Source of the DNA: Knoellia subterranea KCTC 19937
Lineage (GTDB): Bacteria > Actinomycetota > Actinomycetes > Actinomycetales > Dermatophilaceae
Assembly: GCF_000768685.1 (NCBI RefSeq)
Contig: NZ_AVPK01000005.1
Location: 1-64,000 of the forward strand
Length of the DNA stretch: 64,000 bases
Direction: 5' to 3'
Shown here: one piece after another, positions 1 to 64,000 of the stretch
Layout: each line of letters opens with the position of its first letter
How positions within the stretch are numbered: the stretch's first letter is position 1
Program-made: the position numbers and the translations under genes
Notes under the pieces: generated by a model
Database searches by the model: none
What the model was told of the DNA's origin: nothing
Seen by the model: only the letters and a program-made list of their open reading frames with translations

Positions 1-2
1 AC

Positions 3-170
3 AACGCCCTCCGCGGCCAGAGCCGCCGTGTGACCTACGCCTTCGACGGCACCCTCCTCAACGACGGACCACCACCACGCATCGACCTCGACACCACCAC
101 CCTCGGACGCGACCTCGTCGTCGCTTTCCCACCACGACCCCCACGACCACCCGACCCCATCCCCTTCTGA
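3..170 (+). CDS. 3' end of an unidentified protein (partial at window edge)
   Basis: An open frame runs from the window edge to a TGA at 168-170, giving the last 55 residues of a protein. The tail is rich in Pro, Arg and Asp and ends PRPPRPPDPIPF. Codon use is the local high-GC pattern (many ACC, CTC, GAC), so it looks like a real coding end. I recognise no domain in this fragment. A 130-base gap follows before the next gene; apart from the -10 box listed separately I see no clear structure in it. Confidence 0.5.
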   Translation, partial: NALRGQSRRVTYAFDGTLLNDGPPPRIDLDTTTLGRDLVVAFPPRPPRPPDPIPF

Positions 171-289
171 ACCAAGTCAGTCGGGTCGAGGACAACGGGG
201 CCAGCCCGACGAGACGAGTCAGACCAGACCAGTCCGACGAAGATGAGACCGACGGGACGAGAGCGAGGCGACGAAGGATGCGAACGGCA

Positions 290-295
290 TACGGT
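290..295 (+). promoter_or_regulatory. -10 box TACGGT for a leaderless transcript
   Basis: TACGGT lies exactly 7 nt before the ATG at 303, the spacing expected if transcription begins at the start codon. It overlaps a copy of the dispersed GGCATAC word (286-292). It supports ATG 303 over the upstream in-frame ATG at 243. Confidence 0.45.
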
Positions 296-302
296 GGGGT
301 GC

Positions 303-1322
303 ATGGCCTCTCGCAAGGGTGAGTTCGGCGAACCGGTGTACCTCGACGTCGCCGGCCACGAAGTGAAGCTGTCCAGCCCCGAGCGGGTCTACTTCTCCGC
401 GCGAGGCGAGACCAAGCTGGACCTCGCGACCTACTACATCGCCGTCGGTGACGGCATCGTCAACGCCCTGCGCGAGCGACCGACGATGCTGCACCGCTTC
501 CCCGACGGGGTCGACGGCGCCAAGGTGCACCAGAAGCGGGTCCCCCGCGGGGCACCGCCGTGGCTCGAGACAGTTCGCCTGCACTTCCCCCGATGGGGCC
601 TGCACGCCGACGAACTCTGCCCCACCGACCTCGCCCACATCGTGTGGGCCGTGCAGATGAGTACTGTCGAATTCCACCCCTGGAACAGTCGCCGGGCGGA
701 CCCGGAGAAGCCCGACGAATGGCGCATCGACCTCGACCCGATGCCCGAGGCGCCGTTCGACCGGGTTCGCCGCGTCGCCCACGTCGCCCACGAGGTGCTC
801 GACGAACTCGGCGCCACCGGCTTCCCCAAGACGAGCGGCGGCCACGGCCTGCACGTCTATGTCCGCATCCAGCCCGACCACGGCCACAAGGAGGTGCGCC
901 GCGCCGCCCTGGCCTTCGCCCGTGAGGTCGAGCGGCGCGCTCCGGACGACGTCACCACGACGTGGTGGCGCAAGGATCGCGACCCAGCGGCGGTCTTCGT
1001 CGACTACAACCAGAATGCGCGGGACCACACGATTGCCAGCGCCTACTCTGTGCGCGGCAACACGATCGGAACGGTCTCGACTCCGATCGACTGGGACGAG
1101 ATCGACGACGTCGAACCCCGAGACAACACCATCGCGACCGTGCCCGAACGGTTCGCCAGGCTCGGGGACCTGCACGCCGACATCGACGACCACGTCTTCG
1201 ACATCAGTCCCCTGCTCGAGTGGGCCGATCGGGACGAGCGCGAAGGTGCCGAGACCCCGCCCGAACCCGAAGGCGACACCGACACCGATGACTCGTCCAA
1301 GGGTCCGGCCAGGAAGTCATGA
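303..1322 (+). CDS. Stand-alone LigD-type polymerase/primase (PolDom)
   Basis: This 339-residue protein matches the polymerase domain of bacterial NHEJ ligase LigD (archaeo-eukaryotic primase superfamily), which adds nucleotides during break repair. The metal-binding DLD is at D143/D145 (RIDLDPMP), the SGGHGLHVYV motif at about 178-187, and the third motif is VDYNQNARDHTIASAYSVR. There is no ligase or phosphoesterase domain and the last 35 residues are a charged tail, so it is one of the separate PolDom enzymes common in actinobacteria. ATG 303 is preferred because a -10 box lies 7 nt upstream; ATG 243 is the alternative. It overlaps the next DNA-repair gene by ATGA, suggesting co-transcription. 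No ku gene is in the window. Confidence 0.85.
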   Translation: MASRKGEFGEPVYLDVAGHEVKLSSPERVYFSARGETKLDLATYYIAVGDGIVNALRERPTMLHRFPDGVDGAKVHQKRVPRGAPPWLETVRLHFPRWGLHADELCPTDLAHIVWAVQMSTVEFHPWNSRRADPEKPDEWRIDLDPMPEAPFDRVRRVAHVAHEVLDELGATGFPKTSGGHGLHVYVRIQPDHGHKEVRRAALAFAREVERRAPDDVTTTWWRKDRDPAAVFVDYNQNARDHTIASAYSVRGNTIGTVSTPIDWDEIDDVEPRDNTIATVPERFARLGDLHADIDDHVFDISPLLEWADRDEREGAETPPEPEGDTDTDDSSKGPARKS

Positions 1323-2176
1323 CTCTCGGCGACGAGATCGTGCGCGTCGGCCCGGATCCACATCCGATCACCGGCCAGCCGTTCACGTCACCCGTTCCAC
1401 CCGGCACCGGCTGGCCCGGCGACCCGGCCGACGAGAACACCCCGGTGGCGCACAACCCTGACGAGGTGCGTGAACTGGCCTCCGGCACAGCGGAACTCGC
1501 CGAACTCGATGCCCGGGTCAGCGTCTGCAGAGCCTGCCCACGCCTCGTCGACTGGCGCGAAACGGTTGCCAGAGCAGGCCGCCGGGCGTCGTTCGCCGAC
1601 CAGCCCTACTGGGGGCGCCCCGGACCGAGCTTCGGAGATCCCGACGCCGACGCCCTCATCGTCGGCCTCGCCCCGGCCGCCAACGGCACGAACCGCACCG
1701 GCCGAATGTTCACCGGCGACGCCTCGGGCGACTTCCTCTTCGCCGCCCTTCACCGCACCGGGTACGCCAACCAGCCGACCTCTGCCGGCGCCGGAGACGG
1801 CCTGGAACTCACCGGCATACGCATCATCGCGTCGGTGCGCTGCGCCCCGCCGGAGAACACGCCCACCCCCGCCGAGAAGGCCACCTGCGCCACGTGGCTC
1901 GGCCGCGACCTCGACCTCCTCGGAGACCGACTGCGCGTCATCTTGACCCTCGGGGCGATCGGTTGGAGCGGTGTCCTCAACGCGACGTCGACGCTCGGCT
2001 GGGACGTCCCGAAACCGCGCCCCAAGTTCGGGCACGGCGCCGAGGCGACACTTCACACCCCGACCGGTCATCCCGTGCGGCTCGTGGGCTGCTTCCACGT
2101 CAGCCCGCACAACACCTACACCGGGCGCCTCACCCCGGAAATGCTCGACGCCGCCCTGGCCGGCCTGCGAAACTGA
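1319..2176 (+). CDS. Family 5 (UdgB-type) uracil-DNA glycosylase
   Basis: The 285-residue enzyme removes uracil, and in this family other deaminated bases, from DNA in base excision repair. The family 5 active-site motif GLAPAANGTNRTG starts at residue 116, and the second motif, HVSPHNTYTGRLT, is near the C-terminus. Cysteines C70, C73, C165 and C180 fit the four ligands of the family's 4Fe-4S cluster. The ATG overlaps the stop of the LigD-type polymerase gene, so two repair enzymes are translationally coupled. It contains an ATA isoleucine codon inside a GGCATAC word at 1814. Confidence 0.88.
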   Translation: MTLGDEIVRVGPDPHPITGQPFTSPVPPGTGWPGDPADENTPVAHNPDEVRELASGTAELAELDARVSVCRACPRLVDWRETVARAGRRASFADQPYWGRPGPSFGDPDADALIVGLAPAANGTNRTGRMFTGDASGDFLFAALHRTGYANQPTSAGAGDGLELTGIRIIASVRCAPPENTPTPAEKATCATWLGRDLDLLGDRLRVILTLGAIGWSGVLNATSTLGWDVPKPRPKFGHGAEATLHTPTGHPVRLVGCFHVSPHNTYTGRLTPEMLDAALAGLRN

Positions 2177-2200
2177 GTATTTCCACCGCACTTGCGGGTC

Positions 2201-2206
2201 TAGAGT
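2201..2206 (+). promoter_or_regulatory. -10 box TAGAGT for a leaderless transcript
   Basis: TAGAGT is 7 nt before the ATG at 2214 with no Shine-Dalgarno between, so the molybdate operon probably starts as a leaderless mRNA. I see no clear -35. Confidence 0.5.
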
Positions 2207-2213
2207 GATCTCC

Positions 2214-2606
2214 ATGCCGCAGATGCGCCTCTCCGAAGCCGCGATGTTCCTCGGCGTCAGCGACGACACTGTCCGACGCTGGGTCGACAGCGGCGCCCTT
2301 GAGGCCCAGACCGACGACGCCGGTCGCAAGGTCGTCGACGGCCACGCCGTCGCCCTCCTCGCCCGCGAGCAGTCGCGCGCCGCAACGGACCCGTCCAGCG
2401 TTGGCCGCAGCGCCCGCAACCGTTTCGTGGGACTCGTCACCGACATCCAGACCGACAAGGTCATGGCCCAGGTCGAGCTCCAGTGCGGCCCCTTCCGTGT
2501 CGTCTCGCTCATGTCGAGCGAAGCCGTCCGCGAGCTCGAACTCGAGCTCGGTTCCGTAGCCGTCGCCGTCGTGAAATCGACGACCGTCATCGTGGAGACC
2601 CCGTGA
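2214..2606 (+). CDS. HTH plus Mop domain molybdate-responsive regulator
   Basis: The 130-residue protein has an N-terminal MerR/excisionase-like helix-turn-helix (about 4-50, LSEAAMFLGVSDDTVRRWVDSG) and a C-terminal Mop/TOBE domain (about 66-130, RNRFVGLVTDIQTDKVMAQVEL) of the type that binds molybdate oxyanions. It is first in the mod operon and overlaps modA by GTGA, so it very likely senses molybdate and controls or buffers the transporter. This architecture replaces classical ModE in many actinobacteria. Whether it represses or activates cannot be read from the sequence. Confidence 0.8.
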   Translation: MPQMRLSEAAMFLGVSDDTVRRWVDSGALEAQTDDAGRKVVDGHAVALLAREQSRAATDPSSVGRSARNRFVGLVTDIQTDKVMAQVELQCGPFRVVSLMSSEAVRELELELGSVAVAVVKSTTVIVETP

Positions 2607-3430
2607 AAACACAGACCATCCGGTATGCCGTCCGCTCCTCCATCGCTCTCACCGGCCTTCTCGCATTGGCCGCCTGTGGCGGTAGTGACTCCGGCGACGC
2701 GACGGGCTCTGGCGCGAATTCCACTGCGACACAGTCAAACTCGTCCAGTGCACCCGCACGCACCCTCACAGTCTTTGCCGCCGCCTCCCTCCAGAAGCCG
2801 TTCGAGGAGATCGGCGACGCGTTCGAGAAGGCCCACCCCGGAGTGACCGTGAAGTTCAGCTTCGGCGGCTCGTCGGGGCTCGTCGCCCAACTCCAGGAAG
2901 GCGCCCCCGCACACGTCCTCGCCACCGCCAACGAAGCGACGATGGACAAGGCCGTCGCCGACTCCCTCATCAGCGGGACACCGACGCCGTTCGTCTCCAA
3001 CACGCTGCAAATCGTTGTGCCACAGGACAATCCGGCTGGCATCACCGGTCTGGCCGACCTCACCAAGTCCGGCACCAAGGTCGTGCTGTGCGCCCCCGCG
3101 GTGCCGTGCGGGGCGGCGTCCACGAGTGTCGAGAAGTCGGCGGGGATCGACATCAAGCCGGTCAGCGAGGAGCAGTCCGTCACCGACGTCCTGGGCAAGG
3201 TGCGCTCCGGTGAGGCTGACGCGGGCCTCGTCTACGTGACCGATGTGGCCGGAGCGGGCACCGAGGTCAAGGGCATCGACTTCCCCGAGGCGAAGTCGGC
3301 CATCAACATCTATCCGATTGCCGCCCTCAAGAGCGCCACCGACGCCGCCCTCGCCACCGAGTTCGTCTCCGCCATCACCGGAGCCGACGGACAGGCGGTG
3401 CTTCGGGAAGCAGGATTCGCGGCTCCGTGA
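2603..3430 (+). CDS. modA: Molybdate ABC transporter substrate-binding lipoprotein
   Basis: A 275-residue periplasmic-type binding protein with a lipoprotein signal: basic start, hydrophobic core and lipobox LAAC with lipidation at C25. The mature part begins after a Ser/Thr linker ([16 protein letters not shown]) and carries the conserved [23 protein letters not shown] segment of ModA proteins. It captures molybdate or tungstate outside the membrane for ModBC. The start is GTG 2603, overlapping the stop of the Mop regulator. It overlaps modB by GTGA, so modA-modB are coupled. Confidence 0.9.
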
Positions 3431-4221
3431 CCCGAGCCAACTTCCCCCGGTGGCTGCTCGTCCCGGCAGTCCTCGGTGCACTCCTCGTGGCCGTCCCGAT
3501 CGGCGCCATGGCACTGACCGTCGACTGGGCCAACTTCGGAGCGCTCATCACGTCCGAGGCATCGCGGGCGGCGCTCTGGCTGAGCCTGCGCACGGCCGCG
3601 GCGAGCACCGTGTTCTGCCTCCTGCTCGGGATCCCGCTGGCTCTTGTGCTGGCGCGCACGAGCGGCACCGCGGCGACCCTGTTGCGCAGTCTTGTGCTGC
3701 TCCCGCTGGTGCTGCCGCCCGTGGTGGGAGGCATCGCCCTCCTCCAGGCCTTCGGTCGTCGCGGCATCCTCGGCCACACGCTCGACGTCCTGGGGCTCGA
3801 GATCGCCTTCTCGACGACGGCCGTCGTCATCGCCCAGACGTTCGTCGCGATGCCGTTCCTCGTCCTGAGCCTCGAAGGAGCACTCCGCGCCGCCGGCACC
3901 CGCTACGAGGACGTCGCCGCCACTCTCGGGGCAGGGCCCACGACGGTGTTCACCCGCGTCACCCTCCCCCTCGCGCTGCCGGGCCTCGTGTCGGGCACGA
4001 TCCTCGCCTTCGCTCGCTGCCTCGGTGAGTTCGGCGCGACGATCACCTTTGCCGGATCCCTGCAGGGCACGACCCGCACCCTCCCCCTCGAGATCTATCT
4101 CCAGCGCGAAGGCGACCCCCGCGCTGCCGTCGCCCTCTCCCTCGTCCTCGTCGCCGTCGCCGTGCTCGTCATCGGCTTCACCCGAGCCCGTCCGGGCTCC
4201 CTCTCGGCGGGGACGTCATGA
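3427..4221 (+). CDS. modB: Molybdate ABC transporter permease
   Basis: The 264-residue membrane protein has about six hydrophobic segments and the binding-protein-dependent permease loop ([26 protein letters not shown], about 160-185) that contacts the ATPase. It pairs with ModA and ModC to import molybdate. The start is GTG 3427 inside the modA stop. Its 3' end lies in a 20-bp tandem duplication that also carries the modC start. Confidence 0.92.
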
Positions 4222-4244
4222 GCACGGCGGGCACGTCATGAGCC
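4205..4244 (+). repeat. 20-bp tandem duplication across the modB stop and modC start
   Basis: Two copies of a 20-bp unit (4205-4224 and 4225-4244, differing at about two bases) each contain CGTCATGAGC. The first ATG (4218) opens only a seven-codon frame; the second (4238) is in frame with modC. The duplication therefore gives two start-stop overlaps, only one of them productive. Confidence 0.75.
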
Positions 4245-5278
4245 TCGAGGTCGACGTCGCCGTCCCCGAACGCGACGTCGAGGTGGCATTCACCGTCGAG
4301 ACCGGCGAGACCCTTGCCCTGCTCGGGCCCAACGGCGCCGGCAAGTCGACCGTCCTCGCGGCCATCGCGGGCCTGATCGCGCGCAGCGGGACCGTCCGGC
4401 TCGACGACATGACCCTCGCGGACGAGAGCACGGGCACGCACCTCCGCCCACACGAGCGCGGCATCGCACTCCTCGCCCAGGAGGCCCGCCTCTTCCCGCA
4501 TCTCACCGCCGGCGACAACGTCGCGTTCGGGCCGAGGGCCCACGGCCAGTCGCGTCGCGACGCGCACACCACGGCGGTGAGATGGCTCGAGGAGGTGGGC
4601 ATGACGGCATACGCGGATCGTCGGCCCCACGAGCTGTCCGGCGGCCAGCAGCAGCGGGTGGCCATCGCGCGCGCACTCGCGACCGAACCCCGCGTCCTCC
4701 TCGTCGACGAACCCCTGTCCGCCCTCGACGTCGAGTCCGCCCCGGAAATTCGCGACCTCCTGCGCCGCGTGCTCGCCACTCGCACAACGGTTCTCGTCAC
4801 TCACGAGGTCCTCGACGCGGCCCTGCTCGCCGACCGCGTCGCCGTCATCGACGCAGGCCGGATCGTCGACCTCGGTGACACGGCTCGGGTGCTCGGCCGG
4901 CCACGCAGTGACTTCGGCGCCCGGTTCGCCGGGCTCAACCTCGTGCGGGGCGTCGCCGTGGGGGAAGCCCTGCGTATGCCGGACGGTCGCCTCCTCCACG
5001 GCCTCGCCGAAGTGCCCCTGACCGATGGTTCCCCGGCGGCAGCTGTTGTCGCCCCGTCCGCCGTGAGTGTCCACCTCGACCACCCCCACGGCAGCCCCCG
5101 CAACAGCCTCGCCGCCACGGTCGTCGACCTCGAACCCCACGCCCACCTCGTCCGGGTCCGCACCGACGTCCTCAGCGCGGACATCACCGCCGCGGCGGTC
5201 GCCGAACTCGGCCTGGCCCGCGGCAACCCCGTCGTGCTCTCGGTCAAGGCCACCGAGGTCCACCTGCACCCGGCCTGA
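4238..5278 (+). CDS. modC: Molybdate ABC transporter ATPase
   Basis: The 346-residue ATPase has Walker A GPNGAGKS at 30-37, signature LSGGQ at 133-137, Walker B LLVDEP with D157/E158, and a C-terminal TOBE/Mop-like region (about 285-345) as in ModC. It energises ModAB. ATG 4238 is chosen because it is in frame and aligns with the family start; ATG 4218 upstream terminates after seven codons. It is the last gene of the mod operon. Confidence 0.92.
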   Translation: MSLEVDVAVPERDVEVAFTVETGETLALLGPNGAGKSTVLAAIAGLIARSGTVRLDDMTLADESTGTHLRPHERGIALLAQEARLFPHLTAGDNVAFGPRAHGQSRRDAHTTAVRWLEEVGMTAYADRRPHELSGGQQQRVAIARALATEPRVLLVDEPLSALDVESAPEIRDLLRRVLATRTTVLVTHEVLDAALLADRVAVIDAGRIVDLGDTARVLGRPRSDFGARFAGLNLVRGVAVGEALRMPDGRLLHGLAEVPLTDGSPAAAVVAPSAVSVHLDHPHGSPRNSLAATVVDLEPHAHLVRVRTDVLSADITAAAVAELGLARGNPVVLSVKATEVHLHPA

Positions 5279-5288
5279 GTCGCCTCGC

Positions 5289-5294
5289 TAACCT
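5289..5294 (+). promoter_or_regulatory. -10 box TAACCT for a leaderless transcript
   Basis: TAACCT is 6 nt before ATG 5301 and only 3 nt before the alternative GTG 5298. The position favours ATG 5301 as a leaderless start. Confidence 0.45.
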
Positions 5295-5300
5295 GAGGTG

Positions 5301-6302
5301 ATGGCTTCCGGTTCTTCCCTGCCCGAGTCCGCCCCCGCTCTCGTCGTCCCCCGACCCGGGGGCGGCGACGTCCTCGAGGTCCGCGACGAGCCCGTGTCCC
5401 AGCCCGGTCCGGGGCAGGCCCTCGTCCGGGTCGCAGCCGCTGGCGTGAACTTCATCGACACCTACCAGCGCGAAGGCGTCTATCCCATCGAGACCCCGTT
5501 CGTTCTCGGCAATGAGGGTGCGGGTGAGGTCGTGGCGGTCGGCGAGGACGTCAGCAGTTTCGTCGTCGGCGACCGGGTCGCCTGGGCCCAGGGTCTCGGC
5601 TCCGCGCGCGCCTACGCGGTCGTGGACGCCCCCAACCTCGTGCAGGTGCCGCCCGCCGTCGACCTCGAGGTCGCGGCGGCCGCAATGCTCCAGGGCCTGA
5701 CCGCGCACTACCTGTCCACGAGCACGTATGCCGTCCGGCCGGGGTCCGTGGCCCTCGTCCACGCCGCTGCGGGCGGCGTGGGGCAGCTCCTCACCCAGAT
5801 GATCACGAAGCGCGGCGGCCGGGTCATCGCCACGGCCGGGTCCGCCGAGAAGCTCGAGGTGGCACGCCTGCGGGGCGCCGACGACTTGCTCAACTACCGC
5901 GAGGTCGACGACCTCGCGGCCGCCGTGCGCGAACTCACCGAAGGAGTGGGTGTCGACGTCGTCTACGACGGTGTCGGCAAGGACACGTTCGAGGCCTCGC
6001 TCGCCTCCCTACGACCCCGTGGGCTCATGGTGCTCTACGGCGCGGCGAGTGGGCAGGTGCCTGACTTCGACCTGCAGCGTCTCAACAGGCTCGGCTCGCT
6101 CTTCGTCACCCGCCCCAGCCTCGGCGCCTACATCGCGACCCCCGAGGAACTGCGCGCCCGCACGACCGAACTCTTCGGCTGGATCGAGTCCGGAGAGGTG
6201 CAGATCACCATCGGTGGGCGCTACCCCCTCACGGACGCGCGGACGGCATACGCCGATCTCGAAGGGCGACGCACGCAGGGCAAGCTGATCCTGATCCCCT
6301 AA
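5301..6302 (+). CDS. NAD(P)H:quinone oxidoreductase, zeta-crystallin-like MDR family
   Basis: This 333-residue medium-chain dehydrogenase/reductase has the GroES-like N-terminal half (AGVNFIDTYQREGVYPIETPFVLGNEGAGEVVAVGEDV) and a Rossmann fold with the nucleotide motif AAAGGVGQLLTQM at about 155-167. It lacks the zinc ligands of alcohol dehydrogenases, as expected for quinone oxidoreductases. It probably reduces quinones with NADPH in the cytosol. It is a single-gene unit after the mod operon; the physiological substrate cannot be inferred. Confidence 0.85.
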   Translation: MASGSSLPESAPALVVPRPGGGDVLEVRDEPVSQPGPGQALVRVAAAGVNFIDTYQREGVYPIETPFVLGNEGAGEVVAVGEDVSSFVVGDRVAWAQGLGSARAYAVVDAPNLVQVPPAVDLEVAAAAMLQGLTAHYLSTSTYAVRPGSVALVHAAAGGVGQLLTQMITKRGGRVIATAGSAEKLEVARLRGADDLLNYREVDDLAAAVRELTEGVGVDVVYDGVGKDTFEASLASLRPRGLMVLYGAASGQVPDFDLQRLNRLGSLFVTRPSLGAYIATPEELRARTTELFGWIESGEVQITIGGRYPLTDARTAYADLEGRRTQGKLILIP

Positions 6303-6390
6303 GCGGTGACAGGCCGCCCCGGGCCGGGATAAGGTCCGCCCAGTACCGACGCGCGGTCGCGCGAGGTGGTCTGAATCCAAGGGGAATCTC

Positions 6391-8514
6391 ATGAAGCGCT
6401 GGTTCCGCGCGTCGTCAGTCGGCGCGCTCCTTCTCGCTGCTGGGGTGGGCGTCACCGCGACCCCCGTCGCAGCCTCCACCGCAGCATCGGCGGCGTCCGT
6501 TCCGGTCCGCAACGAACTGTCCATCGTCACGGCTGCGGGTGCGTTCGTGCCTGCAGTGACGACGCAGACACCGACGGTCACCGGCTCGGGCTCCTCGTGG
6601 ACGTGGGCGGCGGGGACGAACTCCGTCCAGCTGAGCCCGGCCACGGGCGAGACGTTCAAGGTCGGAACGTTCGCGATCGGCACGGCGGCCGGCCAGCTCG
6701 GCGTGCAGGTCACCGGCAACAGCAAGACCTGCACCACCACGGGGACCTCGCGCGTGACCGTGCACGACGTCACCTATGACGGCGACAACGTGACCTCCCT
6801 CGCAGCCACGGCCCAGGTCGCCTGCGGCGGCACCGGTCAGACCGCAGTGGAGCTGCGTCTCAACAGCACCGTCGGTGCGGAGCGAGGCTGGAGCCAGCCC
6901 CTCGGCAAGGACGCGGGCGTGCGCCGCATCACCTTCACGTCCCCCGAGGCCAGCACGGTCAAGGACGTCGCCTGGGTGGGTGACCTGCCCGCCGAGATCA
7001 AGAACAACACGTGCGCCAACGAGGCCCTCCCGGCCGGTGGGACCTGCACCGTCGACGTCTACGCCCACCCGATCGAGGACGGGGCCCAGTACCTCGCCCT
7101 GACCATCCGCGACGCGGACGGCAAGCGCCTCGACACGACCTCGATCATCACGCAGAACACGCGGCAGCCGGACGGCTCCTACACCCCGCTGGCCACACCG
7201 CGCCGCTTCGCCGACACCCGCCAGACCACGCCCCTGCGCGCCGGCGCGCCGCGTGACTTCCAGATCACCGGCGTCAACGGCATGCCGTCCACCGGGGTCT
7301 CTGCGGTCGTCGTCAACCTCACGGTGGTCTCGCCGTCCGCCAACAGCTACGTCACGGCATACCCGGCGGGTCAGGCCGTGCCGACGGCATCGTCGATCAA
7401 CTACACCAAGGGCTGGACGGGCGCGAACGCCGTCACGGTCAAGGTCGGCACCGGAAGCCTCTACGGCAAGATCCGCCTGCTCGCCGGCAGCGGCTCCACG
7501 CATGTCCTCGTCGACGTCGTCGGCTACTACCGCAACCCGGCAGGCACGTCGTCCGCCGCAGGGGCCTACGGCTCCTACCACGCGTTCGAGCCGTTCCGTC
7601 TCTACGACAGCCGCAAGGACGTCAAGGTCAACGGCTACGAGATCTTCGACCTCAGCGCCGACTTCGGGTCGGTCAACCCCAAGATCAAGGCGCTCGCCAT
7701 GAACGTCACCGCCGTCGCGCCGGAGGGTTCGGGCTACCTCACCCTGTGGAACGGCATCGGCAGCATCGACGTGCCCGTGGTCTCGACGCTCAACTTCACG
7801 ACGGGACGCACCGTCCCGAACATGACCGTCGTCCCCGTGGGGCGCCAGGGCACGGTGCCGGCCTTCACCGTGGCCAACGGCTCCTCCAAGAAGGTGCACG
7901 TCATCGTCGACATCATCGGCGTCTTCGACGACGACACCCTCACGGACGGATCACGCCTCAAGGCTCAGGCGACCCCGAAGCGCATCCTCGACTCGCGCTA
8001 CGGCATCGGCTTCGGCCGGCTCGGCCCGGGCGCGACGGGCACCGGCAGCGCCGGCTCCGTCGCCGGCGCGTGGACGACCTCGCTCTCGGCCAACCTGACC
8101 GCGGTGGCGCCGTCCAAGCCGACCTGGCTCACGATCTGGGCTGCCGGCGATCCGAAGCCGGGCGTGAGCGCGATGAACCCCTATGCCGGCAAGAACGTCG
8201 CCAGCATGGTCATGCCGGGGCTGTCGGAGAGCAACCAGTACTCCATCAACAACGCCGACGGCACCACGCACGTCCTGCTCGACGTCGTCGGGACGTTCGA
8301 GTACTACCGCACCGCAGACTACGCCCCGACGTCCGGTGTCCTCACGGGCAACGGCCCGGCCTGGAGCAGCACCGCGGACGATGGCCCGAGCGCCGCAACG
8401 CCTCGTGCCGGTGCCGCCAAGGGCACCGACAGCGCCGACAGCACCGACAGCGAAGCCGGCGCAGCTCGCATCGCTCCGGCGCGGACGCTCGACGCGCGCC
8501 TCAACGTGCGCTGA
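6391..8514 (+). CDS. Large secreted protein with three repeats of an actinobacterial surface domain
   Basis: A 707-residue exported protein: signal peptide about 1-32, a unique N-terminal region with four cysteines (about 40-250), then three repeats of about 118 residues at roughly 264-382, 397-513 and 524-640. Each begins with a basic-Asp-Ser/Thr-Arg motif (RRFADTR, FRLYDSR, RILDSR) and ends in a VDVVG(Y/T)(Y/F)-like strand. The protein ends with the opening of a fourth unit (ARTLDARLNVR), so the last repeat is truncated or serves as a tail. Such repeats occur in many actinobacterial exported proteins of unknown function. The AAGGGGA ribosome site at about 6378 fixes ATG 6391. A hairpin terminator follows. 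Confidence 0.7.
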   Translation: MKRWFRASSVGALLLAAGVGVTATPVAASTAASAASVPVRNELSIVTAAGAFVPAVTTQTPTVTGSGSSWTWAAGTNSVQLSPATGETFKVGTFAIGTAAGQLGVQVTGNSKTCTTTGTSRVTVHDVTYDGDNVTSLAATAQVACGGTGQTAVELRLNSTVGAERGWSQPLGKDAGVRRITFTSPEASTVKDVAWVGDLPAEIKNNTCANEALPAGGTCTVDVYAHPIEDGAQYLALTIRDADGKRLDTTSIITQNTRQPDGSYTPLATPRRFADTRQTTPLRAGAPRDFQITGVNGMPSTGVSAVVVNLTVVSPSANSYVTAYPAGQAVPTASSINYTKGWTGANAVTVKVGTGSLYGKIRLLAGSGSTHVLVDVVGYYRNPAGTSSAAGAYGSYHAFEPFRLYDSRKDVKVNGYEIFDLSADFGSVNPKIKALAMNVTAVAPEGSGYLTLWNGIGSIDVPVVSTLNFTTGRTVPNMTVVPVGRQGTVPAFTVANGSSKKVHVIVDIIGVFDDDTLTDGSRLKAQATPKRILDSRYGIGFGRLGPGATGTGSAGSVAGAWTTSLSANLTAVAPSKPTWLTIWAAGDPKPGVSAMNPYAGKNVASMVMPGLSESNQYSINNADGTTHVLLDVVGTFEYYRTADYAPTSGVLTGNGPAWSSTADDGPSAATPRAGAAKGTDSADSTDSEAGAARIAPARTLDARLNVR

Positions 8515-8526
8515 CCACAAGAGGCA

Positions 8527-8568
8527 CATGCAGGGTCCGCCCCGATCATTCGGGGCGGGCCCTGCATG
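8527..8568 (+). terminator. Strong hairpin terminator
   Basis: Arms 8527-8544 and 8551-8568 (CATGCAGGG-CCGCCCCG type) pair with one small bulge around a six-base loop, 12 nt after the stop of the repeat protein. There is no U-tract, as is common in actinobacteria. It also lies downstream of the convergent small membrane gene. Confidence 0.75.
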
Positions 8569-8661
8569 CGTGTTGGTGGTGCTCAGGCTGCTCTGGTTGG
8601 GTGAGGCGCCCGGGTTGCTGGTTGGACTCCGGGCGCGTTGGTGCTCAGGCGCGGTGGTGCC

Positions 8662-9003
8662 TCAGGTCCAGAGCGTGGCGATGAGTGCGTTGATGATCGC
8701 GAGCGCCCCGGCGGCGTGCACGAGTCGCGGTTCGCCCTGCCCGCGGCGCTCACGCCCGGCCGCGATCTCGGCGCAAGCGGCCACGGCGAGCGCGACGAGC
8801 AGCTTGACGCCGATCTTGGTGTGGTTGACGTCGCCGTCACCGGCTTCGTTGATCCCGACGAGCACGAGTCCCGTGATGATCTGGGCCCGTGCGCCCCACA
8901 CGAGCCACGGGGTGGGCACACCGCGGCGCACGACGACACTTCCGACGATCGCCAGAAGGCCGAGGAGGTGCAGAACGACGAAGACGACCTTGAGTGCATC
9001 CAT
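8662..9003 (-). CDS. Small membrane protein of unknown function
   Basis: The 113-residue protein has four predicted membrane segments (VVFVVLHLLGLLAIVGSVVV, ARAQIITGLVLVGI, VKLLVALAVAACAEIAA, AAGALAIINALIATLW). It resembles small four-helix integral membrane proteins common in actinobacteria, but I cannot name a function. ATG 9003 is chosen because a TAATCT box lies 7 nt upstream and the longer frame adds a non-hydrophobic stretch. Two palindromic direct repeats lie further upstream. Confidence 0.65.
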   Translation of the reverse strand: MDALKVVFVVLHLLGLLAIVGSVVVRRGVPTPWLVWGARAQIITGLVLVGINEAGDGDVNHTKIGVKLLVALAVAACAEIAAGRERRGQGEPRLVHAAGALAIINALIATLWT

Positions 9004-9010
9004 GGCACTG

Positions 9011-9016
9011 AGATTA
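9011..9016 (-). promoter_or_regulatory. -10 box TAATCT for a leaderless transcript
   Basis: On the minus strand TAATCT precedes ATG 9003 by exactly 7 nt, matching the leaderless pattern seen elsewhere in the window. Confidence 0.5.
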
Positions 9017-9082
9017 GCCACCGCACCGAGCACCGCAACGAGCGACCTCTGCGCCGGTCACGCGACCCACACTTCACGTTGT

Positions 9083-9180
9083 GCGCCGGTCGCGCGATCG
9101 GCGCAGATGTTGGTGACCGGTGCAGGAATGCAAGCGCCGCTCATCACGGTGAGCGCCGGTCGCGCGATCGGCGCAGATGT
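9083..9180. repeat. Two identical 28-bp palindromic direct repeats
   Basis: Identical 28-bp units lie at 9083-9110 and 9153-9180, 70 bp apart. Each contains the dyad GCGCCG-10 nt-CGGCGC followed by AGATGT. A degenerate third copy begins at about 9052 (GCGCCGGTCACGCGACC). They lie in the 200-bp gap between the response regulator gene end and the promoter of the small membrane gene, so they could be operators for that gene or a terminator cluster. Apart from these units the gap holds only the -10 box. Confidence 0.7.
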
Positions 9181-9204
9181 CGTGAACGCGACGGCCGCGG
9201 CGCG

Positions 9205-9972
9205 TCAGACGAGGCGGCGGCCCATCGCCCAGGCGGTCAGTTCGTGCCGCGACGACAGTTGCAGCTTCCGGAGCACCGAGGAGACGTGCGTCTCGACCGT
9301 CTTCACCGAGATGAAGAGCTCCTTGGCGACCTCCTTGTACTGATAGCCGCGCGCAATGAGTCGCATCACCTCACGCTCTCGGGCGGACAGTCGGTCGAGC
9401 TCCTCGTCGACCTCGGCGATCTCACCCGCGGCGGCCCCGAACGCATCGAGGACGAACCCCGCCAGCCGCGGCGAGAACACGGCGTCCCCGTCGGCGACCC
9501 GTCGCACGGCGGTCGCGAGGTCGCGGGCCGTGATCGTCTTCGTGACGTAGCCGCGAGCGCCGGCCCGGATGACGGCGATGACGTCCTCGGCCGCATCGGA
9601 CACCGACAGTGCGAGGAAGCGCACGGGGGCTCCGGCCTCCGTCTCGACGCCCACGCACCCGTGGATGACGTCGGCGCCGCCCTTGCCCGTGCCGCCGGGC
9701 AGGTGCACGTCGAGGAGGACGACATCGGGCCTGGTGTCGCGGATGACCTTGACGGCGGCTTCGACGTCAGGTGCCTCACCGACGATCTCGATGGCCGCGC
9801 CGGCTTCTTCTGCGAGCTCGCTGCGGACACCCGTGCGGAACATCCGGTGGTCGTCGACGAGGACGATCCGGACGGGTCCGGTGCGCGGCGCGCTGGGCTG
9901 ATTCGACTGGCCGGGCTGGCCGGAGCCGCCCGGCGGCAGGCCGGACGGACCGGGTTGCGTGGGCTGGGTCAT
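9205..9972 (-). CDS. NarL/LuxR-type response regulator
   Basis: The 255-residue protein has a 30-residue Pro/Gly-rich extension, a receiver domain (about 33-160; acidic pocket VDD, phospho-acceptor in VVLLDVHLPG, Thr in LALSVSD, Lys in GYVTKT) and a C-terminal LuxR helix-turn-helix (about 190-255, LSAREREVMRLIARGYQYKEVAKELFIS). It is co-transcribed with the PspC-type kinase through an ATGA overlap. The pair probably controls the divergent PspC gene in response to envelope stress. Confidence 0.9.
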   Translation of the reverse strand: MTQPTQPGPSGLPPGGSGQPGQSNQPSAPRTGPVRIVLVDDHRMFRTGVRSELAEEAGAAIEIVGEAPDVEAAVKVIRDTRPDVVLLDVHLPGGTGKGGADVIHGCVGVETEAGAPVRFLALSVSDAAEDVIAVIRAGARGYVTKTITARDLATAVRRVADGDAVFSPRLAGFVLDAFGAAAGEIAEVDEELDRLSAREREVMRLIARGYQYKEVAKELFISVKTVETHVSSVLRKLQLSSRHELTAWAMGRRLV

Positions 9973-11222
9973 GACTCGTCTCCTTCGAGAGGCGGCAGCG
10001 TCAGCTCCACCTCGGTTCCGTCCTCACGGCGGCGCACCCTGGCGGTGCCCCCGTGTCGTTCCATCCTGCCGAGGATCGACGCCCGCACACCCAACCGGTC
10101 CTCGGGGATGTCGTCGAGGTCGAAGCCCTCGCCGCGGTCGCGCACGAACGCCTCCACTCCCGTGGGCCCGATCTCTGCGTATGCCGTCACGGGCGGCTTC
10201 CCGTGTCGCGTCGCGTTGAGCATGGCCTCGCGCATCGCGCGAACCAAGGCCGTGCCGTGCTCCTCGAGGGGCCGGTCGCCCGTGACGACGAGATCGATGA
10301 CCACACCGCTGTGGTCCTCGACATCGTGTGCAGCGGCCGTCACCGCGGAGGCGAGGGTCTCGTCGGAACCGGCCGGACCGGCATACAGCCACGAGCGAAG
10401 CTCGCGCTCCTGGGCACGCGCGAGCTGGGTGACGGACGCGGGGTCGTGGGAGCGGCGCTGGATGAGGGCGAGGGTCTGCAGGACCGAGTCGTGGAGGTGG
10501 GCCGCGATGTCGGCGCGCTCGTTGGCGCGGGCCGCCACCTCCTGCTCCTCGCGGTAGTCGCGCCACAGCCGCACCACCCATGGCGCGGCGATGAGGGTGG
10601 TGCCGACGAGGACCGCGAGGGTCGCGAGAAGGGCATCGCCGATGGCCGCGAACGAATTGCCCCGGACGGTGAGCACGAGGATGCCGATGACGGCGACGGC
10701 GATACCGAGTCCAAGGCGCAGGACGAGGAGTCCGCGGTCCTGGGGCGACGTGCCGAGCCACTTGGTCCGCTCTGCGTCGTCGAGGTGGGACCACGCGACG
10801 GCGACGCCTCCGGCGATGAGGAGCAAGGGGAGGAGGATGCCGGCCCGCACATCGACGCCGGCCCACTGGAGTCCGACGACCGTCCCGATGAGCACGAGCA
10901 GCCCACCGGCCGCGACAAACATGCCCCACCGGGACTCGCCGAGGCCGGAGACCGCGCGCAGGGCACCCGGCTCGCGCTGGACGCCCCCGGTGTCGCTCGA
11001 CGGGGTGACGACCCACAGGAAGAGGTAGACCGGCAGTCCGGGGCCGGTGAGGGCCAGCACGATCATCGCGACGTGGACCCACCGCCGACTCACGCCGAGG
11101 TGCTCGGCGATGCCGGCGCACACTCCCCCGAGCCAGCGGCCGTCGAGGGGTCGGGTGAGGGCCGGACGTCCCGGTGGGGCGTCGGCTGCCTGGTCCCTCA
11201 GGCGTTCGTACGGTGTGGCCAC
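9969..11222 (-). CDS. PspC-domain sensor histidine kinase
   Basis: The protein starts with a PspC domain (about 20-80, PLDGRWLGGVCAGIAEHLGVSRRWVHVAMIVLALTGPGLPVYLFLW), then four to five further membrane segments, a HisKA_3-type dimerisation helix with the H-box HLHDSVLQTLALIQ, and a HATPase with DRGEGFDLDDIP and GVRASILGRM. It senses at the membrane and phosphorylates the adjacent NarL regulator. I place the start at GTG 11222 (417 residues) because CAGGAT lies 6 nt upstream; GTG 11240 would add six residues. PspC-kinase/regulator pairs are a known actinobacterial envelope-stress arrangement. Confidence 0.85.
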   Translation of the reverse strand: MATPYERLRDQAADAPPGRPALTRPLDGRWLGGVCAGIAEHLGVSRRWVHVAMIVLALTGPGLPVYLFLWVVTPSSDTGGVQREPGALRAVSGLGESRWGMFVAAGGLLVLIGTVVGLQWAGVDVRAGILLPLLLIAGGVAVAWSHLDDAERTKWLGTSPQDRGLLVLRLGLGIAVAVIGILVLTVRGNSFAAIGDALLATLAVLVGTTLIAAPWVVRLWRDYREEQEVAARANERADIAAHLHDSVLQTLALIQRRSHDPASVTQLARAQERELRSWLYAGPAGSDETLASAVTAAAHDVEDHSGVVIDLVVTGDRPLEEHGTALVRAMREAMLNATRHGKPPVTAYAEIGPTGVEAFVRDRGEGFDLDDIPEDRLGVRASILGRMERHGGTARVRRREDGTEVELTLPPLEGDES

Positions 11223-11348
11223 TCCCCCATCCTGACGCACGATCGAGCCGAAGGAGGCCGTCGCCGGGGTCGCTCGGGGGTCCCCTCAGGGAGTCGTCAG
11301 GGTCGACCCTCATGGCAGCGAGGCTCCGCGTCGGCCACTGTTGATGAC

Positions 11349-12986
11349 ATGACGCAGACATCAGGGCCGAATCCGGCCACCCCCACCCAGGGCCCGGGCC
11401 AGACCCAGGGCAGCAAGTTCTGGGATGACATCCTCTCCACCGGAATCCGCCGGGACCGCTCCCGCCAGTGGTTCGGCGGAGTGTGTGCCGGAATCGCGCG
11501 CAAGGTCGACGTCGACCCCGTGCTCATCCGGGCCGCCGTCATTGCGCTGACCCTCTTCGGCGGGTTCGGTGTCGTCGTCTATCTGATCGCCTGGCTCCTG
11601 CTCCCCGACGAGACGGGGCGCATCATGGCCCGCGACGCCATCGGCCGCGACGGGTCCGCCGATGCCGGTGGCGCCATCGCCCTGTCGGTCATCGCGCTCA
11701 TCGTCATCGCCGCGATCATCTTCGGGGACGACGGCTTCCTCATCGGCTGGGGCGTCATCCCGCTCGCCGTGATCGGCTGGCTCGTCTGGCGTCACCAGCA
11801 GGGCAAGCAGGCTGCAGCAACGTCTCCGTGGGTCGGAGCGCCCGTCTCCGGGGCCGAACCGCAGTTCTCGGGTACGTCCATGAGCCGGTCCGGGGCCATG
11901 CCCGCCTCCCAGCCCGGTTCCCCCGACACGACCATGTATGCCGCGAGCTCGGCTCCCGCGTTCCCGGCCACCTCCGCGTCGGCCCCCGTGTCACCCCCCG
12001 CGTCACCCTCCGCGTCGGCCCCCGAGTTCCCGGCGACGTCCGCACCGGCGCACGACGAGGCGTCGGCACAGTCCGGCAGCACAGCCGAGACCCAGACCGC
12101 CTGGTACCCGCCGCCCGCTCCCCCCATCCCCCCGCGCGCCCACGTCCCGCTGGCTCCGCCCCCGCCGCCGCGTCCGCGCCGTCGTGGGGCCGGGTTCGCC
12201 GGATTCGCCCTCGTCCTGGGTGCCGCGATCGTCGGCTACGGCGCGGGCCTGATGCTCGACGACCCGCTGAACTTCCCGGGCTCCTCCGAGCTGCTCGGCG
12301 GCATCATCGGCCTCGCCGCCGCATCCCTTGCCACGTTGATCATCGGCCTCATGGGCCGTCGCAGCTTCATGGCTTCGGCGCTCGTCCTCATCCTCGGTCT
12401 CGGCACTGCCGGCGCCGCGATCGGCGAGGAGACGCTGAGCAACGGTCAGGGCAGTCGCACCTGGGTGCCGTCTCTCTCGACGACCAACTCCGTCTACGAG
12501 CTCGGCGCCGGAGAATCCACCCTCGACCTCCGTCCCCTCGTGGACCAGCTGGCCGCACCGCAGCCTGCCCCCTCGGTCGCGCCCACCCCGAGCACGGTGC
12601 CGACGCCGAGCCTGGCACCGGCACCGGCACCGACGGACTCCCCCTCGGCCGGTGCGACACCGGCGCCCACCGTGGCGCCGTCCGCAAGCGCTGTCCCCGC
12701 TCCGAGCGCGGCCCAGCCACTGGTGCCCCAGCGGATCGAGGCACGCCAGGGTGCTGGCGAGATGCGCATCATCGTGCCGCGAGGTGCCAACGTCCGGATC
12801 GTCGCGCGGTCCGACTTCGGCGAGGTCGTCGTGCGTGGTGACCTGCCCGGCGCCTTCTCCGACCGCGACAACGGCAACAACAACGGCCCGAGCGAGACCG
12901 TGACCGTCAACGTCGGCGGGGCCGCACCCACCATCATCGTCCGCGCCGACATGCGCTTCGGCCAGATCACCATCCAGGAGGGCTGA
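11349..12986 (+). CDS. PspC-domain membrane protein with C-terminal toastrack-like domain
   Basis: The 545-residue protein has an N-terminal PspC domain (about 30-95, QWFGGVCAGIARKVDVDPVLIRAAVIALTLFGGFGVVVYLIAWLLLP), two further helices, a long Ala/Pro/Ser-rich linker, a second membrane block (about 280-350), another Pro-rich linker and a C-terminal beta domain (about 460-545, MRIIVPRGANVRIVARSDFGEVVVRGD) resembling the LiaF/toastrack fold. It is divergent from the PspC-kinase, so it is probably its target or co-sensor. CACTGT lies 7 nt before ATG 11349. The Pro-rich linkers suggest the beta domain reaches away from the membrane. Confidence 0.8.
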   Translation: MTQTSGPNPATPTQGPGQTQGSKFWDDILSTGIRRDRSRQWFGGVCAGIARKVDVDPVLIRAAVIALTLFGGFGVVVYLIAWLLLPDETGRIMARDAIGRDGSADAGGAIALSVIALIVIAAIIFGDDGFLIGWGVIPLAVIGWLVWRHQQGKQAAATSPWVGAPVSGAEPQFSGTSMSRSGAMPASQPGSPDTTMYAASSAPAFPATSASAPVSPPASPSASAPEFPATSAPAHDEASAQSGSTAETQTAWYPPPAPPIPPRAHVPLAPPPPPRPRRRGAGFAGFALVLGAAIVGYGAGLMLDDPLNFPGSSELLGGIIGLAAASLATLIIGLMGRRSFMASALVLILGLGTAGAAIGEETLSNGQGSRTWVPSLSTTNSVYELGAGESTLDLRPLVDQLAAPQPAPSVAPTPSTVPTPSLAPAPAPTDSPSAGATPAPTVAPSASAVPAPSAAQPLVPQRIEARQGAGEMRIIVPRGANVRIVARSDFGEVVVRGDLPGAFSDRDNGNNNGPSETVTVNVGGAAPTIIVRADMRFGQITIQEG

Positions 12987-12989
12987 CCG

Positions 12990-13499
12990 ATGAGCCAGCA
13001 CGACCCGAACACGCCAGAGCCCACCACCCCCGAGCCCACCACGCCCGAGACGAGCACCTCGAGCGACCCCACGCGGGCCATCGAGACCCACGAAACCGAG
13101 GTCCTCGAGACGATGCTCGACGAGTCGCACGAGGGGCGCACGTCCTCCTCCGACTCCCCCGAACCGGCGGCGACGCTGCCGGCATCGGAGCCGGCGCCGG
13201 ACACGCGCCCCGGACCCGCGGACCCCTCTCCCGCACCGGCATACGCGCCGCCTGTCGCGTCCCAGTACGCGGCGCAAGCGACGCAGCCGGCCGTCCAGGA
13301 ATTCAAGTCCGGCCCGGCTCCGATGACCTCCGTCATGGGACTCCTCGGCCTGCTCACCGCCATCGCGGTGCTCCTCACGCAGGCCACCGATCTCGACATC
13401 CATTGGGGTGTCGTCGGACCCGTCACCGTCGTCGGTGCCGGAGTCCTGCTCGTCGTCCTCGGACTGGCGGGTCTGCGCGGTCAGCGCTTCAGGGGCTGA
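12990..13499 (+). CDS. Hypothetical membrane protein downstream of PspC
   Basis: The 169-residue protein starts 3 nt after the PspC gene stop. It has a long acidic, Pro/Thr/Ser-rich N-terminal tail (1-108, with the repeat EPTTPEPTTPET) and two C-terminal membrane helices (about 110-165). No family is recognised. Position and disorder suggest an accessory of the PspC system. Confidence 0.65.
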   Translation: MSQHDPNTPEPTTPEPTTPETSTSSDPTRAIETHETEVLETMLDESHEGRTSSSDSPEPAATLPASEPAPDTRPGPADPSPAPAYAPPVASQYAAQATQPAVQEFKSGPAPMTSVMGLLGLLTAIAVLLTQATDLDIHWGVVGPVTVVGAGVLLVVLGLAGLRGQRFRG

Positions 13500-13503
13500 G
13501 AGC

Positions 13504-14184
13504 TCACCGCACAGGCACGCCGGCAGCGGCGAGTGCATCCGGGACCGAGCTCGCGAGCGTCACGCTCGCGAGCTCGGTCTCGTGCACCCACCGGGCAGCC
13601 GACGTCGAACCACCGACGTCGAGGACGACCGGGTCCGTGGGTTCGGGACACGTGGCGGTGTGGAACAGCCGCACCGCATGGAAGTCCTCGACGCGTCCGC
13701 TCGGCGCGCGACCCACCCAGTGCCGGGTCATGACCGTGAGCAACGTGACGTCGGTGACGTGCTGTCCGGTCTCCTCATGGACCTCGCGGACGACGGCGTC
13801 GGAGGGTTGCTCGCCGGGATCGAGACCGCCACCGGGGAGGTTCCACAGGCCCGCGGCGTTGGTCCTGGCCGACAGCTCGGTGACGAGGATTCCTCGCGAG
13901 CTCCGCACGACGGCATACGCCGCAATCCGTTGGTAGGGAACGACTTTCGCGAGATCCTCGTCCGTCACGTCCTCGTCGTGCGGGACCACGGCGGAGGGTG
14001 CGACGGTCGCGTGGGAGGCGCGAACGGCATACGTGATCGTGAGGTCCTCGGGTGAGTCGCGCACGGCAGACACGGGTTCGCCCGACCATCCGCGGGTCGC
14101 GAGTTCCGTTGCGGGGTCGGCTCCGTGCGCCAGCTCGAAGCGCGCGACCTCCCGATTCCCCTGCAGCGCAACGATGCCGATCAT
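13504..14184 (-). CDS. NUDIX hydrolase
   Basis: The 226-residue enzyme carries a full Nudix box, GGGLDPGEQPSDAVVREVHEETGQ in segments (Gly, Glu, REVHEE and Gly present), so it hydrolyses a nucleoside diphosphate derivative; the substrate cannot be told. ATG 14184 overlaps the glycosyltransferase stop (ATGA), giving an operon. Its last 35 codons contain a perfect 18-bp-arm palindrome (13543-13579), described separately. Confidence 0.85.
   Translation of the reverse strand: MIGIVALQGNREVARFELAHGADPATELATRGWSGEPVSAVRDSPEDLTITYAVRASHATVAPSAVVPHDEDVTDEDLAKVVPYQRIAAYAVVRSSRGILVTELSARTNAAGLWNLPGGGLDPGEQPSDAVVREVHEETGQHVTDVTLLTVMTRHWVGRAPSGRVEDFHAVRLFHTATCPEPTDPVVLDVGGSTSAARWVHETELASVTLASSVPDALAAAGVPVR
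13543..13579. repeat. Perfect 37-bp palindrome at the 3' end of the NUDIX gene
   Basis: Arms 13543-13560 and 13562-13579 (GACCGAGCTCGCGAGCGT and its complement) are perfect around one central base. The sequence is in frame and encodes ELASVTLASSV near the C-terminus. It starts 39 bp inside the gene end and could act as an intragenic terminator for the convergent PspC operon. Confidence 0.8.
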
Positions 14185-15389
14185 CGGACTCGTCCCCGCG
14201 CGCGCTCGTATTCGCCCAACGTCACCTCGGTGATCCGCTCCCACGACTGTGCGGGTGGGGTCGTGAGGTTGTGGGTCCGGATCTGCGCGAGTCGGTCGGC
14301 GTCCGCCGCGAGCTCCGCGAGTCCCGTTGCGAGGTCCTCGTCGGACGAGCGGAGTATGCCGTTGCGCCCGTCCGCGACGAAGTCCTCCACGCCGGTGCCC
14401 CTCAGGGCCGCCACGGCGAGTCCCGCGGTGCGCGCTTCGAGCGGTGCGATGCCGAAGGCCTCGAGGCGAGCCGTCGTGAGATAGATGTCGCTGCGCCAGT
14501 GCAGAGCCCGCAACTCGTCCCGAGTCACCCGCCCCGGCAGGTGGATCCAGTCGATGCCGTGGCGCTCCAATTGCGTTGTCATCAGGCGGCGTTGGGGACC
14601 GTCGCCGACAAGGTGGGATTCGAGTCGCACGTGAGGAGCGATGCGGTCCAGGTGGGTGCGTGCCGCCCGGAGAACGTCGACGAGCGCCCCCGGACGCTTG
14701 CGCCGCACGAAGCGCATGGCGCTGACGACCCGCACCACGGAGTCACCGGCAGAGTCGCCGGTGGAGTGGCCGGCGGCGGCACTGCTGGGCGCGGCATCGA
14801 CGTCGCCCGGCGCACGCCACTGGGCGACGTCGATGCCGTTGCCGAGGACCTCGACCGGCACGCCGCCAGCGATCCCCGCCACACGCTCTGCGGCCATCGA
14901 CGACACAGCGGACAGGGCGGCGCCGGCCTCGCCCCATCGGCGGGCGTGCCCGAGAGCTCGGAAGAGCGGCGCGCTCCGGTCGATGACGCAGTGCCACGTC
15001 GCCGCGGTCGGCAGGCCCACGTCGAGCGCGACACCGATCATGTCCGTGGCGAACGGGCTGACGACGCCCATGTGTCCATGGGCGACGTCGAAGCCGCCAC
15101 GGACAAGCAGTTCTCGCACCTCGTCCTTGGCAAAAGGGTTGATCGGTGGTGCACCGGGGATGCGCAGCGGCAGACGGTGGACGGTCACGACGGTGCCGAG
15201 GTGCGGGTCGGTCTCCCGGTGCGTCGTCGCCTCGCGGGTGTCGCTGGGCGTGGCCGTGACGACCTCGACCTCGTGCCCCTCGGCCGTGAGCCGGTGCGCG
15301 AGATCGTGGACCTGGACCTCGATCCCACCGAGGCGCGGCAGATAGCAGTCCGACAACAGGGCGACCTTCACGAACGTCAACCTTGCCAT
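14181..15389 (-). CDS. GT4-family glycosyltransferase
   Basis: The 402-residue GT-B enzyme has the N-terminal acceptor motif SDCYLPRLGGIEVQVHDLAHRL and the C-terminal donor-site segment with the EX7E pattern (TARLEAFGIAPLEARTAG), as in GDP-mannose-dependent lipid mannosyltransferases and related GT4 enzymes. It probably adds a sugar to an envelope lipid. A start at GTG 15371 behind AAGG is possible. It is divergent from a PIG-L deacetylase and YbhN flippase gene pair, which suggests one envelope glycolipid pathway. Its rare ATA codon (14354 region) is inside a GGCATAC word. Confidence 0.8.
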   Translation of the reverse strand: MARLTFVKVALLSDCYLPRLGGIEVQVHDLAHRLTAEGHEVEVVTATPSDTREATTHRETDPHLGTVVTVHRLPLRIPGAPPINPFAKDEVRELLVRGGFDVAHGHMGVVSPFATDMIGVALDVGLPTAATWHCVIDRSAPLFRALGHARRWGEAGAALSAVSSMAAERVAGIAGGVPVEVLGNGIDVAQWRAPGDVDAAPSSAAAGHSTGDSAGDSVVRVVSAMRFVRRKRPGALVDVLRAARTHLDRIAPHVRLESHLVGDGPQRRLMTTQLERHGIDWIHLPGRVTRDELRALHWRSDIYLTTARLEAFGIAPLEARTAGLAVAALRGTGVEDFVADGRNGILRSSDEDLATGLAELAADADRLAQIRTHNLTTPPAQSWERITEVTLGEYERARGRVR

Positions 15390-15406
15390 GCGTCAGGATG
15401 GAGCCG

Positions 15407-16360
15407 ATGACGCGCACGCTCGTGGCCTTCCACGCACACCCTGACGACGAGGCCCTCCTCACCTCCGGCACCATGGCCAAGGCCGCTGCCGAAGGACATC
15501 GCGTCGTGCTCGTCATCGCCACCGACGGAGCCCTCGGCCTCGCCTCGGACGACTTCAGGTCGCCTACCAATGACTTGAACGCGTCCACCGAGCCCCGGCC
15601 CGACGCCGACTCCGAGGTGCCACCCAGCTCGCTCGCCGACGTGCGGCTCGACGAGGCCCGGAAGTCCGCCGAGGCACTGGGCGTCGCCCGGGTCGAGTGG
15701 CTGGGCTACGCCGACTCGGGGCACGACGGGCCGATCCCGGCCGACCCACCCGGACAGGTCCGCTTCTGCCGTGCGCCGATCGAAGAGGCCGCCGAACGGC
15801 TCGCCGCCATCCTCCGCACCGAGCGCGCCGACGTGTTGCTCACCTATGACGCTGCCGGCGGCTACGGGCACCGCGACCACGTCCGCGTCCACGAAGTCGG
15901 CGCCCGCGCTGCCGAGATCGCCCGCGAGACCTCGGGCACGGCGCTCCCCCGCGTCCTCGAGGCCACGGTCCCCCGCGACACCATCGCCCGCGCGATCCGG
16001 CTCGTGGGCAAGGTCTATCGCTTCCCCGACGAGTTCGACCCCACGAGCTTCGAGCGAGCCTTCACCGCCCGCGCCGACATCACCCACCGCATCAACGTCC
16101 GCCAGCACATCGCCGCCAAACGCGCCTCCATGCGAGCCCACGCCTCGCAGGCCTCGAACGACGGCTCCCAGAGCGGCGACCGCACGCTCGCGGCGTTCCT
16201 ACGGATCCCGCGTCCTCTCTATGACCTCGTGTTCGGCCGCGAATGGTTCCGCGACCCCGACGCGGCGGCGGACGACACAGGCACACCGCACGCGACGGGG
16301 GCCGACAACGTGAAGCGCGCACCCGGCATACGCACCGACGTCTTTGAGGGGTTGCCGTGA
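15407..16360 (+). CDS. PIG-L (LmbE/MshB) family N-deacetylase
   Basis: The 317-residue zinc hydrolase has the family's first metal motif AHPDDE (residues 9-14 region, FHAHPDDEALL) and the second, HRDHVRVHEVG. Members remove acetyl groups from GlcNAc-linked substrates such as GlcNAc-PI or GlcNAc-Ins. ATG 15407 is preferred because CAGGAT lies 7 nt upstream; ATG 15398 is also in frame. It overlaps the flippase gene by GTGA. With the neighbouring glycosyltransferase it may modify a glycosylated lipid; it could instead act in mycothiol metabolism. Confidence 0.8.
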   Translation: MTRTLVAFHAHPDDEALLTSGTMAKAAAEGHRVVLVIATDGALGLASDDFRSPTNDLNASTEPRPDADSEVPPSSLADVRLDEARKSAEALGVARVEWLGYADSGHDGPIPADPPGQVRFCRAPIEEAAERLAAILRTERADVLLTYDAAGGYGHRDHVRVHEVGARAAEIARETSGTALPRVLEATVPRDTIARAIRLVGKVYRFPDEFDPTSFERAFTARADITHRINVRQHIAAKRASMRAHASQASNDGSQSGDRTLAAFLRIPRPLYDLVFGREWFRDPDAAADDTGTPHATGADNVKRAPGIRTDVFEGLP

Positions 16361-17400
16361 GCAAGCGGACCAAGCAGGTCATCCGGGCAGTTCTCGGGAT
16401 CGCCCTGGCGATCGGGATCATCAGCTGGGGATTCCCGAGGCTCGCCCACACGACGTGGGCGGCCGTCTTCGAGAACCTCAAGGCCGTGTCGCCGTGGCAC
16501 TCCCTCGGCTTCCTCGGGCTCGTGCTCGTGGGGCTGTGGTCCTACACGTTCACGTTCACGGGATCACTGCCCGGGCTGTCGCACTGGCGCGCGTTCGTCG
16601 TGAACATCTGCGGCTCGTCGGTGAGCAACCTGCTCCCCGGTGGCGGCGCGGTGGGACTCGCGGCGACCTACACGATCCTGCGGTCGTGGGGATTCAAGAA
16701 CCGTGACGTCTCCACCTCGGCCATCGTCACCGGCGTGTGGAACACCCTCGCCCGGATCGCGCTCCCGATCATCGCCATCATCATGCTGTGGTGGGGCAAC
16801 GACGGCCTACCGGCGGCGTTGACGCGACTCGCCTGGGGTGGAGCGCTGACCGGGCTGACGATCCTCGGGGTGTTCGTCGCAATCCTCGCCAGCGAGAAGG
16901 CTGCTCAGACCATCGGGCGCGGACTGGACCGGGTGCTCGCGCCGCTCTTCCGCCGCCGGAAGCGCACCATGAGCATCGCCGATCTCGTCCATGACATGCG
17001 GGGCCGCATCAACGACGTCGTCCGCAACGGATGGCTCCAGATGACGCTGGGCATGGTCGGCTTCTTCGGCTTCTACTACCTGCTCTTCGTGCTCATCATG
17101 CGGGCCGTCGGAGTCGACGAGCTGCCACTGGGCATCCTGTTCGCCGCGTTCGCCATCGGTCGGTTGCTCACGGCCGTCGGTGTCACCCCGGGCGGCCTGG
17201 GCATCACCGAGTCCGCGATGGTGTTCGCGCTGGTCGAATGGGGCGCCGACGGCACGGCCGCCCTGACCGGTGCGATCCTCTTCTCGATCTTCACGCACCT
17301 CATGGAGGTGCCGCTCGGTGCGCTGGGCTGGCTCACGTGGTCGATGAGCCCCAAGGCGGCACCCGAGGAGATCGAGGCCGCCGAGGCCACCGCCCACTGA
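16357..17400 (+). CDS. YbhN/AglD-type flippase-like membrane protein
   Basis: The 347-residue protein has about eight membrane helices and the lysylphosphatidylglycerol synthase transmembrane (UPF0104) pattern, with the conserved SVSNLLPGGGAVGLAATYTILR and GVTPGGLGITESAMV segments. Related proteins are thought to move lipids or lipid-linked sugars across the membrane; the soluble synthase domain of MprF is absent. The start is GTG 16357 within the deacetylase stop, so the two are coupled. Together they suggest a lipid-linked sugar that is deacetylated and flipped. Confidence 0.8.
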   Translation: MSKRTKQVIRAVLGIALAIGIISWGFPRLAHTTWAAVFENLKAVSPWHSLGFLGLVLVGLWSYTFTFTGSLPGLSHWRAFVVNICGSSVSNLLPGGGAVGLAATYTILRSWGFKNRDVSTSAIVTGVWNTLARIALPIIAIIMLWWGNDGLPAALTRLAWGGALTGLTILGVFVAILASEKAAQTIGRGLDRVLAPLFRRRKRTMSIADLVHDMRGRINDVVRNGWLQMTLGMVGFFGFYYLLFVLIMRAVGVDELPLGILFAAFAIGRLLTAVGVTPGGLGITESAMVFALVEWGADGTAALTGAILFSIFTHLMEVPLGALGWLTWSMSPKAAPEEIEAAEATAH

Positions 17401-17425
17401 AGCCCGAAGACAAGGGGCCGCGCGA

Positions 17426-20101
17426 TCAGTCCTGGATGAAGACGAGCGCCATCGGGGTCTGCTCACTGCCCTGACCCAGGGGGTTGTCGGCGAACATCTC
17501 CTCGAACCGCGCCTTGTCGTCCGGCACGTCGCTGCCGAGGACGTTGCGGCCGATGTCGTTGGCGTCCATGACGATCGTCCCGGCGAACGCGTCCCTGTAT
17601 GCCGCAGGCACCCGACTGCGGATCCCGGCCGACAGGCGTGCGGCCACGTCGTCGGGGTCCTTGGGTGCGAGCTTGGCGGACACGTTGCTCGGGTAGGCGG
17701 AGTACTCGGTCGGGCCGTCGATGGCCGCGATCTGGTTGCCGACGAGTTCGTAGAACAGGCCCTTGCGCCCGATCGCCTTGCCGACCGCGCCACCGGCGGC
17801 GGCGTAGAGGACGCGCGGCAGGCCGGCCTCCTCGATCGCGAGCTGCATGGTGAACGGCGAGCCGAGACCGATGCCGGCCGGCGTGCGGGTGACGTAGCGG
17901 GACAGGACCCGAGCCGGCTTGCCGACCTTGATGTCCCAGACGAAGAACGAGCGGCCCTGCGTGATCGCGATGATCTTCTCGGAGATGAAGAGGTACCAGC
18001 GGCCCTTCGTCGCGGCGTCGTGCTCCGCGCCCGCCGTCGGCAGGGTCTCGAAGAACTCGTCGATGCGGGCGAGGACCTTGGCGTCGAGGTCGTCGTCCTT
18101 GGCGAAGAGCTCGGTGCGCAGCGGATAGCGACGGACGGTCTCGCCACGGTCCGTCGTGAGGTCCAGCGCCTTCCCGGCGTTCGGCTCGACGTCGGACTTC
18201 GGCGCGGCCTGCGCGGTGGCCTTGTCGACCTGCGGCTCCTCGTCGAAGTACTCCTGAAGCCACAGCTCGAGGTTGATGAAGCGCCAGAACATCATCGTGT
18301 CGGCGTTGTTCGAGCCCTTGATCCAGCCCTCGAAAGCGTGCAGCACCTCGGTCTGGTTGAAATAGGGCCGGTTCGCGAACGACTCCGACAGGAAGATCGA
18401 GTAGAAGTGGTTCTTGAGCCGCATGAACCACTCGGACTGCGGCGTCGTGAAACCGATCTTGTTGCGGCGACGGTTGATCGACTCCGGCAGCAGGCCGCGG
18501 GTCGCGTCACGCAGGATGCGCTTGTTCCAGCCGTCCTTGATGATCGCCTCGTCGGTGAGGCTGAAGATGAACTTCACGACCTCCTTGTCGAGGAACGGCA
18601 CGCGTCCCTCGAGTGAGAAGCGCATCGTGTTCTTGTCCTCGTAGCGGAGCAGGCTCGGCAGCGAGTTGTGGAAGAGGTCCTGGACGAGCCGCTTCTTGAG
18701 GTTGCTCTGCTCTACGGGGAAGCGCTCGTCGGTCCACTGCGACGTGAAGCTCGGGTTGAGCAGCGACGTCACGGGCACGTCCTTGCGGCCCTTGAGCTTG
18801 GCCTTGACCCGGAAGCGGCCGAGACGGAACAGGACGTCGAGCGACTTGCTCAGCTCGGCCGCAGCAGCCTTGGCGCCCTGGGCGCGCAGCTGCCGCAGGT
18901 AGACGGCGTAGTACGGGATGTAGCCGGCCATCATCTCGTCGGCGCCCTGGCCGTCGAGGAGGACGGTGACGTGCTTCGTCGCCTCGCGCATCACCTGGTA
19001 CTGCGCGTAGGGACCACTGGAGATGAGCGGCTCCTCCTGCGTGCGGACGAAGTCACGCAGGTCGGCCTTGAAGTCCTCGGGCTTCGGCAGGATCTTGTGC
19101 CCGTCGACGTGGCCCGTGCAGATGTCGAGGACGGCGTCGACGTAGCGCTCCTCGTCGTTGATCGAGTTCGGGAAGACGGCGCTGAAGGTGTTCTGCTGCA
19201 CGCCGACCGACTCGGTCGTCTTGTCACCGTCGTTGATGAGCTGGTTGATGACGACGGCCACGGCGCTCGAGTCGAGACCCCCCGACAGGGACGTGCCGAC
19301 CGGCACCTCGGACTGCAGACGGAGGCGGATGGACTCGATGAGGCGCGCCTTGTATTCGGCCGCGGCCGCGTCGTCGTAGGGACGCTGCTCGGTGGCCAGT
19401 TCCAGCAGTTCCTCGCGCAGGCGCGTGAACATCGAGCGGCGTATGCCGTTCGCGTCCGCCTCGAGCATCTCGCCCGGCTGGAGGCGCTCGATGCCGTCGA
19501 AGAACGTCTCCGTCCCGTCCTCGTGGGCGCGGAACTTGAGGTAGCGGTAGATCGAGCGCTCGTTCGGATTCTTCTCGTAGAGGCCGCTGCGCAGGATCGG
19601 GCGGATCTCGGAGGCGAACAGGAGTCCCTCGGACGGGGACCCACCCTCGGAGCCGGCCACCCGGCATACATAGACGGGTTTGATCCCGAAGTGGTCTCGA
19701 GCAAGGGTGAGCCGCTGCTCGTCGCGGTCCCAGATCGCCAGGCCGAACATGCCGTTGAACCGGTCGAACGCCTCGCCGCCCCACTGCGCGAACGCCTGAA
19801 GGACGACCTCCGTGTCGCTGTCGGTCTCGAACGTGCGACCGAGTGCCTCGAGCTCGCCGCGCAGGTCGAGGTAGTTGTAGACCTCACCGTTGTAGGCGAT
19901 CGTGTAGCGCCCGTCGGCCGTCGCCATCGGCTGCTGACCGTGAGCGACGTCGATGATCGAGAGGCGGCGGTGCGCGAGCCCGCACGGTCCATCGACAAAA
20001 ACGCCCTCACCGTCGGGACCGCGGTGCTCCATGCAGTCGTTCATCGTGCCCAGAAGCGCCTCGTTGGCGTTCAGGCCGTAATAGCCGGCGATGCCGCACA
20101 T
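17426..20101 (-). CDS. Asparagine-synthetase-type amidotransferase fused to a CofE-like (F420 gamma-glutamyl ligase family) domain
   Basis: The 891-residue protein has an N-terminal class II glutamine amidotransferase (1-about 210, catalytic C2 in MCGIAGYYG), an Asn-synthase ATP-pyrophosphatase domain (about 235-620, PP-loop SGGLDSS near 271-279, LLDGQGADEMMAGY), a Lys/Pro/Glu linker, and a C-terminal domain of about 235 residues (about 655-885). The latter has SEKIIAITQG, GIGLGSPFTMQLAIEEAG, IDGPTEYSAYPSNV, KLAPKDPDDVA and VMDANDIGRNVLG, which I match to the F420-0:gamma-glutamyl ligase family. Ordinary AsnB is 600-650 residues. The amidotransferase half should transfer Gln-derived ammonia to a carboxylate; the ligase half suggests ATP/GTP-dependent acylation with an amino acid. 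A true substrate is unknown. Confidence 0.75.
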   Translation of the reverse strand: MCGIAGYYGLNANEALLGTMNDCMEHRGPDGEGVFVDGPCGLAHRRLSIIDVAHGQQPMATADGRYTIAYNGEVYNYLDLRGELEALGRTFETDSDTEVVLQAFAQWGGEAFDRFNGMFGLAIWDRDEQRLTLARDHFGIKPVYVCRVAGSEGGSPSEGLLFASEIRPILRSGLYEKNPNERSIYRYLKFRAHEDGTETFFDGIERLQPGEMLEADANGIRRSMFTRLREELLELATEQRPYDDAAAAEYKARLIESIRLRLQSEVPVGTSLSGGLDSSAVAVVINQLINDGDKTTESVGVQQNTFSAVFPNSINDEERYVDAVLDICTGHVDGHKILPKPEDFKADLRDFVRTQEEPLISSGPYAQYQVMREATKHVTVLLDGQGADEMMAGYIPYYAVYLRQLRAQGAKAAAAELSKSLDVLFRLGRFRVKAKLKGRKDVPVTSLLNPSFTSQWTDERFPVEQSNLKKRLVQDLFHNSLPSLLRYEDKNTMRFSLEGRVPFLDKEVVKFIFSLTDEAIIKDGWNKRILRDATRGLLPESINRRRNKIGFTTPQSEWFMRLKNHFYSIFLSESFANRPYFNQTEVLHAFEGWIKGSNNADTMMFWRFINLELWLQEYFDEEPQVDKATAQAAPKSDVEPNAGKALDLTTDRGETVRRYPLRTELFAKDDDLDAKVLARIDEFFETLPTAGAEHDAATKGRWYLFISEKIIAITQGRSFFVWDIKVGKPARVLSRYVTRTPAGIGLGSPFTMQLAIEEAGLPRVLYAAAGGAVGKAIGRKGLFYELVGNQIAAIDGPTEYSAYPSNVSAKLAPKDPDDVAARLSAGIRSRVPAAYRDAFAGTIVMDANDIGRNVLGSDVPDDKARFEEMFADNPLGQGSEQTPMALVFIQD

Positions 20102-20157
20102 GCGTTGGTGACCTCAGTTCTCGCTGTCAGGGGACGTCCAAGGGTATGCCGTGTGGC

Positions 20158-21750
20158 TCACTCCCATTCGATCGTCCCCGGCGGCTTGCTCGTCACGTCG
20201 AGCACCACTCGGTTGACCTCGCGCACCTCGTTGGTGATGCGGGTCGAGATCTTGGCAAGCACCTCATAGGGCACGCGCGTCCAGTCGGCCGTCATCGCGT
20301 CCTCGGACGAGACCGGACGCAGCACGACGGGGTGGCCGTAGGTCCGACCGTCTCCCTGGACACCGACCGAGCGAACGTCCGCCAACAGCACGACCGGGCA
20401 CTGCCAGATGTCGCGGTCGAGTCCGGCCGCCGACAGCTCATGGCGGGCGATCTCGTCGGCCGCACGCAGGATGTCGAGGCGATCGGCAGTGACCTCACCG
20501 ACGATGCGGATACCGAGGCCGGGTCCTGGGAACGGCTGGCGCCAGACGATGACCTCGGGCACCCCGAGCTCGAGCCCGACTTGGCGCACCTCGTCCTTGA
20601 AGAGGAGACGTAGCGGCTCGACGAGCTTGAACTGGAGGTCGTCGGGCAGGCCACCGACGTTGTGGTGCGACTTGATGTTCGCCGTGCCCGTGCCACCACC
20701 GGACTCGACGACATCGGGATAGAGCGTGCCCTGGACGAGGAACTCGACCGGGTGCCCCTCGCGCTCGCCCGAGCCGACGATGTCGCGGGCGGCCTGCTCG
20801 AAGACACGGATGAACTCGCGTCCGATGATCTTGCGCTTCTCCTCGGGGTCGCTCACCCCGGCGAGCGCGGAAAGAAACTGTTCACGCGCGTCGACGACGA
20901 CGAGGTCGACGCCGGTCGCCTCGACGAACTCCTTCTCGACCTGCTCGGCCTCGCCCGAGCGCAGCAAACCGTGGTCGACGAACACGCAGGTGAGCTGGTC
21001 GCCGACGGCACGCTGCACGAGTGCGGCCGCGACGGACGAGTCGACGCCACCGGAGAGGGCGCAGAGGACACGCTTGTCGCCGATGGTCTCCTTGACGTCA
21101 GCGACGAGGGACTCGACGACGTTGGCCGCGGTCCACTCCCCCGACAGCCCGGCTCCGCGCAGGAGGAAGTTCTCGAGCACCCGCTGACCGAACGTCGAGT
21201 GCATGACCTCGGGGTGCCACTGCACGCCGTAGAGACGACGCTCGTCGTCCTCGATCGCTGCCACGGGCGCACCCGACGTCGCCGCCGTGACGCGCATGCC
21301 CTCGGGCGCGGAGGTGGCCGAGTCGCCGTGGCTCATCCACACCGACTGCTCGGCGGGCTGCCCGTTGAAGAGGGTGGACTCGGTGTCGGAGACCTGCGCC
21401 GGGGTCGAGCCGTACTCGCTCAGACCGGTGCGCTCCACCGTGCCGCCAAGGGCCTGGACCATCGCCTGGAAGCCGTAGCACATGCCGAAGACCGGCACCC
21501 CGGCCTCGAGCAGCGCCGGGTCGAGCTTCGGGGCGCCGTCCTCGTAGACCGAGCTCGGGCCACCGGACAGGATGATGGCCGCCGGCTCCTTGGCGAGCAT
21601 CTCGTCGGCTGCCATCGTCGACGGCACGACCTCGCTGAAGACGTTGGCCTCACGCACGCGGCGGGCGATGAGCTGGGCGTACTGGGCGCCGAAGTCGACG
21701 ACGAGGACTGGGCGGTCCGACAGGACTTCGGAGTGGGGGGTCTCGCTCAC
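20158..21750 (-). CDS. guaA: GMP synthase (glutamine-hydrolysing)
   Basis: The 530-residue enzyme converts XMP to GMP. It has a class I amidotransferase domain ([10 protein letters not shown] with the catalytic Cys, and HPEV His/Glu), the PP-loop ATPase ([14 protein letters not shown]) and the C-terminal dimerisation domain ending [12 protein letters not shown] 21750 is chosen over GTG 21756 because TAGGCT is exactly 6 nt upstream. A copy of GTATGCC lies just beyond the stop at 20144. Confidence 0.95.
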
Positions 21751-21756
21751 CCGCAC

Positions 21757-21762
21757 AGCCTA
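21757..21762 (-). promoter_or_regulatory. -10 box TAGGCT for leaderless guaA
   Basis: TAGGCT on the minus strand is 6 nt before GTG 21750; it would abut GTG 21756, which decides the start. Confidence 0.5.
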
Positions 21763-21784
21763 TCGGCGCCCCGTCCCACCTCTC

Positions 21785-22453
21785 TCAGCGCCAGAGGGTG
21801 TCGACCTCGGAGGCCTCGACCGAGTCCGGGTAGGGGTTGGTGCACGACGGGCCGGGGCCACCGCCGGACATGAGCTTGCTGCACGGCTGCGTGTAGCGGT
21901 CGGGCAGGCCGAGCGCATGGCCGGTCTCGTGGGCGACGATCCGCAGCGGCGCGTAGACGTCGGCCTGCGCGTAGTCCATGAAGATGTAGCCGTCGCCCTG
22001 GCCGCGGCCGTAGTAGTAGGAGCCGCGGGTGTCGTTGCCCTCGTAGTACTTGAGGGCACCGCCCGCGCCGTCCTTCTCGACGAGCTTGACGTTGGCGACC
22101 CGTGCGTTCCAGATGGCGGCGCTCTGGTCGATGAGGCTGTCGAAGCTGGGCGCCTGCGAGTCGTCGTAGTAGATGACCGTCGCAGCCGCGACCGGCTTCT
22201 TCGCGCCCGTGGCCGCCTCGCGAGCGGCCTCCCTCTTCGCCTCGGCGAGCCGCTGCTCGAGCGCCGCCTGGATCCGCGGGTCGAGAGAACCCTCCGTGTA
22301 GGCCGCGTGGCCGGCTTGCGCTGTGGGTGCAGCGAGCGCAGGGGCTGAGGGCGCGACCGGCCCGGCGACGGGTGCGACGGGTGCGCCGCTCAGGGCGGCG
22401 GCTCCCGCGAGCGCGGCGGCTCCGGTGGCGATGGTGCGACGAAGGGTGGCCAT
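21785..22453 (-). CDS. Secreted snapalysin-like (M7) zinc metalloprotease
   Basis: The 222-residue exported protein has a Sec signal with an Ala-rich core (1-about 40), an Ala/Glu/Arg-rich propeptide-like helix (about 55-90) and a metalloprotease domain with HETGHALGLPD, the HEXXHXXGXXD signature of metzincins such as Streptomyces small neutral protease. The GGGPGPSC...SEVDTLW ending is typical of that family. Two cysteines near the C-terminus may form a disulfide. The upstream region holds two palindromic operators and an array of GGTCA repeats, implying tight regulation. In Streptomyces, snapalysin genes are usually under an adjacent LysR gene; none is here. Confidence 0.85.
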   Translation of the reverse strand: MATLRRTIATGAAALAGAAALSGAPVAPVAGPVAPSAPALAAPTAQAGHAAYTEGSLDPRIQAALEQRLAEAKREAAREAATGAKKPVAAATVIYYDDSQAPSFDSLIDQSAAIWNARVANVKLVEKDGAGGALKYYEGNDTRGSYYYGRGQGDGYIFMDYAQADVYAPLRIVAHETGHALGLPDRYTQPCSKLMSGGGPGPSCTNPYPDSVEASEVDTLWR

Positions 22454-22484
22454 GATGGTTCCTCGTTCCTGGTGGGGACAACGG

Positions 22485-22521
22485 GTGCCGGATCGGCACC
22501 GAAGGGGTGCCGGATCGGCAC
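22485..22521. promoter_or_regulatory. Tandem palindromic operators GTGCCG-GAT-CGGCAC
   Basis: Two identical 15-bp dyads lie at 22485-22499 and 22507-22521, centre-to-centre 22 bp (two helical turns), 32-68 bp upstream of the metalloprotease ATG. Same-face spacing and perfect symmetry fit cooperative binding of a dimeric regulator. No matching regulator is adjacent. Confidence 0.65.
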
Positions 22522-22554
22522 TCGTCCTGTCTATTCACCAGCGGCCACGCCCCG

Positions 22555-22622
22555 GGTCAGACCGAGGTCAGGGTCGCGTCAGGCCCGGGTCAACGTCGGG
22601 CAAAGAGGTCAAGAACGGGTCA
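22555..22622. promoter_or_regulatory. 11-bp-phased GGTCA direct repeats upstream of the metalloprotease
   Basis: GGTCA or CGTCA begins at 22555, 22566, 22577 and 22588 (exactly 11 bp apart), then again at 22607 and 22618. Four tandem 11-bp units resemble the direct-repeat-unit design of Streptomyces PhoP boxes. They lie 100-170 bp upstream of the metalloprotease start, between it and the end of the DUF3817 gene. Confidence 0.5.
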
Positions 22623-22971
22623 GGCGGCCCTCGACCTCGGCGGCGACCTTGCGCTCGACCCAGAACGAGAGGAACGGGACGCAGCCGGCGAGCATGACGC
22701 CGACCATCTTGGGCAGGGACCAGCCGACCTTGAAGCCGAGGTTCGCCGTGGCGACGAGGTAGACCATGTAGATGAAGCCGTGCGGCTGCGGCCACCAGTG
22801 CAGCGGGTTCTGTTCGCCCTTCATCGACGTGCCGTACTCGAGCACCATCTCGACGACGAGCACGAGCAGGCCGATGCCGACGATGAACGCCATCACCTTG
22901 AAGAACGTCAGCGCCTTGCGTGCCGCCGTCTCGTCCCGGATCACGCCCTGCTTCTCACTCGTCTGCGTCAT
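22609..22971 (-). CDS. DUF3817-type integral membrane protein
   Basis: The 120-residue protein has three membrane helices and the conserved NPLHWWPQPHGFIYMVYL segment of the DUF3817 family, often found near cytochrome oxidase assembly genes. ATG 22971 is favoured over ATG 22980 because GAGGGAG lies at proper distance only for the former. Its 5' end overlaps the 3' end of the SURF1 gene by 17 nt, so they are an operon. Function is unknown. Confidence 0.8.
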   Translation of the reverse strand: MTQTSEKQGVIRDETAARKALTFFKVMAFIVGIGLLVLVVEMVLEYGTSMKGEQNPLHWWPQPHGFIYMVYLVATANLGFKVGWSLPKMVGVMLAGCVPFLSFWVERKVAAEVEGRLTRS

Positions 22972-23731
22972 GGTCGCCATTCTCCCTCTCGTCCTCCTCG
23001 CGCACGATCCGCCACCACATGTAGAGGGCGAAGAGCGCAAAAACCCACCATTGCAGGGCGTATGCCGCGTTGCGCCACTTGAACCCCGTGTCACCCGACG
23101 GTGTGGGAACCCTTTCGAGAGAGCCCAACGCCGCAGCGGCCGGTGCCGGTTCCTCGGTCTGCTGGAACACGAACGCGTTGTAGAGCTCCCCGGGCCAGCG
23201 CGCGACGAGGACCGAGGTGTCGATCGAGCCGAGCTGACCCTCGGGAGGCGACTCGCCGGCATACGGGGATTCGGGCGGAGCCAGCCCACCCGTGACGGTG
23301 ACGGTCCCGCTCGGGACGGGCGGCAGGTCGTCCGGGGACGGTAGCCAGCCGCGGAGCACCGGCAGGGTCGCGCCCGTCGCCTCGACAGTGAACGGGGCGA
23401 CGAGCCAGAAGCCGGTGCGTCCGTCGAGGCGGCGGCCCGCGACGACGACCTGGTCCGAACCGAACTCCCCTGTCGCCGACACCGGCAGCGTGCTCTTGGG
23501 GTTGGGGAAGTCGGTGTGCGGCGTGAGGACGGTCTCGATCGCGACCGGCTGCTGCGTGCGGGCCTTCTCGAGCGACTCCTGGAGCGCCTTGTCCTCGGCG
23601 ACTCCGAGCTGCCACCGTCCGAGCTGGACGAACGCGATGACGATGAGGACCGCGACCGCCAGGAGCGCGAGGTTGCGCGGCTTGCGGGCGGTACGGAGCA
23701 CGGGCAGAGCGTAACCGTGGAGTCTGGGCAT
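22955..23731 (-). CDS. SURF1-family cytochrome oxidase assembly protein
   Basis: The 258-residue protein has two membrane helices (about 18-37, LALLAVAVLIVIAFVQLGRWQL, and near 225-245, YALQWWVFALFALYMWW) flanking an extracytoplasmic domain. The GRWQ after helix 1, LPVLRGWLP and the terminal NAAYALQWW are SURF1 hallmarks. It should help insert heme into, or assemble, the aa3 oxidase. It is followed by the DUF3817 gene, overlapping. A downstream GTG within the first dozen codons is another possible start. Confidence 0.85.
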   Translation of the reverse strand: MPRLHGYALPVLRTARKPRNLALLAVAVLIVIAFVQLGRWQLGVAEDKALQESLEKARTQQPVAIETVLTPHTDFPNPKSTLPVSATGEFGSDQVVVAGRRLDGRTGFWLVAPFTVEATGATLPVLRGWLPSPDDLPPVPSGTVTVTGGLAPPESPYAGESPPEGQLGSIDTSVLVARWPGELYNAFVFQQTEEPAPAAAALGSLERVPTPSGDTGFKWRNAAYALQWWVFALFALYMWWRIVREEDERENGDHDADE

Positions 23732-23803
23732 CCTCCGATCGGATGATCCCGTCGCCGACGAAGCCCCGATGTGCGCACGCCGGCGGGCCATGACGCTGGA
23801 GCC

Positions 23804-24724
23804 ATGACCGAAGCAGTGGTGAGCGTGACCGGGTTGCGCAAGGCATACGGCACGACGGTGGCCGTCGCGGATGTCGGCTTCGACGTGCGGGCGGGTGAGA
23901 TCTTCGGAATCCTGGGGCCGAATGGTGCCGGCAAGACCACGACGGTGGAGTCGATCGCCGGGCTCCGCACGCCGGACGCCGGGACCATCCGGGTCCATGG
24001 CCTCGACCCCGTCCGCGATCGGGCTGAGCTGACGCGGCTCGTGGGCGTGCAACTGCAGGAGAGCAAACTCCAGCCGAAGATCACCGTCGCCGAGGCACTG
24101 GAACTGTGGTCCGCGTTCTATGCGGATCCGATCCCGAGCGGTGAACTGGCGTCTCGCCTCGGACTCGCCGACCTGTTGCAACAGCAGTTCCGAACGCTGA
24201 GCGGCGGCCAACAACAACGGTTGTCGATCGCCCTCGCCCTCGTCGGACGTCCCAAGGTCGTCATCCTCGACGAACTGACGACCGGCCTCGATCCACGCGC
24301 TCGGCGCGAGGTGTGGGGCCTCGTGCGGGACGTCAGGGACACGGGGGTCACCGTCCTGCTCGTGACCCACTCCATGGAGGAAGCCCAGGCGCTCTGCGAC
24401 CGCGTCGCGATCATCAGCGGCGGAAGAGTCCGCGCGCTCGACACCCCGGACGGCCTCGTCAGCCGTGCGGCCAGTGCGACGGTGACGTCGTTCCGTGCCA
24501 GCACGACGGTCGACCTCGAAGCCCTCCGAAAGATCGACGGCGTGGCCTCGGTGCGAACCGACAGCGGGGTCATCACCGTTGAGGGCGCCGAGGACTCGGC
24601 GCTCGAAGTGTTGAGTTCCCTTGCCGCACAGGGGGTTTCGCCCTCGAAGCTGCGCGTGGTGGAGGGAAGTCTCGACACGGCATACCTCGATCTCACTGCC
24701 GACCACGTTCTGGAGACGACATGA
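23804..24724 (+). CDS. ABC-2 type transporter ATPase
   Basis: The 306-residue ATPase has Walker A GPNGAGKTT near 45, signature LSGGQQQRL and Walker B VVILDELTTGLD. The C-terminal extension of about 80 residues (VTSFRASTTVDLEALRKI...) is typical of DrrA/CcmA-like drug or lipid exporters. GGAG at about 23797 supports ATG 23804. It overlaps the permease by ATGA and leads into a kinase/regulator pair, the layout of systems where a two-component system controls an exporter against membrane-active compounds. Confidence 0.88.
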   Translation: MTEAVVSVTGLRKAYGTTVAVADVGFDVRAGEIFGILGPNGAGKTTTVESIAGLRTPDAGTIRVHGLDPVRDRAELTRLVGVQLQESKLQPKITVAEALELWSAFYADPIPSGELASRLGLADLLQQQFRTLSGGQQQRLSIALALVGRPKVVILDELTTGLDPRARREVWGLVRDVRDTGVTVLLVTHSMEEAQALCDRVAIISGGRVRALDTPDGLVSRAASATVTSFRASTTVDLEALRKIDGVASVRTDSGVITVEGAEDSALEVLSSLAAQGVSPSKLRVVEGSLDTAYLDLTADHVLETT

Positions 24725-25503
24725 CAAGCACGGCCGCCCACACCTCCGACGGCGCACAGCGCGCCAGCGCAACGAGCGCCGTCATCCGCGCCGAAGCGCG
24801 ACTGTTCACGCGCGAACTCGCCTCGCTGTTCTGGATCGTCCTCTTCCCCGTGACGCTGCTCCTCGTGCTCGGCCTCATTCCGGGTTTCCGCGATGCTGAC
24901 CCGGCGCTCGGCGGGCGACGCGTCATCGACCTCTACGGACCTGTCGTCATCCTCGTGTCGATGATCATGGCCGGCCTGATGGCGATGCCCGCGGTGGTCT
25001 GGGCCTACCGCGATGCCGGGATCCTGCGGCGCCTGCGGACGACTCCAGTGAAGCCGGAGAGCCTCATCGGCGCCCAAGTGCTGCTGCACGCCGCCGCGGT
25101 GCTCGCCTCGACCCTGCTCGTCCTCATCGTGGGGCAGCTCGTGCTCGACACGTCACTTCCGCAGTCGTGGATCGGGTATGCCGTGGCGTACGTCCTCGTG
25201 CTGGTCGCGTCCTTCTCGCTCGGGTCGGTCGTGACGGCCCTCGCGCCGAATGCCCGGGTCGGGACGACGTTGGGGACGATCGCCTTCTTTGCCTCGATGT
25301 TCACGGCAGGGGTCTACTACCCCGTCGACGGCATGAGCGGCACCCTGCGCGACACCGTCGAACTCACGCCGTTGGGGGCCGCGACCCAGGCGATGAACGC
25401 GGCGATGGTCGGCGACTTCCCCGATCCACGCCACCTGCTCGTCGTCGGAGCCTGGGCTCTCGTCCTGTCTCTGTTGTCGGCGCGGTTCTTCCGTTGGGAG
25501 TGA
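24721..25503 (+). CDS. ABC-2 type transporter permease
   Basis: The 260-residue protein has six membrane helices and the ABC-2 pattern (GILRRLRTTPVKPESLIGAQ). It works with the preceding ATPase to export an unknown substrate. Start and stop overlap the neighbouring unit; the kinase gene begins 32 nt downstream. Confidence 0.88.
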   Translation: MTSTAAHTSDGAQRASATSAVIRAEARLFTRELASLFWIVLFPVTLLLVLGLIPGFRDADPALGGRRVIDLYGPVVILVSMIMAGLMAMPAVVWAYRDAGILRRLRTTPVKPESLIGAQVLLHAAAVLASTLLVLIVGQLVLDTSLPQSWIGYAVAYVLVLVASFSLGSVVTALAPNARVGTTLGTIAFFASMFTAGVYYPVDGMSGTLRDTVELTPLGAATQAMNAAMVGDFPDPRHLLVVGAWALVLSLLSARFFRWE

Positions 25504-25535
25504 GGGACTTCCCGGGGAGTGAGAGGCTGGATCCC

Positions 25536-26819
25536 GTGAGCGAGAACGGCATCCGGCACGGCCTCCGACCTCTGCCCCTCGCCGACACCACGGGCCTCGG
25601 GCGATGGGTGCCCTGGGTGCCATTCATCATGTTGGCCGTCGGGTCGGTCACGGCCCTCGGGACTGCGGCGGTGTTCGGCAAGGACTCCCCCGGTTGGCTC
25701 ACCACACAGGGCGTGCTTGTCGCGACGGCGGCGATCTGGTCGTGGTGGTGGACCCTGCGTCGCCCCGACTGGCGCAGTGATCGCCCCAGAATGGCCGTCC
25801 ACATCGTGGGTCGGACGCTGCTCGCCTTCGCCCTGACCTGGATCAACCCCTTCTTCGCCCTCTTCGCGTGGGTGGGTTTCCTCGATGTCTCGGAAGCCTT
25901 CACCGGGTGGGCCCGCCGAGTCGTCGTGCTCGGCATCGCGTTCACGGTGGCGGGTTCGCAATCGGGTGGCTTCCCCATCTCGACGGTGTGGCAGGCCGTC
26001 ATCGTCGTGGCGCTCGTGGTCGTCCACTCCGGAATCTTCCTGCTCTTCGACCGTCTCGAGGGTGAGGCCAAGGGACGCAGCGAGGAGCAGGCCGCCACCA
26101 TCGTCGAACTCGAACGTGTCAACGCCGAGCTCGAACGGGCCCTCGCCGAGAACGCCGAACTCCACGAGCGCCTCGTCGGCCAGGCTCGACTCGCCGGCGT
26201 GCACGACGAGCGTGAGCGGCTGGCCCGCGAGATCCACGACACGATCGCCCAGACGCTGGCTGCGGCCCTGACCCAGCTTCAGGCAGCCGGATCGGACGCG
26301 GACCCGGACCGTCGCGTCCAGCGGGTCGTGCGCGCGACGGACCTCGTGCGTGACGCACTCGCCGACGCGCGGCGGTCGGTGCTCGACCTCGCGCCGGCGG
26401 CGCTCGACCATGCAGGACTCGCCGCCGCACTCGAGGCTTTGGTGGCGCAGTGGGACGAGGAGCAGGGAGCCACCGCCTCGCTCGTCATCACGGGCGAACC
26501 GCGCGACCTGCACCCGGAGGTGGAGGCCACCGTCCTCCGCATAGCCCAGGAGGCGTTGGCCAACGTCGCGAAGCATGCCACCGCGGCGCGCGTCGGAGTG
26601 ACCCTGAGCTATGACGACGGCGAGCTCATCCTCGACGTGCGCGACGACGGGTCCGGGTTCGACCCGGCCGCCGCCACCGGCGCCACGTCATTCGGCCTGC
26701 GTGGCATGCGCCAGCGTGCCGAACGACTGATGGGTCAGCTGGAGATCGAATCCCGACCGCGCGGTGGCACTGCGCTCTCCCTGCGCCTGCCCGCGCTCCC
26801 TCGTGAGGCCGTCGCGTGA
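25536..26819 (+). CDS. NarL-type sensor histidine kinase
   Basis: The 427-residue kinase has about five membrane helices (40-180), a coiled coil (about 185-225, EEQAATIVELERVNAELERALAENAEL), a HisKA_3 helix with H-box ERERLAREIHDTIAQTLAAAL and a HATPase (RDDGSGFDP, GLRGMRQRAERL). GTG 25536 aligns with the conserved start. It is coupled to the regulator gene by a GTGA overlap. It probably senses stress on the membrane and activates the upstream ABC-2 exporter. Confidence 0.9.
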   Translation: MSENGIRHGLRPLPLADTTGLGRWVPWVPFIMLAVGSVTALGTAAVFGKDSPGWLTTQGVLVATAAIWSWWWTLRRPDWRSDRPRMAVHIVGRTLLAFALTWINPFFALFAWVGFLDVSEAFTGWARRVVVLGIAFTVAGSQSGGFPISTVWQAVIVVALVVVHSGIFLLFDRLEGEAKGRSEEQAATIVELERVNAELERALAENAELHERLVGQARLAGVHDERERLAREIHDTIAQTLAAALTQLQAAGSDADPDRRVQRVVRATDLVRDALADARRSVLDLAPAALDHAGLAAALEALVAQWDEEQGATASLVITGEPRDLHPEVEATVLRIAQEALANVAKHATAARVGVTLSYDDGELILDVRDDGSGFDPAAATGATSFGLRGMRQRAERLMGQLEIESRPRGGTALSLRLPALPREAVA

Positions 26820-27451
26820 CCGGCCGACCCATCCGCATCGTCGTCGTGGACGACCACCCCGTCGTTCGGGACGGCGTCGCGGCCATGCTGTCGTCGGCAC
26901 CCGACCTCGAGGTGGTCGGACAGGCCGGGAGCGGCCCCGAGGCCGTCGACCTCGCAGCGGTGCTCGACCCGGACGTCGTCGTCATGGATCTGCGGATGCC
27001 GGGTGGCAGCGGTGTCGACGCCGTGCGCGAGATGGGCCGTCGTGGGCTGCGGGCAGCGGCGCTCGTCCTCACGACCTTTGACACGGACTCGGACACGGTC
27101 GCGGCGATCGAGGCGGGTGCGGTGGGCTACCTGCTCAAGGACTCGCCGCCGGAGACCCTCGTCTCTGCCGTCCGCGCCACGGCGGCCGGGGAGACCGTGC
27201 TCTCGCCATCGGTGGCCACCCGGCTCGCATCGCACGTCCGGGCGCCGGCGCGTAGCGCATCGCTCAGTGCGCGCGAACGCGAAGTGCTCGTCCTCGTGGC
27301 CCGGGGCCTGCCGAACCGCAGCATCGCCAAGGAACTCTTCGTCAGCGAGGCCACCGTCAAGACCCACCTCACGCACGTCTTCGAGAAGCTGAGGGCGTCA
27401 GACCGGGCAGCAGCCGTCGCAGCGGGTTACGAGCGCGGCATCCTCGGCTGA
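26816..27451 (+). CDS. NarL/LuxR-type response regulator
   Basis: The 211-residue regulator has a receiver domain (VVDDHPVVRDG; phospho-Asp in VVVMDLRMPG; GYLLKDSPPE) and a LuxR-type HTH (about 145-205, LSAREREVLVLVARGLPNRSIAKELFVSEATVKTHL). It is last in the ABC-2/kinase operon. A gap of 83 nt with no obvious terminator precedes the next ABC exporter gene. Confidence 0.92.
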   Translation: MTGRPIRIVVVDDHPVVRDGVAAMLSSAPDLEVVGQAGSGPEAVDLAAVLDPDVVVMDLRMPGGSGVDAVREMGRRGLRAAALVLTTFDTDSDTVAAIEAGAVGYLLKDSPPETLVSAVRATAAGETVLSPSVATRLASHVRAPARSASLSAREREVLVLVARGLPNRSIAKELFVSEATVKTHLTHVFEKLRASDRAAAVAAGYERGILG

Positions 27452-27534
27452 GTTCAGTTTCCCGTCTCACGGCGGACCGCCACGTCGAAACTCGGTGGCT
27501 CGGCGTCGGTGCCGGCTTCTACGGTTGGAGGGCG

Positions 27535-29301
27535 ATGCCGACACTCTCCTGGCCCTACGCCCTCGAGGCCGATGCCACTCCCCCGACAGACGCCGACCGA
27601 CTCCTCCTCTGGCTCGTTCGGCGACAGTGGCGCACCATCGTGGCGGGCGCCGCGTTCGGCATCCCGTGGATGCTCTCGATTGCGCTCGTGCCGGCGTCCA
27701 TCGGCAAGGCGATCGACGACGGGATCGTCGCGCGCGACGGTCGGGCGCTGCTGTTCTGGGCCGGCGTCATCCTCGCGATGGGTCTCGTCAGCGCGGCGAC
27801 GACCAACCTGCGGCACTGGTTCGCGGTGAGCAACTGGCTGTTCGCGTCGTTCCGCTCGGCCATCGTCACCGATCGCGCCATCCGACGGACCGGTCCTGCG
27901 CTCACCCGGGAGAAGCCGGCGGGAGAGGTGCTCACGGCCTATGCCAACGACTTCTGGCGGATGGGCATGGTGTTCGACGTGTCCGCGCGGTTCGCCGGAG
28001 CCATCGCGAGCTTCACCGTCGTGTCGATCATCCTGCTGAGCGGGTCGCTGACGCTCGGTCTCGTCATGCTCATCGGAGGGCCTCTGCTCCTGGCGTCACT
28101 CTCGCTCGTCATGCGCCCGCTCCAGAAGCGGCAGGCGGCTCAGCGCGAGGAGGCCGGTCGCCTCACGGCGCTCGGCGCCGACACCGTCACCGGTCTGCGC
28201 GTCCTGCGGGGCGTCGGCGGTGAGGAGAACTTCCTGACCCGGTATGCCGGTCAGTCCGGTCGCGTCCGCTCCGCCGGTGTGCGTCTGGCCGGCGTTCAGG
28301 CCGTGCTCGATGCGGCCCAGGTGTTGTTGCCCGGTGTGTTCGTCGTGGTCGTGACCGGGCTGGGCGCACACCTCGCCGTGGCGGGTGACATCTCACCCGG
28401 GCAGCTCGTGGCGTTCTACGGCTACACGGCATTCCTCACGATGCCGCTGCGGACGGCGACCGAGTTCGTCAACAAGCTCATCACCTCACGTGTCATGGCC
28501 AAGCGCGTCGCCTCGATCCTCGAGGCCCAGCCCGACCACCCGAAAACCGCGACTGATTGCCCGGTTGGGACGGCGAGCGCCAGCGAGTTGTCCCAACCGG
28601 GCAATCAGTCGCGAGACAGGGGCAGTGGGGTGCTCACCGACCCGGTCTCGGGTGTCCAGATCCAACCCGGCGAGCTCACGGCGCTCGTCTCGGCGCGCCC
28701 CGAGGAGACCGCGGAGATCGCGGCTCGCCTCGGCCGGACCGTCCCTGGGCGCCACGGAGTGACGTGGGGCGACGCCTCGCTCGATGACCTCCCGATCGAC
28801 GTCGTGCGCGCCAACATCGTTGTCTCCGAGGCGGATCCGCACCTGTTCAGCGGACCGCTGCGTCGCGAGCTCGGCGTTCCCACGGGTGACGACGAAGCCC
28901 TCCTCGCAGCCCTCCACACGGCCGATGCAGCCGACGTCATCGACTCCATCGACGGAGGGCTCGACGGTGAGATCGAGGAGCGCGGACGGTCCCTCTCGGG
29001 AGGTCAGCGCCAACGTCTCGCCCTGACCCGTGCCCTGCTGCGCGACCCCGCCGTCCTCGTCCTCGTCGAGCCCACGAGCGCCGTCGACGCGCACACCGAG
29101 GCTCGCATCGCCGAGCGAATTCCCAAGCACCGCAACGGTTCCACGACCGTCATCGTCACCGCGAGTCCCCTCGTCCTCGACCGCGCGGATCGCATCCTCG
29201 TCGTCGAGGACGGCAAGGTGACCACCCACGGAACGCACCGAGACCTCGTGCGCAACAACCCGGCATACCGACGCATCGTCCTGCGCGGAGAGGAGGACTG
29301 A
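27535..29301 (+). CDS. Heterodimeric ABC exporter half 1 (degenerate Walker A/B)
   Basis: The 588-residue half-transporter has six membrane helices (about 30-310) and an ATPase domain (about 365-588). Walker A is degenerate: the segment 385-392 reads VSARPEET, with Glu391 in the lysine position. Walker B is VLVLVEPTS with Val511 replacing Asp, though Glu512 remains. The signature LSGGQ (487-491) is intact. The partner half has the opposite defects, so only one composite ATP site can be complete. Residues about 338-360, between the membrane and ATPase domains, are encoded by a 66-bp palindromic insertion. TACGGT lies 9 nt before ATG 27535. Substrate unknown. Confidence 0.85.
   Translation: MPTLSWPYALEADATPPTDADRLLLWLVRRQWRTIVAGAAFGIPWMLSIALVPASIGKAIDDGIVARDGRALLFWAGVILAMGLVSAATTNLRHWFAVSNWLFASFRSAIVTDRAIRRTGPALTREKPAGEVLTAYANDFWRMGMVFDVSARFAGAIASFTVVSIILLSGSLTLGLVMLIGGPLLLASLSLVMRPLQKRQAAQREEAGRLTALGADTVTGLRVLRGVGGEENFLTRYAGQSGRVRSAGVRLAGVQAVLDAAQVLLPGVFVVVVTGLGAHLAVAGDISPGQLVAFYGYTAFLTMPLRTATEFVNKLITSRVMAKRVASILEAQPDHPKTATDCPVGTASASELSQPGNQSRDRGSGVLTDPVSGVQIQPGELTALVSARPEETAEIAARLGRTVPGRHGVTWGDASLDDLPIDVVRANIVVSEADPHLFSGPLRRELGVPTGDDEALLAALHTADAADVIDSIDGGLDGEIEERGRSLSGGQRQRLALTRALLRDPAVLVLVEPTSAVDAHTEARIAERIPKHRNGSTTVIVTASPLVLDRADRILVVEDGKVTTHGTHRDLVRNNPAYRRIVLRGEED
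28548..28613. repeat. Perfect 24-bp-arm palindrome, in frame in an ABC transporter gene
   Basis: Arms 28548-28571 and 28590-28613 are perfectly complementary with an 18-nt centre. The 66-bp element is an exact multiple of three and encodes a hydrophilic linker (TDCPVG...QPGNQSRD) between transporter domains. Its arm shares ACTNATTGCCC with the intergenic palindrome at 54979-55057. It behaves like the palindromic elements inserted in frame in Rickettsia genes. Confidence 0.85.
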
Positions 29302-29302
29302 C

Positions 29303-31087
29303 ATGACCCCGATCCTCAGCCAGATCGGCGAAGTCGACCACGCGAAGCGGTCGCTGCCGATCGCCACGCGGCAGACGGTCATCGCCCACACGCGGGTCCT
29401 CCTGCGCGACCACCGACGCCCTCTCCTGTGGGTGCTCGGCCTGCACGGACTCGCCGCGCTCGTGGGGCTCGTCGGCCCGTGGGTCATCGGCCAGATCGTC
29501 CAGGAAGTGACCCATGGCGGCGCGAGCCTGAGCCGGATCGACCTCCTCATCGCCGTCCTCGTCGGCGCGATCGTCGCCCAGACCGTGCTGACGTGGTTCG
29601 CACGGCGGGCGGCGTTCATCCTGTCCGAGCACGTCTTCGCGCGGCTGCGTGAGGACTTCGTCCGCGACGCCGTGCGCCTCCCGCTGTCGACGCTCGAACG
29701 GGCCGGCACCGGCGACCTCGTCGCTCGCACGACCAACGACATCGAGGCAATGACGCACGTCATCCGCTTCGGCATCCCGGCCATCGTCGTCTCCGTCATG
29801 ACGGTCACCGCGACCGTCGTGGCGGCCATCGTCACGTCTCCCTTGGCCGCGCTCGCCCTCCTCACTCCGCTGATCGTCCACATCCCCTCGAGCGCCTGGT
29901 ACCTCAAGCGCGCCGGCAAGGTCTACCTCTGGGAGCACGCGGCGTACGCCCGGCTCAATTCCGTTGGCGCAGAGACGATCGAGGGCCTGCGGACCATGGA
30001 CAACCTCAGCCTGGCCACGAGCCGGGGCGAGCGTTTCGACGAGGCCCTCGACGAGGCAGGACGCGCCGAGCGACTCGGCGTGCGGCTGCGACTGCGGTGG
30101 TTCCCGTGGCTCGAGATCGGCTTCTTCCTGCCGATCGCCGTCTCGGTCCTGTGGGGCGGGTGGCTCGCCTGGAACGGCCACATCTCCATCGGTGCCGCGA
30201 CGGCCGTGACGCTCTACATCCAGCAGATGCTCGACCCACTCGGCGACCTCATCAGCTGGCTCGACGAGATCCAGTTCGCCGCGACATCGCTGTCCCGCGT
30301 GCTCGGCGTCGGCGAGGTCCCGCCCGACCGCGTCGCCACCGGCGAGAAGCCCCGTGGCGAGACGATCGAGGTCGACGACGTCCGCTACTCCTACCGCTCC
30401 GGCCGCGACGTCCTCCACGGCGTCTCGCTCACGCTGCAGCCCGGCGAACGCCTCGCCATCGTCGGTCCGTCCGGCGCCGGCAAGTCGACCCTCGGGCGCC
30501 TCCTCGCGGGCATCGACGCACCGCGCACCGGTCGCGTGACCGTCGGCGGCGTGCCGCTCGTCGACCTCACCCTCACCGAGTTGCGTGGCGAGGTCGCGCT
30601 CGTCACCCAGGAGCACCACGTCTTCGTCGGGACCGTCGCGGAGAACCTCCGCCTTCCGCGTCCCGGCGCCTCCGATGAGGACCTGTATGCCGTCCTCTCG
30701 GCTGTCGATGCCGACGCCTGGGTGCGTGCGTTGCCGGAGGGACTCGAGACGACCGTGGGATCGGGTGGGCACACGCTGACCGAGGCGCAGGCGCAGCAGC
30801 TCGCGCTGGCTCGGCTCGTCCTCGCCGACCCACACACCCTCGTCCTCGACGAGGCGACGTCGCTGCTCGACCCGCGCGCGGCACGACACCTCGAGCGGTC
30901 GCTGGCGGCCGTCACGCAGGGACGCACGGTGGTGGCAATCGCGCACCGTCTCCACACGGCATACGACGCCGATCGGGTCTGTGTCGTCGAGGACGGGACG
31001 ATCACCGAACTCGGGACCCACGATGAGTTGATGGCACGTGACGGGGCGTATGCGGCCCTGTGGCGGGCGTGGCGGGATGAAGACTGA
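29303..31087 (+). CDS. Heterodimeric ABC exporter half 2 (degenerate signature motif)
   Basis: The 594-residue half-transporter has six membrane helices (about 45-320) and an ATPase domain (about 350-590). Walker A GPSGAGKS (388-395) and Walker B LVLDEATS (D516/E517) are intact, but the signature is LTEAQ (492-496) instead of LSGGQ. With half 1 it gives one complete ATP site (its Walker A/B with the partner's LSGGQ) and one dead site. ATG 29303 follows GGAGAGGAGG. The start is 1 nt after the partner's stop. Confidence 0.88.
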   Translation: MTPILSQIGEVDHAKRSLPIATRQTVIAHTRVLLRDHRRPLLWVLGLHGLAALVGLVGPWVIGQIVQEVTHGGASLSRIDLLIAVLVGAIVAQTVLTWFARRAAFILSEHVFARLREDFVRDAVRLPLSTLERAGTGDLVARTTNDIEAMTHVIRFGIPAIVVSVMTVTATVVAAIVTSPLAALALLTPLIVHIPSSAWYLKRAGKVYLWEHAAYARLNSVGAETIEGLRTMDNLSLATSRGERFDEALDEAGRAERLGVRLRLRWFPWLEIGFFLPIAVSVLWGGWLAWNGHISIGAATAVTLYIQQMLDPLGDLISWLDEIQFAATSLSRVLGVGEVPPDRVATGEKPRGETIEVDDVRYSYRSGRDVLHGVSLTLQPGERLAIVGPSGAGKSTLGRLLAGIDAPRTGRVTVGGVPLVDLTLTELRGEVALVTQEHHVFVGTVAENLRLPRPGASDEDLYAVLSAVDADAWVRALPEGLETTVGSGGHTLTEAQAQQLALARLVLADPHTLVLDEATSLLDPRAARHLERSLAAVTQGRTVVAIAHRLHTAYDADRVCVVEDGTITELGTHDELMARDGAYAALWRAWRDED

Positions 31088-31100
31088 GCGCGGCTGAGGG

Positions 31101-32906
31101 TTAGACCGTTCGCACGAGCGGCATGCCGAGGTCGACCCCCGAGCCGTTGAGCGCGCGCACCTCGGGCACTGCCGGGTTCCGGGCTTCAGCGGGCTCGACG
31201 CGCTGGTATCCCTCACCCTGCACCGGTCGCGCGTCAGCCTCACCACGGTTGGGCCAGAACGACATCGCCCGCTCCGCCTGCGCCGTGATCGTGAGCGACG
31301 GGTTGACCCCGAGGTTGGCCGAGACCGCAGAACCGTCGGTGACGGAGATGCCCGGATGTCCCCACACACGGTGATAGGCATCGATGACGCCCGTCTCCGG
31401 TGAGTCCGAGATCGGCACCCCACCGAGGAAGTGCGCAGTGAGCGGGATGTCGAAGACCTCCGGCCACGACCCACCGGCCACCGCGTAGTCGCCGGTGAGG
31501 GCGCCGAGCCGTTCGGCCACCGCCGTCATCGACTCGTGCCCCGACTTGATGAAGGTCGGGTTCGGTTCGCCGTGCCCCTGGCGGGATGTGAGGCGGCGCC
31601 GCCCGAAGAGGCCCTTGCGCCCGGAGACGTGCAGCGAGTTGTCGCGGCTCTGCATGACGAGCCCGATGATCGTGCGCTCACTCCAGCGCAGCGGCCACGG
31701 GAAGAGCTTGATGAGCGCCTGCGGGTCGCGCACGAGCTGGACGAGGAACTCCAGCGGGCGCGGCCGACCCGTGTCGCCGGGAACCATCAGCGTCGACAGC
31801 AGGCCCATCGCGTTGGAGCCGCGCCCGTAGCGGACGTTCTCGACGTGCGTGTCCGCGTCCGGGTGGAACGACGCCGTGATCGCGATCCCGTCGGCGAGGC
31901 CGGCCTCGGGGCTGACGTGCTGCGTCATCGCACCGAGCAGCGCCTCACTGTTGGTCCGCGTGAGGTAGCCCAACCGGTCGGACAGCCGCGGCAGCTCACC
32001 CTCGTCGCGCATCGCGTGGAGCAGCGTCTGCGTGCCCCACGTGCCGGCGGCGACGACGACGTGGCGAGCCGTGATGACCCGCGGGTCCTTGCCCGGGACG
32101 GGACCGGTGCGCTCGTGGAGAACGCGATAAATCTCTCCGTCGTATGCCGGCCCGCTGGCTTCCGTGCCCGGCACGACTCCCAGCCGGGTCACCGTGCGCA
32201 TGGGCTCGATGACGACACCAAGGCGCTCGGCGAGGTGGAGGTAGTTCTTGCGGAGCGTGTTCTTGGCGCCGTGGCGGCAGCCGACCATGCAGTTGCCGCA
32301 CTGGATGCAGCCGCGCCGCTTCGGCCCGGCACCACCGAAGTACGGGTCGTCGACCTCGACACCCGGCTCGCCGAAGAAGATCCCGACGGGCGTCTTGCGG
32401 AACGTCTCCGGCACGCCCATGTCGTCGGCGACCTCGCGCCAGATCTCCTCGACGGGCCCCTCGCACGGGTTCTCGACGACACCGAGCATCGCGGACGCCG
32501 TCTCGTAGTGCGGCGCCAGCTCGCTCGACCAGTCGGTGATGTGGCCCCACTGCTGGTCGCGGAAGAACGGCTCCGGCGGGATGTACAGCGTGTTGGCGTA
32601 GTTGAGGGACCCACCGCCGACGCCCGCACCGGCGAGAATCATGACGTCGGGCAGGCGGTGGACGCGCTGGATGCCGTAGAGCCCGAGCTGCGGCGCCCAG
32701 AGGTAGTTGCGCAGGTCCCACGAGGTCTTGGCGAAGTCCTCGTCCTCGAAGCGGCGACCCGCCTCGAGCATGTGCACCGAGTAGCCCTTCTCCGCGAGGC
32801 GGAGGGCGGCGACGGAGCCACCAAAGCCAGTGCCGATGACGACGACATCGACGTCGGTCTGGGTGGCGGAGCCGGTGTTGGTGGTGGTGGTGTCAGAGAC
32901 GGTCAC
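31101..32906 (-). CDS. GMC-family FAD oxidoreductase, cholesterol-oxidase-like
   Basis: The 601-residue flavoenzyme has the N-terminal dinucleotide motif VIGTGFGGSVAALRLAEKGYSVHMLEAG, the GMC segment GAGVGGGSLNYAN, a Cys cluster CIQCGNCMVGC (about 245-255) and the C-terminal HFLGGVPISD...GVNPSLTITAQAERA. It resembles actinobacterial ChoD-type proteins that oxidise alcohol groups of sterols or other lipids; the true substrate is unknown. GTG 32906 overlaps the stop of the aldehyde dehydrogenase, so alcohol and aldehyde oxidation may be sequential. It ends 13 nt from the convergent ABC gene with no visible terminator. Confidence 0.8.
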   Translation of the reverse strand: MTVSDTTTTNTGSATQTDVDVVVIGTGFGGSVAALRLAEKGYSVHMLEAGRRFEDEDFAKTSWDLRNYLWAPQLGLYGIQRVHRLPDVMILAGAGVGGGSLNYANTLYIPPEPFFRDQQWGHITDWSSELAPHYETASAMLGVVENPCEGPVEEIWREVADDMGVPETFRKTPVGIFFGEPGVEVDDPYFGGAGPKRRGCIQCGNCMVGCRHGAKNTLRKNYLHLAERLGVVIEPMRTVTRLGVVPGTEASGPAYDGEIYRVLHERTGPVPGKDPRVITARHVVVAAGTWGTQTLLHAMRDEGELPRLSDRLGYLTRTNSEALLGAMTQHVSPEAGLADGIAITASFHPDADTHVENVRYGRGSNAMGLLSTLMVPGDTGRPRPLEFLVQLVRDPQALIKLFPWPLRWSERTIIGLVMQSRDNSLHVSGRKGLFGRRRLTSRQGHGEPNPTFIKSGHESMTAVAERLGALTGDYAVAGGSWPEVFDIPLTAHFLGGVPISDSPETGVIDAYHRVWGHPGISVTDGSAVSANLGVNPSLTITAQAERAMSFWPNRGEADARPVQGEGYQRVEPAEARNPAVPEVRALNGSGVDLGMPLVRTV

Positions 32907-34492
32907 TTGAAACCCAGCGCCTTCATCGCACGCAGCGCCACGGACATGCCCTGGGCGTACTTGTCCTCGGGCACCCCGGGCAGCCCGCCGAAGCCGACGA
33001 GGTGCTGGGCCGTGACGTTCTGGCTCTCGGTGTACTTGAGGATGCCCTCGCGACCGTGCCGACGGCCGATGCCCGACGCCTTCATGCCGCCCATGGGTGC
33101 GCCGACGCTGCCCCACGCCGCGGCATACCCGTCGTTGATGTTGACGGTTCCGGTCTGGATCCGCGACGCGATCTCGCGGCCGCGGCCGACGTCACGGGTC
33201 CACACGGAGGCGTTGAGGCCGTACTCGGTGTCGTTCGCGAAGGCGACGGCCTCGTCGTCGGACCCCACCTCGTAGATCGACACGACCGGGCCGAACGTCT
33301 CGTCATTGCGGCAGGCCATGGTCTCGGTGACCCCACTGAGGACGGTGGGCTCGTGGACGAACGGGCCGATGTCCGGGCGAGCACGGCCACCCGTGAGCAC
33401 GATGGCGCCCTTCGAGCGGGCGTCCTCGACGTGACGGGTCACGGTGTCGAGCTGGCTCTGCCCGACGAGGGAGCCCATGTCGTAGCCGTAGGCGAGGTCG
33501 GTGCCCAGCTTCATCGCTTCGACCGCCTCGACGAACTGGGTGACGAACTCGCCGTAGACGTCGCGGTGCACGAGGAGCCGCTCGGCGCTGATGCACAGCT
33601 GTCCGGCGGAGGCGAAGCAGGCGCGGATGGCGCCCTTGACGGCTCGCGGCACGTCGGCGTCGGCGGCGACGTACATCGCGTTCTTGCCACCAAGCTCGAG
33701 GCTGAAGCCGACGAGCCGCTTGGCCGCGGCCTGGCCGACGACCCGGCCGGTCGGGGTCGAGCCGGTGTAACAGACGTAGTCCGCCTGGTCGACGATCGCC
33801 TGCCCCGTGCTGCTGCCCGGGCCGAGCACGACCTGGAACACGCCCTCGGGGAGCCCTGCCTCGAGGAGGAGCTCGTGGCCGGCGAGCGCCGTGAGCGAGG
33901 ACTGCTGGTCGGGACGCAGCACGACCGCGTTGCCGGCCATGAGCGCGGGCAGGGCGTCGGTGATCGCCAGGCTGAGCGGGTAGTTCCACGGTGAGACGAT
34001 GCCGACGACGCCCTTCGGGCGATGGCCCACGACGGTCTGCGACAGCACCGGGATGCCGCCGGGCACCTTGAGGTCCTTGAGGTATGCCGGCGCCTTGCGG
34101 GCATAGTGCCGCGCGACGATCGCGCAGTCGGCGACCTCTTCGAACGCATGGCTGCGCGCCTTGCCGGCCTCGAGCTGGATGAGGTCGAGCAGCTCGACCT
34201 GCCGCTCGAGCACGAGGTCGTGGAAGCGCAGCAGCACCTTCCCGCGCTGCTCGACGCTCAGTCGCGCCCACGCCCGCTGCGCGGCGCGCGCCGTGGCGAT
34301 GGCGACGGTGACGTCCTGCGGAGTCGACACCGGTAGGGACGCGAGTGGGGCGCCCGTCATCGGCGTGTGGCTGACGTGCTGCTCACCCCCGGGACTGGCC
34401 ACGACGCGCGCGGCGAGCGTGCGAGCGCGAGTCGGGTCCACGGCATACGTGGCGGTGGGGTCGAGCTCCGGGTCTGCGATGACGTCGGCCAT
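32903..34492 (-). CDS. NAD(P)-dependent succinate-semialdehyde dehydrogenase-like enzyme (GabD2 type)
   Basis: The 529-residue aldehyde dehydrogenase has the coenzyme motif TGSTPTGRVVGQ, the general base in LELGGKNAM and the catalytic Cys in ASAGQLCISAERL. Length and the PWNYPL...MAGNAVVLRPDQQSS segment match actinobacterial GabD2. It is upstream of and coupled to the GMC oxidoreductase, so in this strain it may oxidise the aldehyde that enzyme makes. ATG 34492 is set by a -10 box 6 nt upstream. Confidence 0.85.
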   Translation of the reverse strand: MADVIADPELDPTATYAVDPTRARTLAARVVASPGGEQHVSHTPMTGAPLASLPVSTPQDVTVAIATARAAQRAWARLSVEQRGKVLLRFHDLVLERQVELLDLIQLEAGKARSHAFEEVADCAIVARHYARKAPAYLKDLKVPGGIPVLSQTVVGHRPKGVVGIVSPWNYPLSLAITDALPALMAGNAVVLRPDQQSSLTALAGHELLLEAGLPEGVFQVVLGPGSSTGQAIVDQADYVCYTGSTPTGRVVGQAAAKRLVGFSLELGGKNAMYVAADADVPRAVKGAIRACFASAGQLCISAERLLVHRDVYGEFVTQFVEAVEAMKLGTDLAYGYDMGSLVGQSQLDTVTRHVEDARSKGAIVLTGGRARPDIGPFVHEPTVLSGVTETMACRNDETFGPVVSIYEVGSDDEAVAFANDTEYGLNASVWTRDVGRGREIASRIQTGTVNINDGYAAAWGSVGAPMGGMKASGIGRRHGREGILKYTESQNVTAQHLVGFGGLPGVPEDKYAQGMSVALRAMKALGFK

Positions 34493-34498
34493 TACCGC

Positions 34499-34504
34499 AG
34501 AGTA
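34499..34504 (-). promoter_or_regulatory. -10 box TACTCT for a leaderless aldehyde dehydrogenase transcript
   Basis: TACTCT on the minus strand is 6 nt before ATG 34492. A TTGTCG lies further upstream with 15-nt spacing, which is short for a -35. Confidence 0.45.
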
Positions 34505-34601
34505 ACCAGAAGTTCACACCGACAACAGACCCTGCCCATGAGACGTGCGACCCACTGAGCGGCACCCCCCGCTGGCCCGCCGTCGGAGGCGCGTGTCGTG
34601 G

Positions 34602-35723
34602 TCAGTCGGCGTCGTAGGGCGCGACGACAACCTCGACGCGCTGGAAGTCCTTGAGCTCGGTGTAGCCGGTCGTCGCCATCGCGCGACGCAGGGCTCCGAC
34701 GAGGTTCGTCGTGCCGTCGGCGACGCGGCTCGGTCCGAAGAGGACCTCCTCCATCGACGCGACCGCACCGACCTCGACGCGCTCACCGCGCGGCAACTCC
34801 GGGTGGTGCGCCTCGGCGCCCCAGTGGAAGCCGCGCCCGGGAGCCTCCGTGGCCCGGGCCAGCGCGGCGCCCAGCATGACGGCGTCAGAGCCGCAGGCGA
34901 TCGCCTTGACGATGTCGCCGCTCGTGCCGACACCACCATCGGCAATGACGTGGACGTAGCGGCCGCCGCTCTCGTCGAGGTAGTCACGACGCGCGGCCGC
35001 GACGTCGGCGATGGCGGAGGCCATGGGCGCATGGATGCCGAGGGTGCGGCGGGTCGTGTGTGCGGCTCCGCCACCGAAGCCGACGAGGACACCAGCAGCG
35101 CCCGTGCGCATGAGGTGCAGTGCCGCCGAGTAGGAGGCCGCGCCGCCGACGATGACGGGGACGTCAAGCTCGTAGATGAAGCGCTTGAGGTTGAGCGGTT
35201 CGGCGCGGCTCGAGACGTGCTCGGCGGAGACGGTCGTGCCGCGGATGACGAAGAGGTCGACGCCGGCATCGACGACGGTCTTCCACAGCTGCTGGGTGCG
35301 CTGCGGGGTGAGGGCACCGGCCACGGTCACACCGGCCTCGCGGATCTCGCGCAGGCGCTCGACGATGAGCTCGGGGACGATGTCGGCCTGGTAGATCTCC
35401 TGCATCCGCGCCGTCGCGAGGGCCGGCTCGAGTGTGGCGATCTCGGCGAGGAGCGGGGCCGGGTCCTCGTAGCGGGTCCACAGGCCCTCGAGGTCGAGGA
35501 CGGGAAGGCCGCCGTGCTTGCCGAAGGCCACTGCGGTCTCGGGCGACATCACCGAGTCCATCGGGGCGGCGATGACCGGGAGGTCGAAGTGGTAGGCGTC
35601 GATCTGCCAGCCGACGTTCACCTCTTCGGGGTCGCGCGTGCGCCGGGACGGCACCACCGCCACGTCGTCGAAGGAGTAGGCGCGTCGGGCCCGCTTGCCA
35701 CGTCCGATCTCGATCTCGTTCAC
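34602..35723 (-). CDS. guaB3: GuaB3 family IMP-dehydrogenase-related protein
   Basis: The 373-residue protein begins EIEIGRGKRARRAYSFDDVAVVPSRRTRDPEEV, the signature of the actinobacterial GuaB3 family, and lacks CBS domains. In the loop where GuaB has GPGSICTTR, this protein has FGGGAAHTTRR: the catalytic cysteine position is His by my alignment. The phosphate-binding ADGGVGTSGD and MLGAALARA are kept. It is probably involved in guanine nucleotide metabolism, but enzymatic activity is not assured. Canonical guaB is also in this window. GTG 35723 has TAGGCT 7 nt upstream. Confidence 0.9.
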   Translation of the reverse strand: MNEIEIGRGKRARRAYSFDDVAVVPSRRTRDPEEVNVGWQIDAYHFDLPVIAAPMDSVMSPETAVAFGKHGGLPVLDLEGLWTRYEDPAPLLAEIATLEPALATARMQEIYQADIVPELIVERLREIREAGVTVAGALTPQRTQQLWKTVVDAGVDLFVIRGTTVSAEHVSSRAEPLNLKRFIYELDVPVIVGGAASYSAALHLMRTGAAGVLVGFGGGAAHTTRRTLGIHAPMASAIADVAAARRDYLDESGGRYVHVIADGGVGTSGDIVKAIACGSDAVMLGAALARATEAPGRGFHWGAEAHHPELPRGERVEVGAVASMEEVLFGPSRVADGTTNLVGALRRAMATTGYTELKDFQRVEVVVAPYDAD

Positions 35724-35730
35724 GCGGTGC

Positions 35731-35736
35731 AGCCTA
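35731..35736 (-). promoter_or_regulatory. -10 box TAGGCT for leaderless guaB3
   Basis: TAGGCT on the minus strand is 7 nt before GTG 35723. The same hexamer precedes guaA at 6 nt, so the two purine genes have matching core promoters. Confidence 0.5.
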
Positions 35737-35865
35737 TCTGCGCGCGCGGGAATAACAGATTGGCGTCGAAGGTTGGGCGAGGAGCACAATGTCTGCTGCG
35801 GGCGATCCCGCATGCCGGCAGCGTCGCCGACCTCCCACCAATCCTTCGGCTCTGAGGAGCTTCGT

Positions 35866-37488
35866 TTGTCCAGCCCTGCTCAGATTGAGTACCCCGAGAA
35901 GATCGACGGGGCGGTTCTCAAGATCGCTGGCGTCGTCGTCCTCGGCGCCATCATGTCGATCCTCGACATCACCGTCGTCAACGTTGCGCTCCCTGACCTC
36001 CAGGTGACGTTCACGGGTGCCGACAACCCGCTACCCTACTCCACCGTTGCGTGGACGGTCACGGCCTACACCCTCGCGCTAGCGACGGTCATCCCGCTCA
36101 CGGGATGGGCGGCCGACCGCTTCGGCACCAAGCGCCTCTACATGCTGGCCCTCGGTCTCTTCACGCTCGGCTCGGTGCTGTGCGCCATGGCCACGAGCAT
36201 CAACATGCTCATCCTCTTCCGCGTGATCCAGGGCCTCGGTGGCGGTCTGCTCATGCCGCTCGGCATGGTCATCATGACGAAGGCTGCCGGTCCGGCCCGC
36301 ATGGGTCGCCTCATGGCGATCCTCGGCGTCCCGATGCTCCTCGGCCCGATCGCCGGCCCCATCCTTGGCGGCTGGCTCATCGACACCGTGTCGTGGCACT
36401 GGATCTTCCTCATCAACCTGCCGCTCGGCCTCATCGCCCTCGCCTACGCCTGGTGGGCGCTGGCCAAGGACAACCCCGAGCCGTCCGAGTCCTTCGACTT
36501 CGTCGGCATGGCCATGATGAGCCCGGGTCTCGCGGCCTTCCTCTACGGCATCTCGTCCATCCCGGAGGAGGGCACGTTCCTCTCGGCCAAGGTCCTCGGC
36601 TTCGCCGGTGTCGGCCTCGCCCTGATCGTCGCGTTCGTGATCTACAGCTTCAAGCCCGAGCACCCGCTGCTCGACCTGCGCCTGTTCAAGAACAAGAACC
36701 TCACGGTCTCGACTATCACGATGTTCATCTTCGCGGGAGCCTTCTTCGGAGGCCTGCTGCTCGTCCCGACCTACCTCCAGCAGGTTCGTGGCGAGTCGGC
36801 CCTCGACGCCGGTCTCCTCGTCGCCCCGCAGGGCATCGGCGCCATGCTGACGATGCCCATCGCCGGCGCGCTCGCCGACAAGTTCCCGGTCGGCCGCATC
36901 GTGCCCTTCGGCCTGCTCACCATCACGGGTGGCATGTTCGCCCTGACCCAGGTCGACGGCGACACGTCCTACTGGGGCTACCTCATCCCGGTCCTGTTCA
37001 TCATGGGTCTCGGCATGGGCGCGACGATGATGCCGCTCATGACCTCGGCGCTCAAGACGCTCACGGCCCACCAGGTGGCTCGCGGCTCGACGCTGCTCAA
37101 CATCACGCAGCAGATCGCCAGCTCCATCGGTGTCGCGATCATCTCGGTGGTCCTCACCAACGGCCTCAAGAACGACGTGCTCGTGTCGCAGGCCGCTGCG
37201 TACGGTGAAGCCGTCAAGGCGGACCCGGCGGGCGCTGCAGGGATCCTGCAGAAGTTCCCGGCCGTCGCCGAGATCCTCGGCAAGTTCCAGGACCAGGCCG
37301 CCGGTCAGGCCGCGCTCGGGAATGCCATTCACGACGCCATGGGCAAGGTCTTCGGCAACACGTTCCTCGTGGCCGCGATCATGGTCGCGTTCACGCTGAT
37401 CTCGGCGGCCTTCCTCCCGCGCAAGCACGAGGAGAGCCACCTGCTCGACGACGAGGACGCAGTCTCGACCCCCGTCATCCTGCACTGA
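35866..37488 (+). CDS. DHA2-family (EmrB/QacA) multidrug efflux transporter
   Basis: The 540-residue MFS protein has about 14 helices, motif D1 (SILDITVVNVALPDLQ), motif A (GWAADRFGTKRLYM) and antiporter motif C (GVPMLLGPIAGPILGG). It exports drugs in exchange for protons. TTG 35866 is chosen because GAGGAG sits 6 nt upstream (35854-35859) and the product then begins MSSPAQIEYPEK; upstream ATGs would add a poorly conserved stretch. The gene is divergent from guaB3 and followed by a strong terminator. Confidence 0.88.
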   Translation: MSSPAQIEYPEKIDGAVLKIAGVVVLGAIMSILDITVVNVALPDLQVTFTGADNPLPYSTVAWTVTAYTLALATVIPLTGWAADRFGTKRLYMLALGLFTLGSVLCAMATSINMLILFRVIQGLGGGLLMPLGMVIMTKAAGPARMGRLMAILGVPMLLGPIAGPILGGWLIDTVSWHWIFLINLPLGLIALAYAWWALAKDNPEPSESFDFVGMAMMSPGLAAFLYGISSIPEEGTFLSAKVLGFAGVGLALIVAFVIYSFKPEHPLLDLRLFKNKNLTVSTITMFIFAGAFFGGLLLVPTYLQQVRGESALDAGLLVAPQGIGAMLTMPIAGALADKFPVGRIVPFGLLTITGGMFALTQVDGDTSYWGYLIPVLFIMGLGMGATMMPLMTSALKTLTAHQVARGSTLLNITQQIASSIGVAIISVVLTNGLKNDVLVSQAAAYGEAVKADPAGAAGILQKFPAVAEILGKFQDQAAGQAALGNAIHDAMGKVFGNTFLVAAIMVAFTLISAAFLPRKHEESHLLDDEDAVSTPVILH

Positions 37489-37494
37489 TCGACC

Positions 37495-37543
37495 CGAAAG
37501 CCCCGCTGGTTCGCGACCCACGTCGCAGCCAGCGGGGCTTTCG
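37495..37543 (+). terminator. Hairpin terminator after the efflux gene
   Basis: Arms 37495-37509 (CGAAAGCCCCGCTGG) and 37529-37543 are perfectly complementary around a 19-nt loop, 7 nt after the stop. Confidence 0.85.
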
Positions 37544-37556
37544 GCATGCTGGGGGC

Positions 37557-38600
37557 ATGAACGCGCCACAGCCGGGACCGCTCAACGCCCTCACCGACGT
37601 CGCCGGCATTCGTGTCGGTCACGTGACCCGCGACGAGCCGGGCTGGCTCACCGGGGTCACTGTCGTCGTGCCACCCTCTGGAACGGTCGGCGGAGTCGAC
37701 GTCCGTGGTGGCGCTCCGGGCACGCGTGAGACCGACCTCCTCGACCCCACGCGGCTCGTCGACTGCGTCGATGCCGTCGTCCTCTCCGGTGGGAGTGCGT
37801 TCGGGCTGGCCACCGCGGACGGGGTCATGCAGGCCTCGTATGCCGCCGGGCTGGGTTGGCCGACCAACCCCGAGTCGCCTGCCGAGGTCGTCCCGATCGT
37901 CCCGGCCGCCGTCGTTCTCGACCTCGGCCGAGGAGGCTCGTTCGCCCACGCGCCGACCGCCGACGACGGGCACAGGGCGTACGGGTCGGCCACGGATGGC
38001 CCCGTCCCCCAGGGCAATGTCGGCGGCGGCACCGGTGCCCGCGCCGGCGGCCTCAAGGGTGGTGTCGGCACCGCGAGCATTCGCATCGGTGAGCACACCG
38101 TGGGCGCGCTCGTGGTCGTCAACGCGATGGGCTCACCGTGCGCTCCTGACGGATCCCTGTATGCCGTCCGCTCCGGTCTCGCGGACGAGTTCGCCTCGGT
38201 GCCACCACCGAATCCCGCTGCGGCACAGGCCTATTGGGAGGCGCTGGCCGCAGCCGAGGCGGAGCTTCGCGCGGGCATGGCCACGACCATCGGTGTCGTC
38301 GCAACTGATGCCACCCTCACCAAGGCCCAGTGCCGCAAGCTTGCCGAGGTGAGTCACGACGGACTGGCTCGGGCCCTCAATCCGGTGCACACGGCATACG
38401 ACGGGGACACGATCTTCACCCTCGCAACAGGTGAGCGGGACGCGCCGGGCGACCTCGATCTCGTCCACCTCCAGGCGGCGGCCGCCGACTGCGTCGCGCG
38501 CGCCATCGGTCACGCCATGCTGGCCGCGGAGTCGGTCGACCGCACCGCCAACGGTGGAGCGGCGCTCACGTCGTGGCGCGATGCCATGGTGGAAGGGTAG
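37557..38600 (+). CDS. P1-family (DmpA/BapA-like) N-terminal-nucleophile aminopeptidase
   Basis: The 347-residue protein matches P1 peptidases: LTDVAGIRVGH at the start, VDCVDAVVLSGGSAFGLATADGVM, NVGGGTGARAGGLKGGVGTAS, and MATTIGVVATDATLTKAQ, where the family self-cleaves before a Thr/Ser to expose the nucleophile. Such enzymes release N-terminal residues from small peptides, amides or beta-peptides. The ATG at 37557 lies 6 nt after CATGCT. The stop is embedded in the promoter/operator of the toxin-antitoxin pair. Confidence 0.85.
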   Translation: MNAPQPGPLNALTDVAGIRVGHVTRDEPGWLTGVTVVVPPSGTVGGVDVRGGAPGTRETDLLDPTRLVDCVDAVVLSGGSAFGLATADGVMQASYAAGLGWPTNPESPAEVVPIVPAAVVLDLGRGGSFAHAPTADDGHRAYGSATDGPVPQGNVGGGTGARAGGLKGGVGTASIRIGEHTVGALVVVNAMGSPCAPDGSLYAVRSGLADEFASVPPPNPAAAQAYWEALAAAEAELRAGMATTIGVVATDATLTKAQCRKLAEVSHDGLARALNPVHTAYDGDTIFTLATGERDAPGDLDLVHLQAAAADCVARAIGHAMLAAESVDRTANGGAALTSWRDAMVEG

Positions 38601-38622
38601 ACGCCCAAGGTAGACTTCTACC
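38596..38622. promoter_or_regulatory. Operator and leaderless promoter of the toxin-antitoxin pair
   Basis: GGTAGA occurs at 38596 and 38609, and the second copy forms a perfect dyad GGTAGA-CT-TCTACC (38609-38622). TAGACT at 38611-38616 lies 7 nt before ATG 38624, so the dyad covers the -10 box. This fits autorepression by the antitoxin complex. Confidence 0.6.
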
Positions 38623-38623
38623 C

Positions 38624-38887
38624 ATGGCCCTGAACATCAAGAACGAGCGGGTTGTGACCCTGGCCCGCGACGTCGCCGAGCGCACCGGGCAGACCCAGAC
38701 GGGTGCCATCGAGAGCGCCCTCGAGCGCTACCTCGCCGACCTCGTCCGCGAGGCGGAGCGGGACACGAAGCGTCGGCGCATCGACACCCTCCTCAAGGAA
38801 ATCGACGCCACAAGAATCGAGGGCGGACCGACGGTCGCCGAGATCATGGACGAGATGTACGACCCCGAGACGGGCCTCCCCAGGTGA
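38624..38887 (+). CDS. VapB-type antitoxin
   Basis: The 87-residue protein has an N-terminal DNA-binding helix pattern (MALNIKNERVVTLARDVAERTGQTQTGAIESALERYLADL) of the Rv0623/PSK-type VapB antitoxins and a C-terminal acidic segment (TVAEIMDEMYDPETGLPR) expected to bind and block the toxin. The stop overlaps the toxin start (GTGA), the standard coupling. The upstream dyad is the likely autoregulatory site. Confidence 0.85.
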   Translation: MALNIKNERVVTLARDVAERTGQTQTGAIESALERYLADLVREAERDTKRRRIDTLLKEIDATRIEGGPTVAEIMDEMYDPETGLPR

Positions 38888-39282
38888 TCATCGACTCCTC
38901 CGCCATCGTCGCGATCCACGAGGGAGAGCCGGAGCGACAAGCGTTCGTGGAGCTGATCGGGGGTGGGCGCAGGCCACGAGTGTCGGCAGCGACCTACGTG
39001 GAGGCGGCCATCGTGCTCGACAGACGACCGTCCACCACCGGGCAGAGCCGGCTCGACGACCTTCTCGACTCGTTCGGCATCGAGGTCGTGCCGTTCACGG
39101 CCGAGCACGCACGCGCGGCGCGACGGGCGCACCAGCGTTTCGGCCGCGGGTCCGGGCACCCGGCGGGACTCAACCTCGGCGACTGCTTCTCCTACGCACT
39201 GGCCATGGACGAGGACGAACCACTGCTGTTCAAGGGTGACGACTTCGGGCACACCGACGTCATCGACGCCCGGGACGCCTGA
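38884..39282 (+). CDS. VapC-type PIN-domain ribonuclease toxin
   Basis: The 132-residue PIN protein keeps the acidic cluster: D4 in MIIDSSAIVAI, Glu in YVEAAIVLDRR, Asp in LNLGDCFSYALA and a late Asp in KGDDFGHTDV. It should cleave RNA when freed from its antitoxin. The start is GTG 38884 within the antitoxin stop. The target RNA cannot be predicted. Confidence 0.88.
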   Translation: MIIDSSAIVAIHEGEPERQAFVELIGGGRRPRVSAATYVEAAIVLDRRPSTTGQSRLDDLLDSFGIEVVPFTAEHARAARRAHQRFGRGSGHPAGLNLGDCFSYALAMDEDEPLLFKGDDFGHTDVIDARDA

Positions 39283-39337
39283 GTTCCGCGGGCCGGGAGG
39301 ACCGCCACACCCGCAGCGGAGTCCTCGAGCAGGTCAG

Positions 39338-39502
39338 TCACCAGCCGATGTGGCGGATCATGAACTCCGTCTCGACGTCACGACCGCCAGTGGGGTCCGG
39401 CGGCGGCTCGGTGTCCTGACCCGTGGTCATCTGGTCAACCGTGATGCGCGGCAGATCGACGTGAACGCGCTGCTCGAGATCGCGCTGGGCCTCGCTGGCC
39501 AT
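39338..39502 (-). CDS. Small hypothetical protein (54 aa)
   Basis: A 54-residue frame starts at ATG 39502 behind an excellent Shine-Dalgarno (AGGAGGG, minus strand about 39507-39513). The product is hydrophilic (MASEAQRDLEQRVHVDLPR...FMIRHIGW) and has no recognised domain. It lies alone between the VapC gene and guaB. The ribosome site is the main support. Confidence 0.55.
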   Translation of the reverse strand: MASEAQRDLEQRVHVDLPRITVDQMTTGQDTEPPPDPTGGRDVETEFMIRHIGW

Positions 39503-39551
39503 GGCACCCTCCTGTCGTCGGTGACTCCAGTGTGGCGCATGGACCGGTGGC

Positions 39552-41162
<1,611 letters not shown>

Positions 41163-41386
41163 GGACAGGCTGCCCACGCCTCCGAACCGACGCCGGGCAA
41201 GGCTCGGTCCACGCCTTGAGACGCCTCTGACCTGTGCGTTTCCACCCACCTGCGGGACTTTGCCAACTTCTTACCTCTGCCAGACCCGCCTTTTGCCAAG
41301 CGGTTCCTAGCCTGATCCTGCCCACACGGGCACGTCACGACGAAGGCGCTCGACAACGCCGTCGAGAGCCACGGACAGGAGGGGTC

Positions 41387-41674
41387 ATGACAGACATCGC
41401 ACGGCTGCCCAAGCCGACGCTTGACGTGTGGGAGTGGCAGTTCGACGGACACTGCCGTCAGGTCAGCCCGGACGTCTTCTTCCACCCCGAGGGCGAGCGC
41501 GGCAACCAGCGGCGGCGGCGCGATGACCGCGCCAAGGCCGTGTGCGACTCCTGCCCCGTCCTCACCATGTGCCGCGAGCACGCGCTGGCCGCACGCGAGC
41601 CCTACGGGGTGTGGGGAGGCATGACCGAGGAGGAGCGGATCCGCCACCTCAATCAGGCAGAACTCGCCAGCTGA
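41387..41674 (+). CDS. WhiB-family iron-sulfur transcription factor
   Basis: The 95-residue protein has the four WhiB cysteines (C23, C53, C56, C62; AVCDSCPVLTMCREHAL) that bind a 4Fe-4S cluster and the GVWGG turn (YGVWGGMTEEER). WhiB proteins bind the principal sigma factor and redirect transcription in response to redox or developmental cues. The long leader (over 200 nt to guaB) and strong SD contrast with the leaderless neighbours, allowing regulation in the leader. Which WhiB subfamily it belongs to I cannot say. Confidence 0.92.
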   Translation: MTDIARLPKPTLDVWEWQFDGHCRQVSPDVFFHPEGERGNQRRRRDDRAKAVCDSCPVLTMCREHALAAREPYGVWGGMTEEERIRHLNQAELAS

Positions 41675-41718
41675 CACCAGCGGCGAGTCACACAGACGGC
41701 CGGACCGGCCGGGGCGAC

Positions 41719-41782
41719 CAGGGACGCTCTCGAAGGTTCGGCGCTTCGGTCGGGTGGCTGGGAGCGAACAGGGACGCTCTCG
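41719..41782. repeat. 14-bp direct repeats and hairpin downstream of whiB
   Basis: CAGGGACGCTCTCG occurs at 41719-41732 and 41769-41782, 50 bp apart. The second copy is enclosed by complementary TCGGGTGGC / GCCACCCGA, forming a possible hairpin. It fills part of the 254-nt gap between convergent whiB and racemase genes. Confidence 0.55.
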
Positions 41783-41824
41783 GCCACCCGACAATTCTTT
41801 GCCCGGCCGCCGGATTCGGAGTAG

Positions 41825-41917
41825 TCCCCTTTTACGGGGCCCCCGCTCAACATTTCCCGAGCAAGAGAACAGTTCCCTTGCTCGGGAACCCTTTTACGGG
41901 TGACCCGTAAAAGGGGA
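41825..41917. terminator. Nested alternative hairpins between convergent whiB and racemase genes (copy 1)
   Basis: Arm A1 (41825-41838) and arm A' (41904-41917, CCCGTAAAAGGGGA) are a perfect 14-bp match. Between them is hairpin B (41854-41865 with 41877-41888, 12 bp), then A2 (41889-41900), a copy of A1, which can also pair locally with A' around a TGA loop (12 bp). A' can pair with A1 or A2 but not both. A homologous element lies at 58207-58303. It probably acts as a bidirectional terminator. Confidence 0.75.
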
Positions 41918-41928
41918 GGCGGGTGGGG

Positions 41929-42618
41929 TCAGGTGAGCAGGAAGTCGATGCCGGCCGCGGCGTGGATGCGGGTCGTGTCGTGGAGCGGCACCGGGCTGTC
42001 CTCGTCCCGGACGAGCAGGGAGATCTCGGTGCACCCGAGGATCACCGCCTCCGCGCCGGCACCAACCAGTGATCCGATGACGTCGCGATAGATCGCCCTG
42101 GATTCCTCGCGCACCACGTCGAGGCACAGTTCGTCATAGATGATCCGATGCACCTCCGCCCGCTCACCCGCGTCGGGGATGACGACCTCGATGCCGCGAT
42201 CCCGGAGGCGGCCCACATAGAAGTCCTGCTCCATGGTGAACGCGGTCGCGAGCAGTCCGACCCGAGTCTGTCCGGCCGCCAGGATGGCGTCCGCCGTGGC
42301 ATCGGCGATGTGCAACAGCGGTGTGCCACAGGCCTGTTCGAGTTCGTCGGCGATCTTGTGCATCGTGTTCGTCGCGAGCAGCAGCCCTTCAGCACCGCCG
42401 CGCACCAACCCCTGTGCCGCCTCGGCCAGAATCGCCAGGGTGGCGTCCCAGTCGTCCTCGTGCTGGGCCGCTGCCACCGGCGCGAAGTCCACGCTGTGCA
42501 CGAGCAGGCGAGCCGAGCGCAGTCCCCCGAGTCGCGCCGCCACCCCCTCGTTGAGCAGGCGGTAGTAACTCGCCGTGCTCGTCCAACTCATCCCGCCGAG
42601 GACTCCGAGGGTGCGCAT
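41929..42618 (-). CDS. Aspartate/glutamate racemase family protein
   Basis: The 229-residue protein begins MRTLGVLGGMSWTST as YgeA-like racemases do. The first active-site position is Thr (ATNTMHK) and the second is Cys (LGCTEISLL), the Thr/Cys combination of the L-Asp/L-Glu-specific E. coli enzyme rather than the Cys/Cys of classical racemases. It probably makes D-amino acids for wall or metabolism. ATG 42618 is chosen over GTG 42627 because TAGGGT is 7 nt upstream. It is divergent from the S4 gene. Confidence 0.8.
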   Translation of the reverse strand: MRTLGVLGGMSWTSTASYYRLLNEGVAARLGGLRSARLLVHSVDFAPVAAAQHEDDWDATLAILAEAAQGLVRGGAEGLLLATNTMHKIADELEQACGTPLLHIADATADAILAAGQTRVGLLATAFTMEQDFYVGRLRDRGIEVVIPDAGERAEVHRIIYDELCLDVVREESRAIYRDVIGSLVGAGAEAVILGCTEISLLVRDEDSPVPLHDTTRIHAAAGIDFLLT

Positions 42619-42625
42619 GCTCGGC

Positions 42626-42656
42626 ACCCTAGGCCACCGACCTGCACACCTATCCT
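42626..42656. promoter_or_regulatory. Divergent leaderless promoter pair
   Basis: Minus-strand TAGGGT (42626-42631) is 7 nt before ATG 42618, and plus-strand TATCCT (42651-42656) is 7 nt before GTG 42664. The two -10 boxes are 19 bp apart, so polymerase binding at one should block the other. Confidence 0.5.
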
Positions 42657-42663
42657 TGGTGGC

Positions 42664-42885
42664 GTGAACCCCATCGAGATCCCGATCAGCGGCGAGAGCA
42701 TCAGGCTCGGCCAGCTCCTCAAGTTCGCCTCCGTCGTCGAGGACGGCGCCGACGCCCGTGCCGTCATCGAGGCCGGCGAGGTCGAGGTCAACGGCGAGGT
42801 CGACACCCGGCGCGGACGTCAGGTTCGCGCCGGCGACACGGTCACCTACGCGGGCGAGACGTTCTCGGTCGTCGCGGAGAGCTGA
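42664..42885 (+). CDS. S4-domain RNA-binding protein (YbcJ-like)
   Basis: The 73-residue protein is a single S4 domain (IRLGQLLKFASVVEDGADARAVIEAGEVEVNGEVDTRRGRQVRAGDTV), like E. coli YbcJ, and likely binds structured RNA or ribosomes. GTG 42664 is set by the leaderless -10. Its last 44 nt overlap, on the opposite strand, the end of the convergent manA gene. Confidence 0.85.
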   Translation: MNPIEIPISGESIRLGQLLKFASVVEDGADARAVIEAGEVEVNGEVDTRRGRQVRAGDTVTYAGETFSVVAES

Positions 42886-43939
42886 GGCGCGGTCCCCGAT
42901 CAGGGGCGGGCGGCATACAGCGAATGAGGGTGACGTCGCCGCTCACGGTGACCTCACCAGCCGAGTGCGGGACCAGGAGGACGTCGCCAGCGGCGACGTC
43001 GCGTGGGCCGTCCGTGGACGAGAGAGTTCCGCTGCCGTCGACGACAACCACCGCGGCGTATGCCGCGTCGAGACTCACGTCGCCCGTCACCGGGTGCACG
43101 ACCTCGGCGCGGAAGAAGGGCGCGGCCTCGTCGGGCAGCGCCGGACCGACCCCCTCGACATCCACCCAGCGGCGCCGAAGCGTTGCGAGGCGGTCGGCTG
43201 TCACCGGACCGTGGTCCACGCTCTCCAGCGCGACCTGGTGGTCGAGACCGAGGAACGCATGGTCGAGCTCGAGGCCGAAACGCTCGTGCTCCAACATGAC
43301 CGAGAAGTCGGTGGGCTCCTGGAGTTCGAGGATGAGCACGCCCTCGCCGATGGCGTGAGGCTGGCCCGCGGGCACGAGGACGGCGTCTCCGGCGGTGACC
43401 TCGATGGGGTTGAGAGCCGCGAGCAGCCGCTCGTCCTGGGCGTCCACGAGTTCGGCCAGCTCGTCCGGGGAGAGCTCGTCGCGGAACCCCACCCAGACGG
43501 TCGCCCCCGGGTCGGCGACGAGGACGATCCAGGCCTCGGTCTTGCCGTGGTCGCAGTCGAGGTGGGCCGCGGCGAACTGGCGGCTGGGGTGCGAGTGCAC
43601 CGGCAGGCGTTCGCCGCTGTCGAGGAGCTTGGTCAGCAGATTGGGATCACCGCCGAAGCGCGCGACGTGCGCGCCACCGAACCACCCGGCGGCGTCCGAC
43701 GAGAACGCCTCGGGGAGCGCCGTCCCACTGTCGAGGGTGCTGACGCCCCCGCCACCCTCGGCGAACAGCCGTGCCGTGGAGGCGATCCAGTCCTCGGGGC
43801 GATAGCCGTCGAAATCCTCGGGGGCAGACAGGCCGCGGAAGGCAAGGATGCGTTCCCCGCCGCGATAGAAGCGCCGCGGTGTGTTGATGGCGAGGGATGC
43901 AGTCGTTGCCGAGGCCGCGCTCGTCGACGTGTCGGTCAT
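42842..43939 (-). CDS. manA: Mannose-6-phosphate isomerase, class I
   Basis: The 365-residue zinc enzyme interconverts mannose-6-P and fructose-6-P. It shows WGG-less start but has the metal motif HSHPSRQFAAAHL...GKTEAW and the PAGQPHAIGEGVLILELQEPTDFS strand. Its last 17 residues (LSSPRRPRTSRPRR) are unlike the family and are antisense to the end of the S4 gene, so the stop was probably acquired by run-on. It is coupled to the LacI regulator by an ATGA overlap and lies with a GH92 mannosidase, indicating use of mannan-derived mannose. Confidence 0.85.
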   Translation of the reverse strand: MTDTSTSAASATTASLAINTPRRFYRGGERILAFRGLSAPEDFDGYRPEDWIASTARLFAEGGGGVSTLDSGTALPEAFSSDAAGWFGGAHVARFGGDPNLLTKLLDSGERLPVHSHPSRQFAAAHLDCDHGKTEAWIVLVADPGATVWVGFRDELSPDELAELVDAQDERLLAALNPIEVTAGDAVLVPAGQPHAIGEGVLILELQEPTDFSVMLEHERFGLELDHAFLGLDHQVALESVDHGPVTADRLATLRRRWVDVEGVGPALPDEAAPFFRAEVVHPVTGDVSLDAAYAAVVVVDGSGTLSSTDGPRDVAAGDVLLVPHSAGEVTVSGDVTLIRCMPPAPDRGPRLSSPRRPRTSRPRR

Positions 43940-44982
43940 GGGTGGGCCTTCCGGGCTGGGGTCGGGTCGGGGAGCCTCCCGGACTCCCGCACGATGAGGC
44001 GCGTCGGCATGACGACGGTCTGGGCCGGGGATTCGTCGCCGAGGAGCCGGGCAAAGAGTTGGAGAACGGCCTTCTGTCCGATCGATGCGGGGTCCTGATG
44101 GACGACCGTCACCGAGGGCTCGACCAGGTCGGCGAGCTCGAAGTCGTCGTAACCGACGAGCCCCATCCGGATGCCGAGCGCCCGCATGGCGTGCAGCGCG
44201 GCGAGCGTGACCCGGTTGTTGCCAGTGATGACCGCAGTGACCGGGCTGCGCTCCCGCGACCAGTCGCCGAGCCGTTCGGTGAGGGATTCGGTCGTGTGCG
44301 GTCCCATGGCGATCCGGGCATCGCCCGGCAGGCCGAGGGCCTCGTGGATCGACACGAACGCCTCGCGGCGCTGGCGTGCGGTCCAGAACTCGGCGTTGTC
44401 ACCGACGAAGGCGATGCGCCGGTGGCCGTGCGCGACGAGGTGCTCCACGGCACTGCGCATCCCGCCCGGGTTGTCGCTGATGACCGTGTCGCACGGCTCG
44501 CCACGCACCGGCCGGTCGACATAGACGATCGGCGTCCCACTGGCCGACACGGTCGGGTCCGACACTGGCCGCTCCCCTGCCGGGACGACGACGAGGCCGT
44601 CGACGCGACGGTTGATGAGGCCCTCGAGGACGACCCGTTCACGCGTGGGCGAGCCCTCCGCGGAGGCCGTGATGAGCTGGTGTTGCCGGATCCGGGCCTC
44701 ACGCTCGACCGCGGCGCCGATCTGCGAATAGAACGGGTTGGCCAGATCCTCGACGACGAGAGCGATGGTCTGGGTCCGCCCCTGTCGGAGGATGCGCGCA
44801 CCGTCGTGGCGCATGAACCCAATCCGATCGATGACGCCGCGCACCCGCAACTCGGTGTCGCGTCGGACCCCCGGCTCCCGATTCACGACGCGGGACACGG
44901 TCTTGACGGAGACGTGCGCCTCCTGCGCCACGTCCGCCATCGTCGGCCTCGCCGATGTCCGTTTCCCTGACAACGCTGTCAC
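43936..44982 (-). CDS. LacI-family transcriptional regulator of the mannose module
   Basis: The 348-residue protein has the LacI HTH and hinge (RPTMADVAQEAHVSVKTVSRVVNREPGV) and a sugar-binding core (IALVVEDLANPFYSQI, VGYDDFELADLVEPSVTVVHQDP). GTG 44982 keeps the full DNA-binding helix 1; ATG 44940 would truncate it. A TGACA-ACGC-TGTCA dyad overlaps this start codon. It is co-transcribed with manA and divergent from the GH92 gene, so it most likely represses both until a mannose-derived inducer appears. Confidence 0.88.
   Translation of the reverse strand: MTALSGKRTSARPTMADVAQEAHVSVKTVSRVVNREPGVRRDTELRVRGVIDRIGFMRHDGARILRQGRTQTIALVVEDLANPFYSQIGAAVEREARIRQHQLITASAEGSPTRERVVLEGLINRRVDGLVVVPAGERPVSDPTVSASGTPIVYVDRPVRGEPCDTVISDNPGGMRSAVEHLVAHGHRRIAFVGDNAEFWTARQRREAFVSIHEALGLPGDARIAMGPHTTESLTERLGDWSRERSPVTAVITGNNRVTLAALHAMRALGIRMGLVGYDDFELADLVEPSVTVVHQDPASIGQKAVLQLFARLLGDESPAQTVVMPTRLIVRESGRLPDPTPARKAHP
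44968..44981. promoter_or_regulatory. LacI-type operator TGACAACGCTGTCA
   Basis: A perfect dyad TGACA-ACGC-TGTCA of the LacI-family type lies at the 5' end of the regulator gene, 206 bp before the GH92 start. The rest of the gap to 45187 holds TTGTCCG-15 nt-CGGACAA (45054-45082), one GGCATAC copy (45112) and the GGAGGA ribosome site. Confidence 0.65.
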
Positions 44983-45187
44983 TCCCCGATCACACCAAAC
45001 TCCGCCCGGCACAGCAACGTCGGGGCCCCTTCAGCGCCCGCGTCCGCCCGGGTTTGTCCGATTCCCTGTCACGACCGGACAAGGTGAGGGGCTCCCGTTG
45101 CGCGGGCGGACGGCATACGGACAGGGTCGTGCCGACGGCCGCTCACGGGAGATCGGCCGATGCTCAACGATGAGCCCCGGAGGAAGC

Positions 45188-48100
45188 ATGCGTCTCACGA
45201 CCGCCGTCCCCAGAGGACTGACCGCAGGAGCCCTCGCGCTCGCACTCGGGTGGGCCACGGCCCCCGGGTCGGCCGCAGCCGCTCCCCCGACCAACGCGCT
45301 GGGCAACGTGCCGGCTGCGGCCGACGAGGGTAGCGCGTGGTCGACCTCGTTCGAGGCCGGCCAGCCGCAACCGCTCGAGTCGACCGTCGAGGTCGACGGC
45401 GACAGCCCCCGGCAGCAGAACGTGACCGGCGGCGCCGCAGCCGACGGAAGCCTTCTCGGCTCCGTCAGTGCCGTGACCGCGAGCGCCGAGAACGCTCCGG
45501 GTGAGGTCGCGGCAAACCTCACCGACGCGAACCCCGACACGAAGTGGCTCGCATTCGCCCGGACCGGGTGGGTGCGCTACCAACTGACCCAACCCAAGCG
45601 GGCCCTGACGTGGAGCCTCACGTCCGGCAACGATGAGCCGGGCCGTGACCCCAAGGACGTCACCCTTCAGGGGTCGGCAGACGGCACGACCTGGACCGAC
45701 CTCGACCGCCGCACCGGCCTGGCGTTCGCGACGCGAGGGCAGAAGCAGACCTTCGACGTGACGACACCCGGCGACTTCACGTACTACCGGCTCGACGTCA
45801 CGGCCAACAACGGCGCCTCCATCGTGCAGCTGGCCGACTGGGGACTGTTCGGCGCGATCGAGCCGGGGGAGCCCGAGCTGTCGCCGATCGTCTCGACGGT
45901 GGGCTCGGGGCCCCGCTCCGGCTACAACGTCAAGGCCCAGGTGGGCTGGACCGGCGTCAAGGCCCTGCGCTACGGAGGCAGGCACACGGCGAGCGGTCGC
46001 GGCTACGCCTGGAACCGGCTCTTCGACGTGGATGTGCCTGTGGGACAGCGGTCCCAGCTCACCTACAAGATCATCCCGGACATGATCACGGGTGACCTGA
46101 GCTACCCGTCGACCTACACGGCCGTTGACCTCAAGTTCACCGACGGCACCTACCTGTCCGGCCTCGGCGCATCCGACAGCCACGACACGGCGGCCTCGCC
46201 CAACGGTCAGGGAGTCGGCAAGATCCTCTACGCCGCACAGTGGAACTCCGTCGTCATCGACCTCGGCCCCAAGGCTGCAGGCAAGACGATCGACGCGATT
46301 CTCGTCGGCTACGACAACACCGCGGGGGCGACGAAGGAGACGACGTTCGGCGGCTGGATCGACGACCTGAAGATCGACCCGTCGCCGGCCGCGCTGGACC
46401 GGACGAGCCCGACGAACGCCGTCGACATCCGGCGCGGAACCAACTCGAGCGGGTCCTTCTCGCGCGGCAACAACCTGCCGATCAGCGCCGTCCCCAACGG
46501 ATTCACGTTCTTCACCCCGGTGACGAACGCCAACTCGCAGTCCTGGCAGTACGACTACCAGTCGGGCAACAACGCGCAGAACCGTCCCGTCCTCCAGGGG
46601 CTCGGGATCTCGCACGAGCCCTCGCCGTGGATGGGTGACCGCAACCAGATGTCGGTCATGCCCTCGATCACGTCGGGCACCCCGACCGGCAGCGCGTCCG
46701 GCCGCGGGCTCGCGTTCGACCACGCGACCGAGGTGTCCCGCCCCGACCACTACCGGGTCCACCTGGACGGCGGAATCATCGCCGAGACCGCCCCGGCCGA
46801 CCACGGCGGCATCTGGCGCTTCACCTTCCCCGAGGGCGCCCCCAAGGGCAGCCTCGTCATCGACACGGTCGACAACAACGGCTCGTTCACGGTCGACACC
46901 GCGACCGGCACCCTCACCGGCTGGGTCGACAACGGCAGCGGCCTCTCCGTCGGCCGCAGCCGCATGTTCGTCCACGGTGTCTTCGACCGGCCCGCCAGCG
47001 CGACCGGCACTGCACCCAACGGCCACACCGGCACCCGCTTCGCGTCGTTCGACACGACGACCGACCGGGACGTCGAACTCCGCATCGCCACATCGTTCAT
47101 CTCGCTCGACCAGGCCAAGCGCAACCACGACCTCGAACTCTCCGGGAAGTCGTTCAACGACGTCCAGGGTGCTGCAAAGGCGTTGTGGGACAAGCGACTT
47201 CGCGTCGTCGAGGTCGAGGATGCCAGCGACTCGGAGCTGACGACGCTCTACTCGAACCTCTACCGACTCAACCTCTACCCGAACAGCCAGTTCGAGAACA
47301 CGGGCACGGCGAGCGCACCGCGCTACCAGTACGCCAGCCCCGTCTCCCCGAAGTCCGGCAACGCCACCCCGACCACGACGAACGCCGCCATCAAGGACGG
47401 CAAGATCTATGTCAACAACGGGTTCTGGGACACCTACCGGACCGTGTGGCCGGCCTACGCCCTGCTCTACCCGGAGGTCGCCGCCGAGATCGCCGACGGT
47501 TTCGTCCAGCAGTTCCGTGACGGTGGCTGGGTCGCCCGCTGGTCCTCGCCGGGCTACGCGGACCTCATGACGGGTACGAGCTCCGACGTCTCGTTCGCGG
47601 ACCTCTTCGTCAAGGGCGTCGACCTGCCCGACAAGCTGGGCACCTACGAGGCCGCCCTGCGCAACGCCACGGTCCTGCCGCCCTCCTCGGGCGTGGGCCG
47701 CAAGGGCATGGACTCGTCGCAGTTCCTCGGCTACACCCCGGACACGGCGCACGAGAGCGTGTCGTGGGGCCTCGAGGGATTCATCAACGACTTCGGCATC
47801 GGCAACCACGCGGCCAAACTCGCCACCGACCCGAGCGTGCCCGCGGCGCGTCAGGCCCAGCTCAAGGAGGAGTCGGAGTACTTCCTCAAGCGAGCGACCG
47901 ACTACGTCAACCACTTCGACCCCGAGACCGGCTTCCTGCGGGTCCGTCAGGCGGGCGGTGAGTTCGCGCCGAACTACGACCCGGACGCCTGGGGCAACGG
48001 CTACACCGAGACCAACGGCTGGAACTTCGCGTTCCACGCGCCGCAGGACGGCAACGGTCTCGCCAACCTCCTCGGTGGGCGGGAGGCTCTCGCCGACAAG

Positions 48101-50272
48101 CTCGACGAGTTCTTCACCCGACCGGAGACCGGGACCAAGCCCGGCAGCTACGGCGGGATCATCCACGAGATCATCGAGGCCCGCGACGTCCGCATGGGCA
48201 TGTTCGGGATGAGCAACCAGGTCTCGCACCACATCCCCTACATGTACAACTGGACCGGCAAGCAGTGGCGGACCGCCGAGACCGTGCGCGAGGTGCTGCG
48301 TCGCCTCTACGTCGGCAGTGAGATCGGCCAGGGCTACCCGGGTGACGAGGACAACGGCGAGCAGTCCGCGTGGAACACGCTCTCGTCCCTCGGCATCTAC
48401 CCGCTCCAGGTCGGCTCGGCCGAATGGGCCGTCGGCTCACCGAAGTTCACCAAGGCGACGGTGCACCGCGCCCAGGGCGACCTCGTCGTCAACGCCCCGG
48501 CGAACTCGGCGAAGAACATCTACGTCCAGAAGCTCAAGGTCAACGGAGACGGGTTCAAGAACGTCTCGATCCCGCACTCGATGATGACGGGACCGACGAC
48601 GATCGACTTCACCATGGGTTCCTCGCCGTCGGACTACGGCAGCAAGCCGAACGCCGCTCCCCCGTCGCTGACCAAGGGCGACGCCAAGCCGGCGCCGCTC
48701 CGTGACGCCACGGGACCCAACCGCGGCACCGTCACGGCACCGGGAGCGACGAACGCCAAGGCGCTCGTCGACAACTCGTCGACGACCTCGACGACGTTCG
48801 ACTCGGCGACGCCGACGGTGACCTACACCCTGTCCGGCATCGGACAGCGGGCCACGTTCTACACCCTGACCAACGGGTCGGCGGCCGGAGAACCCAAGGC
48901 CTGGCGGGTCGAGGGCTTCAAGAACGGCTCGTGGACGACGATCGACACCCGCCAGGACCAGTCGTTCACCTGGCGCACCCAGACCCGTCCGTTCAAGATC
49001 GCGACGCCCGGGACGTACACGGCATACCGCCTCGTCGTCACGGCGAGCACGGGAACGCCGACGCTCTCCGAGGTCGAGTTCCTCACCGACGGGTCGCACG
49101 CCGAGAACACCGGCATCAAGGTGAGCCCAGCGACCGACCTCGAGGGACTGGAGGGCCAGGCCATCAGCGGCACCATCGCCACCTTCTCCGGTGGCAAGGG
49201 AACCGCTGCGGCCGACTACACCGCCACGATCGCGTGGGGTGACGGGGCCACCTCCACCGGCACGATCACTGCTGGTGAGCTGGGCGCCTTCACAGTCCGG
49301 GCAAGCCACACGTGGGAGGAGCCGGGCGTCTACGAACCGGTCATCACGGTCAAGGACGCCAAGGGTCAGGCGGCAGCGACCGCGGTCGTGACCGTGCACC
49401 AGGCCGTCGTGCCGTCGTATGCCGAGGGCTTCGACCTCGTCTGCATCGGTAACCCCGGTCAGGAGATCCCGTGCGACGGCGACCAGGCTGCGGTTTCCCG
49501 CCCGGCCCTCGCCGCTGCGGGCGCCTCCCCCGGCAAGCTGCTCACCGTCCCCGGGACCGACCTGCGGTTCTCCATGCCGGCGATCCCGGCGGGTGAGAAC
49601 GACAACGCCACGGGAGCCGGACAGACCCTGCCCATCACCCTGGCGCCCGGTGCCACGAAGCTCAGCCTCATCGGCACCGCGACCCAGAAGGACCAGGACA
49701 CCACCGGAACGGTGACGTACACCGATGGCACGAGCACGGCATACAGGATCCAGTACGGCGACTGGTGCGGCGGCGTGAAGTTCGACAACCTCCTCGCCGT
49801 CGAGATGACCTCACGCCTCAACGGAACGGGGACGGACAGCTGCCACCTCAAGCTGTTCGCCACCGCACCGCTGACGATCCCCGCGGGCAAGACCGTCCAG
49901 TCGGTGACGCTGCCGACGCAGACGGGCGACCCGCACGCCAACGGTCGGATCCACGTCTTCTCCGTGGCCGACAACGGCACCCCGCTCGAGGTCACGCCGG
50001 CCGCGAGCGCCACGGCGAAGTCCGGCGTCGCCACGACGGTGACGCTGGGTGAGGTCGCGGGTGGTGTGCTCGGCGAGGACGGCTACAGCGCCCGCGTGGC
50101 CTGGGGCGACGGCAGCCCGACGACGAACGCCACGGTCACCGTGGCCGCCGACGGCACCGCCACCCTGAGCGGCTCGCACACCTGGGCGAAGCCCGGCACC
50201 TACACGGTGCGGATCCTCGTCGGCGACAGCCGCAACGACACCGTGGCCCAGGTGACCGTGACCGTCACCTGA
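45188..50272 (+). CDS. Secreted multidomain GH92 alpha-mannosidase
   Basis: The 1694-residue exported enzyme has a signal peptide (1-about 32), an F5/8-type-C-like carbohydrate-binding domain (about 91-228), the GH92 N-terminal beta domain and catalytic (alpha/alpha)6 domain (about 230-1150; HESVSWGLEGFIND near 855 and GQGYPGDEDNGEQSAW near 1047), a second F5/8-like domain (about 1170-1302) and two PKD/Ig-like repeats (IAWGDGATSTGT near 1340, VAWGDGSPTTNAT near 1638) around a further beta domain. GH92 enzymes are calcium-dependent exo-acting alpha-mannosidases, often alpha-1,2, acting on fungal mannan or N-glycans. ATG 45188 is set by GGAGGA at 45179. No sorting signal is visible, so it is probably released or held by its binding domains. 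Confidence 0.92.
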   Translation: MRLTTAVPRGLTAGALALALGWATAPGSAAAAPPTNALGNVPAAADEGSAWSTSFEAGQPQPLESTVEVDGDSPRQQNVTGGAAADGSLLGSVSAVTASAENAPGEVAANLTDANPDTKWLAFARTGWVRYQLTQPKRALTWSLTSGNDEPGRDPKDVTLQGSADGTTWTDLDRRTGLAFATRGQKQTFDVTTPGDFTYYRLDVTANNGASIVQLADWGLFGAIEPGEPELSPIVSTVGSGPRSGYNVKAQVGWTGVKALRYGGRHTASGRGYAWNRLFDVDVPVGQRSQLTYKIIPDMITGDLSYPSTYTAVDLKFTDGTYLSGLGASDSHDTAASPNGQGVGKILYAAQWNSVVIDLGPKAAGKTIDAILVGYDNTAGATKETTFGGWIDDLKIDPSPAALDRTSPTNAVDIRRGTNSSGSFSRGNNLPISAVPNGFTFFTPVTNANSQSWQYDYQSGNNAQNRPVLQGLGISHEPSPWMGDRNQMSVMPSITSGTPTGSASGRGLAFDHATEVSRPDHYRVHLDGGIIAETAPADHGGIWRFTFPEGAPKGSLVIDTVDNNGSFTVDTATGTLTGWVDNGSGLSVGRSRMFVHGVFDRPASATGTAPNGHTGTRFASFDTTTDRDVELRIATSFISLDQAKRNHDLELSGKSFNDVQGAAKALWDKRLRVVEVEDASDSELTTLYSNLYRLNLYPNSQFENTGTASAPRYQYASPVSPKSGNATPTTTNAAIKDGKIYVNNGFWDTYRTVWPAYALLYPEVAAEIADGFVQQFRDGGWVARWSSPGYADLMTGTSSDVSFADLFVKGVDLPDKLGTYEAALRNATVLPPSSGVGRKGMDSSQFLGYTPDTAHESVSWGLEGFINDFGIGNHAAKLATDPSVPAARQAQLKEESEYFLKRATDYVNHFDPETGFLRVRQAGGEFAPNYDPDAWGNGYTETNGWNFAFHAPQDGNGLANLLGGREALADKLDEFFTRPETGTKPGSYGGIIHEIIEARDVRMGMFGMSNQVSHHIPYMYNWTGKQWRTAETVREVLRRLYVGSEIGQGYPGDEDNGEQSAWNTLSSLGIYPLQVGSAEWAVGSPKFTKATVHRAQGDLVVNAPANSAKNIYVQKLKVNGDGFKNVSIPHSMMTGPTTIDFTMGSSPSDYGSKPNAAPPSLTKGDAKPAPLRDATGPNRGTVTAPGATNAKALVDNSSTTSTTFDSATPTVTYTLSGIGQRATFYTLTNGSAAGEPKAWRVEGFKNGSWTTIDTRQDQSFTWRTQTRPFKIATPGTYTAYRLVVTASTGTPTLSEVEFLTDGSHAENTGIKVSPATDLEGLEGQAISGTIATFSGGKGTAAADYTATIAWGDGATSTGTITAGELGAFTVRASHTWEEPGVYEPVITVKDAKGQAAATAVVTVHQAVVPSYAEGFDLVCIGNPGQEIPCDGDQAAVSRPALAAAGASPGKLLTVPGTDLRFSMPAIPAGENDNATGAGQTLPITLAPGATKLSLIGTATQKDQDTTGTVTYTDGTSTAYRIQYGDWCGGVKFDNLLAVEMTSRLNGTGTDSCHLKLFATAPLTIPAGKTVQSVTLPTQTGDPHANGRIHVFSVADNGTPLEVTPAASATAKSGVATTVTLGEVAGGVLGEDGYSARVAWGDGSPTTNATVTVAADGTATLSGSHTWAKPGTYTVRILVGDSRNDTVAQVTVTVT

Positions 50273-50291
50273 CCGGCCACTCGTCGCATTA

Positions 50292-50360
50292 TCGGGTGAC
50301 CCGACAAAGGTCCCCTTCGCCCGGGTTGGCAACTCGGGTGAAGGGGACCTTTGTCGGGTC
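50292..50360. terminator. Nested alternative hairpins between GH92 and groEL (copy 3)
   Basis: Arms 50298-50323 and 50335-50360 pair over 26 bp with one mismatch around an 11-nt loop. The left arm begins inside a local hairpin TCGGG-TGA-CCCGA (50292-50304), the same CGGG-TGA-CCCG core found in the elements at 41825 and 58207. Here the local hairpin is at the opposite end, as in an inverted arrangement. Terminator for the GH92 gene and probably groEL. Confidence 0.75.
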
Positions 50361-50370
50361 GAGCAAAACA

Positions 50371-50408
50371 GAGACGAACCCAGAGACGAACCCTAGAAAA
50401 CGAACCCT
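50371..50408 (+). repeat. Three imperfect tandem 12-bp repeats
   Basis: GAGACGAACCCA, GAGACGAACCCT and AGAAAACGAACCCT follow each other at 50371-50408 between the two terminator hairpins. This A-rich stretch is unlike the surrounding sequence. Confidence 0.5.
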
Positions 50409-50414
50409 CAGAAA

Positions 50415-50461
50415 CACGTATGCCGTGTGCTCCCCCTGTACGGGAGCACACGGCATACGTG
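50415..50461. terminator. groEL terminator made from inverted GGCATAC words
   Basis: Perfect 20-bp arms 50415-50434 and 50442-50461 (CACGTATGCCGTGTGCTCCC and complement) with a 7-nt loop, 28 nt past the groEL stop. Each arm contains the 10-mer ACGGCATACG or its complement, as uptake-signal terminators do in Haemophilus and Neisseria. Confidence 0.8.
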
Positions 50462-50488
50462 CGTGTTCAGTTCAGAACAGGATCAGCC

Positions 50489-52114
<1,626 letters not shown>

Positions 52115-52167
52115 TCAGTAGTCAGTGGACAGCGATCGTGTCGCTGTGGTCCAGCAGTGGTGATGCG

Positions 52168-52211
52168 CGTATGCCGTGAGCTCACCGTGGGAGGTGAGCC
52201 CACGGCATACG
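52168..52211. terminator. Hairpin of inverted GGCATAC words between groES and groEL
   Basis: Outer arms CGTATGCCGTG (52168-52178) and CACGGCATACG (52201-52211) and inner arms GCTCACC / GGTGAGC pair around a six-base loop with one mismatch. It could attenuate read-through from groES into groEL or stabilise a processed end. The remaining 212-nt gap shows no clear promoter to my eye. Confidence 0.7.
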
Positions 52212-52317
52212 TGGTGGTTCAGACCCAAGACAACGGTCAGCCGCCGTGCTTTCGCGTCGGCTTCCTCACCGCTTCGGGCCTCGGGCGCTGACCGCCCTGC
52301 GTTGCCTACGCGGTTCG

Positions 52318-52611
52318 TCAGCCGACGATCGCGAGGATGTCGCGCGCGCTCAGGATGAGGTACTCCTGACCGCCGTGCTTGACCTCGGTGCCGCCGTACT
52401 TGCTGTAGATGACACGGTCGCCGACGGTGACGTCGAGCGGAACGCGGTTGCCGTTGTCGTCAATGCGACCGGGGCCGACCGCGAGGACCTCGCCCTCCTG
52501 GGGCTTCTCCTTCGCGGTGTCCGGGATGACGAGACCGGACGCGGTGGTCTGCTCGGCGTCGAGCGACTTGATGACGATGCGGTCCTCGAGCGGCTTGATG
52601 GAAACCGACAC
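52318..52611 (-). CDS. groES: 10-kDa co-chaperonin GroES
   Basis: The 97-residue protein ([48 protein letters not shown]) is a standard GroES with the mobile loop [15 protein letters not shown] 52611 is fixed by AGGGGAGG seven bases upstream and by the family start. Two CIRCE operators lie in its promoter, so HrcA represses it. Confidence 0.95.
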
Positions 52612-52719
52612 TGTGTGACCTCCCCTTTGGGATGAGTCGAAGGTGGACATGGGATGCAAAGTTGCGCGCAGCTGTCGAGCCAATACGCCGTCGCGGGGGT
52701 CGTGTCGGTCCGCTTGCGC

Positions 52720-52794
52720 TGGCACTCGCCGGAGGTGAGTGCCAATGATCCAAATCTAGGTCGGCAATTAGCACTCGGTCAACTCGAGTGCCAA
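52720..52794 (-). promoter_or_regulatory. groES promoter with two CIRCE operators
   Basis: CIRCE 1 is TTAGCACTC-N9-GAGTGCCAA (52768-52794) and CIRCE 2 is TGGCACTC-N9-GAGTGCCA (52720-52744). Between them on the minus strand, TTGACC (52777-52782) and TAGATT (52753-52758) with an 18-bp spacer form a sigma-A-like promoter. The -35 lies in the CIRCE 1 spacer and CIRCE 2 covers the likely start point, so HrcA bound at either would block initiation. Confidence 0.9.
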
Positions 52795-52877
52795 AGGTTC
52801 TCGGGTGTTCGCCGAGGGCACAACGGGACCGACAACCCAGTTGCGGCGCACGTCGCCCGACGCGAGGGTTGACCCTT

Positions 52878-53714
52878 GTGACCGACACCGACACCGACAC
52901 TGACACCGCGACCCTGCTTGCCGCCTACGACGCCCAGCTCCGCCGCGATGCCGAGGTCCTCTCCGCCATCCGGACGACCGAACTCGGCCCGCTCCTGTTG
53001 GCCGAGTACCTCGGAGGGCGCGGGTTCATCACCTACCGCAGCCTCGAGGTGGACGGCGAGCCAGCCACCGAGGACTCGATCCGCGACCTCGTGACCGGCG
53101 CCCTCGAGCACTACGCCGCGCGCCCGGAGATCAAGCGGATCGAGTGGAAGACGCGCGGACACGACCACGCGCCGGGACTCCACGACGCCCTCGTCGCTGC
53201 GGGGTTCACGCCGGACGAGCCCGAGTCAGTCATGGTCGGCGACGCCTCGCTTCTCGCGCTCGACCTCGCCCTCCCCGAGGGGGTCACGGTTCGTCGGGTC
53301 ACCGACGAGGCCGACGTGCGGGCCATGGTGGCCATGCAGTCCGAGGTCTTCGGCGATGACGCCGAGGACGCCGCCGAGATGGCCGAGGCCCTCCTTCATC
53401 GGCTGCGCACTCGGGACGACATGGAGATGTGGGCCGCCGAGGAGGGTGGCGTGATCGTGAGCGCCGGTCGGCTCGAACCCGTCGAGGGAAGCGACTTCGC
53501 CGGCATCTGGGGTGGCGCGACGAGGCCAGAGCACCGGGGGCGGGGAATCTACCGCGCACTCACGGCGGCACGGGCCCGGTCGGCGATCGACCACGGGAAG
53601 CGTTGGATCAACAGCGACTCGACGGAGTTCTCCCGCCCCATCCTCGAACGCTCCGGTCTCGTCAGGGTGACCTCGACGACGCCTTACGAGTGGAAGCGGC
53701 GTCACGACCACTGA
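52878..53714 (+). CDS. GNAT-family N-acetyltransferase
   Basis: The 278-residue protein has a C-terminal GNAT domain (about 135-275) with the acetyl-CoA loop ATRPEHRGRGIYRALTAA (RGRGIY as Q/RxxGxG/A variant). The N-terminal half is unassigned. The start at GTG 52878 is followed by TDTDTDTDTAT, encoded by four GACACC-like hexamers, a simple repeat able to change length in frame. Substrate unknown. Confidence 0.78.
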   Translation: MTDTDTDTDTATLLAAYDAQLRRDAEVLSAIRTTELGPLLLAEYLGGRGFITYRSLEVDGEPATEDSIRDLVTGALEHYAARPEIKRIEWKTRGHDHAPGLHDALVAAGFTPDEPESVMVGDASLLALDLALPEGVTVRRVTDEADVRAMVAMQSEVFGDDAEDAAEMAEALLHRLRTRDDMEMWAAEEGGVIVSAGRLEPVEGSDFAGIWGGATRPEHRGRGIYRALTAARARSAIDHGKRWINSDSTEFSRPILERSGLVRVTSTTPYEWKRRHDH

Positions 53715-53737
53715 CCGGACAATGAGAAGGTTGACCA

Positions 53738-54976
53738 GTGGACGTGAGCACTGTGAGGGCATTGGCTGCCCCGGATGGGCAGGAGCTCTTGCGTTCCCTC
53801 CCTCCCTACAGCGACTCCGACGTCCTCACGGTCCAGGATCGGCTCCGTCGCGCCGGCCACCCGGCCGCGCTCACGGCCGCTGCCCTCACCCAGCAACGGC
53901 TGCGGGCCAGGGCGGTCGCCAAGTTCGGTGAGTTCGCCTCCGACATGCTCTTCACCCCCGACGGGCTGGAGCAGGCGACGCGCCTCGAGGTTGCGGTCGC
54001 CCACGCCCATCGCTTCAGCCGGGCAAGTCTGGCCACGGTGCACGACCTCGGCTGCGGGATCGGCGCCGATGCCGTGACCCTGTCCTCGCTCGGAGTGACC
54101 GTGCGGGCGGTGGACTCCGATCCCGTGACGGCTGCCGTCGCCGACGCGAACCTGCGCCCCTGGCCGGACTCGCGAGCGCGGGTCGGCAAGGCCGAGTACG
54201 CCGACTTCGGCTTCGACCCGGGCCGCAACCGGGTCGGCGCCTGGCTCGACCCGGCCCGCCGCACTCGCGGGGTCGCCGACATCTCCGGACGCACCCGGCG
54301 CACGTTCCGCCTCGAGGAGATCTCGCCGTCCTGGGACTTCGTCCAGCAGGTCGCCGCGGCCGTCCCCGCGACGGGCGTCAAGCTCAGCCCCGGCTTCGAC
54401 CACGAGGCGATCCCCGCCGGCACCGAGGCCCAGTGGACGTCGTGGGACGGTGACGTTGTCGAGTGCGCACTGTGGTGGGGGCCGCTGGCCATGACCCGCG
54501 GACGCACGGCCCGGATCATGGGCCCCGACGCGACACCCGTCGTCGTCACCGAATCCATGGCGGACGCCCTCCCACCGACGGCCACGTCACTCTCCGACGT
54601 GGGCGGCTGGCTCCACGACGTCGACAAGGCCGTCATCCGTGCGGGCCTCGTCGGCGCGGCGACCCGCGCGACCGCCGGCATGGAGTCGGACGAGGGCACG
54701 GGCTACGTCCTCACGTCGCGCAACGTCTCCCTCGCCTACACCCGTCGGTATGCCGTCCACGAGGCCATGCCGTTCACGGTCAAGACCCTGCGTGGCTGGC
54801 TGCGCGAGCACGGCGTCACCGGGCTGACGATCAAGAAGCGCGGCATCCGCCTCGATGACGAGCAGCTGCGTCGCGACCTGAAGATCGGCACCAAGGCCGG
54901 CGACGGCGAACAGGCCACGGTGGTCCTCACCCGCGTCGGCGGGGAAGCCGCCGCGCTCATCGTCTCCTCTGCCTGA
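53738..54976 (+). CDS. Class I SAM-dependent methyltransferase with THUMP-like C-terminal domain
   Basis: The 412-residue protein has a Rossmann methyltransferase core with DLGCGIGADAVTLSSLG (about 105-121) as SAM loop, and a C-terminal region (about 330-410, TVKTLRGWLREHGVTGLTIKKRGIRLDDEQLRRDL) like the THUMP-like RNA-binding domain in this actinobacterial family. It probably modifies RNA. GTG 53738 has GAGAAGG 9 nt upstream. A 20-bp-arm palindrome follows directly. Confidence 0.8.
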   Translation: MDVSTVRALAAPDGQELLRSLPPYSDSDVLTVQDRLRRAGHPAALTAAALTQQRLRARAVAKFGEFASDMLFTPDGLEQATRLEVAVAHAHRFSRASLATVHDLGCGIGADAVTLSSLGVTVRAVDSDPVTAAVADANLRPWPDSRARVGKAEYADFGFDPGRNRVGAWLDPARRTRGVADISGRTRRTFRLEEISPSWDFVQQVAAAVPATGVKLSPGFDHEAIPAGTEAQWTSWDGDVVECALWWGPLAMTRGRTARIMGPDATPVVVTESMADALPPTATSLSDVGGWLHDVDKAVIRAGLVGAATRATAGMESDEGTGYVLTSRNVSLAYTRRYAVHEAMPFTVKTLRGWLREHGVTGLTIKKRGIRLDDEQLRRDLKIGTKAGDGEQATVVLTRVGGEAAALIVSSA

Positions 54977-54978
54977 TT

Positions 54979-55057
54979 CCGCACTTATTGCCCATTCGCG
55001 CAGGTCCACGAGCCGCTCCCTGCGCTGGGACTGTGCACGAATGGGCAATAAGTGCGG
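54979..55057. repeat. Perfect 20-bp-arm palindrome between convergent genes
   Basis: Arms 54979-54998 (CCGCACTTATTGCCCATTCG) and 55038-55057 are perfect complements around a 39-nt centre. It lies 3 nt after the methyltransferase stop and 2 nt before the ribokinase stop, filling the gap. The arm shares the core ACTNATTGCCC with the in-frame palindrome at 28548. It may serve as a two-way terminator. Confidence 0.8.
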
Positions 55058-55058
55058 G

Positions 55059-55889
55059 TTAAAGCTGAGGGTCGGGTTGGGCGCCCTCGTGCTGGACCGC
55101 AGCGGCACCCGCCGCCAGGGCACGGTCCAGCGCAGTCGCGCGATCGGCTCCCGACGCCAGCGCCGCAGCAAGCGCACCGCAGAACGCATCGCCGGCGCCC
55201 GTCGTGTCGCGCACAGCTCCCGGGCCGACCTGGTGGGCCGGAACGGTCTCGCCGTCCCACGAGGCCCCGTTGGCGCCGAACGTCACGAGCAGCGAACCCG
55301 CCACTGCCCCCGACTCGGCCAACGCCACCATCTCGTATTCGTTGGCAACCACCGGATCGGCGAGCGCGACGACATCGGCCGGGAGAGCGGCATACGGGGC
55401 GGTATTGAGGACGACGCGGGCACCGACGTGAGCGGCCCGCCGAACGGCCGCGCAGACGACCGGCAGCGGCACCTCGAGCTGGACCAGGAGCACGTCGCCC
55501 GGTCCGAGTTCGTCGACCGCAGCGACCTCGGTGTCGTCGAGGGCGCCGTTCGCTCCCGGGATCACGATGATGCTGTTCTCTCCGGCGTCGTCGACCGCGA
55601 TGAGCGCGTGGCCGGTCGCCTGCCCCTCGACTTCACGGACGCGTGAGACGTCGATTCCCCTGCGGGACAGGCGCTCCACGTATGCCGTGCCGCCGGCGTC
55701 GTTCCCGACGCATCCGACCATGTGGACGTGTGCGCCCGCAGCAGCGGCGGCGACGGCCTGGTTGGCGCCCTTGCCGCCGGCGAGACGGTCCAGCCCCTCA
55801 CCGAGCAGGGTTTCGCCCGGACGGGGATGACGTTCGACGCGGGTGACGAGGTCGACGTTGAGTGAACCGAGGACAACGACGCGACCCAT
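55059..55889 (-). CDS. rbsK: Ribokinase
   Basis: The 276-residue PfkB-family kinase has GSLNVDLVTRV, the sugar motif GGKGANQAVAAA, and the C-terminal DTTGAGDAFCGALAAAL with the catalytic Asp. It phosphorylates ribose, most likely that released by the overlapping nucleoside hydrolase gene (ATGA at 55887-55891). Nucleoside salvage is the evident joint role. Confidence 0.88.
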   Translation of the reverse strand: MGRVVVLGSLNVDLVTRVERHPRPGETLLGEGLDRLAGGKGANQAVAAAAAGAHVHMVGCVGNDAGGTAYVERLSRRGIDVSRVREVEGQATGHALIAVDDAGENSIIVIPGANGALDDTEVAAVDELGPGDVLLVQLEVPLPVVCAAVRRAAHVGARVVLNTAPYAALPADVVALADPVVANEYEMVALAESGAVAGSLLVTFGANGASWDGETVPAHQVGPGAVRDTTGAGDAFCGALAAALASGADRATALDRALAAGAAAVQHEGAQPDPQL

Positions 55890-56863
55890 CAGCGAGACGC
55901 CTTCCGGATGGTGTCGAGCCAGAGTCGGGCGATGCGGGGTCCGTCGATCTCGAGGGCGACGTCGACCTGGGCCTGGGCGAGGCCGTGCGGGTCGTGGTCC
56001 ATGTCCCCGGACCAGTCCCGGGTGTCGACGATCGTGCGACCACGGGTCCAGGTGCCGGAGAGTTCGACGCGGACGGGGAGCCTCTCGGTCCGCACCGCCT
56101 CGGGGTCGACGAGCAGCGCCACGGCTCCGGCGTCACCGATCGTCGCGCTGTCGCTGTCGAAGTGGCGGCTCATGAAGCGCATGAGCCCAGCCCCGAGGGC
56201 GCCGGGACCGCGCTCGTCCAGGGCCGCCAGCTCGTCGGCGTCGGCGAGGGTGATGCGCGGTTCGTAGAAGACGTCGAGGCCATACATCGTCACGGGGACG
56301 TCGTGGTCTGCGCTCGCGTCGAGGACGACTGCGGTGGCCTCCGGGTCGTGGAAGACGTTGAACTCCGCGGCGGCAGTCGCGTTGCTGACCATCGCACCGC
56401 CGCCCATGAAGACGATGCGACCGATCCGCTCGAAGGAGTCGGGATACATGCGGGCGAGCAGGGCGATGTTGGTCATCGGCGCGAGCGGCACGAGCGTGAC
56501 CGGGTCACCCTCGGCGTGGGCGCCGTCGATGGTCTCGCGGAGGAGATCGATCGCGTGCCGCGCGTCGACGCCGATCGTCGGTTCGGGCCACCCGAGGTCG
56601 GCCATCCCGTCATCACCGTGGACGTGCCGCGCATCGACGGGTCGCTCGAGCAGCGGGTGCGATGCGCCGGCCGCGACCGGAATCTCGGTGTGCCCGCACG
56701 CCTCGAGGACGGTGAGGGTGTTGCGCACCACGTCCGGCAGCGGCGCGTTCCCGCCGACGCAGGTCACCGCGCGCAGGTCCAGCTCGGGGTGCAGGCACGC
56801 GAGGATCAGGGCGCACGCGTCGTCCACTCCGGTGTCGACGTCGAGAATCACGGGGAGGGCCAT
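55889..56863 (-). CDS. Inosine/uridine-preferring nucleoside hydrolase
   Basis: The 324-residue enzyme has the calcium motif DVDTGVDDACAL (Asp cluster at residues 8-14), LAPMTNIALL and the C-terminal catalytic region with D in IGDAGAV. It splits ribonucleosides to base and ribose. ATG 56863 is set by TACGCT 6 nt upstream. It is divergent from a GH3 lipoprotein and coupled to ribokinase. Confidence 0.88.
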   Translation of the reverse strand: MALPVILDVDTGVDDACALILACLHPELDLRAVTCVGGNAPLPDVVRNTLTVLEACGHTEIPVAAGASHPLLERPVDARHVHGDDGMADLGWPEPTIGVDARHAIDLLRETIDGAHAEGDPVTLVPLAPMTNIALLARMYPDSFERIGRIVFMGGGAMVSNATAAAEFNVFHDPEATAVVLDASADHDVPVTMYGLDVFYEPRITLADADELAALDERGPGALGAGLMRFMSRHFDSDSATIGDAGAVALLVDPEAVRTERLPVRVELSGTWTRGRTIVDTRDWSGDMDHDPHGLAQAQVDVALEIDGPRIARLWLDTIRKASR

Positions 56864-56869
56864 GGTCCG

Positions 56870-56895
56870 AGCGTAAGCCGTGGGTCGACTACCGT
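56870..56895. promoter_or_regulatory. Divergent leaderless promoter pair
   Basis: Minus-strand TACGCT (56870-56875) is 6 nt before ATG 56863; plus-strand TACCGT (56890-56895) is 6 nt before GTG 56902. The -10 boxes are 14 bp apart in a 38-bp gap, so the promoters must overlap and compete. Confidence 0.5.
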
Positions 56896-56901
56896 CTGGG
56901 G

Positions 56902-58194
56902 GTGATCTCCCGCCCCACCGCCCCTGTCCGTGCACGCCTCACCGCCGCCGTCGCCGTGGCGCTCGTGGGCGTCCTCGCCGCGGGATGCGGCGGCGCTGGT
57001 TCGGATGACGGGGCGAACCCCACGGGAAGCAGCGGGAGCACCACCAGCACGGGCCCGGGCACGTCATCGACGGAGCCGTCGGCTTCGACGTCGGCCACGG
57101 CGAGCACCACGCCGTCCGCGGACGGCGGCCCCGTCTCGGCAACGGCCTGCGCACGGCAGAAGGCCGAGTCCCTCACCGAGGAGCAGGCTCTCGGGCAGCT
57201 CCTCATGGTCGCGTTCGATACCGCTGCCTCGCGCACGGCGCTGGACGGCCTCATCGCCGATCAGCACGTCGGCAACGTCATCTACCTGGGTGGCTGGGAC
57301 GGGGCCACGCGAGTGAAGGCCACGAGCGCCCACCTCCAGGACCAGGCCACGAAGGCCGCGACGGCCGGCATACCCCTTCTCCTGGCGGCCGACCAGGAGG
57401 GCGGCGAGGTCCGCCAACTGCGCGGTGAGGGCTTCACCGCCCCGCCCACCGCGAAGGTTCAGGCCCAGATGTCGTCCTCGGCCCTCACGGCTGCCGCCAA
57501 GGGGTGGGCCGAGGAGCTCAAGGCCGTTGGAATCAACGTCAACCTCGCGCCGGTCACCGACACCGTCCCGGCCGACATCGGCAAGGCGAACGAGCCGATC
57601 GGCAAGTGGGGACGGCAGTACGGCTCCGACCCCAAGACGGTGACGCGCGCGTCCACCGCGTTCCTCAAGGGCATGCACGAGGGCGGGATCATGGGCACCG
57701 TCAAGCACTTCCCCGGCCTCGGCCGCGTCGAGAACAACACCGACTTCAACACCACCGGCATCACCGACACGGTCGCGACGCCGAACGACCCGTTCCTCGC
57801 GCCGTTCACCGCCGGGGTCAAGGCGGGTGCCGGGCTCGTCATGGTCTCGTCGGCGAAGTACCCCGGGCTCGACGCCACCAAGACGCAGGCGATGTTCAGC
57901 AAGCCGATCATCACGGGGCTGCTGCGCGAGAAGCTCGGCTACGAGGGCGTTGTCATCACGGACGACATCAACGCCAAGGCCGTGCGCTCGATCCCGGCTG
58001 CGGACAGGGCCGTTCGCTACATCGAGGCCGGGGGCGACATCCTCCTGACCGGCGACCCGAAGTCCGTGCCGACGATGACGAAGGCCCTCGCCGACAAGGC
58101 CCGCGCCGACGATGAGTTCGCCAACCTGCTGGAGACGTCCGTGCTGCGCGTCGTCGCCCTCAAGGAGCGGATGGGCCTGATGAGCTGCAGCTGA
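56902..58194 (+). CDS. GH3 family beta-N-acetylglucosaminidase lipoprotein (LpqI-like)
   Basis: The 430-residue lipoprotein has a signal with lipobox LAAGC (about C29), a Ser/Thr/Pro linker to about 75, then a GH3 barrel. The nucleophile Asp is in VVITDDINAKAV. The motif usually reading KHFPGHGxxxxDSH is KHFPGLGRVENNTDFN, so the catalytic His/Asp dyad of Gram-negative NagZ is altered; LpqI-type actinobacterial enzymes appear to share this. It probably trims GlcNAc from muropeptides at the membrane. The start GTG 56902 lies 6 nt after TACCGT. Confidence 0.85.
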   Translation: MISRPTAPVRARLTAAVAVALVGVLAAGCGGAGSDDGANPTGSSGSTTSTGPGTSSTEPSASTSATASTTPSADGGPVSATACARQKAESLTEEQALGQLLMVAFDTAASRTALDGLIADQHVGNVIYLGGWDGATRVKATSAHLQDQATKAATAGIPLLLAADQEGGEVRQLRGEGFTAPPTAKVQAQMSSSALTAAAKGWAEELKAVGINVNLAPVTDTVPADIGKANEPIGKWGRQYGSDPKTVTRASTAFLKGMHEGGIMGTVKHFPGLGRVENNTDFNTTGITDTVATPNDPFLAPFTAGVKAGAGLVMVSSAKYPGLDATKTQAMFSKPIITGLLREKLGYEGVVITDDINAKAVRSIPAADRAVRYIEAGGDILLTGDPKSVPTMTKALADKARADDEFANLLETSVLRVVALKERMGLMSCS

Positions 58195-58206
58195 CCGCCA
58201 CACCTG

Positions 58207-58303
58207 CCTCACCTTTTACGGGGCCCCCGCTAAACAGTTCCCGAACAAGAGAACAGTTCTCTTGTTCGGGAACTGTTTTACGGGTGACCCGTAAAAGGTG
58301 AGG
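58207..58303. terminator. Nested alternative hairpins between convergent GH3 and tsaD genes (copy 2)
   Basis: Arm A1 (58207-58222) and A' (58288-58303) pair perfectly over 16 bp. Inside, hairpin B has 20-bp perfect arms (58235-58254 and 58256-58275) with a one-base centre; A2 TTTTACGGG (58276-58284) pairs locally with A' through a TGA loop. Order and sequences mirror the element at 41825-41917. Likely bidirectional terminator. Confidence 0.8.
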
Positions 58304-58312
58304 CGGATGGGA

Positions 58313-59359
58313 TCAGGCGCTGATCTGGGTGACCGGCATCGACGAGTCGGCGGGCAGGTCGAGCCGCGAGGCGTCGCGGCCCTTGAGGACCATCTGCGCG
58401 CCCAGCGCGGCAACCATCGCGCCGTTGTCGGTGCACAGGCCCGGTCGAGGCACGCGCAGCTCGATCCCGGCGTCGTCGCACCGCGACTGAGCCATCGCAC
58501 GCAGCCGCGAGTTGGCCGCGACCCCGCCACCGATCTGGAGGTGCTGGGCGCCCTGCTCACGGCAGGCCAACACCGCCTTGCGGGTGAGCACGTCGACGAC
58601 CGCCTCCTGGAACGACGCAGCCACATCGGCAACGGGCACTGACTCCCCCGCAGCCTCGCGGGCCTGAACCCAGCGCGACACGGCCGTCTTGAGCCCCGAG
58701 AACGAGAAGTCGAACCGGTGCCGCTCCATGTCGCGCCCCGTCGTCAGCCCGCGCGGGAAGTCGATGGTGATCTCACCGTCGCGCGCGGCCCGATCGATGT
58801 GCGGCCCACCGGGGAACGGCAGCCCGAGCACGCGGGCCACCTTGTCGAATGCCTCCCCGGCCGCGTCGTCGATCGTAGACCCGAGGCTGCGGATGTCCGA
58901 GGTCACGTCGGGCACGAGGAGCAGCGACGAGTGCCCGCCGGAGACGAGGAGCGCCATCGTCGGCTCGGGCAGCGGCCCGTGTTCGACGATGTCGACGGCG
59001 ACGTGCGACGCGAGGTGGTTCACGCCATAGAGCGGCACCCCGAGCGACAGGGCCAACGCCTTGGCCGAGGCCACGCCGACCATGAGGGATCCAGCCAAAC
59101 CCGGTCCGGACGTCACCGAAATCGCGTCGAGGTCACGCAGCTGCACGCCGGCCTCTCGGCACGCTCGCTCGATCGTCGGCACCATCTCCTCGAGGTGCGC
59201 GCGGCTCGCGACCTCGGGCACGACCCCTCCGAAGCGCGCGTGGTCATCGACGCTGCTCGCCACGGCGTCGACGAGCAGGGTCTCGCCGCGCACGATGCCT
59301 ACACCGGTCTCGTCGCACGACGTCTCGATGCCGAGGATGAGTGGCTGGTCCACGCTCAT
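58313..59359 (-). CDS. tsaD: tRNA N6-threonylcarbamoyladenosine transferase
   Basis: The 348-residue Kae1/TsaD protein has [15 protein letters not shown], the metal ligands in HLASHVAVD (His-x3-His), the ATP loop [13 protein letters not shown] and [11 protein letters not shown]. It transfers threonylcarbamoyl to A37 of ANN-decoding tRNAs, with TsaB and TsaE from the same operon. The ATG overlaps the rimI stop. Confidence 0.95.
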
Positions 59360-59853
59360 GGCTGAATTCCCTTCTGCGACAGCATCTTCCGCATCACCAA
59401 TGCGTCGACGTTGCCGGGTTGGTAGTAGCCGCGGCGCACGTTGAGCACGTCGTATCCGCGCCGGTCATAGAGCGCTCGCGCCGACGCGTTGTCGGCGCGC
59501 ACCTCGAGCATCATCGCCTCGGCGCCGCCGGCACTGGCCCGGGATTCGAGTTCGTCGAGCACCTGGGCGCCGAGCCCGGAGCCCCGATGCGCGGGGGCGA
59601 CCGTGATCGTCATGAGGTCGGCGACCTGACCGCCGTGGTCAATTCCGGCGTATGCCGCCAGCTCACCTTCGCGGTCCACGACGACGTAGTCGCGGCGTGG
59701 CCTTCCGGCCAACTCCGACCACCAGGAGGCAGCCGACCAGGCGTCGTCGGGGAACGCCTCACCCTCGAGCCGGACGAGCTCCGGGATGTCGGCCCACGCG
59801 AGGGCACGCAGACCCGCGACCTCGTGGGCCGCGGCCTCGACGAAGGCGGTCAC
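59356..59853 (-). CDS. rimI: Ribosomal-protein-alanine acetyltransferase RimI
   Basis: The 165-residue GNAT enzyme has the acetyl-CoA loop [15 protein letters not shown] and [30 protein letters not shown], typical of RimI, which acetylates the S18 N-terminus. GTG 59853 overlaps the tsaB stop. tsaB-rimI-tsaD order is the usual actinobacterial arrangement. Confidence 0.9.
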
Positions 59854-60509
59854 TTCGCGGCCCGTTCGGCGGTCGTCAGGGCGTCCGGCCGGCGCAGGTA
59901 GAGCGGCTCGACCGGCATCGATTCCCCCGCCGCGGACCGGCGAGCCGCCACCGCACCGAGCACGCCCGCATCGACGTCGAGCACCGGCAGGGCCGTGGCG
60001 AAGAGGTCGGGATAGAGGACCGGTCCCCGTCCAGCGGTGGGCAGCGCGCGGACGTCGTCCGGCAGGTCACCGGGACGGTCGACCGCCGGGTCGGTGAGGC
60101 GCTCCACGGAACCGGAGCGGACGGCATACCGAGCCCAGTAGACCTCCTTGCGCCGGGCGTCGGTCGCGACGAGGAACTCACCCTCAGCGACGGACCCTGC
60201 CGCCTGCTCGGCGATGACGTCGAGACTGCAGATTCCGTATGCCGGGAGCCCCAGTGCGTGGGCCATCGTCACCCCCGTGACGATCCCGACGCGCAGACCC
60301 GTGAAGGGTCCGGGACCCTTGCCCACGACGACGGCCGTGAGGTCCGCCGGTGACCGACCCGCATCGTCGAGAGCGGTCTGGATGAGCGGCGCCACCCACT
60401 CGGTGTGGGCGCGCGCGTCGAGGTGCGACCCTGCCGCGACGACGCTCTCGCCGTCGTGCAGGGCGACCGTGATCGCCGTCGTCGAGGTGTCGATGGCGAG
60501 GATCAGCAC
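59850..60509 (-). CDS. tsaB: tRNA threonylcarbamoyladenosine biosynthesis protein TsaB
   Basis: The 219-residue ASKHA-fold protein begins LILAIDTSTTAITVAL and has GKGPGPFTGLRVG. It is the inactive paralogue that forms a dimer with TsaD in t6A synthesis. GTG 60509 overlaps the tsaE stop. Confidence 0.92.
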   Translation of the reverse strand: MLILAIDTSTTAITVALHDGESVVAAGSHLDARAHTEWVAPLIQTALDDAGRSPADLTAVVVGKGPGPFTGLRVGIVTGVTMAHALGLPAYGICSLDVIAEQAAGSVAEGEFLVATDARRKEVYWARYAVRSGSVERLTDPAVDRPGDLPDDVRALPTAGRGPVLYPDLFATALPVLDVDAGVLGAVAARRSAAGESMPVEPLYLRRPDALTTAERAAK

Positions 60510-60961
60510 GGCACTCCAGCCTTCCAGCGCTCGCCGTGGCCCGTGACGGCGACGGTGCGGGTCTCGGTCTCGAGGTCTGCCTCGAGGGTGATCTCGAGAC
60601 GGTCGTCGGAGAGGTCCTCGGCGAGGCCGTGGCCCCACTCGACGACGGTGACGCTCGCGTCGAGGTCGGCATCGAGGTCGAGGTCGTCGAGTTCGGCCAT
60701 GCCACCCAGACGGTAGGCGTCGACGTGGACGAGCGCCGGGCCACCGACGAGCGAGGGGTGGACGCGCGCGATGACGAAGGTCGGCGAGGTGATCGGCCCG
60801 CGCACGCCGAGGCCAGCGGCCAGACCCTGGGTGAAGGTCGTCTTGCCGGCGCCGAGGCCACCCGTGAGGATCACGAGGTCGCCGGCCCGAAGGTCGTGGG
60901 CGAGGCGTTCCCCGAAGGCTCGCGTGTCAGCCGCTGTCCCCAGCACGACCGGCTGCGTCAT
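60503..60961 (-). CDS. tsaE: tRNA t6A biosynthesis ATPase TsaE
   Basis: The 152-residue P-loop protein has Walker A GGLGAGKTTF (about 34-43), SPTFVIARVH and HVDAYRL as in TsaE, the ATPase that resets the TsaBD complex. It overlaps the hydrolase upstream (ATGA) and tsaB downstream. Confidence 0.92.
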   Translation of the reverse strand: MTQPVVLGTAADTRAFGERLAHDLRAGDLVILTGGLGAGKTTFTQGLAAGLGVRGPITSPTFVIARVHPSLVGGPALVHVDAYRLGGMAELDDLDLDADLDASVTVVEWGHGLAEDLSDDRLEITLEADLETETRTVAVTGHGERWKAGVPC

Positions 60962-62196
60962 GAGCGCCTCCGGCGGCGCGTCGAACCGGCCCGCTTGACC
61001 TTGGTGCGAGCGGCCTTGGCGGCCCGCTCCTGGGACCGCTCCGCCGCCTCGTCGCGGCGCACACCGCGCACCCGGCGTCCTCGCGCTATGTCGGTGATGA
61101 ACCGGCGGACCCGCGGCTTGGCTCCCGCCGCGACACCGAGTTCGAGGTCGACGGCGGCCCGCGAAATGAGGTCGAGGAGTTGGCCATTCACGAGTTCGGG
61201 GTGCTCGAGCATGATGAGGTGCCCAGCGTCGCGGACCACGACGTGCTCGGAGCCGGGCAGGCGCTCGACGATCGCCGCACTGTGCTTCGGAGGGGTGAGG
61301 AGGTCACCCTCGCCGTTGACGACGAGGACCTCCTTGTCGACGAGGGCGGTCAGCGATTCGTACTCGTCCATGCCCTTGATGGCGGGGATGAACGCGGCCA
61401 TGACCTCGAAGGGCGTCGCGAGGATGAGGTCGGACGTGAAGCGCACCAGCTTCTCGCTCACGGGCGAGTCGTACGAGAAGCGGTCGACGACGGAGTCCTC
61501 GACGGTCTTCCCGAACCGGCGCACCGGGCCCAGCCAGCGCTGATGCGGCGCCAGGCGGGAGAGCAGGCGCGGCCCCGCCTGGCCGATCGCTCGACCGACC
61601 AACGGGCCGAAACCGAGGTCGGTCAACCCCTCGCCGTTGGCCGAAGTCGCGATGAAGGCGACAGCCATGACCCGCTCTCGCACGAGGTCGGCGTGATGGC
61701 GCACGAGCGACATCGTCGTCATGCCTCCCATCGAGTGGCCGACGAGGACGAGCGGACCCTCGGGGCAAGCAGAGTCGATCACGGCGCGGAGGTCCTGTCC
61801 GAGCTGCTCGATGGTGCTGTGCTCGGCGTCGGACACGTCGGAGCGGCCGTGGCTGCGCTGGTCCCAGGTGACGACGCGGTAGCCGGCGTCGAGCAGGGCT
61901 CGACGCTGGAAGATCCAGCTCGGGATGCTCAGGCAGAAGCCGTGGGAGAGCACGACCGTCGGCTGCCGCACGTTCCACGAATCGGGGGTGTCGACCTCCA
62001 CGTGGAGCTTGACGCTGTCGGTGGCCACGACGACGAGTTCGACGTCGGGCGTGTGCCTGAAGTCGACGTGCGGGTCGAGCGCGTCGAGCCGTCGCCGATC
62101 GGCGGCTGCGCGGTCAGCGGCGACACCGGCCGCAGCGGCTCCTGCTGCGGCCGCGGCGGCAGCCCCGATCCCAATGGCCCGGCCCACGCGCACCAT
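60958..62196 (-). CDS. Alpha/beta-fold hydrolase with basic C-terminal tail
   Basis: The 412-residue protein has an Ala-rich hydrophobic N-terminus (about 8-27) that may anchor it, then an alpha/beta hydrolase with the oxyanion SHGFCLS, nucleophile elbow VGHSMGGMTT, a late Asp in NGEGDLLTPP and catalytic His in DAGHLIMLEHP. The last 60 residues are Arg/Lys-rich (VRRFITDIARGRRVRGVRR...RRRRRS). Substrate unknown. It is in the wall/t6A operon between alr and tsaE, a placement seen in many actinobacteria. Confidence 0.82.
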   Translation of the reverse strand: MVRVGRAIGIGAAAAAAAGAAAAGVAADRAAADRRRLDALDPHVDFRHTPDVELVVVATDSVKLHVEVDTPDSWNVRQPTVVLSHGFCLSIPSWIFQRRALLDAGYRVVTWDQRSHGRSDVSDAEHSTIEQLGQDLRAVIDSACPEGPLVLVGHSMGGMTTMSLVRHHADLVRERVMAVAFIATSANGEGLTDLGFGPLVGRAIGQAGPRLLSRLAPHQRWLGPVRRFGKTVEDSVVDRFSYDSPVSEKLVRFTSDLILATPFEVMAAFIPAIKGMDEYESLTALVDKEVLVVNGEGDLLTPPKHSAAIVERLPGSEHVVVRDAGHLIMLEHPELVNGQLLDLISRAAVDLELGVAAGAKPRVRRFITDIARGRRVRGVRRDEAAERSQERAAKAARTKVKRAGSTRRRRRS

Positions 62197-63371
62197 CAGT
62201 CCCCGCCTCCGACGAGAACCCGGGGCAACCGGCCGCTGATGCGCGTGACGATCTCGTAGTTGATGGTGTCGATGGCGCTCGCCCAGTCCTGCGCGGTCGG
62301 CTCACCATCGGCCCCGCGGCCGAGGATCACGACCTCGTCACCGGCACCCCCGGCATACGTCGGTCCGAGGTCGAGGACGAACTGGTCCATGCAGACCCGG
62401 CCGGCGACGGTGAGCCGCTGCCCGCCCACCTGCACCGGGCCCAGTGAACCGGCGTGGCGCGGGATCCCGTCGGCGTAGCCCAGCGGGACGAGGCCGACGA
62501 TCGTGTCCTGCGTCGTCGTGTAGGTGTGGCCATAACTCACGCCCTGTCCCGCCGGCGCCGCCTTGACGAGCGCAAGCCGGGCCGTGACGCGCATCGCCTC
62601 ACGCAACCCGAAGTCCTCCGGCGCACCGAGGTCCGGAACGGGTGACAGCCCATAGACGGCCAGGCCGGGGCGGACCACGTCGAAGTGCGCGTCGGGATTC
62701 GTGAGCGTGGCCGCGGAGTTCGCGAGGTGGCGAATCTGCGGATGTATGCCGGCCCGCTCGAGTTCCGCGGCCGCCTCCACGAAGCGCTCACGCTGGGCGA
62801 GGACGGTCGGGTGCTGCGGCGCGTCGGCAAGGGCGAAGTGCGACCAGACCCCGATGACCTCCACCGCGCCTTCAGCCTGGAGCGGCCCGACGGCGGCAAT
62901 GAGGTCGGTCCAGCCCTGTCCGAGGGCGCCGTTGCGGGCGAGGCCGGTGTCGACCTTGAGGTGGATGCGGGCGGTGCGTCCGCGCTCGCGGGCCGCGGCG
63001 GCAATCGCCTCGACGGCCCACGGCGCCGCGACGGAGAGGTCCAGATCGGCGTCGATCGCCGCGCCGAAGTCCGCACCGGGCGGATAGAGCCAGGTCAGGG
63101 CCGGCGTCGTCACGCCGGCGGCCCGCAGCTGGAGGGCCTCGGTGAGCTGCGCGGCGGCCAGCCAGGTCGCGCCACCGGCCACGGCGGCACGGGCGCTGTG
63201 GGCGAGGCCGTGCCCGTAGGCATCGGCCTTGACGACGGCCATGACCTCGGCCCCGGGTGCCCTCCGGCCGAGTTCGCGGACGTTGTCGGAGATGGCGTCG
63301 AGGTCGATCGTCACCCACGCACTGGCGCCCTCGGGCGGCACGGCGGAGACGGGGGCGGATGGCGTGGTCAT
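62196..63371 (-). CDS. alr: Alanine racemase
   Basis: The 391-residue PLP enzyme has the lysine motif AVVKADAYGHG (PLP Lys near 49), the HLANSAATL segment and the catalytic Tyr in GVSYGHTYTT. It supplies D-Ala for peptidoglycan. ATG 63371 is preferred to GTG 63380. TAGACT lies 10 nt upstream, so a very short leader is possible. The stop overlaps the hydrolase ATG. Confidence 0.93.
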   Translation of the reverse strand: MTTPSAPVSAVPPEGASAWVTIDLDAISDNVRELGRRAPGAEVMAVVKADAYGHGLAHSARAAVAGGATWLAAAQLTEALQLRAAGVTTPALTWLYPPGADFGAAIDADLDLSVAAPWAVEAIAAAARERGRTARIHLKVDTGLARNGALGQGWTDLIAAVGPLQAEGAVEVIGVWSHFALADAPQHPTVLAQRERFVEAAAELERAGIHPQIRHLANSAATLTNPDAHFDVVRPGLAVYGLSPVPDLGAPEDFGLREAMRVTARLALVKAAPAGQGVSYGHTYTTTQDTIVGLVPLGYADGIPRHAGSLGPVQVGGQRLTVAGRVCMDQFVLDLGPTYAGGAGDEVVILGRGADGEPTAQDWASAIDTINYEIVTRISGRLPRVLVGGGD

Positions 63372-63395
63372 GAGACCCACCAGTCTAGGTGTGCG

Positions 63396-64000
63396 TCAGT
63401 TCCGGGTGAGGAGATGGGCCACGGCATCCGGTATGCCGTGTGCGACCCGGAGAGCCCGCACCGGACCTCCGCGACTGGCCCGGTCCGCGGCGACCCCGTG
63501 GACGAGCGCACCGAGGGCGCCCGCCTCGGCCGGGTCGAGACCGGCGGCGAGGAGGGTTCCGATCAGCCCGGCGAGGACGTCACCGGCTCCGGCCGTGGCA
63601 AGCCAGGCCGGCGCGTCGGCCTGGGAGAAGACGGGCTCGTCCGGGTCGGCGGGGACGACGAGGGTGGTCGAGCCCTTGAGCAGGACGGTCATGCCGGTGC
63701 GGTCGGCGAGAGCACGCGCATGGCGGAGCGGCTCGACCTCGACCGCGTCACGGTCGACGTCGATGGCCTTGCGCGATCGGCGGCTGGCGCCCAGGCGTGA
63801 GAGCAGCGTCGCGAGTTCGCCGGCGTGGGGCGTGAGCAGGGTCGGCAGACCGGCTCGCGCCTCGATGACATCGTCGTCGAGCAGGTCCAGACCACCGGCG
63901 TCGACGAGCACCGGCACCTCCCCCGCGAGCGCGCCCCGCGCGACCACCAGTTGCGCCTCGGCCTCCCTGCGCGTCGCGGTGATGTCGAGTCCCGGCCCGA
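63396..64000 (-). CDS. nnrD: ADP/ATP-dependent (S)-NAD(P)H-hydrate dehydratase, C-terminal part (partial)
   Basis: The open frame continues through the window edge (GPGLDITATRREAEAQLVV...), so only the C-terminal 200 residues are seen. LTPHAGELATLLSR, LLKGSTTLVVP and the glycine motif TAGAGDVLAGLIGTLLAAG identify the YjeF C-terminal dehydratase that repairs hydrated NAD(P)H. The N-terminal epimerase half, usually fused, would be outside the window. Adjacent alr is the usual actinobacterial neighbour. Confidence 0.9.
   Translation of the reverse strand, partial: GPGLDITATRREAEAQLVVARGALAGEVPVLVDAGGLDLLDDDVIEARAGLPTLLTPHAGELATLLSRLGASRRSRKAIDVDRDAVEVEPLRHARALADRTGMTVLLKGSTTLVVPADPDEPVFSQADAPAWLATAGAGDVLAGLIGTLLAAGLDPAEAGALGALVHGVAADRASRGGPVRALRVAHGIPDAVAHLLTRN

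Follow-up and report, generated by a model that had tools for sequence, protein, structure and literature searches.

A single open frame of the soil actinobacterium Knoellia subterranea joins an AsnB-type amidotransferase to a domain recalling the F420 ligase CofE, within a stretch of 64,000 nucleotides analysed here as a whole (the window). Does this chain form one two-step enzyme, or does it tie together two enzymes that can also act apart? An earlier note, made from the sequence alone, had proposed the former, with an amidated gamma-glutamyl group on a small molecule or wall precursor as a possible product, and did not know the architecture as characterised. No published AsnB-CofE fusion was found in open-licence PMC, where subscription papers may be missed.

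Layout of the fusion gene

The 891-residue protein is composed of an AsnB-type amidotransferase/Asn synthetase (residues 1 to about 620), a low-confidence linker (full-length model pLDDT averaging 47 over residues 621-630 and 69 over 631-640) and a C-terminal CofE-like domain (Table 1). Pfam and modelling together recover, in this one chain, the Gln amidotransferase, Asn-synthetase and CofE-like parts that the earlier note had named. The fusion is real: its frame is not a chance one, since all 9 Knoellia genomes in the genome search, counting the one that the window comes from, carry it. No Rfam family passes threshold in the window.

Table 1. Coordinates of the fusion gene, its domains and key residues, and its upstream neighbour in the window
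Feature	Positions	Strand	Basis
Whole fusion gene, 891 aa, ATG start	17426..20101	-	Open frame exact; one conserved frame across relatives
Class II glutamine amidotransferase (glutaminase) domain, residues 1-215	19457..20101	-	GATase_7 44-170, GATase_6 29-147; Cys2, Arg46, Asn71, Asp96 present
Cys2, presumed glutaminase nucleophile (role from family knowledge)	20096..20098	-	Sequence
Asn_synthase (ATP pyrophosphatase) domain, residues 250-616	18254..19354	-	Pfam; TIGR01536 over residues 2-551
PP-loop SGGLDSS, residues 273-279	19265..19285	-	Sequence; altered in dead relatives whose frame reaches it
Linker, residues 621-646	18164..18241	-	Low pLDDT in full-length model
CofE-like domain, residues 647-891	17429..18163	-	AlphaFold2 model, predicted CofE fold; PF01996 sub-threshold
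Asp795 (IDGP motif), invariant	17717..17719	-	Faces CofE Asp109 in one profile alignment out of two
Asp846 (MDAND motif), invariant	17564..17566	-	Opposite CofE Asp150 in the sole profile alignment reaching it
guaA (GMP synthase), upstream neighbour, 56 bp from fusion gene	20158..21756	-	Same strand; regional synteny

The N-terminal half and asparagine supply

Pfam reports strong hits for GATase_7 (145.9 bits, residues 44-170) and Asn_synthase (214.7 bits, residues 250-616), and the asparagine synthase equivalog TIGR01536 reaches 393.2 bits over residues 2-551, against a cut-off of 267.1. The glutaminase-site residues Cys2, Arg46, Asn71 and Asp96 are all present, and the synthetase site is intact, with SGGLDSS at 273-279 and Lys548, the catalytic roles of which we assign from family knowledge. 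As judged from these motifs, the window AsnB half is probably a complete glutamine-hydrolysing asparagine synthetase, presumably yielding free asparagine. It resembles asparagine synthetase B (1ct9; TIGR01536) in its full GATase and Asn_synthase domains and in every motif examined, but the protein bears a second enzyme domain at its C-terminus, and in relatives of this architecture the AsnB half has been inactivated repeatedly.

The proposed two-step enzyme, in which the CofE-like half would ligate glutamate to a small molecule, whose new carboxylate the AsnB half would then amidate, follows a logic comparable to that of N-acetylglutaminylglutamine amide (NAGGN) synthesis. The NAGGN amidotransferase, which we take to be of AsnB type and to work with an amino-acid ligase, is akin to the window fusion in this respect, although the NAGGN system uses separate genes and its ligase differs in fold from the CofE-like domain. 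The corresponding family, TIGR03104 (N-acetylglutaminylglutamine amidotransferase), matches the window AsnB half at 301.6 bits, which speaks for the two-step enzyme even if it falls far under that family's cut-off of 570.1; against it, the half exceeds the cut-off for asparagine synthase.

No other Asn synthetase was found in genomes G000, G002, G006 and G035, where, the fusion apart, no Asn_synthase match exceeds a weak 27.5 bits. Nor does AsnRS pass its cut-off in any of the 23 genomes searched, although it does so in 7 of 14 named control genomes; the best scores in Knoellia and G035 are 88-94 bits against 342.6. Therefore, Asn-tRNA in Knoellia and G035 is probably made by transamidation, and free asparagine is probably dispensable for translation.

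The C-terminal domain and its kinship with CofE

The F420_ligase Pfam (PF01996) matches residues 662-831 of the whole protein at 15.8 bits and the C-terminus alone at 21.0 bits, both under the 25-bit cut-off, while all 12 members of alignment A1 match it with E values no higher than 0.1, the lowest being 1.2e-14. Modelled with AlphaFold2 from a 61-row alignment, residues 647-891 reach a mean pLDDT of 91.6 and a pTM of 0.88. Foldseek against the PDB reports the CofE of A. fulgidus (2phn, E 2.5e-7), the only convincing match of the domain model, and VIA against the PDB returns CofE at Z 13.4 (rmsd 4.1, 188 aligned residues), the next unrelated row standing at Z 4.8. On this model, the C-terminal domain convincingly adopts the CofE fold, and the CofE-family features that the earlier note had discerned are borne out by structure prediction.

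By sequence alone, kinship with CofE is weak. The more diverse profile A1 retrieves CofE among PDB sequences at E 6e-5, profile A2 gives no match to PDB chains at E up to 1, and the hhalign probability for CofE is 95.5% with A1 but 28.5% with A2. Asp795 and Asp846 are both invariant, occurring in every one of the 124 distinct domain sequences. Profile A1 places Asp846 opposite CofE Asp150; Asp795 lies opposite CofE Asp109 in the A2 alignment, this CofE residue facing another position in A1. Since we take CofE Asp109 and Asp150 to be metal ligands, the two invariant residues probably correspond to the metal-site Asp of CofE, one correspondence depending on the alignment. Lack of a CofE match, or loss of the nucleotide and metal residues in all homologues, would have spoken against the earlier proposal; instead, the predicted fold is that of CofE and both Asp of the probable metal site persist throughout. 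The domain is probably a nucleotide-dependent amide ligase, because it has the CofE fold and because its two invariant Asp probably occupy the metal site; the nucleotide used by CofE is GTP.

Compared with CofE and the FbiB N-domain (2phn, 2g9i, 7uld; PF01996; COG1478), the fold is shared over most of the window domain, as are related motifs (SEK....QGR against SKxxSKxEGR) and a common DPD motif. Unlike CofE, the window domain holds ~30-40 extra mid-domain residues with GIGLG.P.TM.LAI...G and G.FY...G motifs, and it scores under the Pfam cut-off. The last residue of its model aligns with CofE residue 222, before Arg234, a contact of F420 according to PMC10861534. Among viral contigs, no relative of the C-terminal domain was found.

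Fused, adjacent and standalone forms

The survey of fused and split versions that the earlier note had suggested yields fused, adjacent and standalone forms. The fused frame is present in 15 of 39 nearby genomes, with the two genes adjacent in one further genome. Of the best 80 loci of a species-wide scan, 68 carry it, a share biased upwards as these loci are those nearest the window's domain; the CofE-like part stands alone in 12 of the 80. Separate adjacent genes, asnB then cofE-like, occur at L036 and L040, and the pairing, fused or as neighbours, spans distant actinobacteria, which favours a two-step enzyme. Against it, standalone genes are common: the family is matched in 97 of 249 genomes of G346's phylum (a Bacillota group), mostly by frames of about 210-320 aa. 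Overall, it is found in Actinomycetota, Bacillota and Patescibacteria (genomes near 1 Mb). The Bacillota survey covered 20 stretches, of which L244, L247 and L249 have no family gene in their frame lists.

Repeated decay of the AsnB half

Catalytic residues of AsnB are lost in 11 of 88 tree rows, and the dead state implies at least 8 changes of state, 4 of them forced by starred (strong) branches, on a quick 88-row tree with no bootstrap. This tree excludes L135, L037 (same gene as L077), L048, L049, the distant L043-L045 and L050-L055, and loci below L036. In the species-wide scan, 51 of the 68 fused copies are without clear AsnB decay, counting L057 (no aligned Cys2) and L135 (Asn71 to Val). 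Contig ends cut the AsnB parts of L084, L093, L099 and L126, and the frame of L107 is short; L084 and L093 were scored dead from the part remaining, and L099, L107 and L126 intact. Cys2 is replaced by Ser in L046, L047, L079 and L117 and by Ala in L097.

Two Knoellia copies, L046 and L047, have lost Lys548 as well as Cys2 and carry Asn71 to Asp, and their PP-loop positions read TDGLASA and SAGTDSS, respectively. Compared with the window, they are 56% and 66% identical in the AsnB half, and 93% and 91% in the CofE-like half. No other Asn synthetase was found in these two Knoellia or in G035, the genomes with a dead AsnB half that this search covered. Between the window and these copies, dN/dS is 0.31-0.57 for the AsnB domains and 0.11-0.12 for the CofE-like domain; among the intact Knoellia pairs (window/L121, window/L074, L121/L074) it is 0.08-0.22 and 0.12-0.23. 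Decay has struck the AsnB half repeatedly, whereas the CofE-like half, as the contrast in two Knoellia indicates, is under strong selection. An obligatory two-step enzyme finds no support in this pattern or in the existence of CofE-like parts on their own, and even though most fused copies lack clear decay, we consider the two-step enzyme unlikely; in the intact lineages the two reactions may still be coupled.

As the dN/dS of the dead AsnB halves stays below 1, some constraint on them may remain. They could be pseudoenzymes with a structural or sensing role, for example in dimerisation or in binding Gln, Asp or ATP, a reading consistent with the persistence of fused frames of 711-894 aa with dead halves and with the Terrabacter group, which has lost Arg46 and Asn71 yet keeps Cys2, the PP-loop and Lys548 and shows an AsnB dN/dS of 0.15-0.30 (three pairs). 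Translation alone can nevertheless account for the open frame. No stop codon is observed in the dead halves of L046 and L047, against a mean of 2-7 in simulated neutral decay, as expected if translation of the CofE-like half has to traverse them. The dead copies outside Knoellia were recognised via their open frame, and therefore the absence of stops there proves nothing; L083 and L117 each hold a candidate internal start. Several dead halves (L070, L077, L083, L089, L097 and L117) are moreover shortened, with only 27-36% identity to the window, and given also the loci devoid of AsnB, a pseudoenzyme role seems rather unlikely.

F420 and folate in the hosts

CofD (PF01933) also matches in E. 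coli and Lactococcus, and CofH was therefore used as the F420 marker (over cut-off in 3 of 14 named control genomes). Among 30 genomes holding the CofE-like domain, only 2 have CofH over cut-off, G000 being among those without, and 6 further ones give weak matches far under it. In most of the hosts tested, then, the domain does not serve as an F420 ligase. A separate CofE is also encoded in the window's own genome.

Could the domain act on folate instead? According to PMC1971073, an E. coli folC mutant can be complemented by a member of COG1478, and FolC2 (CT611) is found in chlamydiae, which are without folC. FolC2 resembles the window domain, by description, as an F420-independent member of the CofE superfamily; it is the only such homologue with an experimental function found in open-licence PMC, where subscription papers may be missed. 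In the Bacillota locus L241, cofE-like comes after genes for a class-I glutamine amidotransferase, a chorismate-binding enzyme and an Aminotran_4 protein, a trio that reads as pabA-pabB-pabC, and L242 is alike. These neighbours were, however, seen in one small group only, and most domain-holding hosts tested keep FolC, unlike chlamydiae. FolC passes its cut-off in 22 of the 30 genomes, including G000 and all 12 actinobacterial and 5 Clostridia entries tested, which sets aside the domain as a replacement for a missing FolC; the 8 genomes with no FolC over cut-off are all Patescibacteria-type MAGs. Accordingly, gamma-glutamyl ligation of folate, as by the chlamydial FolC2, is a quite improbable role for the domain.

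Gene neighbourhoods

Of the best 80 loci, 13 have guaA upstream at a frame-to-frame distance of 0.06-3.2 kb, and 12 of these are labelled Intrasporangiaceae. As a functional partner guaA was rejected: at 11 such loci the distance is 0.3-3.2 kb, the stretches fetched for the other 67 do not show it, and its presence beside the window gene reflects regional synteny. Upstream of standalone cofE-like, glmS was seen in only 3 of 7 Oscillospiraceae/Clostridia loci. A flippase-type gene (Polysacc_synt/MurJ-like) lies beside cofE-like in four Bacillota loci, L239-L242 (two of which, L239 and L240, were run against Pfam), and L238 has a wall amidase there. Together with glmS, these standalone loci lend scattered hints to the wall-precursor idea of the earlier note, but the flippase-type and amidase neighbours are too local to carry weight and no such hint is present in the window's own neighbourhood. 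Some neighbour lists were judged by eye without family search.

Across lineages, AsnB, GatCAB, GlmS and GuaA neighbours all use glutamine, which would suit a domain that senses nucleotides or amino acids for glutamine amidotransferases and catalyses nothing itself. Such a sensor is hardly expected to keep both Asp positions invariant or to outlive a dead AsnB, and 15 of 17 Bacillota neighbourhoods contain no amidotransferase-query match within three genes; we regard it as very doubtful.

A probable tethered pair of separable enzymes

We favour, with somewhat more confidence than doubt, a tethered pair of separable enzymes whose tie is not obligatory and in which the AsnB frame is kept open by translation of the CofE-like half downstream. 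The N-terminal half, the only Asn synthetase found in the window genome, would make free asparagine, as its family and intact motifs suggest. The CofE-like half would activate a carboxylate with a nucleotide and divalent metals and join to it an amino acid, probably glutamate, the acceptor being a metabolite other than F420. The two genes, which also occur as separate neighbours, probably became fused since their products are used or regulated together, and the 51 of 68 fused copies without clear decay suit some functional link. In hosts that can do without free asparagine, the AsnB half would lose its catalytic residues, and its frame would stay open as the constrained CofE-like half is translated through it.

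More tentatively, and with rather less than even confidence, the CofE fold may host a widespread F420-independent amide ligase that acts on an undescribed substrate. In Actinomycetota its gene would have been joined behind that of asparagine synthetase, the synthetase half having then died many times and been kept as a translated leader. If true, nature would have produced, over and over, an enzyme that survives behind the fossil of another. The only Pfam match names the domain after the F420 ligase, yet 28 of 30 tested genomes are without CofH over cut-off, and a conserved ligase-like family across Bacillota, Patescibacteria and actinobacteria indicates that a metabolite is missing from view. 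Since some Knoellia keep an intact AsnB half and others a dead one, the genus offers a natural experiment, in which a comparison of metabolites could reveal the reaction and decide whether the two halves are coupled.

Architecture and predicted fold of the fusion protein

A Pfam search reports strong hits of the AsnB half with GATase_7, GATase_6 and Asn_synthase, and TIGR01536, the asparagine synthase equivalog, scores 393.2 bits against a cut-off of 267.1. F420_ligase covers residues 662-831 of the fusion protein with 15.8 bits, below the family cut-off. The CofE-like nature of the C-terminal domain, proposed in an earlier note, is upheld by structure: residues 647-891, modelled from 61 sequences (pLDDT 91.6), have A. 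fulgidus CofE as their sole convincing structural match. Support for this kinship from sequence is weaker than from structure. The profile of the more diverse of two domain alignments (A1) hits PDB sequences at E 6e-5, that of the other (A2) returned no match among them, and hhalign against 31 CofE-type sequences gives 95.5% with A1 and 28.5% with A2. Each of the 12 A1 members hits PF01996 with an E-value no higher than 0.1.

The hhalign alignments pair the CofE motif SKxxSKxEGR with SEKxxxxQGR of the domain, and the DPD of CofE with that of the domain. Asp846 of the fusion protein lies opposite the Asp of CofE SDTxGR (Asp150), and Asp795 opposite CofE Asp109 with A2 but not with A1; we take these two CofE residues to be metal-binding. 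Both Asp795 and Asp846 are invariant in all 124 distinct domain sequences. According to PMC10861534, CofE is a ligase dependent on GTP and two Mn2+, has a primary and a secondary pocket for glutamate, and contacts F420 through Arg234; the fusion's domain terminates opposite CofE residue 222. Between the two halves, residues 621-630 have a mean pLDDT of 47 in the full-length model, which would suit a flexible tether.

Coordinates and locus handles of the features discussed
Feature	Location	Strand	Remark
Fusion gene, 891 residues	window 17426-20101	minus	open reading frame
Extracellular M7-type neutral protease gene	window 21785-22453		adjoins guaA
cofE + cofD	G000:C32:97676-99306 (L001)		adjacent, window's own genome
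Second AsnB-type gene	L073:2179-4056		directly upstream of fusion, Coriobacteriales MAG
TPR-repeat proteins with fused CofE-like domain	L043:3416-5182; L044:7009-8532		other lineages of the phylum
Dead AsnB halves	L046, L047, L070, L077, L079, L083, L084, L089, L093, L097, L117		L084, L093 truncated by contig ends

Distribution

The fused architecture is genuine and conserved. The domain occurs in 16 of 39 genomes near the window, fused in 15 and encoded in one (G020) by a separate gene directly behind asnB; phylum-wide, 18 of 296 genomes match. To the earlier question of fused and split versions, a one-genome-per-species scan returned at least 569 stretches encoding relatives, the best 80 of which, a sample biased toward near relatives of the window, comprise 68 loci fused to AsnB and 12 standalone. 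Patescibacteria are present among these fused copies. In a quick 88-row tree, two Saccharibacteria copies (L104, L105) fall in a strongly supported group with Brachybacterium and Helcobacillus, L071, L072 and L079 are placed among actinobacterial rows (support 87-88), and L109 forms a long branch of its own. L104, L105, L071 and L072 come from MAGs titled Saccharibacteria and Nomurabacteria, and such nested copies possibly reflect host-to-epibiont transfer or mis-binned contigs. In the phylum to which the Oscillospiraceae MAG G346 belongs, the family is matched in 97 of 249 genomes (E up to 0.001, a few weakly), mostly by frames of ~210-320 residues, some of 390-660.

Decay of the AsnB half

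Among the 68 fused copies (best 80 of at least 569 loci), the active-site residue table reveals no clear decay in 51, counting the partial L099, L107 and L126, L057 without an aligned Cys2, and L135 with Val at Asn71. Eight others, all labelled Intrasporangiaceae (Terrabacter, Terracoccus, Humibacillus and one further genus), have Arg46 and Asn71 replaced and the synthetase motifs kept. The remaining nine have lost catalytic residues, which makes 11 dead rows with the Knoellia loci L046 and L047; the mildest is L079 (Cys2 to Ser, PP-loop SGGLESS). Two genomes hold fused paralogue pairs (L062 and L082; L059 and L087), glutaminase residues being lost in one member and intact in the other.

L046 and L047 share 56% and 66% identity with the window over AsnB, and 93% and 91% over the CofE-like half. 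Compared with the window, they have dN/dS values of 0.31-0.57 for AsnB and 0.11-0.12 for the CofE-like half, and compared with each other 0.37-0.47 and 0.11; the corresponding values are 0.08-0.22 and 0.12-0.23 for three intact Knoellia pairs, and 0.17-0.23 and 0.20-0.28 for two intact non-Knoellia pairs. The AsnB half thus decays while the CofE-like half does not, and the obligatory two-step enzyme once proposed, joining amide transfer and amino-acid ligation in one chain, is unsupported.

In the 88-row tree the dead state requires at least 8 changes, 4 forced by strongly supported branches. Since shuffled labels average 10.6 changes and reach so low a count in 3 of 500 trials, decay is scattered yet not fully random. 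The standalone genes of two Actinopolymorpha form the sister branch of three dead copies, with support of 89, below the strongest class; this placement suits a series from intact through dead to lost. No stop codon was found in the AsnB half of L046 or L047; simulated neutral drift yields a mean of 2-7 stops and, depending on settings, leaves this half free of stops in 0-6 of 60 runs. Immediately ahead of the CofE-like domain, these two loci showed no start codon with a Shine-Dalgarno match either; L083 and L117 each have one candidate.

Gene neighbourhoods

Fourteen loci titled Roizmanbacteria, Woesebacteria, Microgenomates, Patescibacteria or just bacterium were compared, neighbour names being checked by Pfam on L114 and L127. 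M48 peptidase and LemA genes lie upstream in 11, and gatA (12), gatC (11) and gatB (11) downstream, sometimes with intervening genes; in three (L115, L116, L124) this slot is occupied by the CofE-like part without AsnB. The standalone gene directly follows glmS in three of seven Oscillospiraceae/Clostridia loci (L129, L130, L134). It was seen in 17 of 20 further Bacillota stretches: in L239-L242 it adjoins a flippase-type Polysacc_synt/MurJ-like gene, and in L241 and L242 it lies behind genes reading as pabA, pabB and pabC, which for this one Bacillota group hints at a link to folate; no shared partner was recognised in the rest of the 17. Many of these neighbours use glutamine, which hints at a possible shared pathway.

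Relation to F420, folate and asparagine supply

In most hosts tested the domain does not serve F420 synthesis, and it probably does not serve folate synthesis. CofH exceeds its cut-off in two and FolC in 22 of 30 genomes with the domain, G035 and G350 among them having identical match places and probably being one genome. The window's 3.57-Mb genome encodes a separate CofE (E 2.5e-36), and no other PF01996 match there reaches an E-value of 0.001. CofH reaches 25.8 bits there against a cut-off of 374.1; F420 synthesis may be incomplete or use an imported precursor, or the CofH gene may fall in an assembly gap. The one F420-independent precedent found in the literature searched is a Chlamydia CofE homologue that complements folC (PMC1971073).

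In the dead-half genomes G002, G006 and G035, no other Asn_synthase match exceeds 27.5 bits. None of 23 genomes has an AsnRS match over the cut-off; the best scores are 88-94 bits in Knoellia and G035, and 188-240 bits in G332, G337 and G354, where AsnRS may be present. Because the Knoellia scores stay below the cut-off, asparaginyl-tRNA is probably made there by transamidation, and loss of free asparagine synthesis would then be tolerable. The fusion protein is best read as two separable enzymes tethered in one chain, in which one half would be an asparagine synthetase and the other a predicted F420-independent CofE-type amide ligase.
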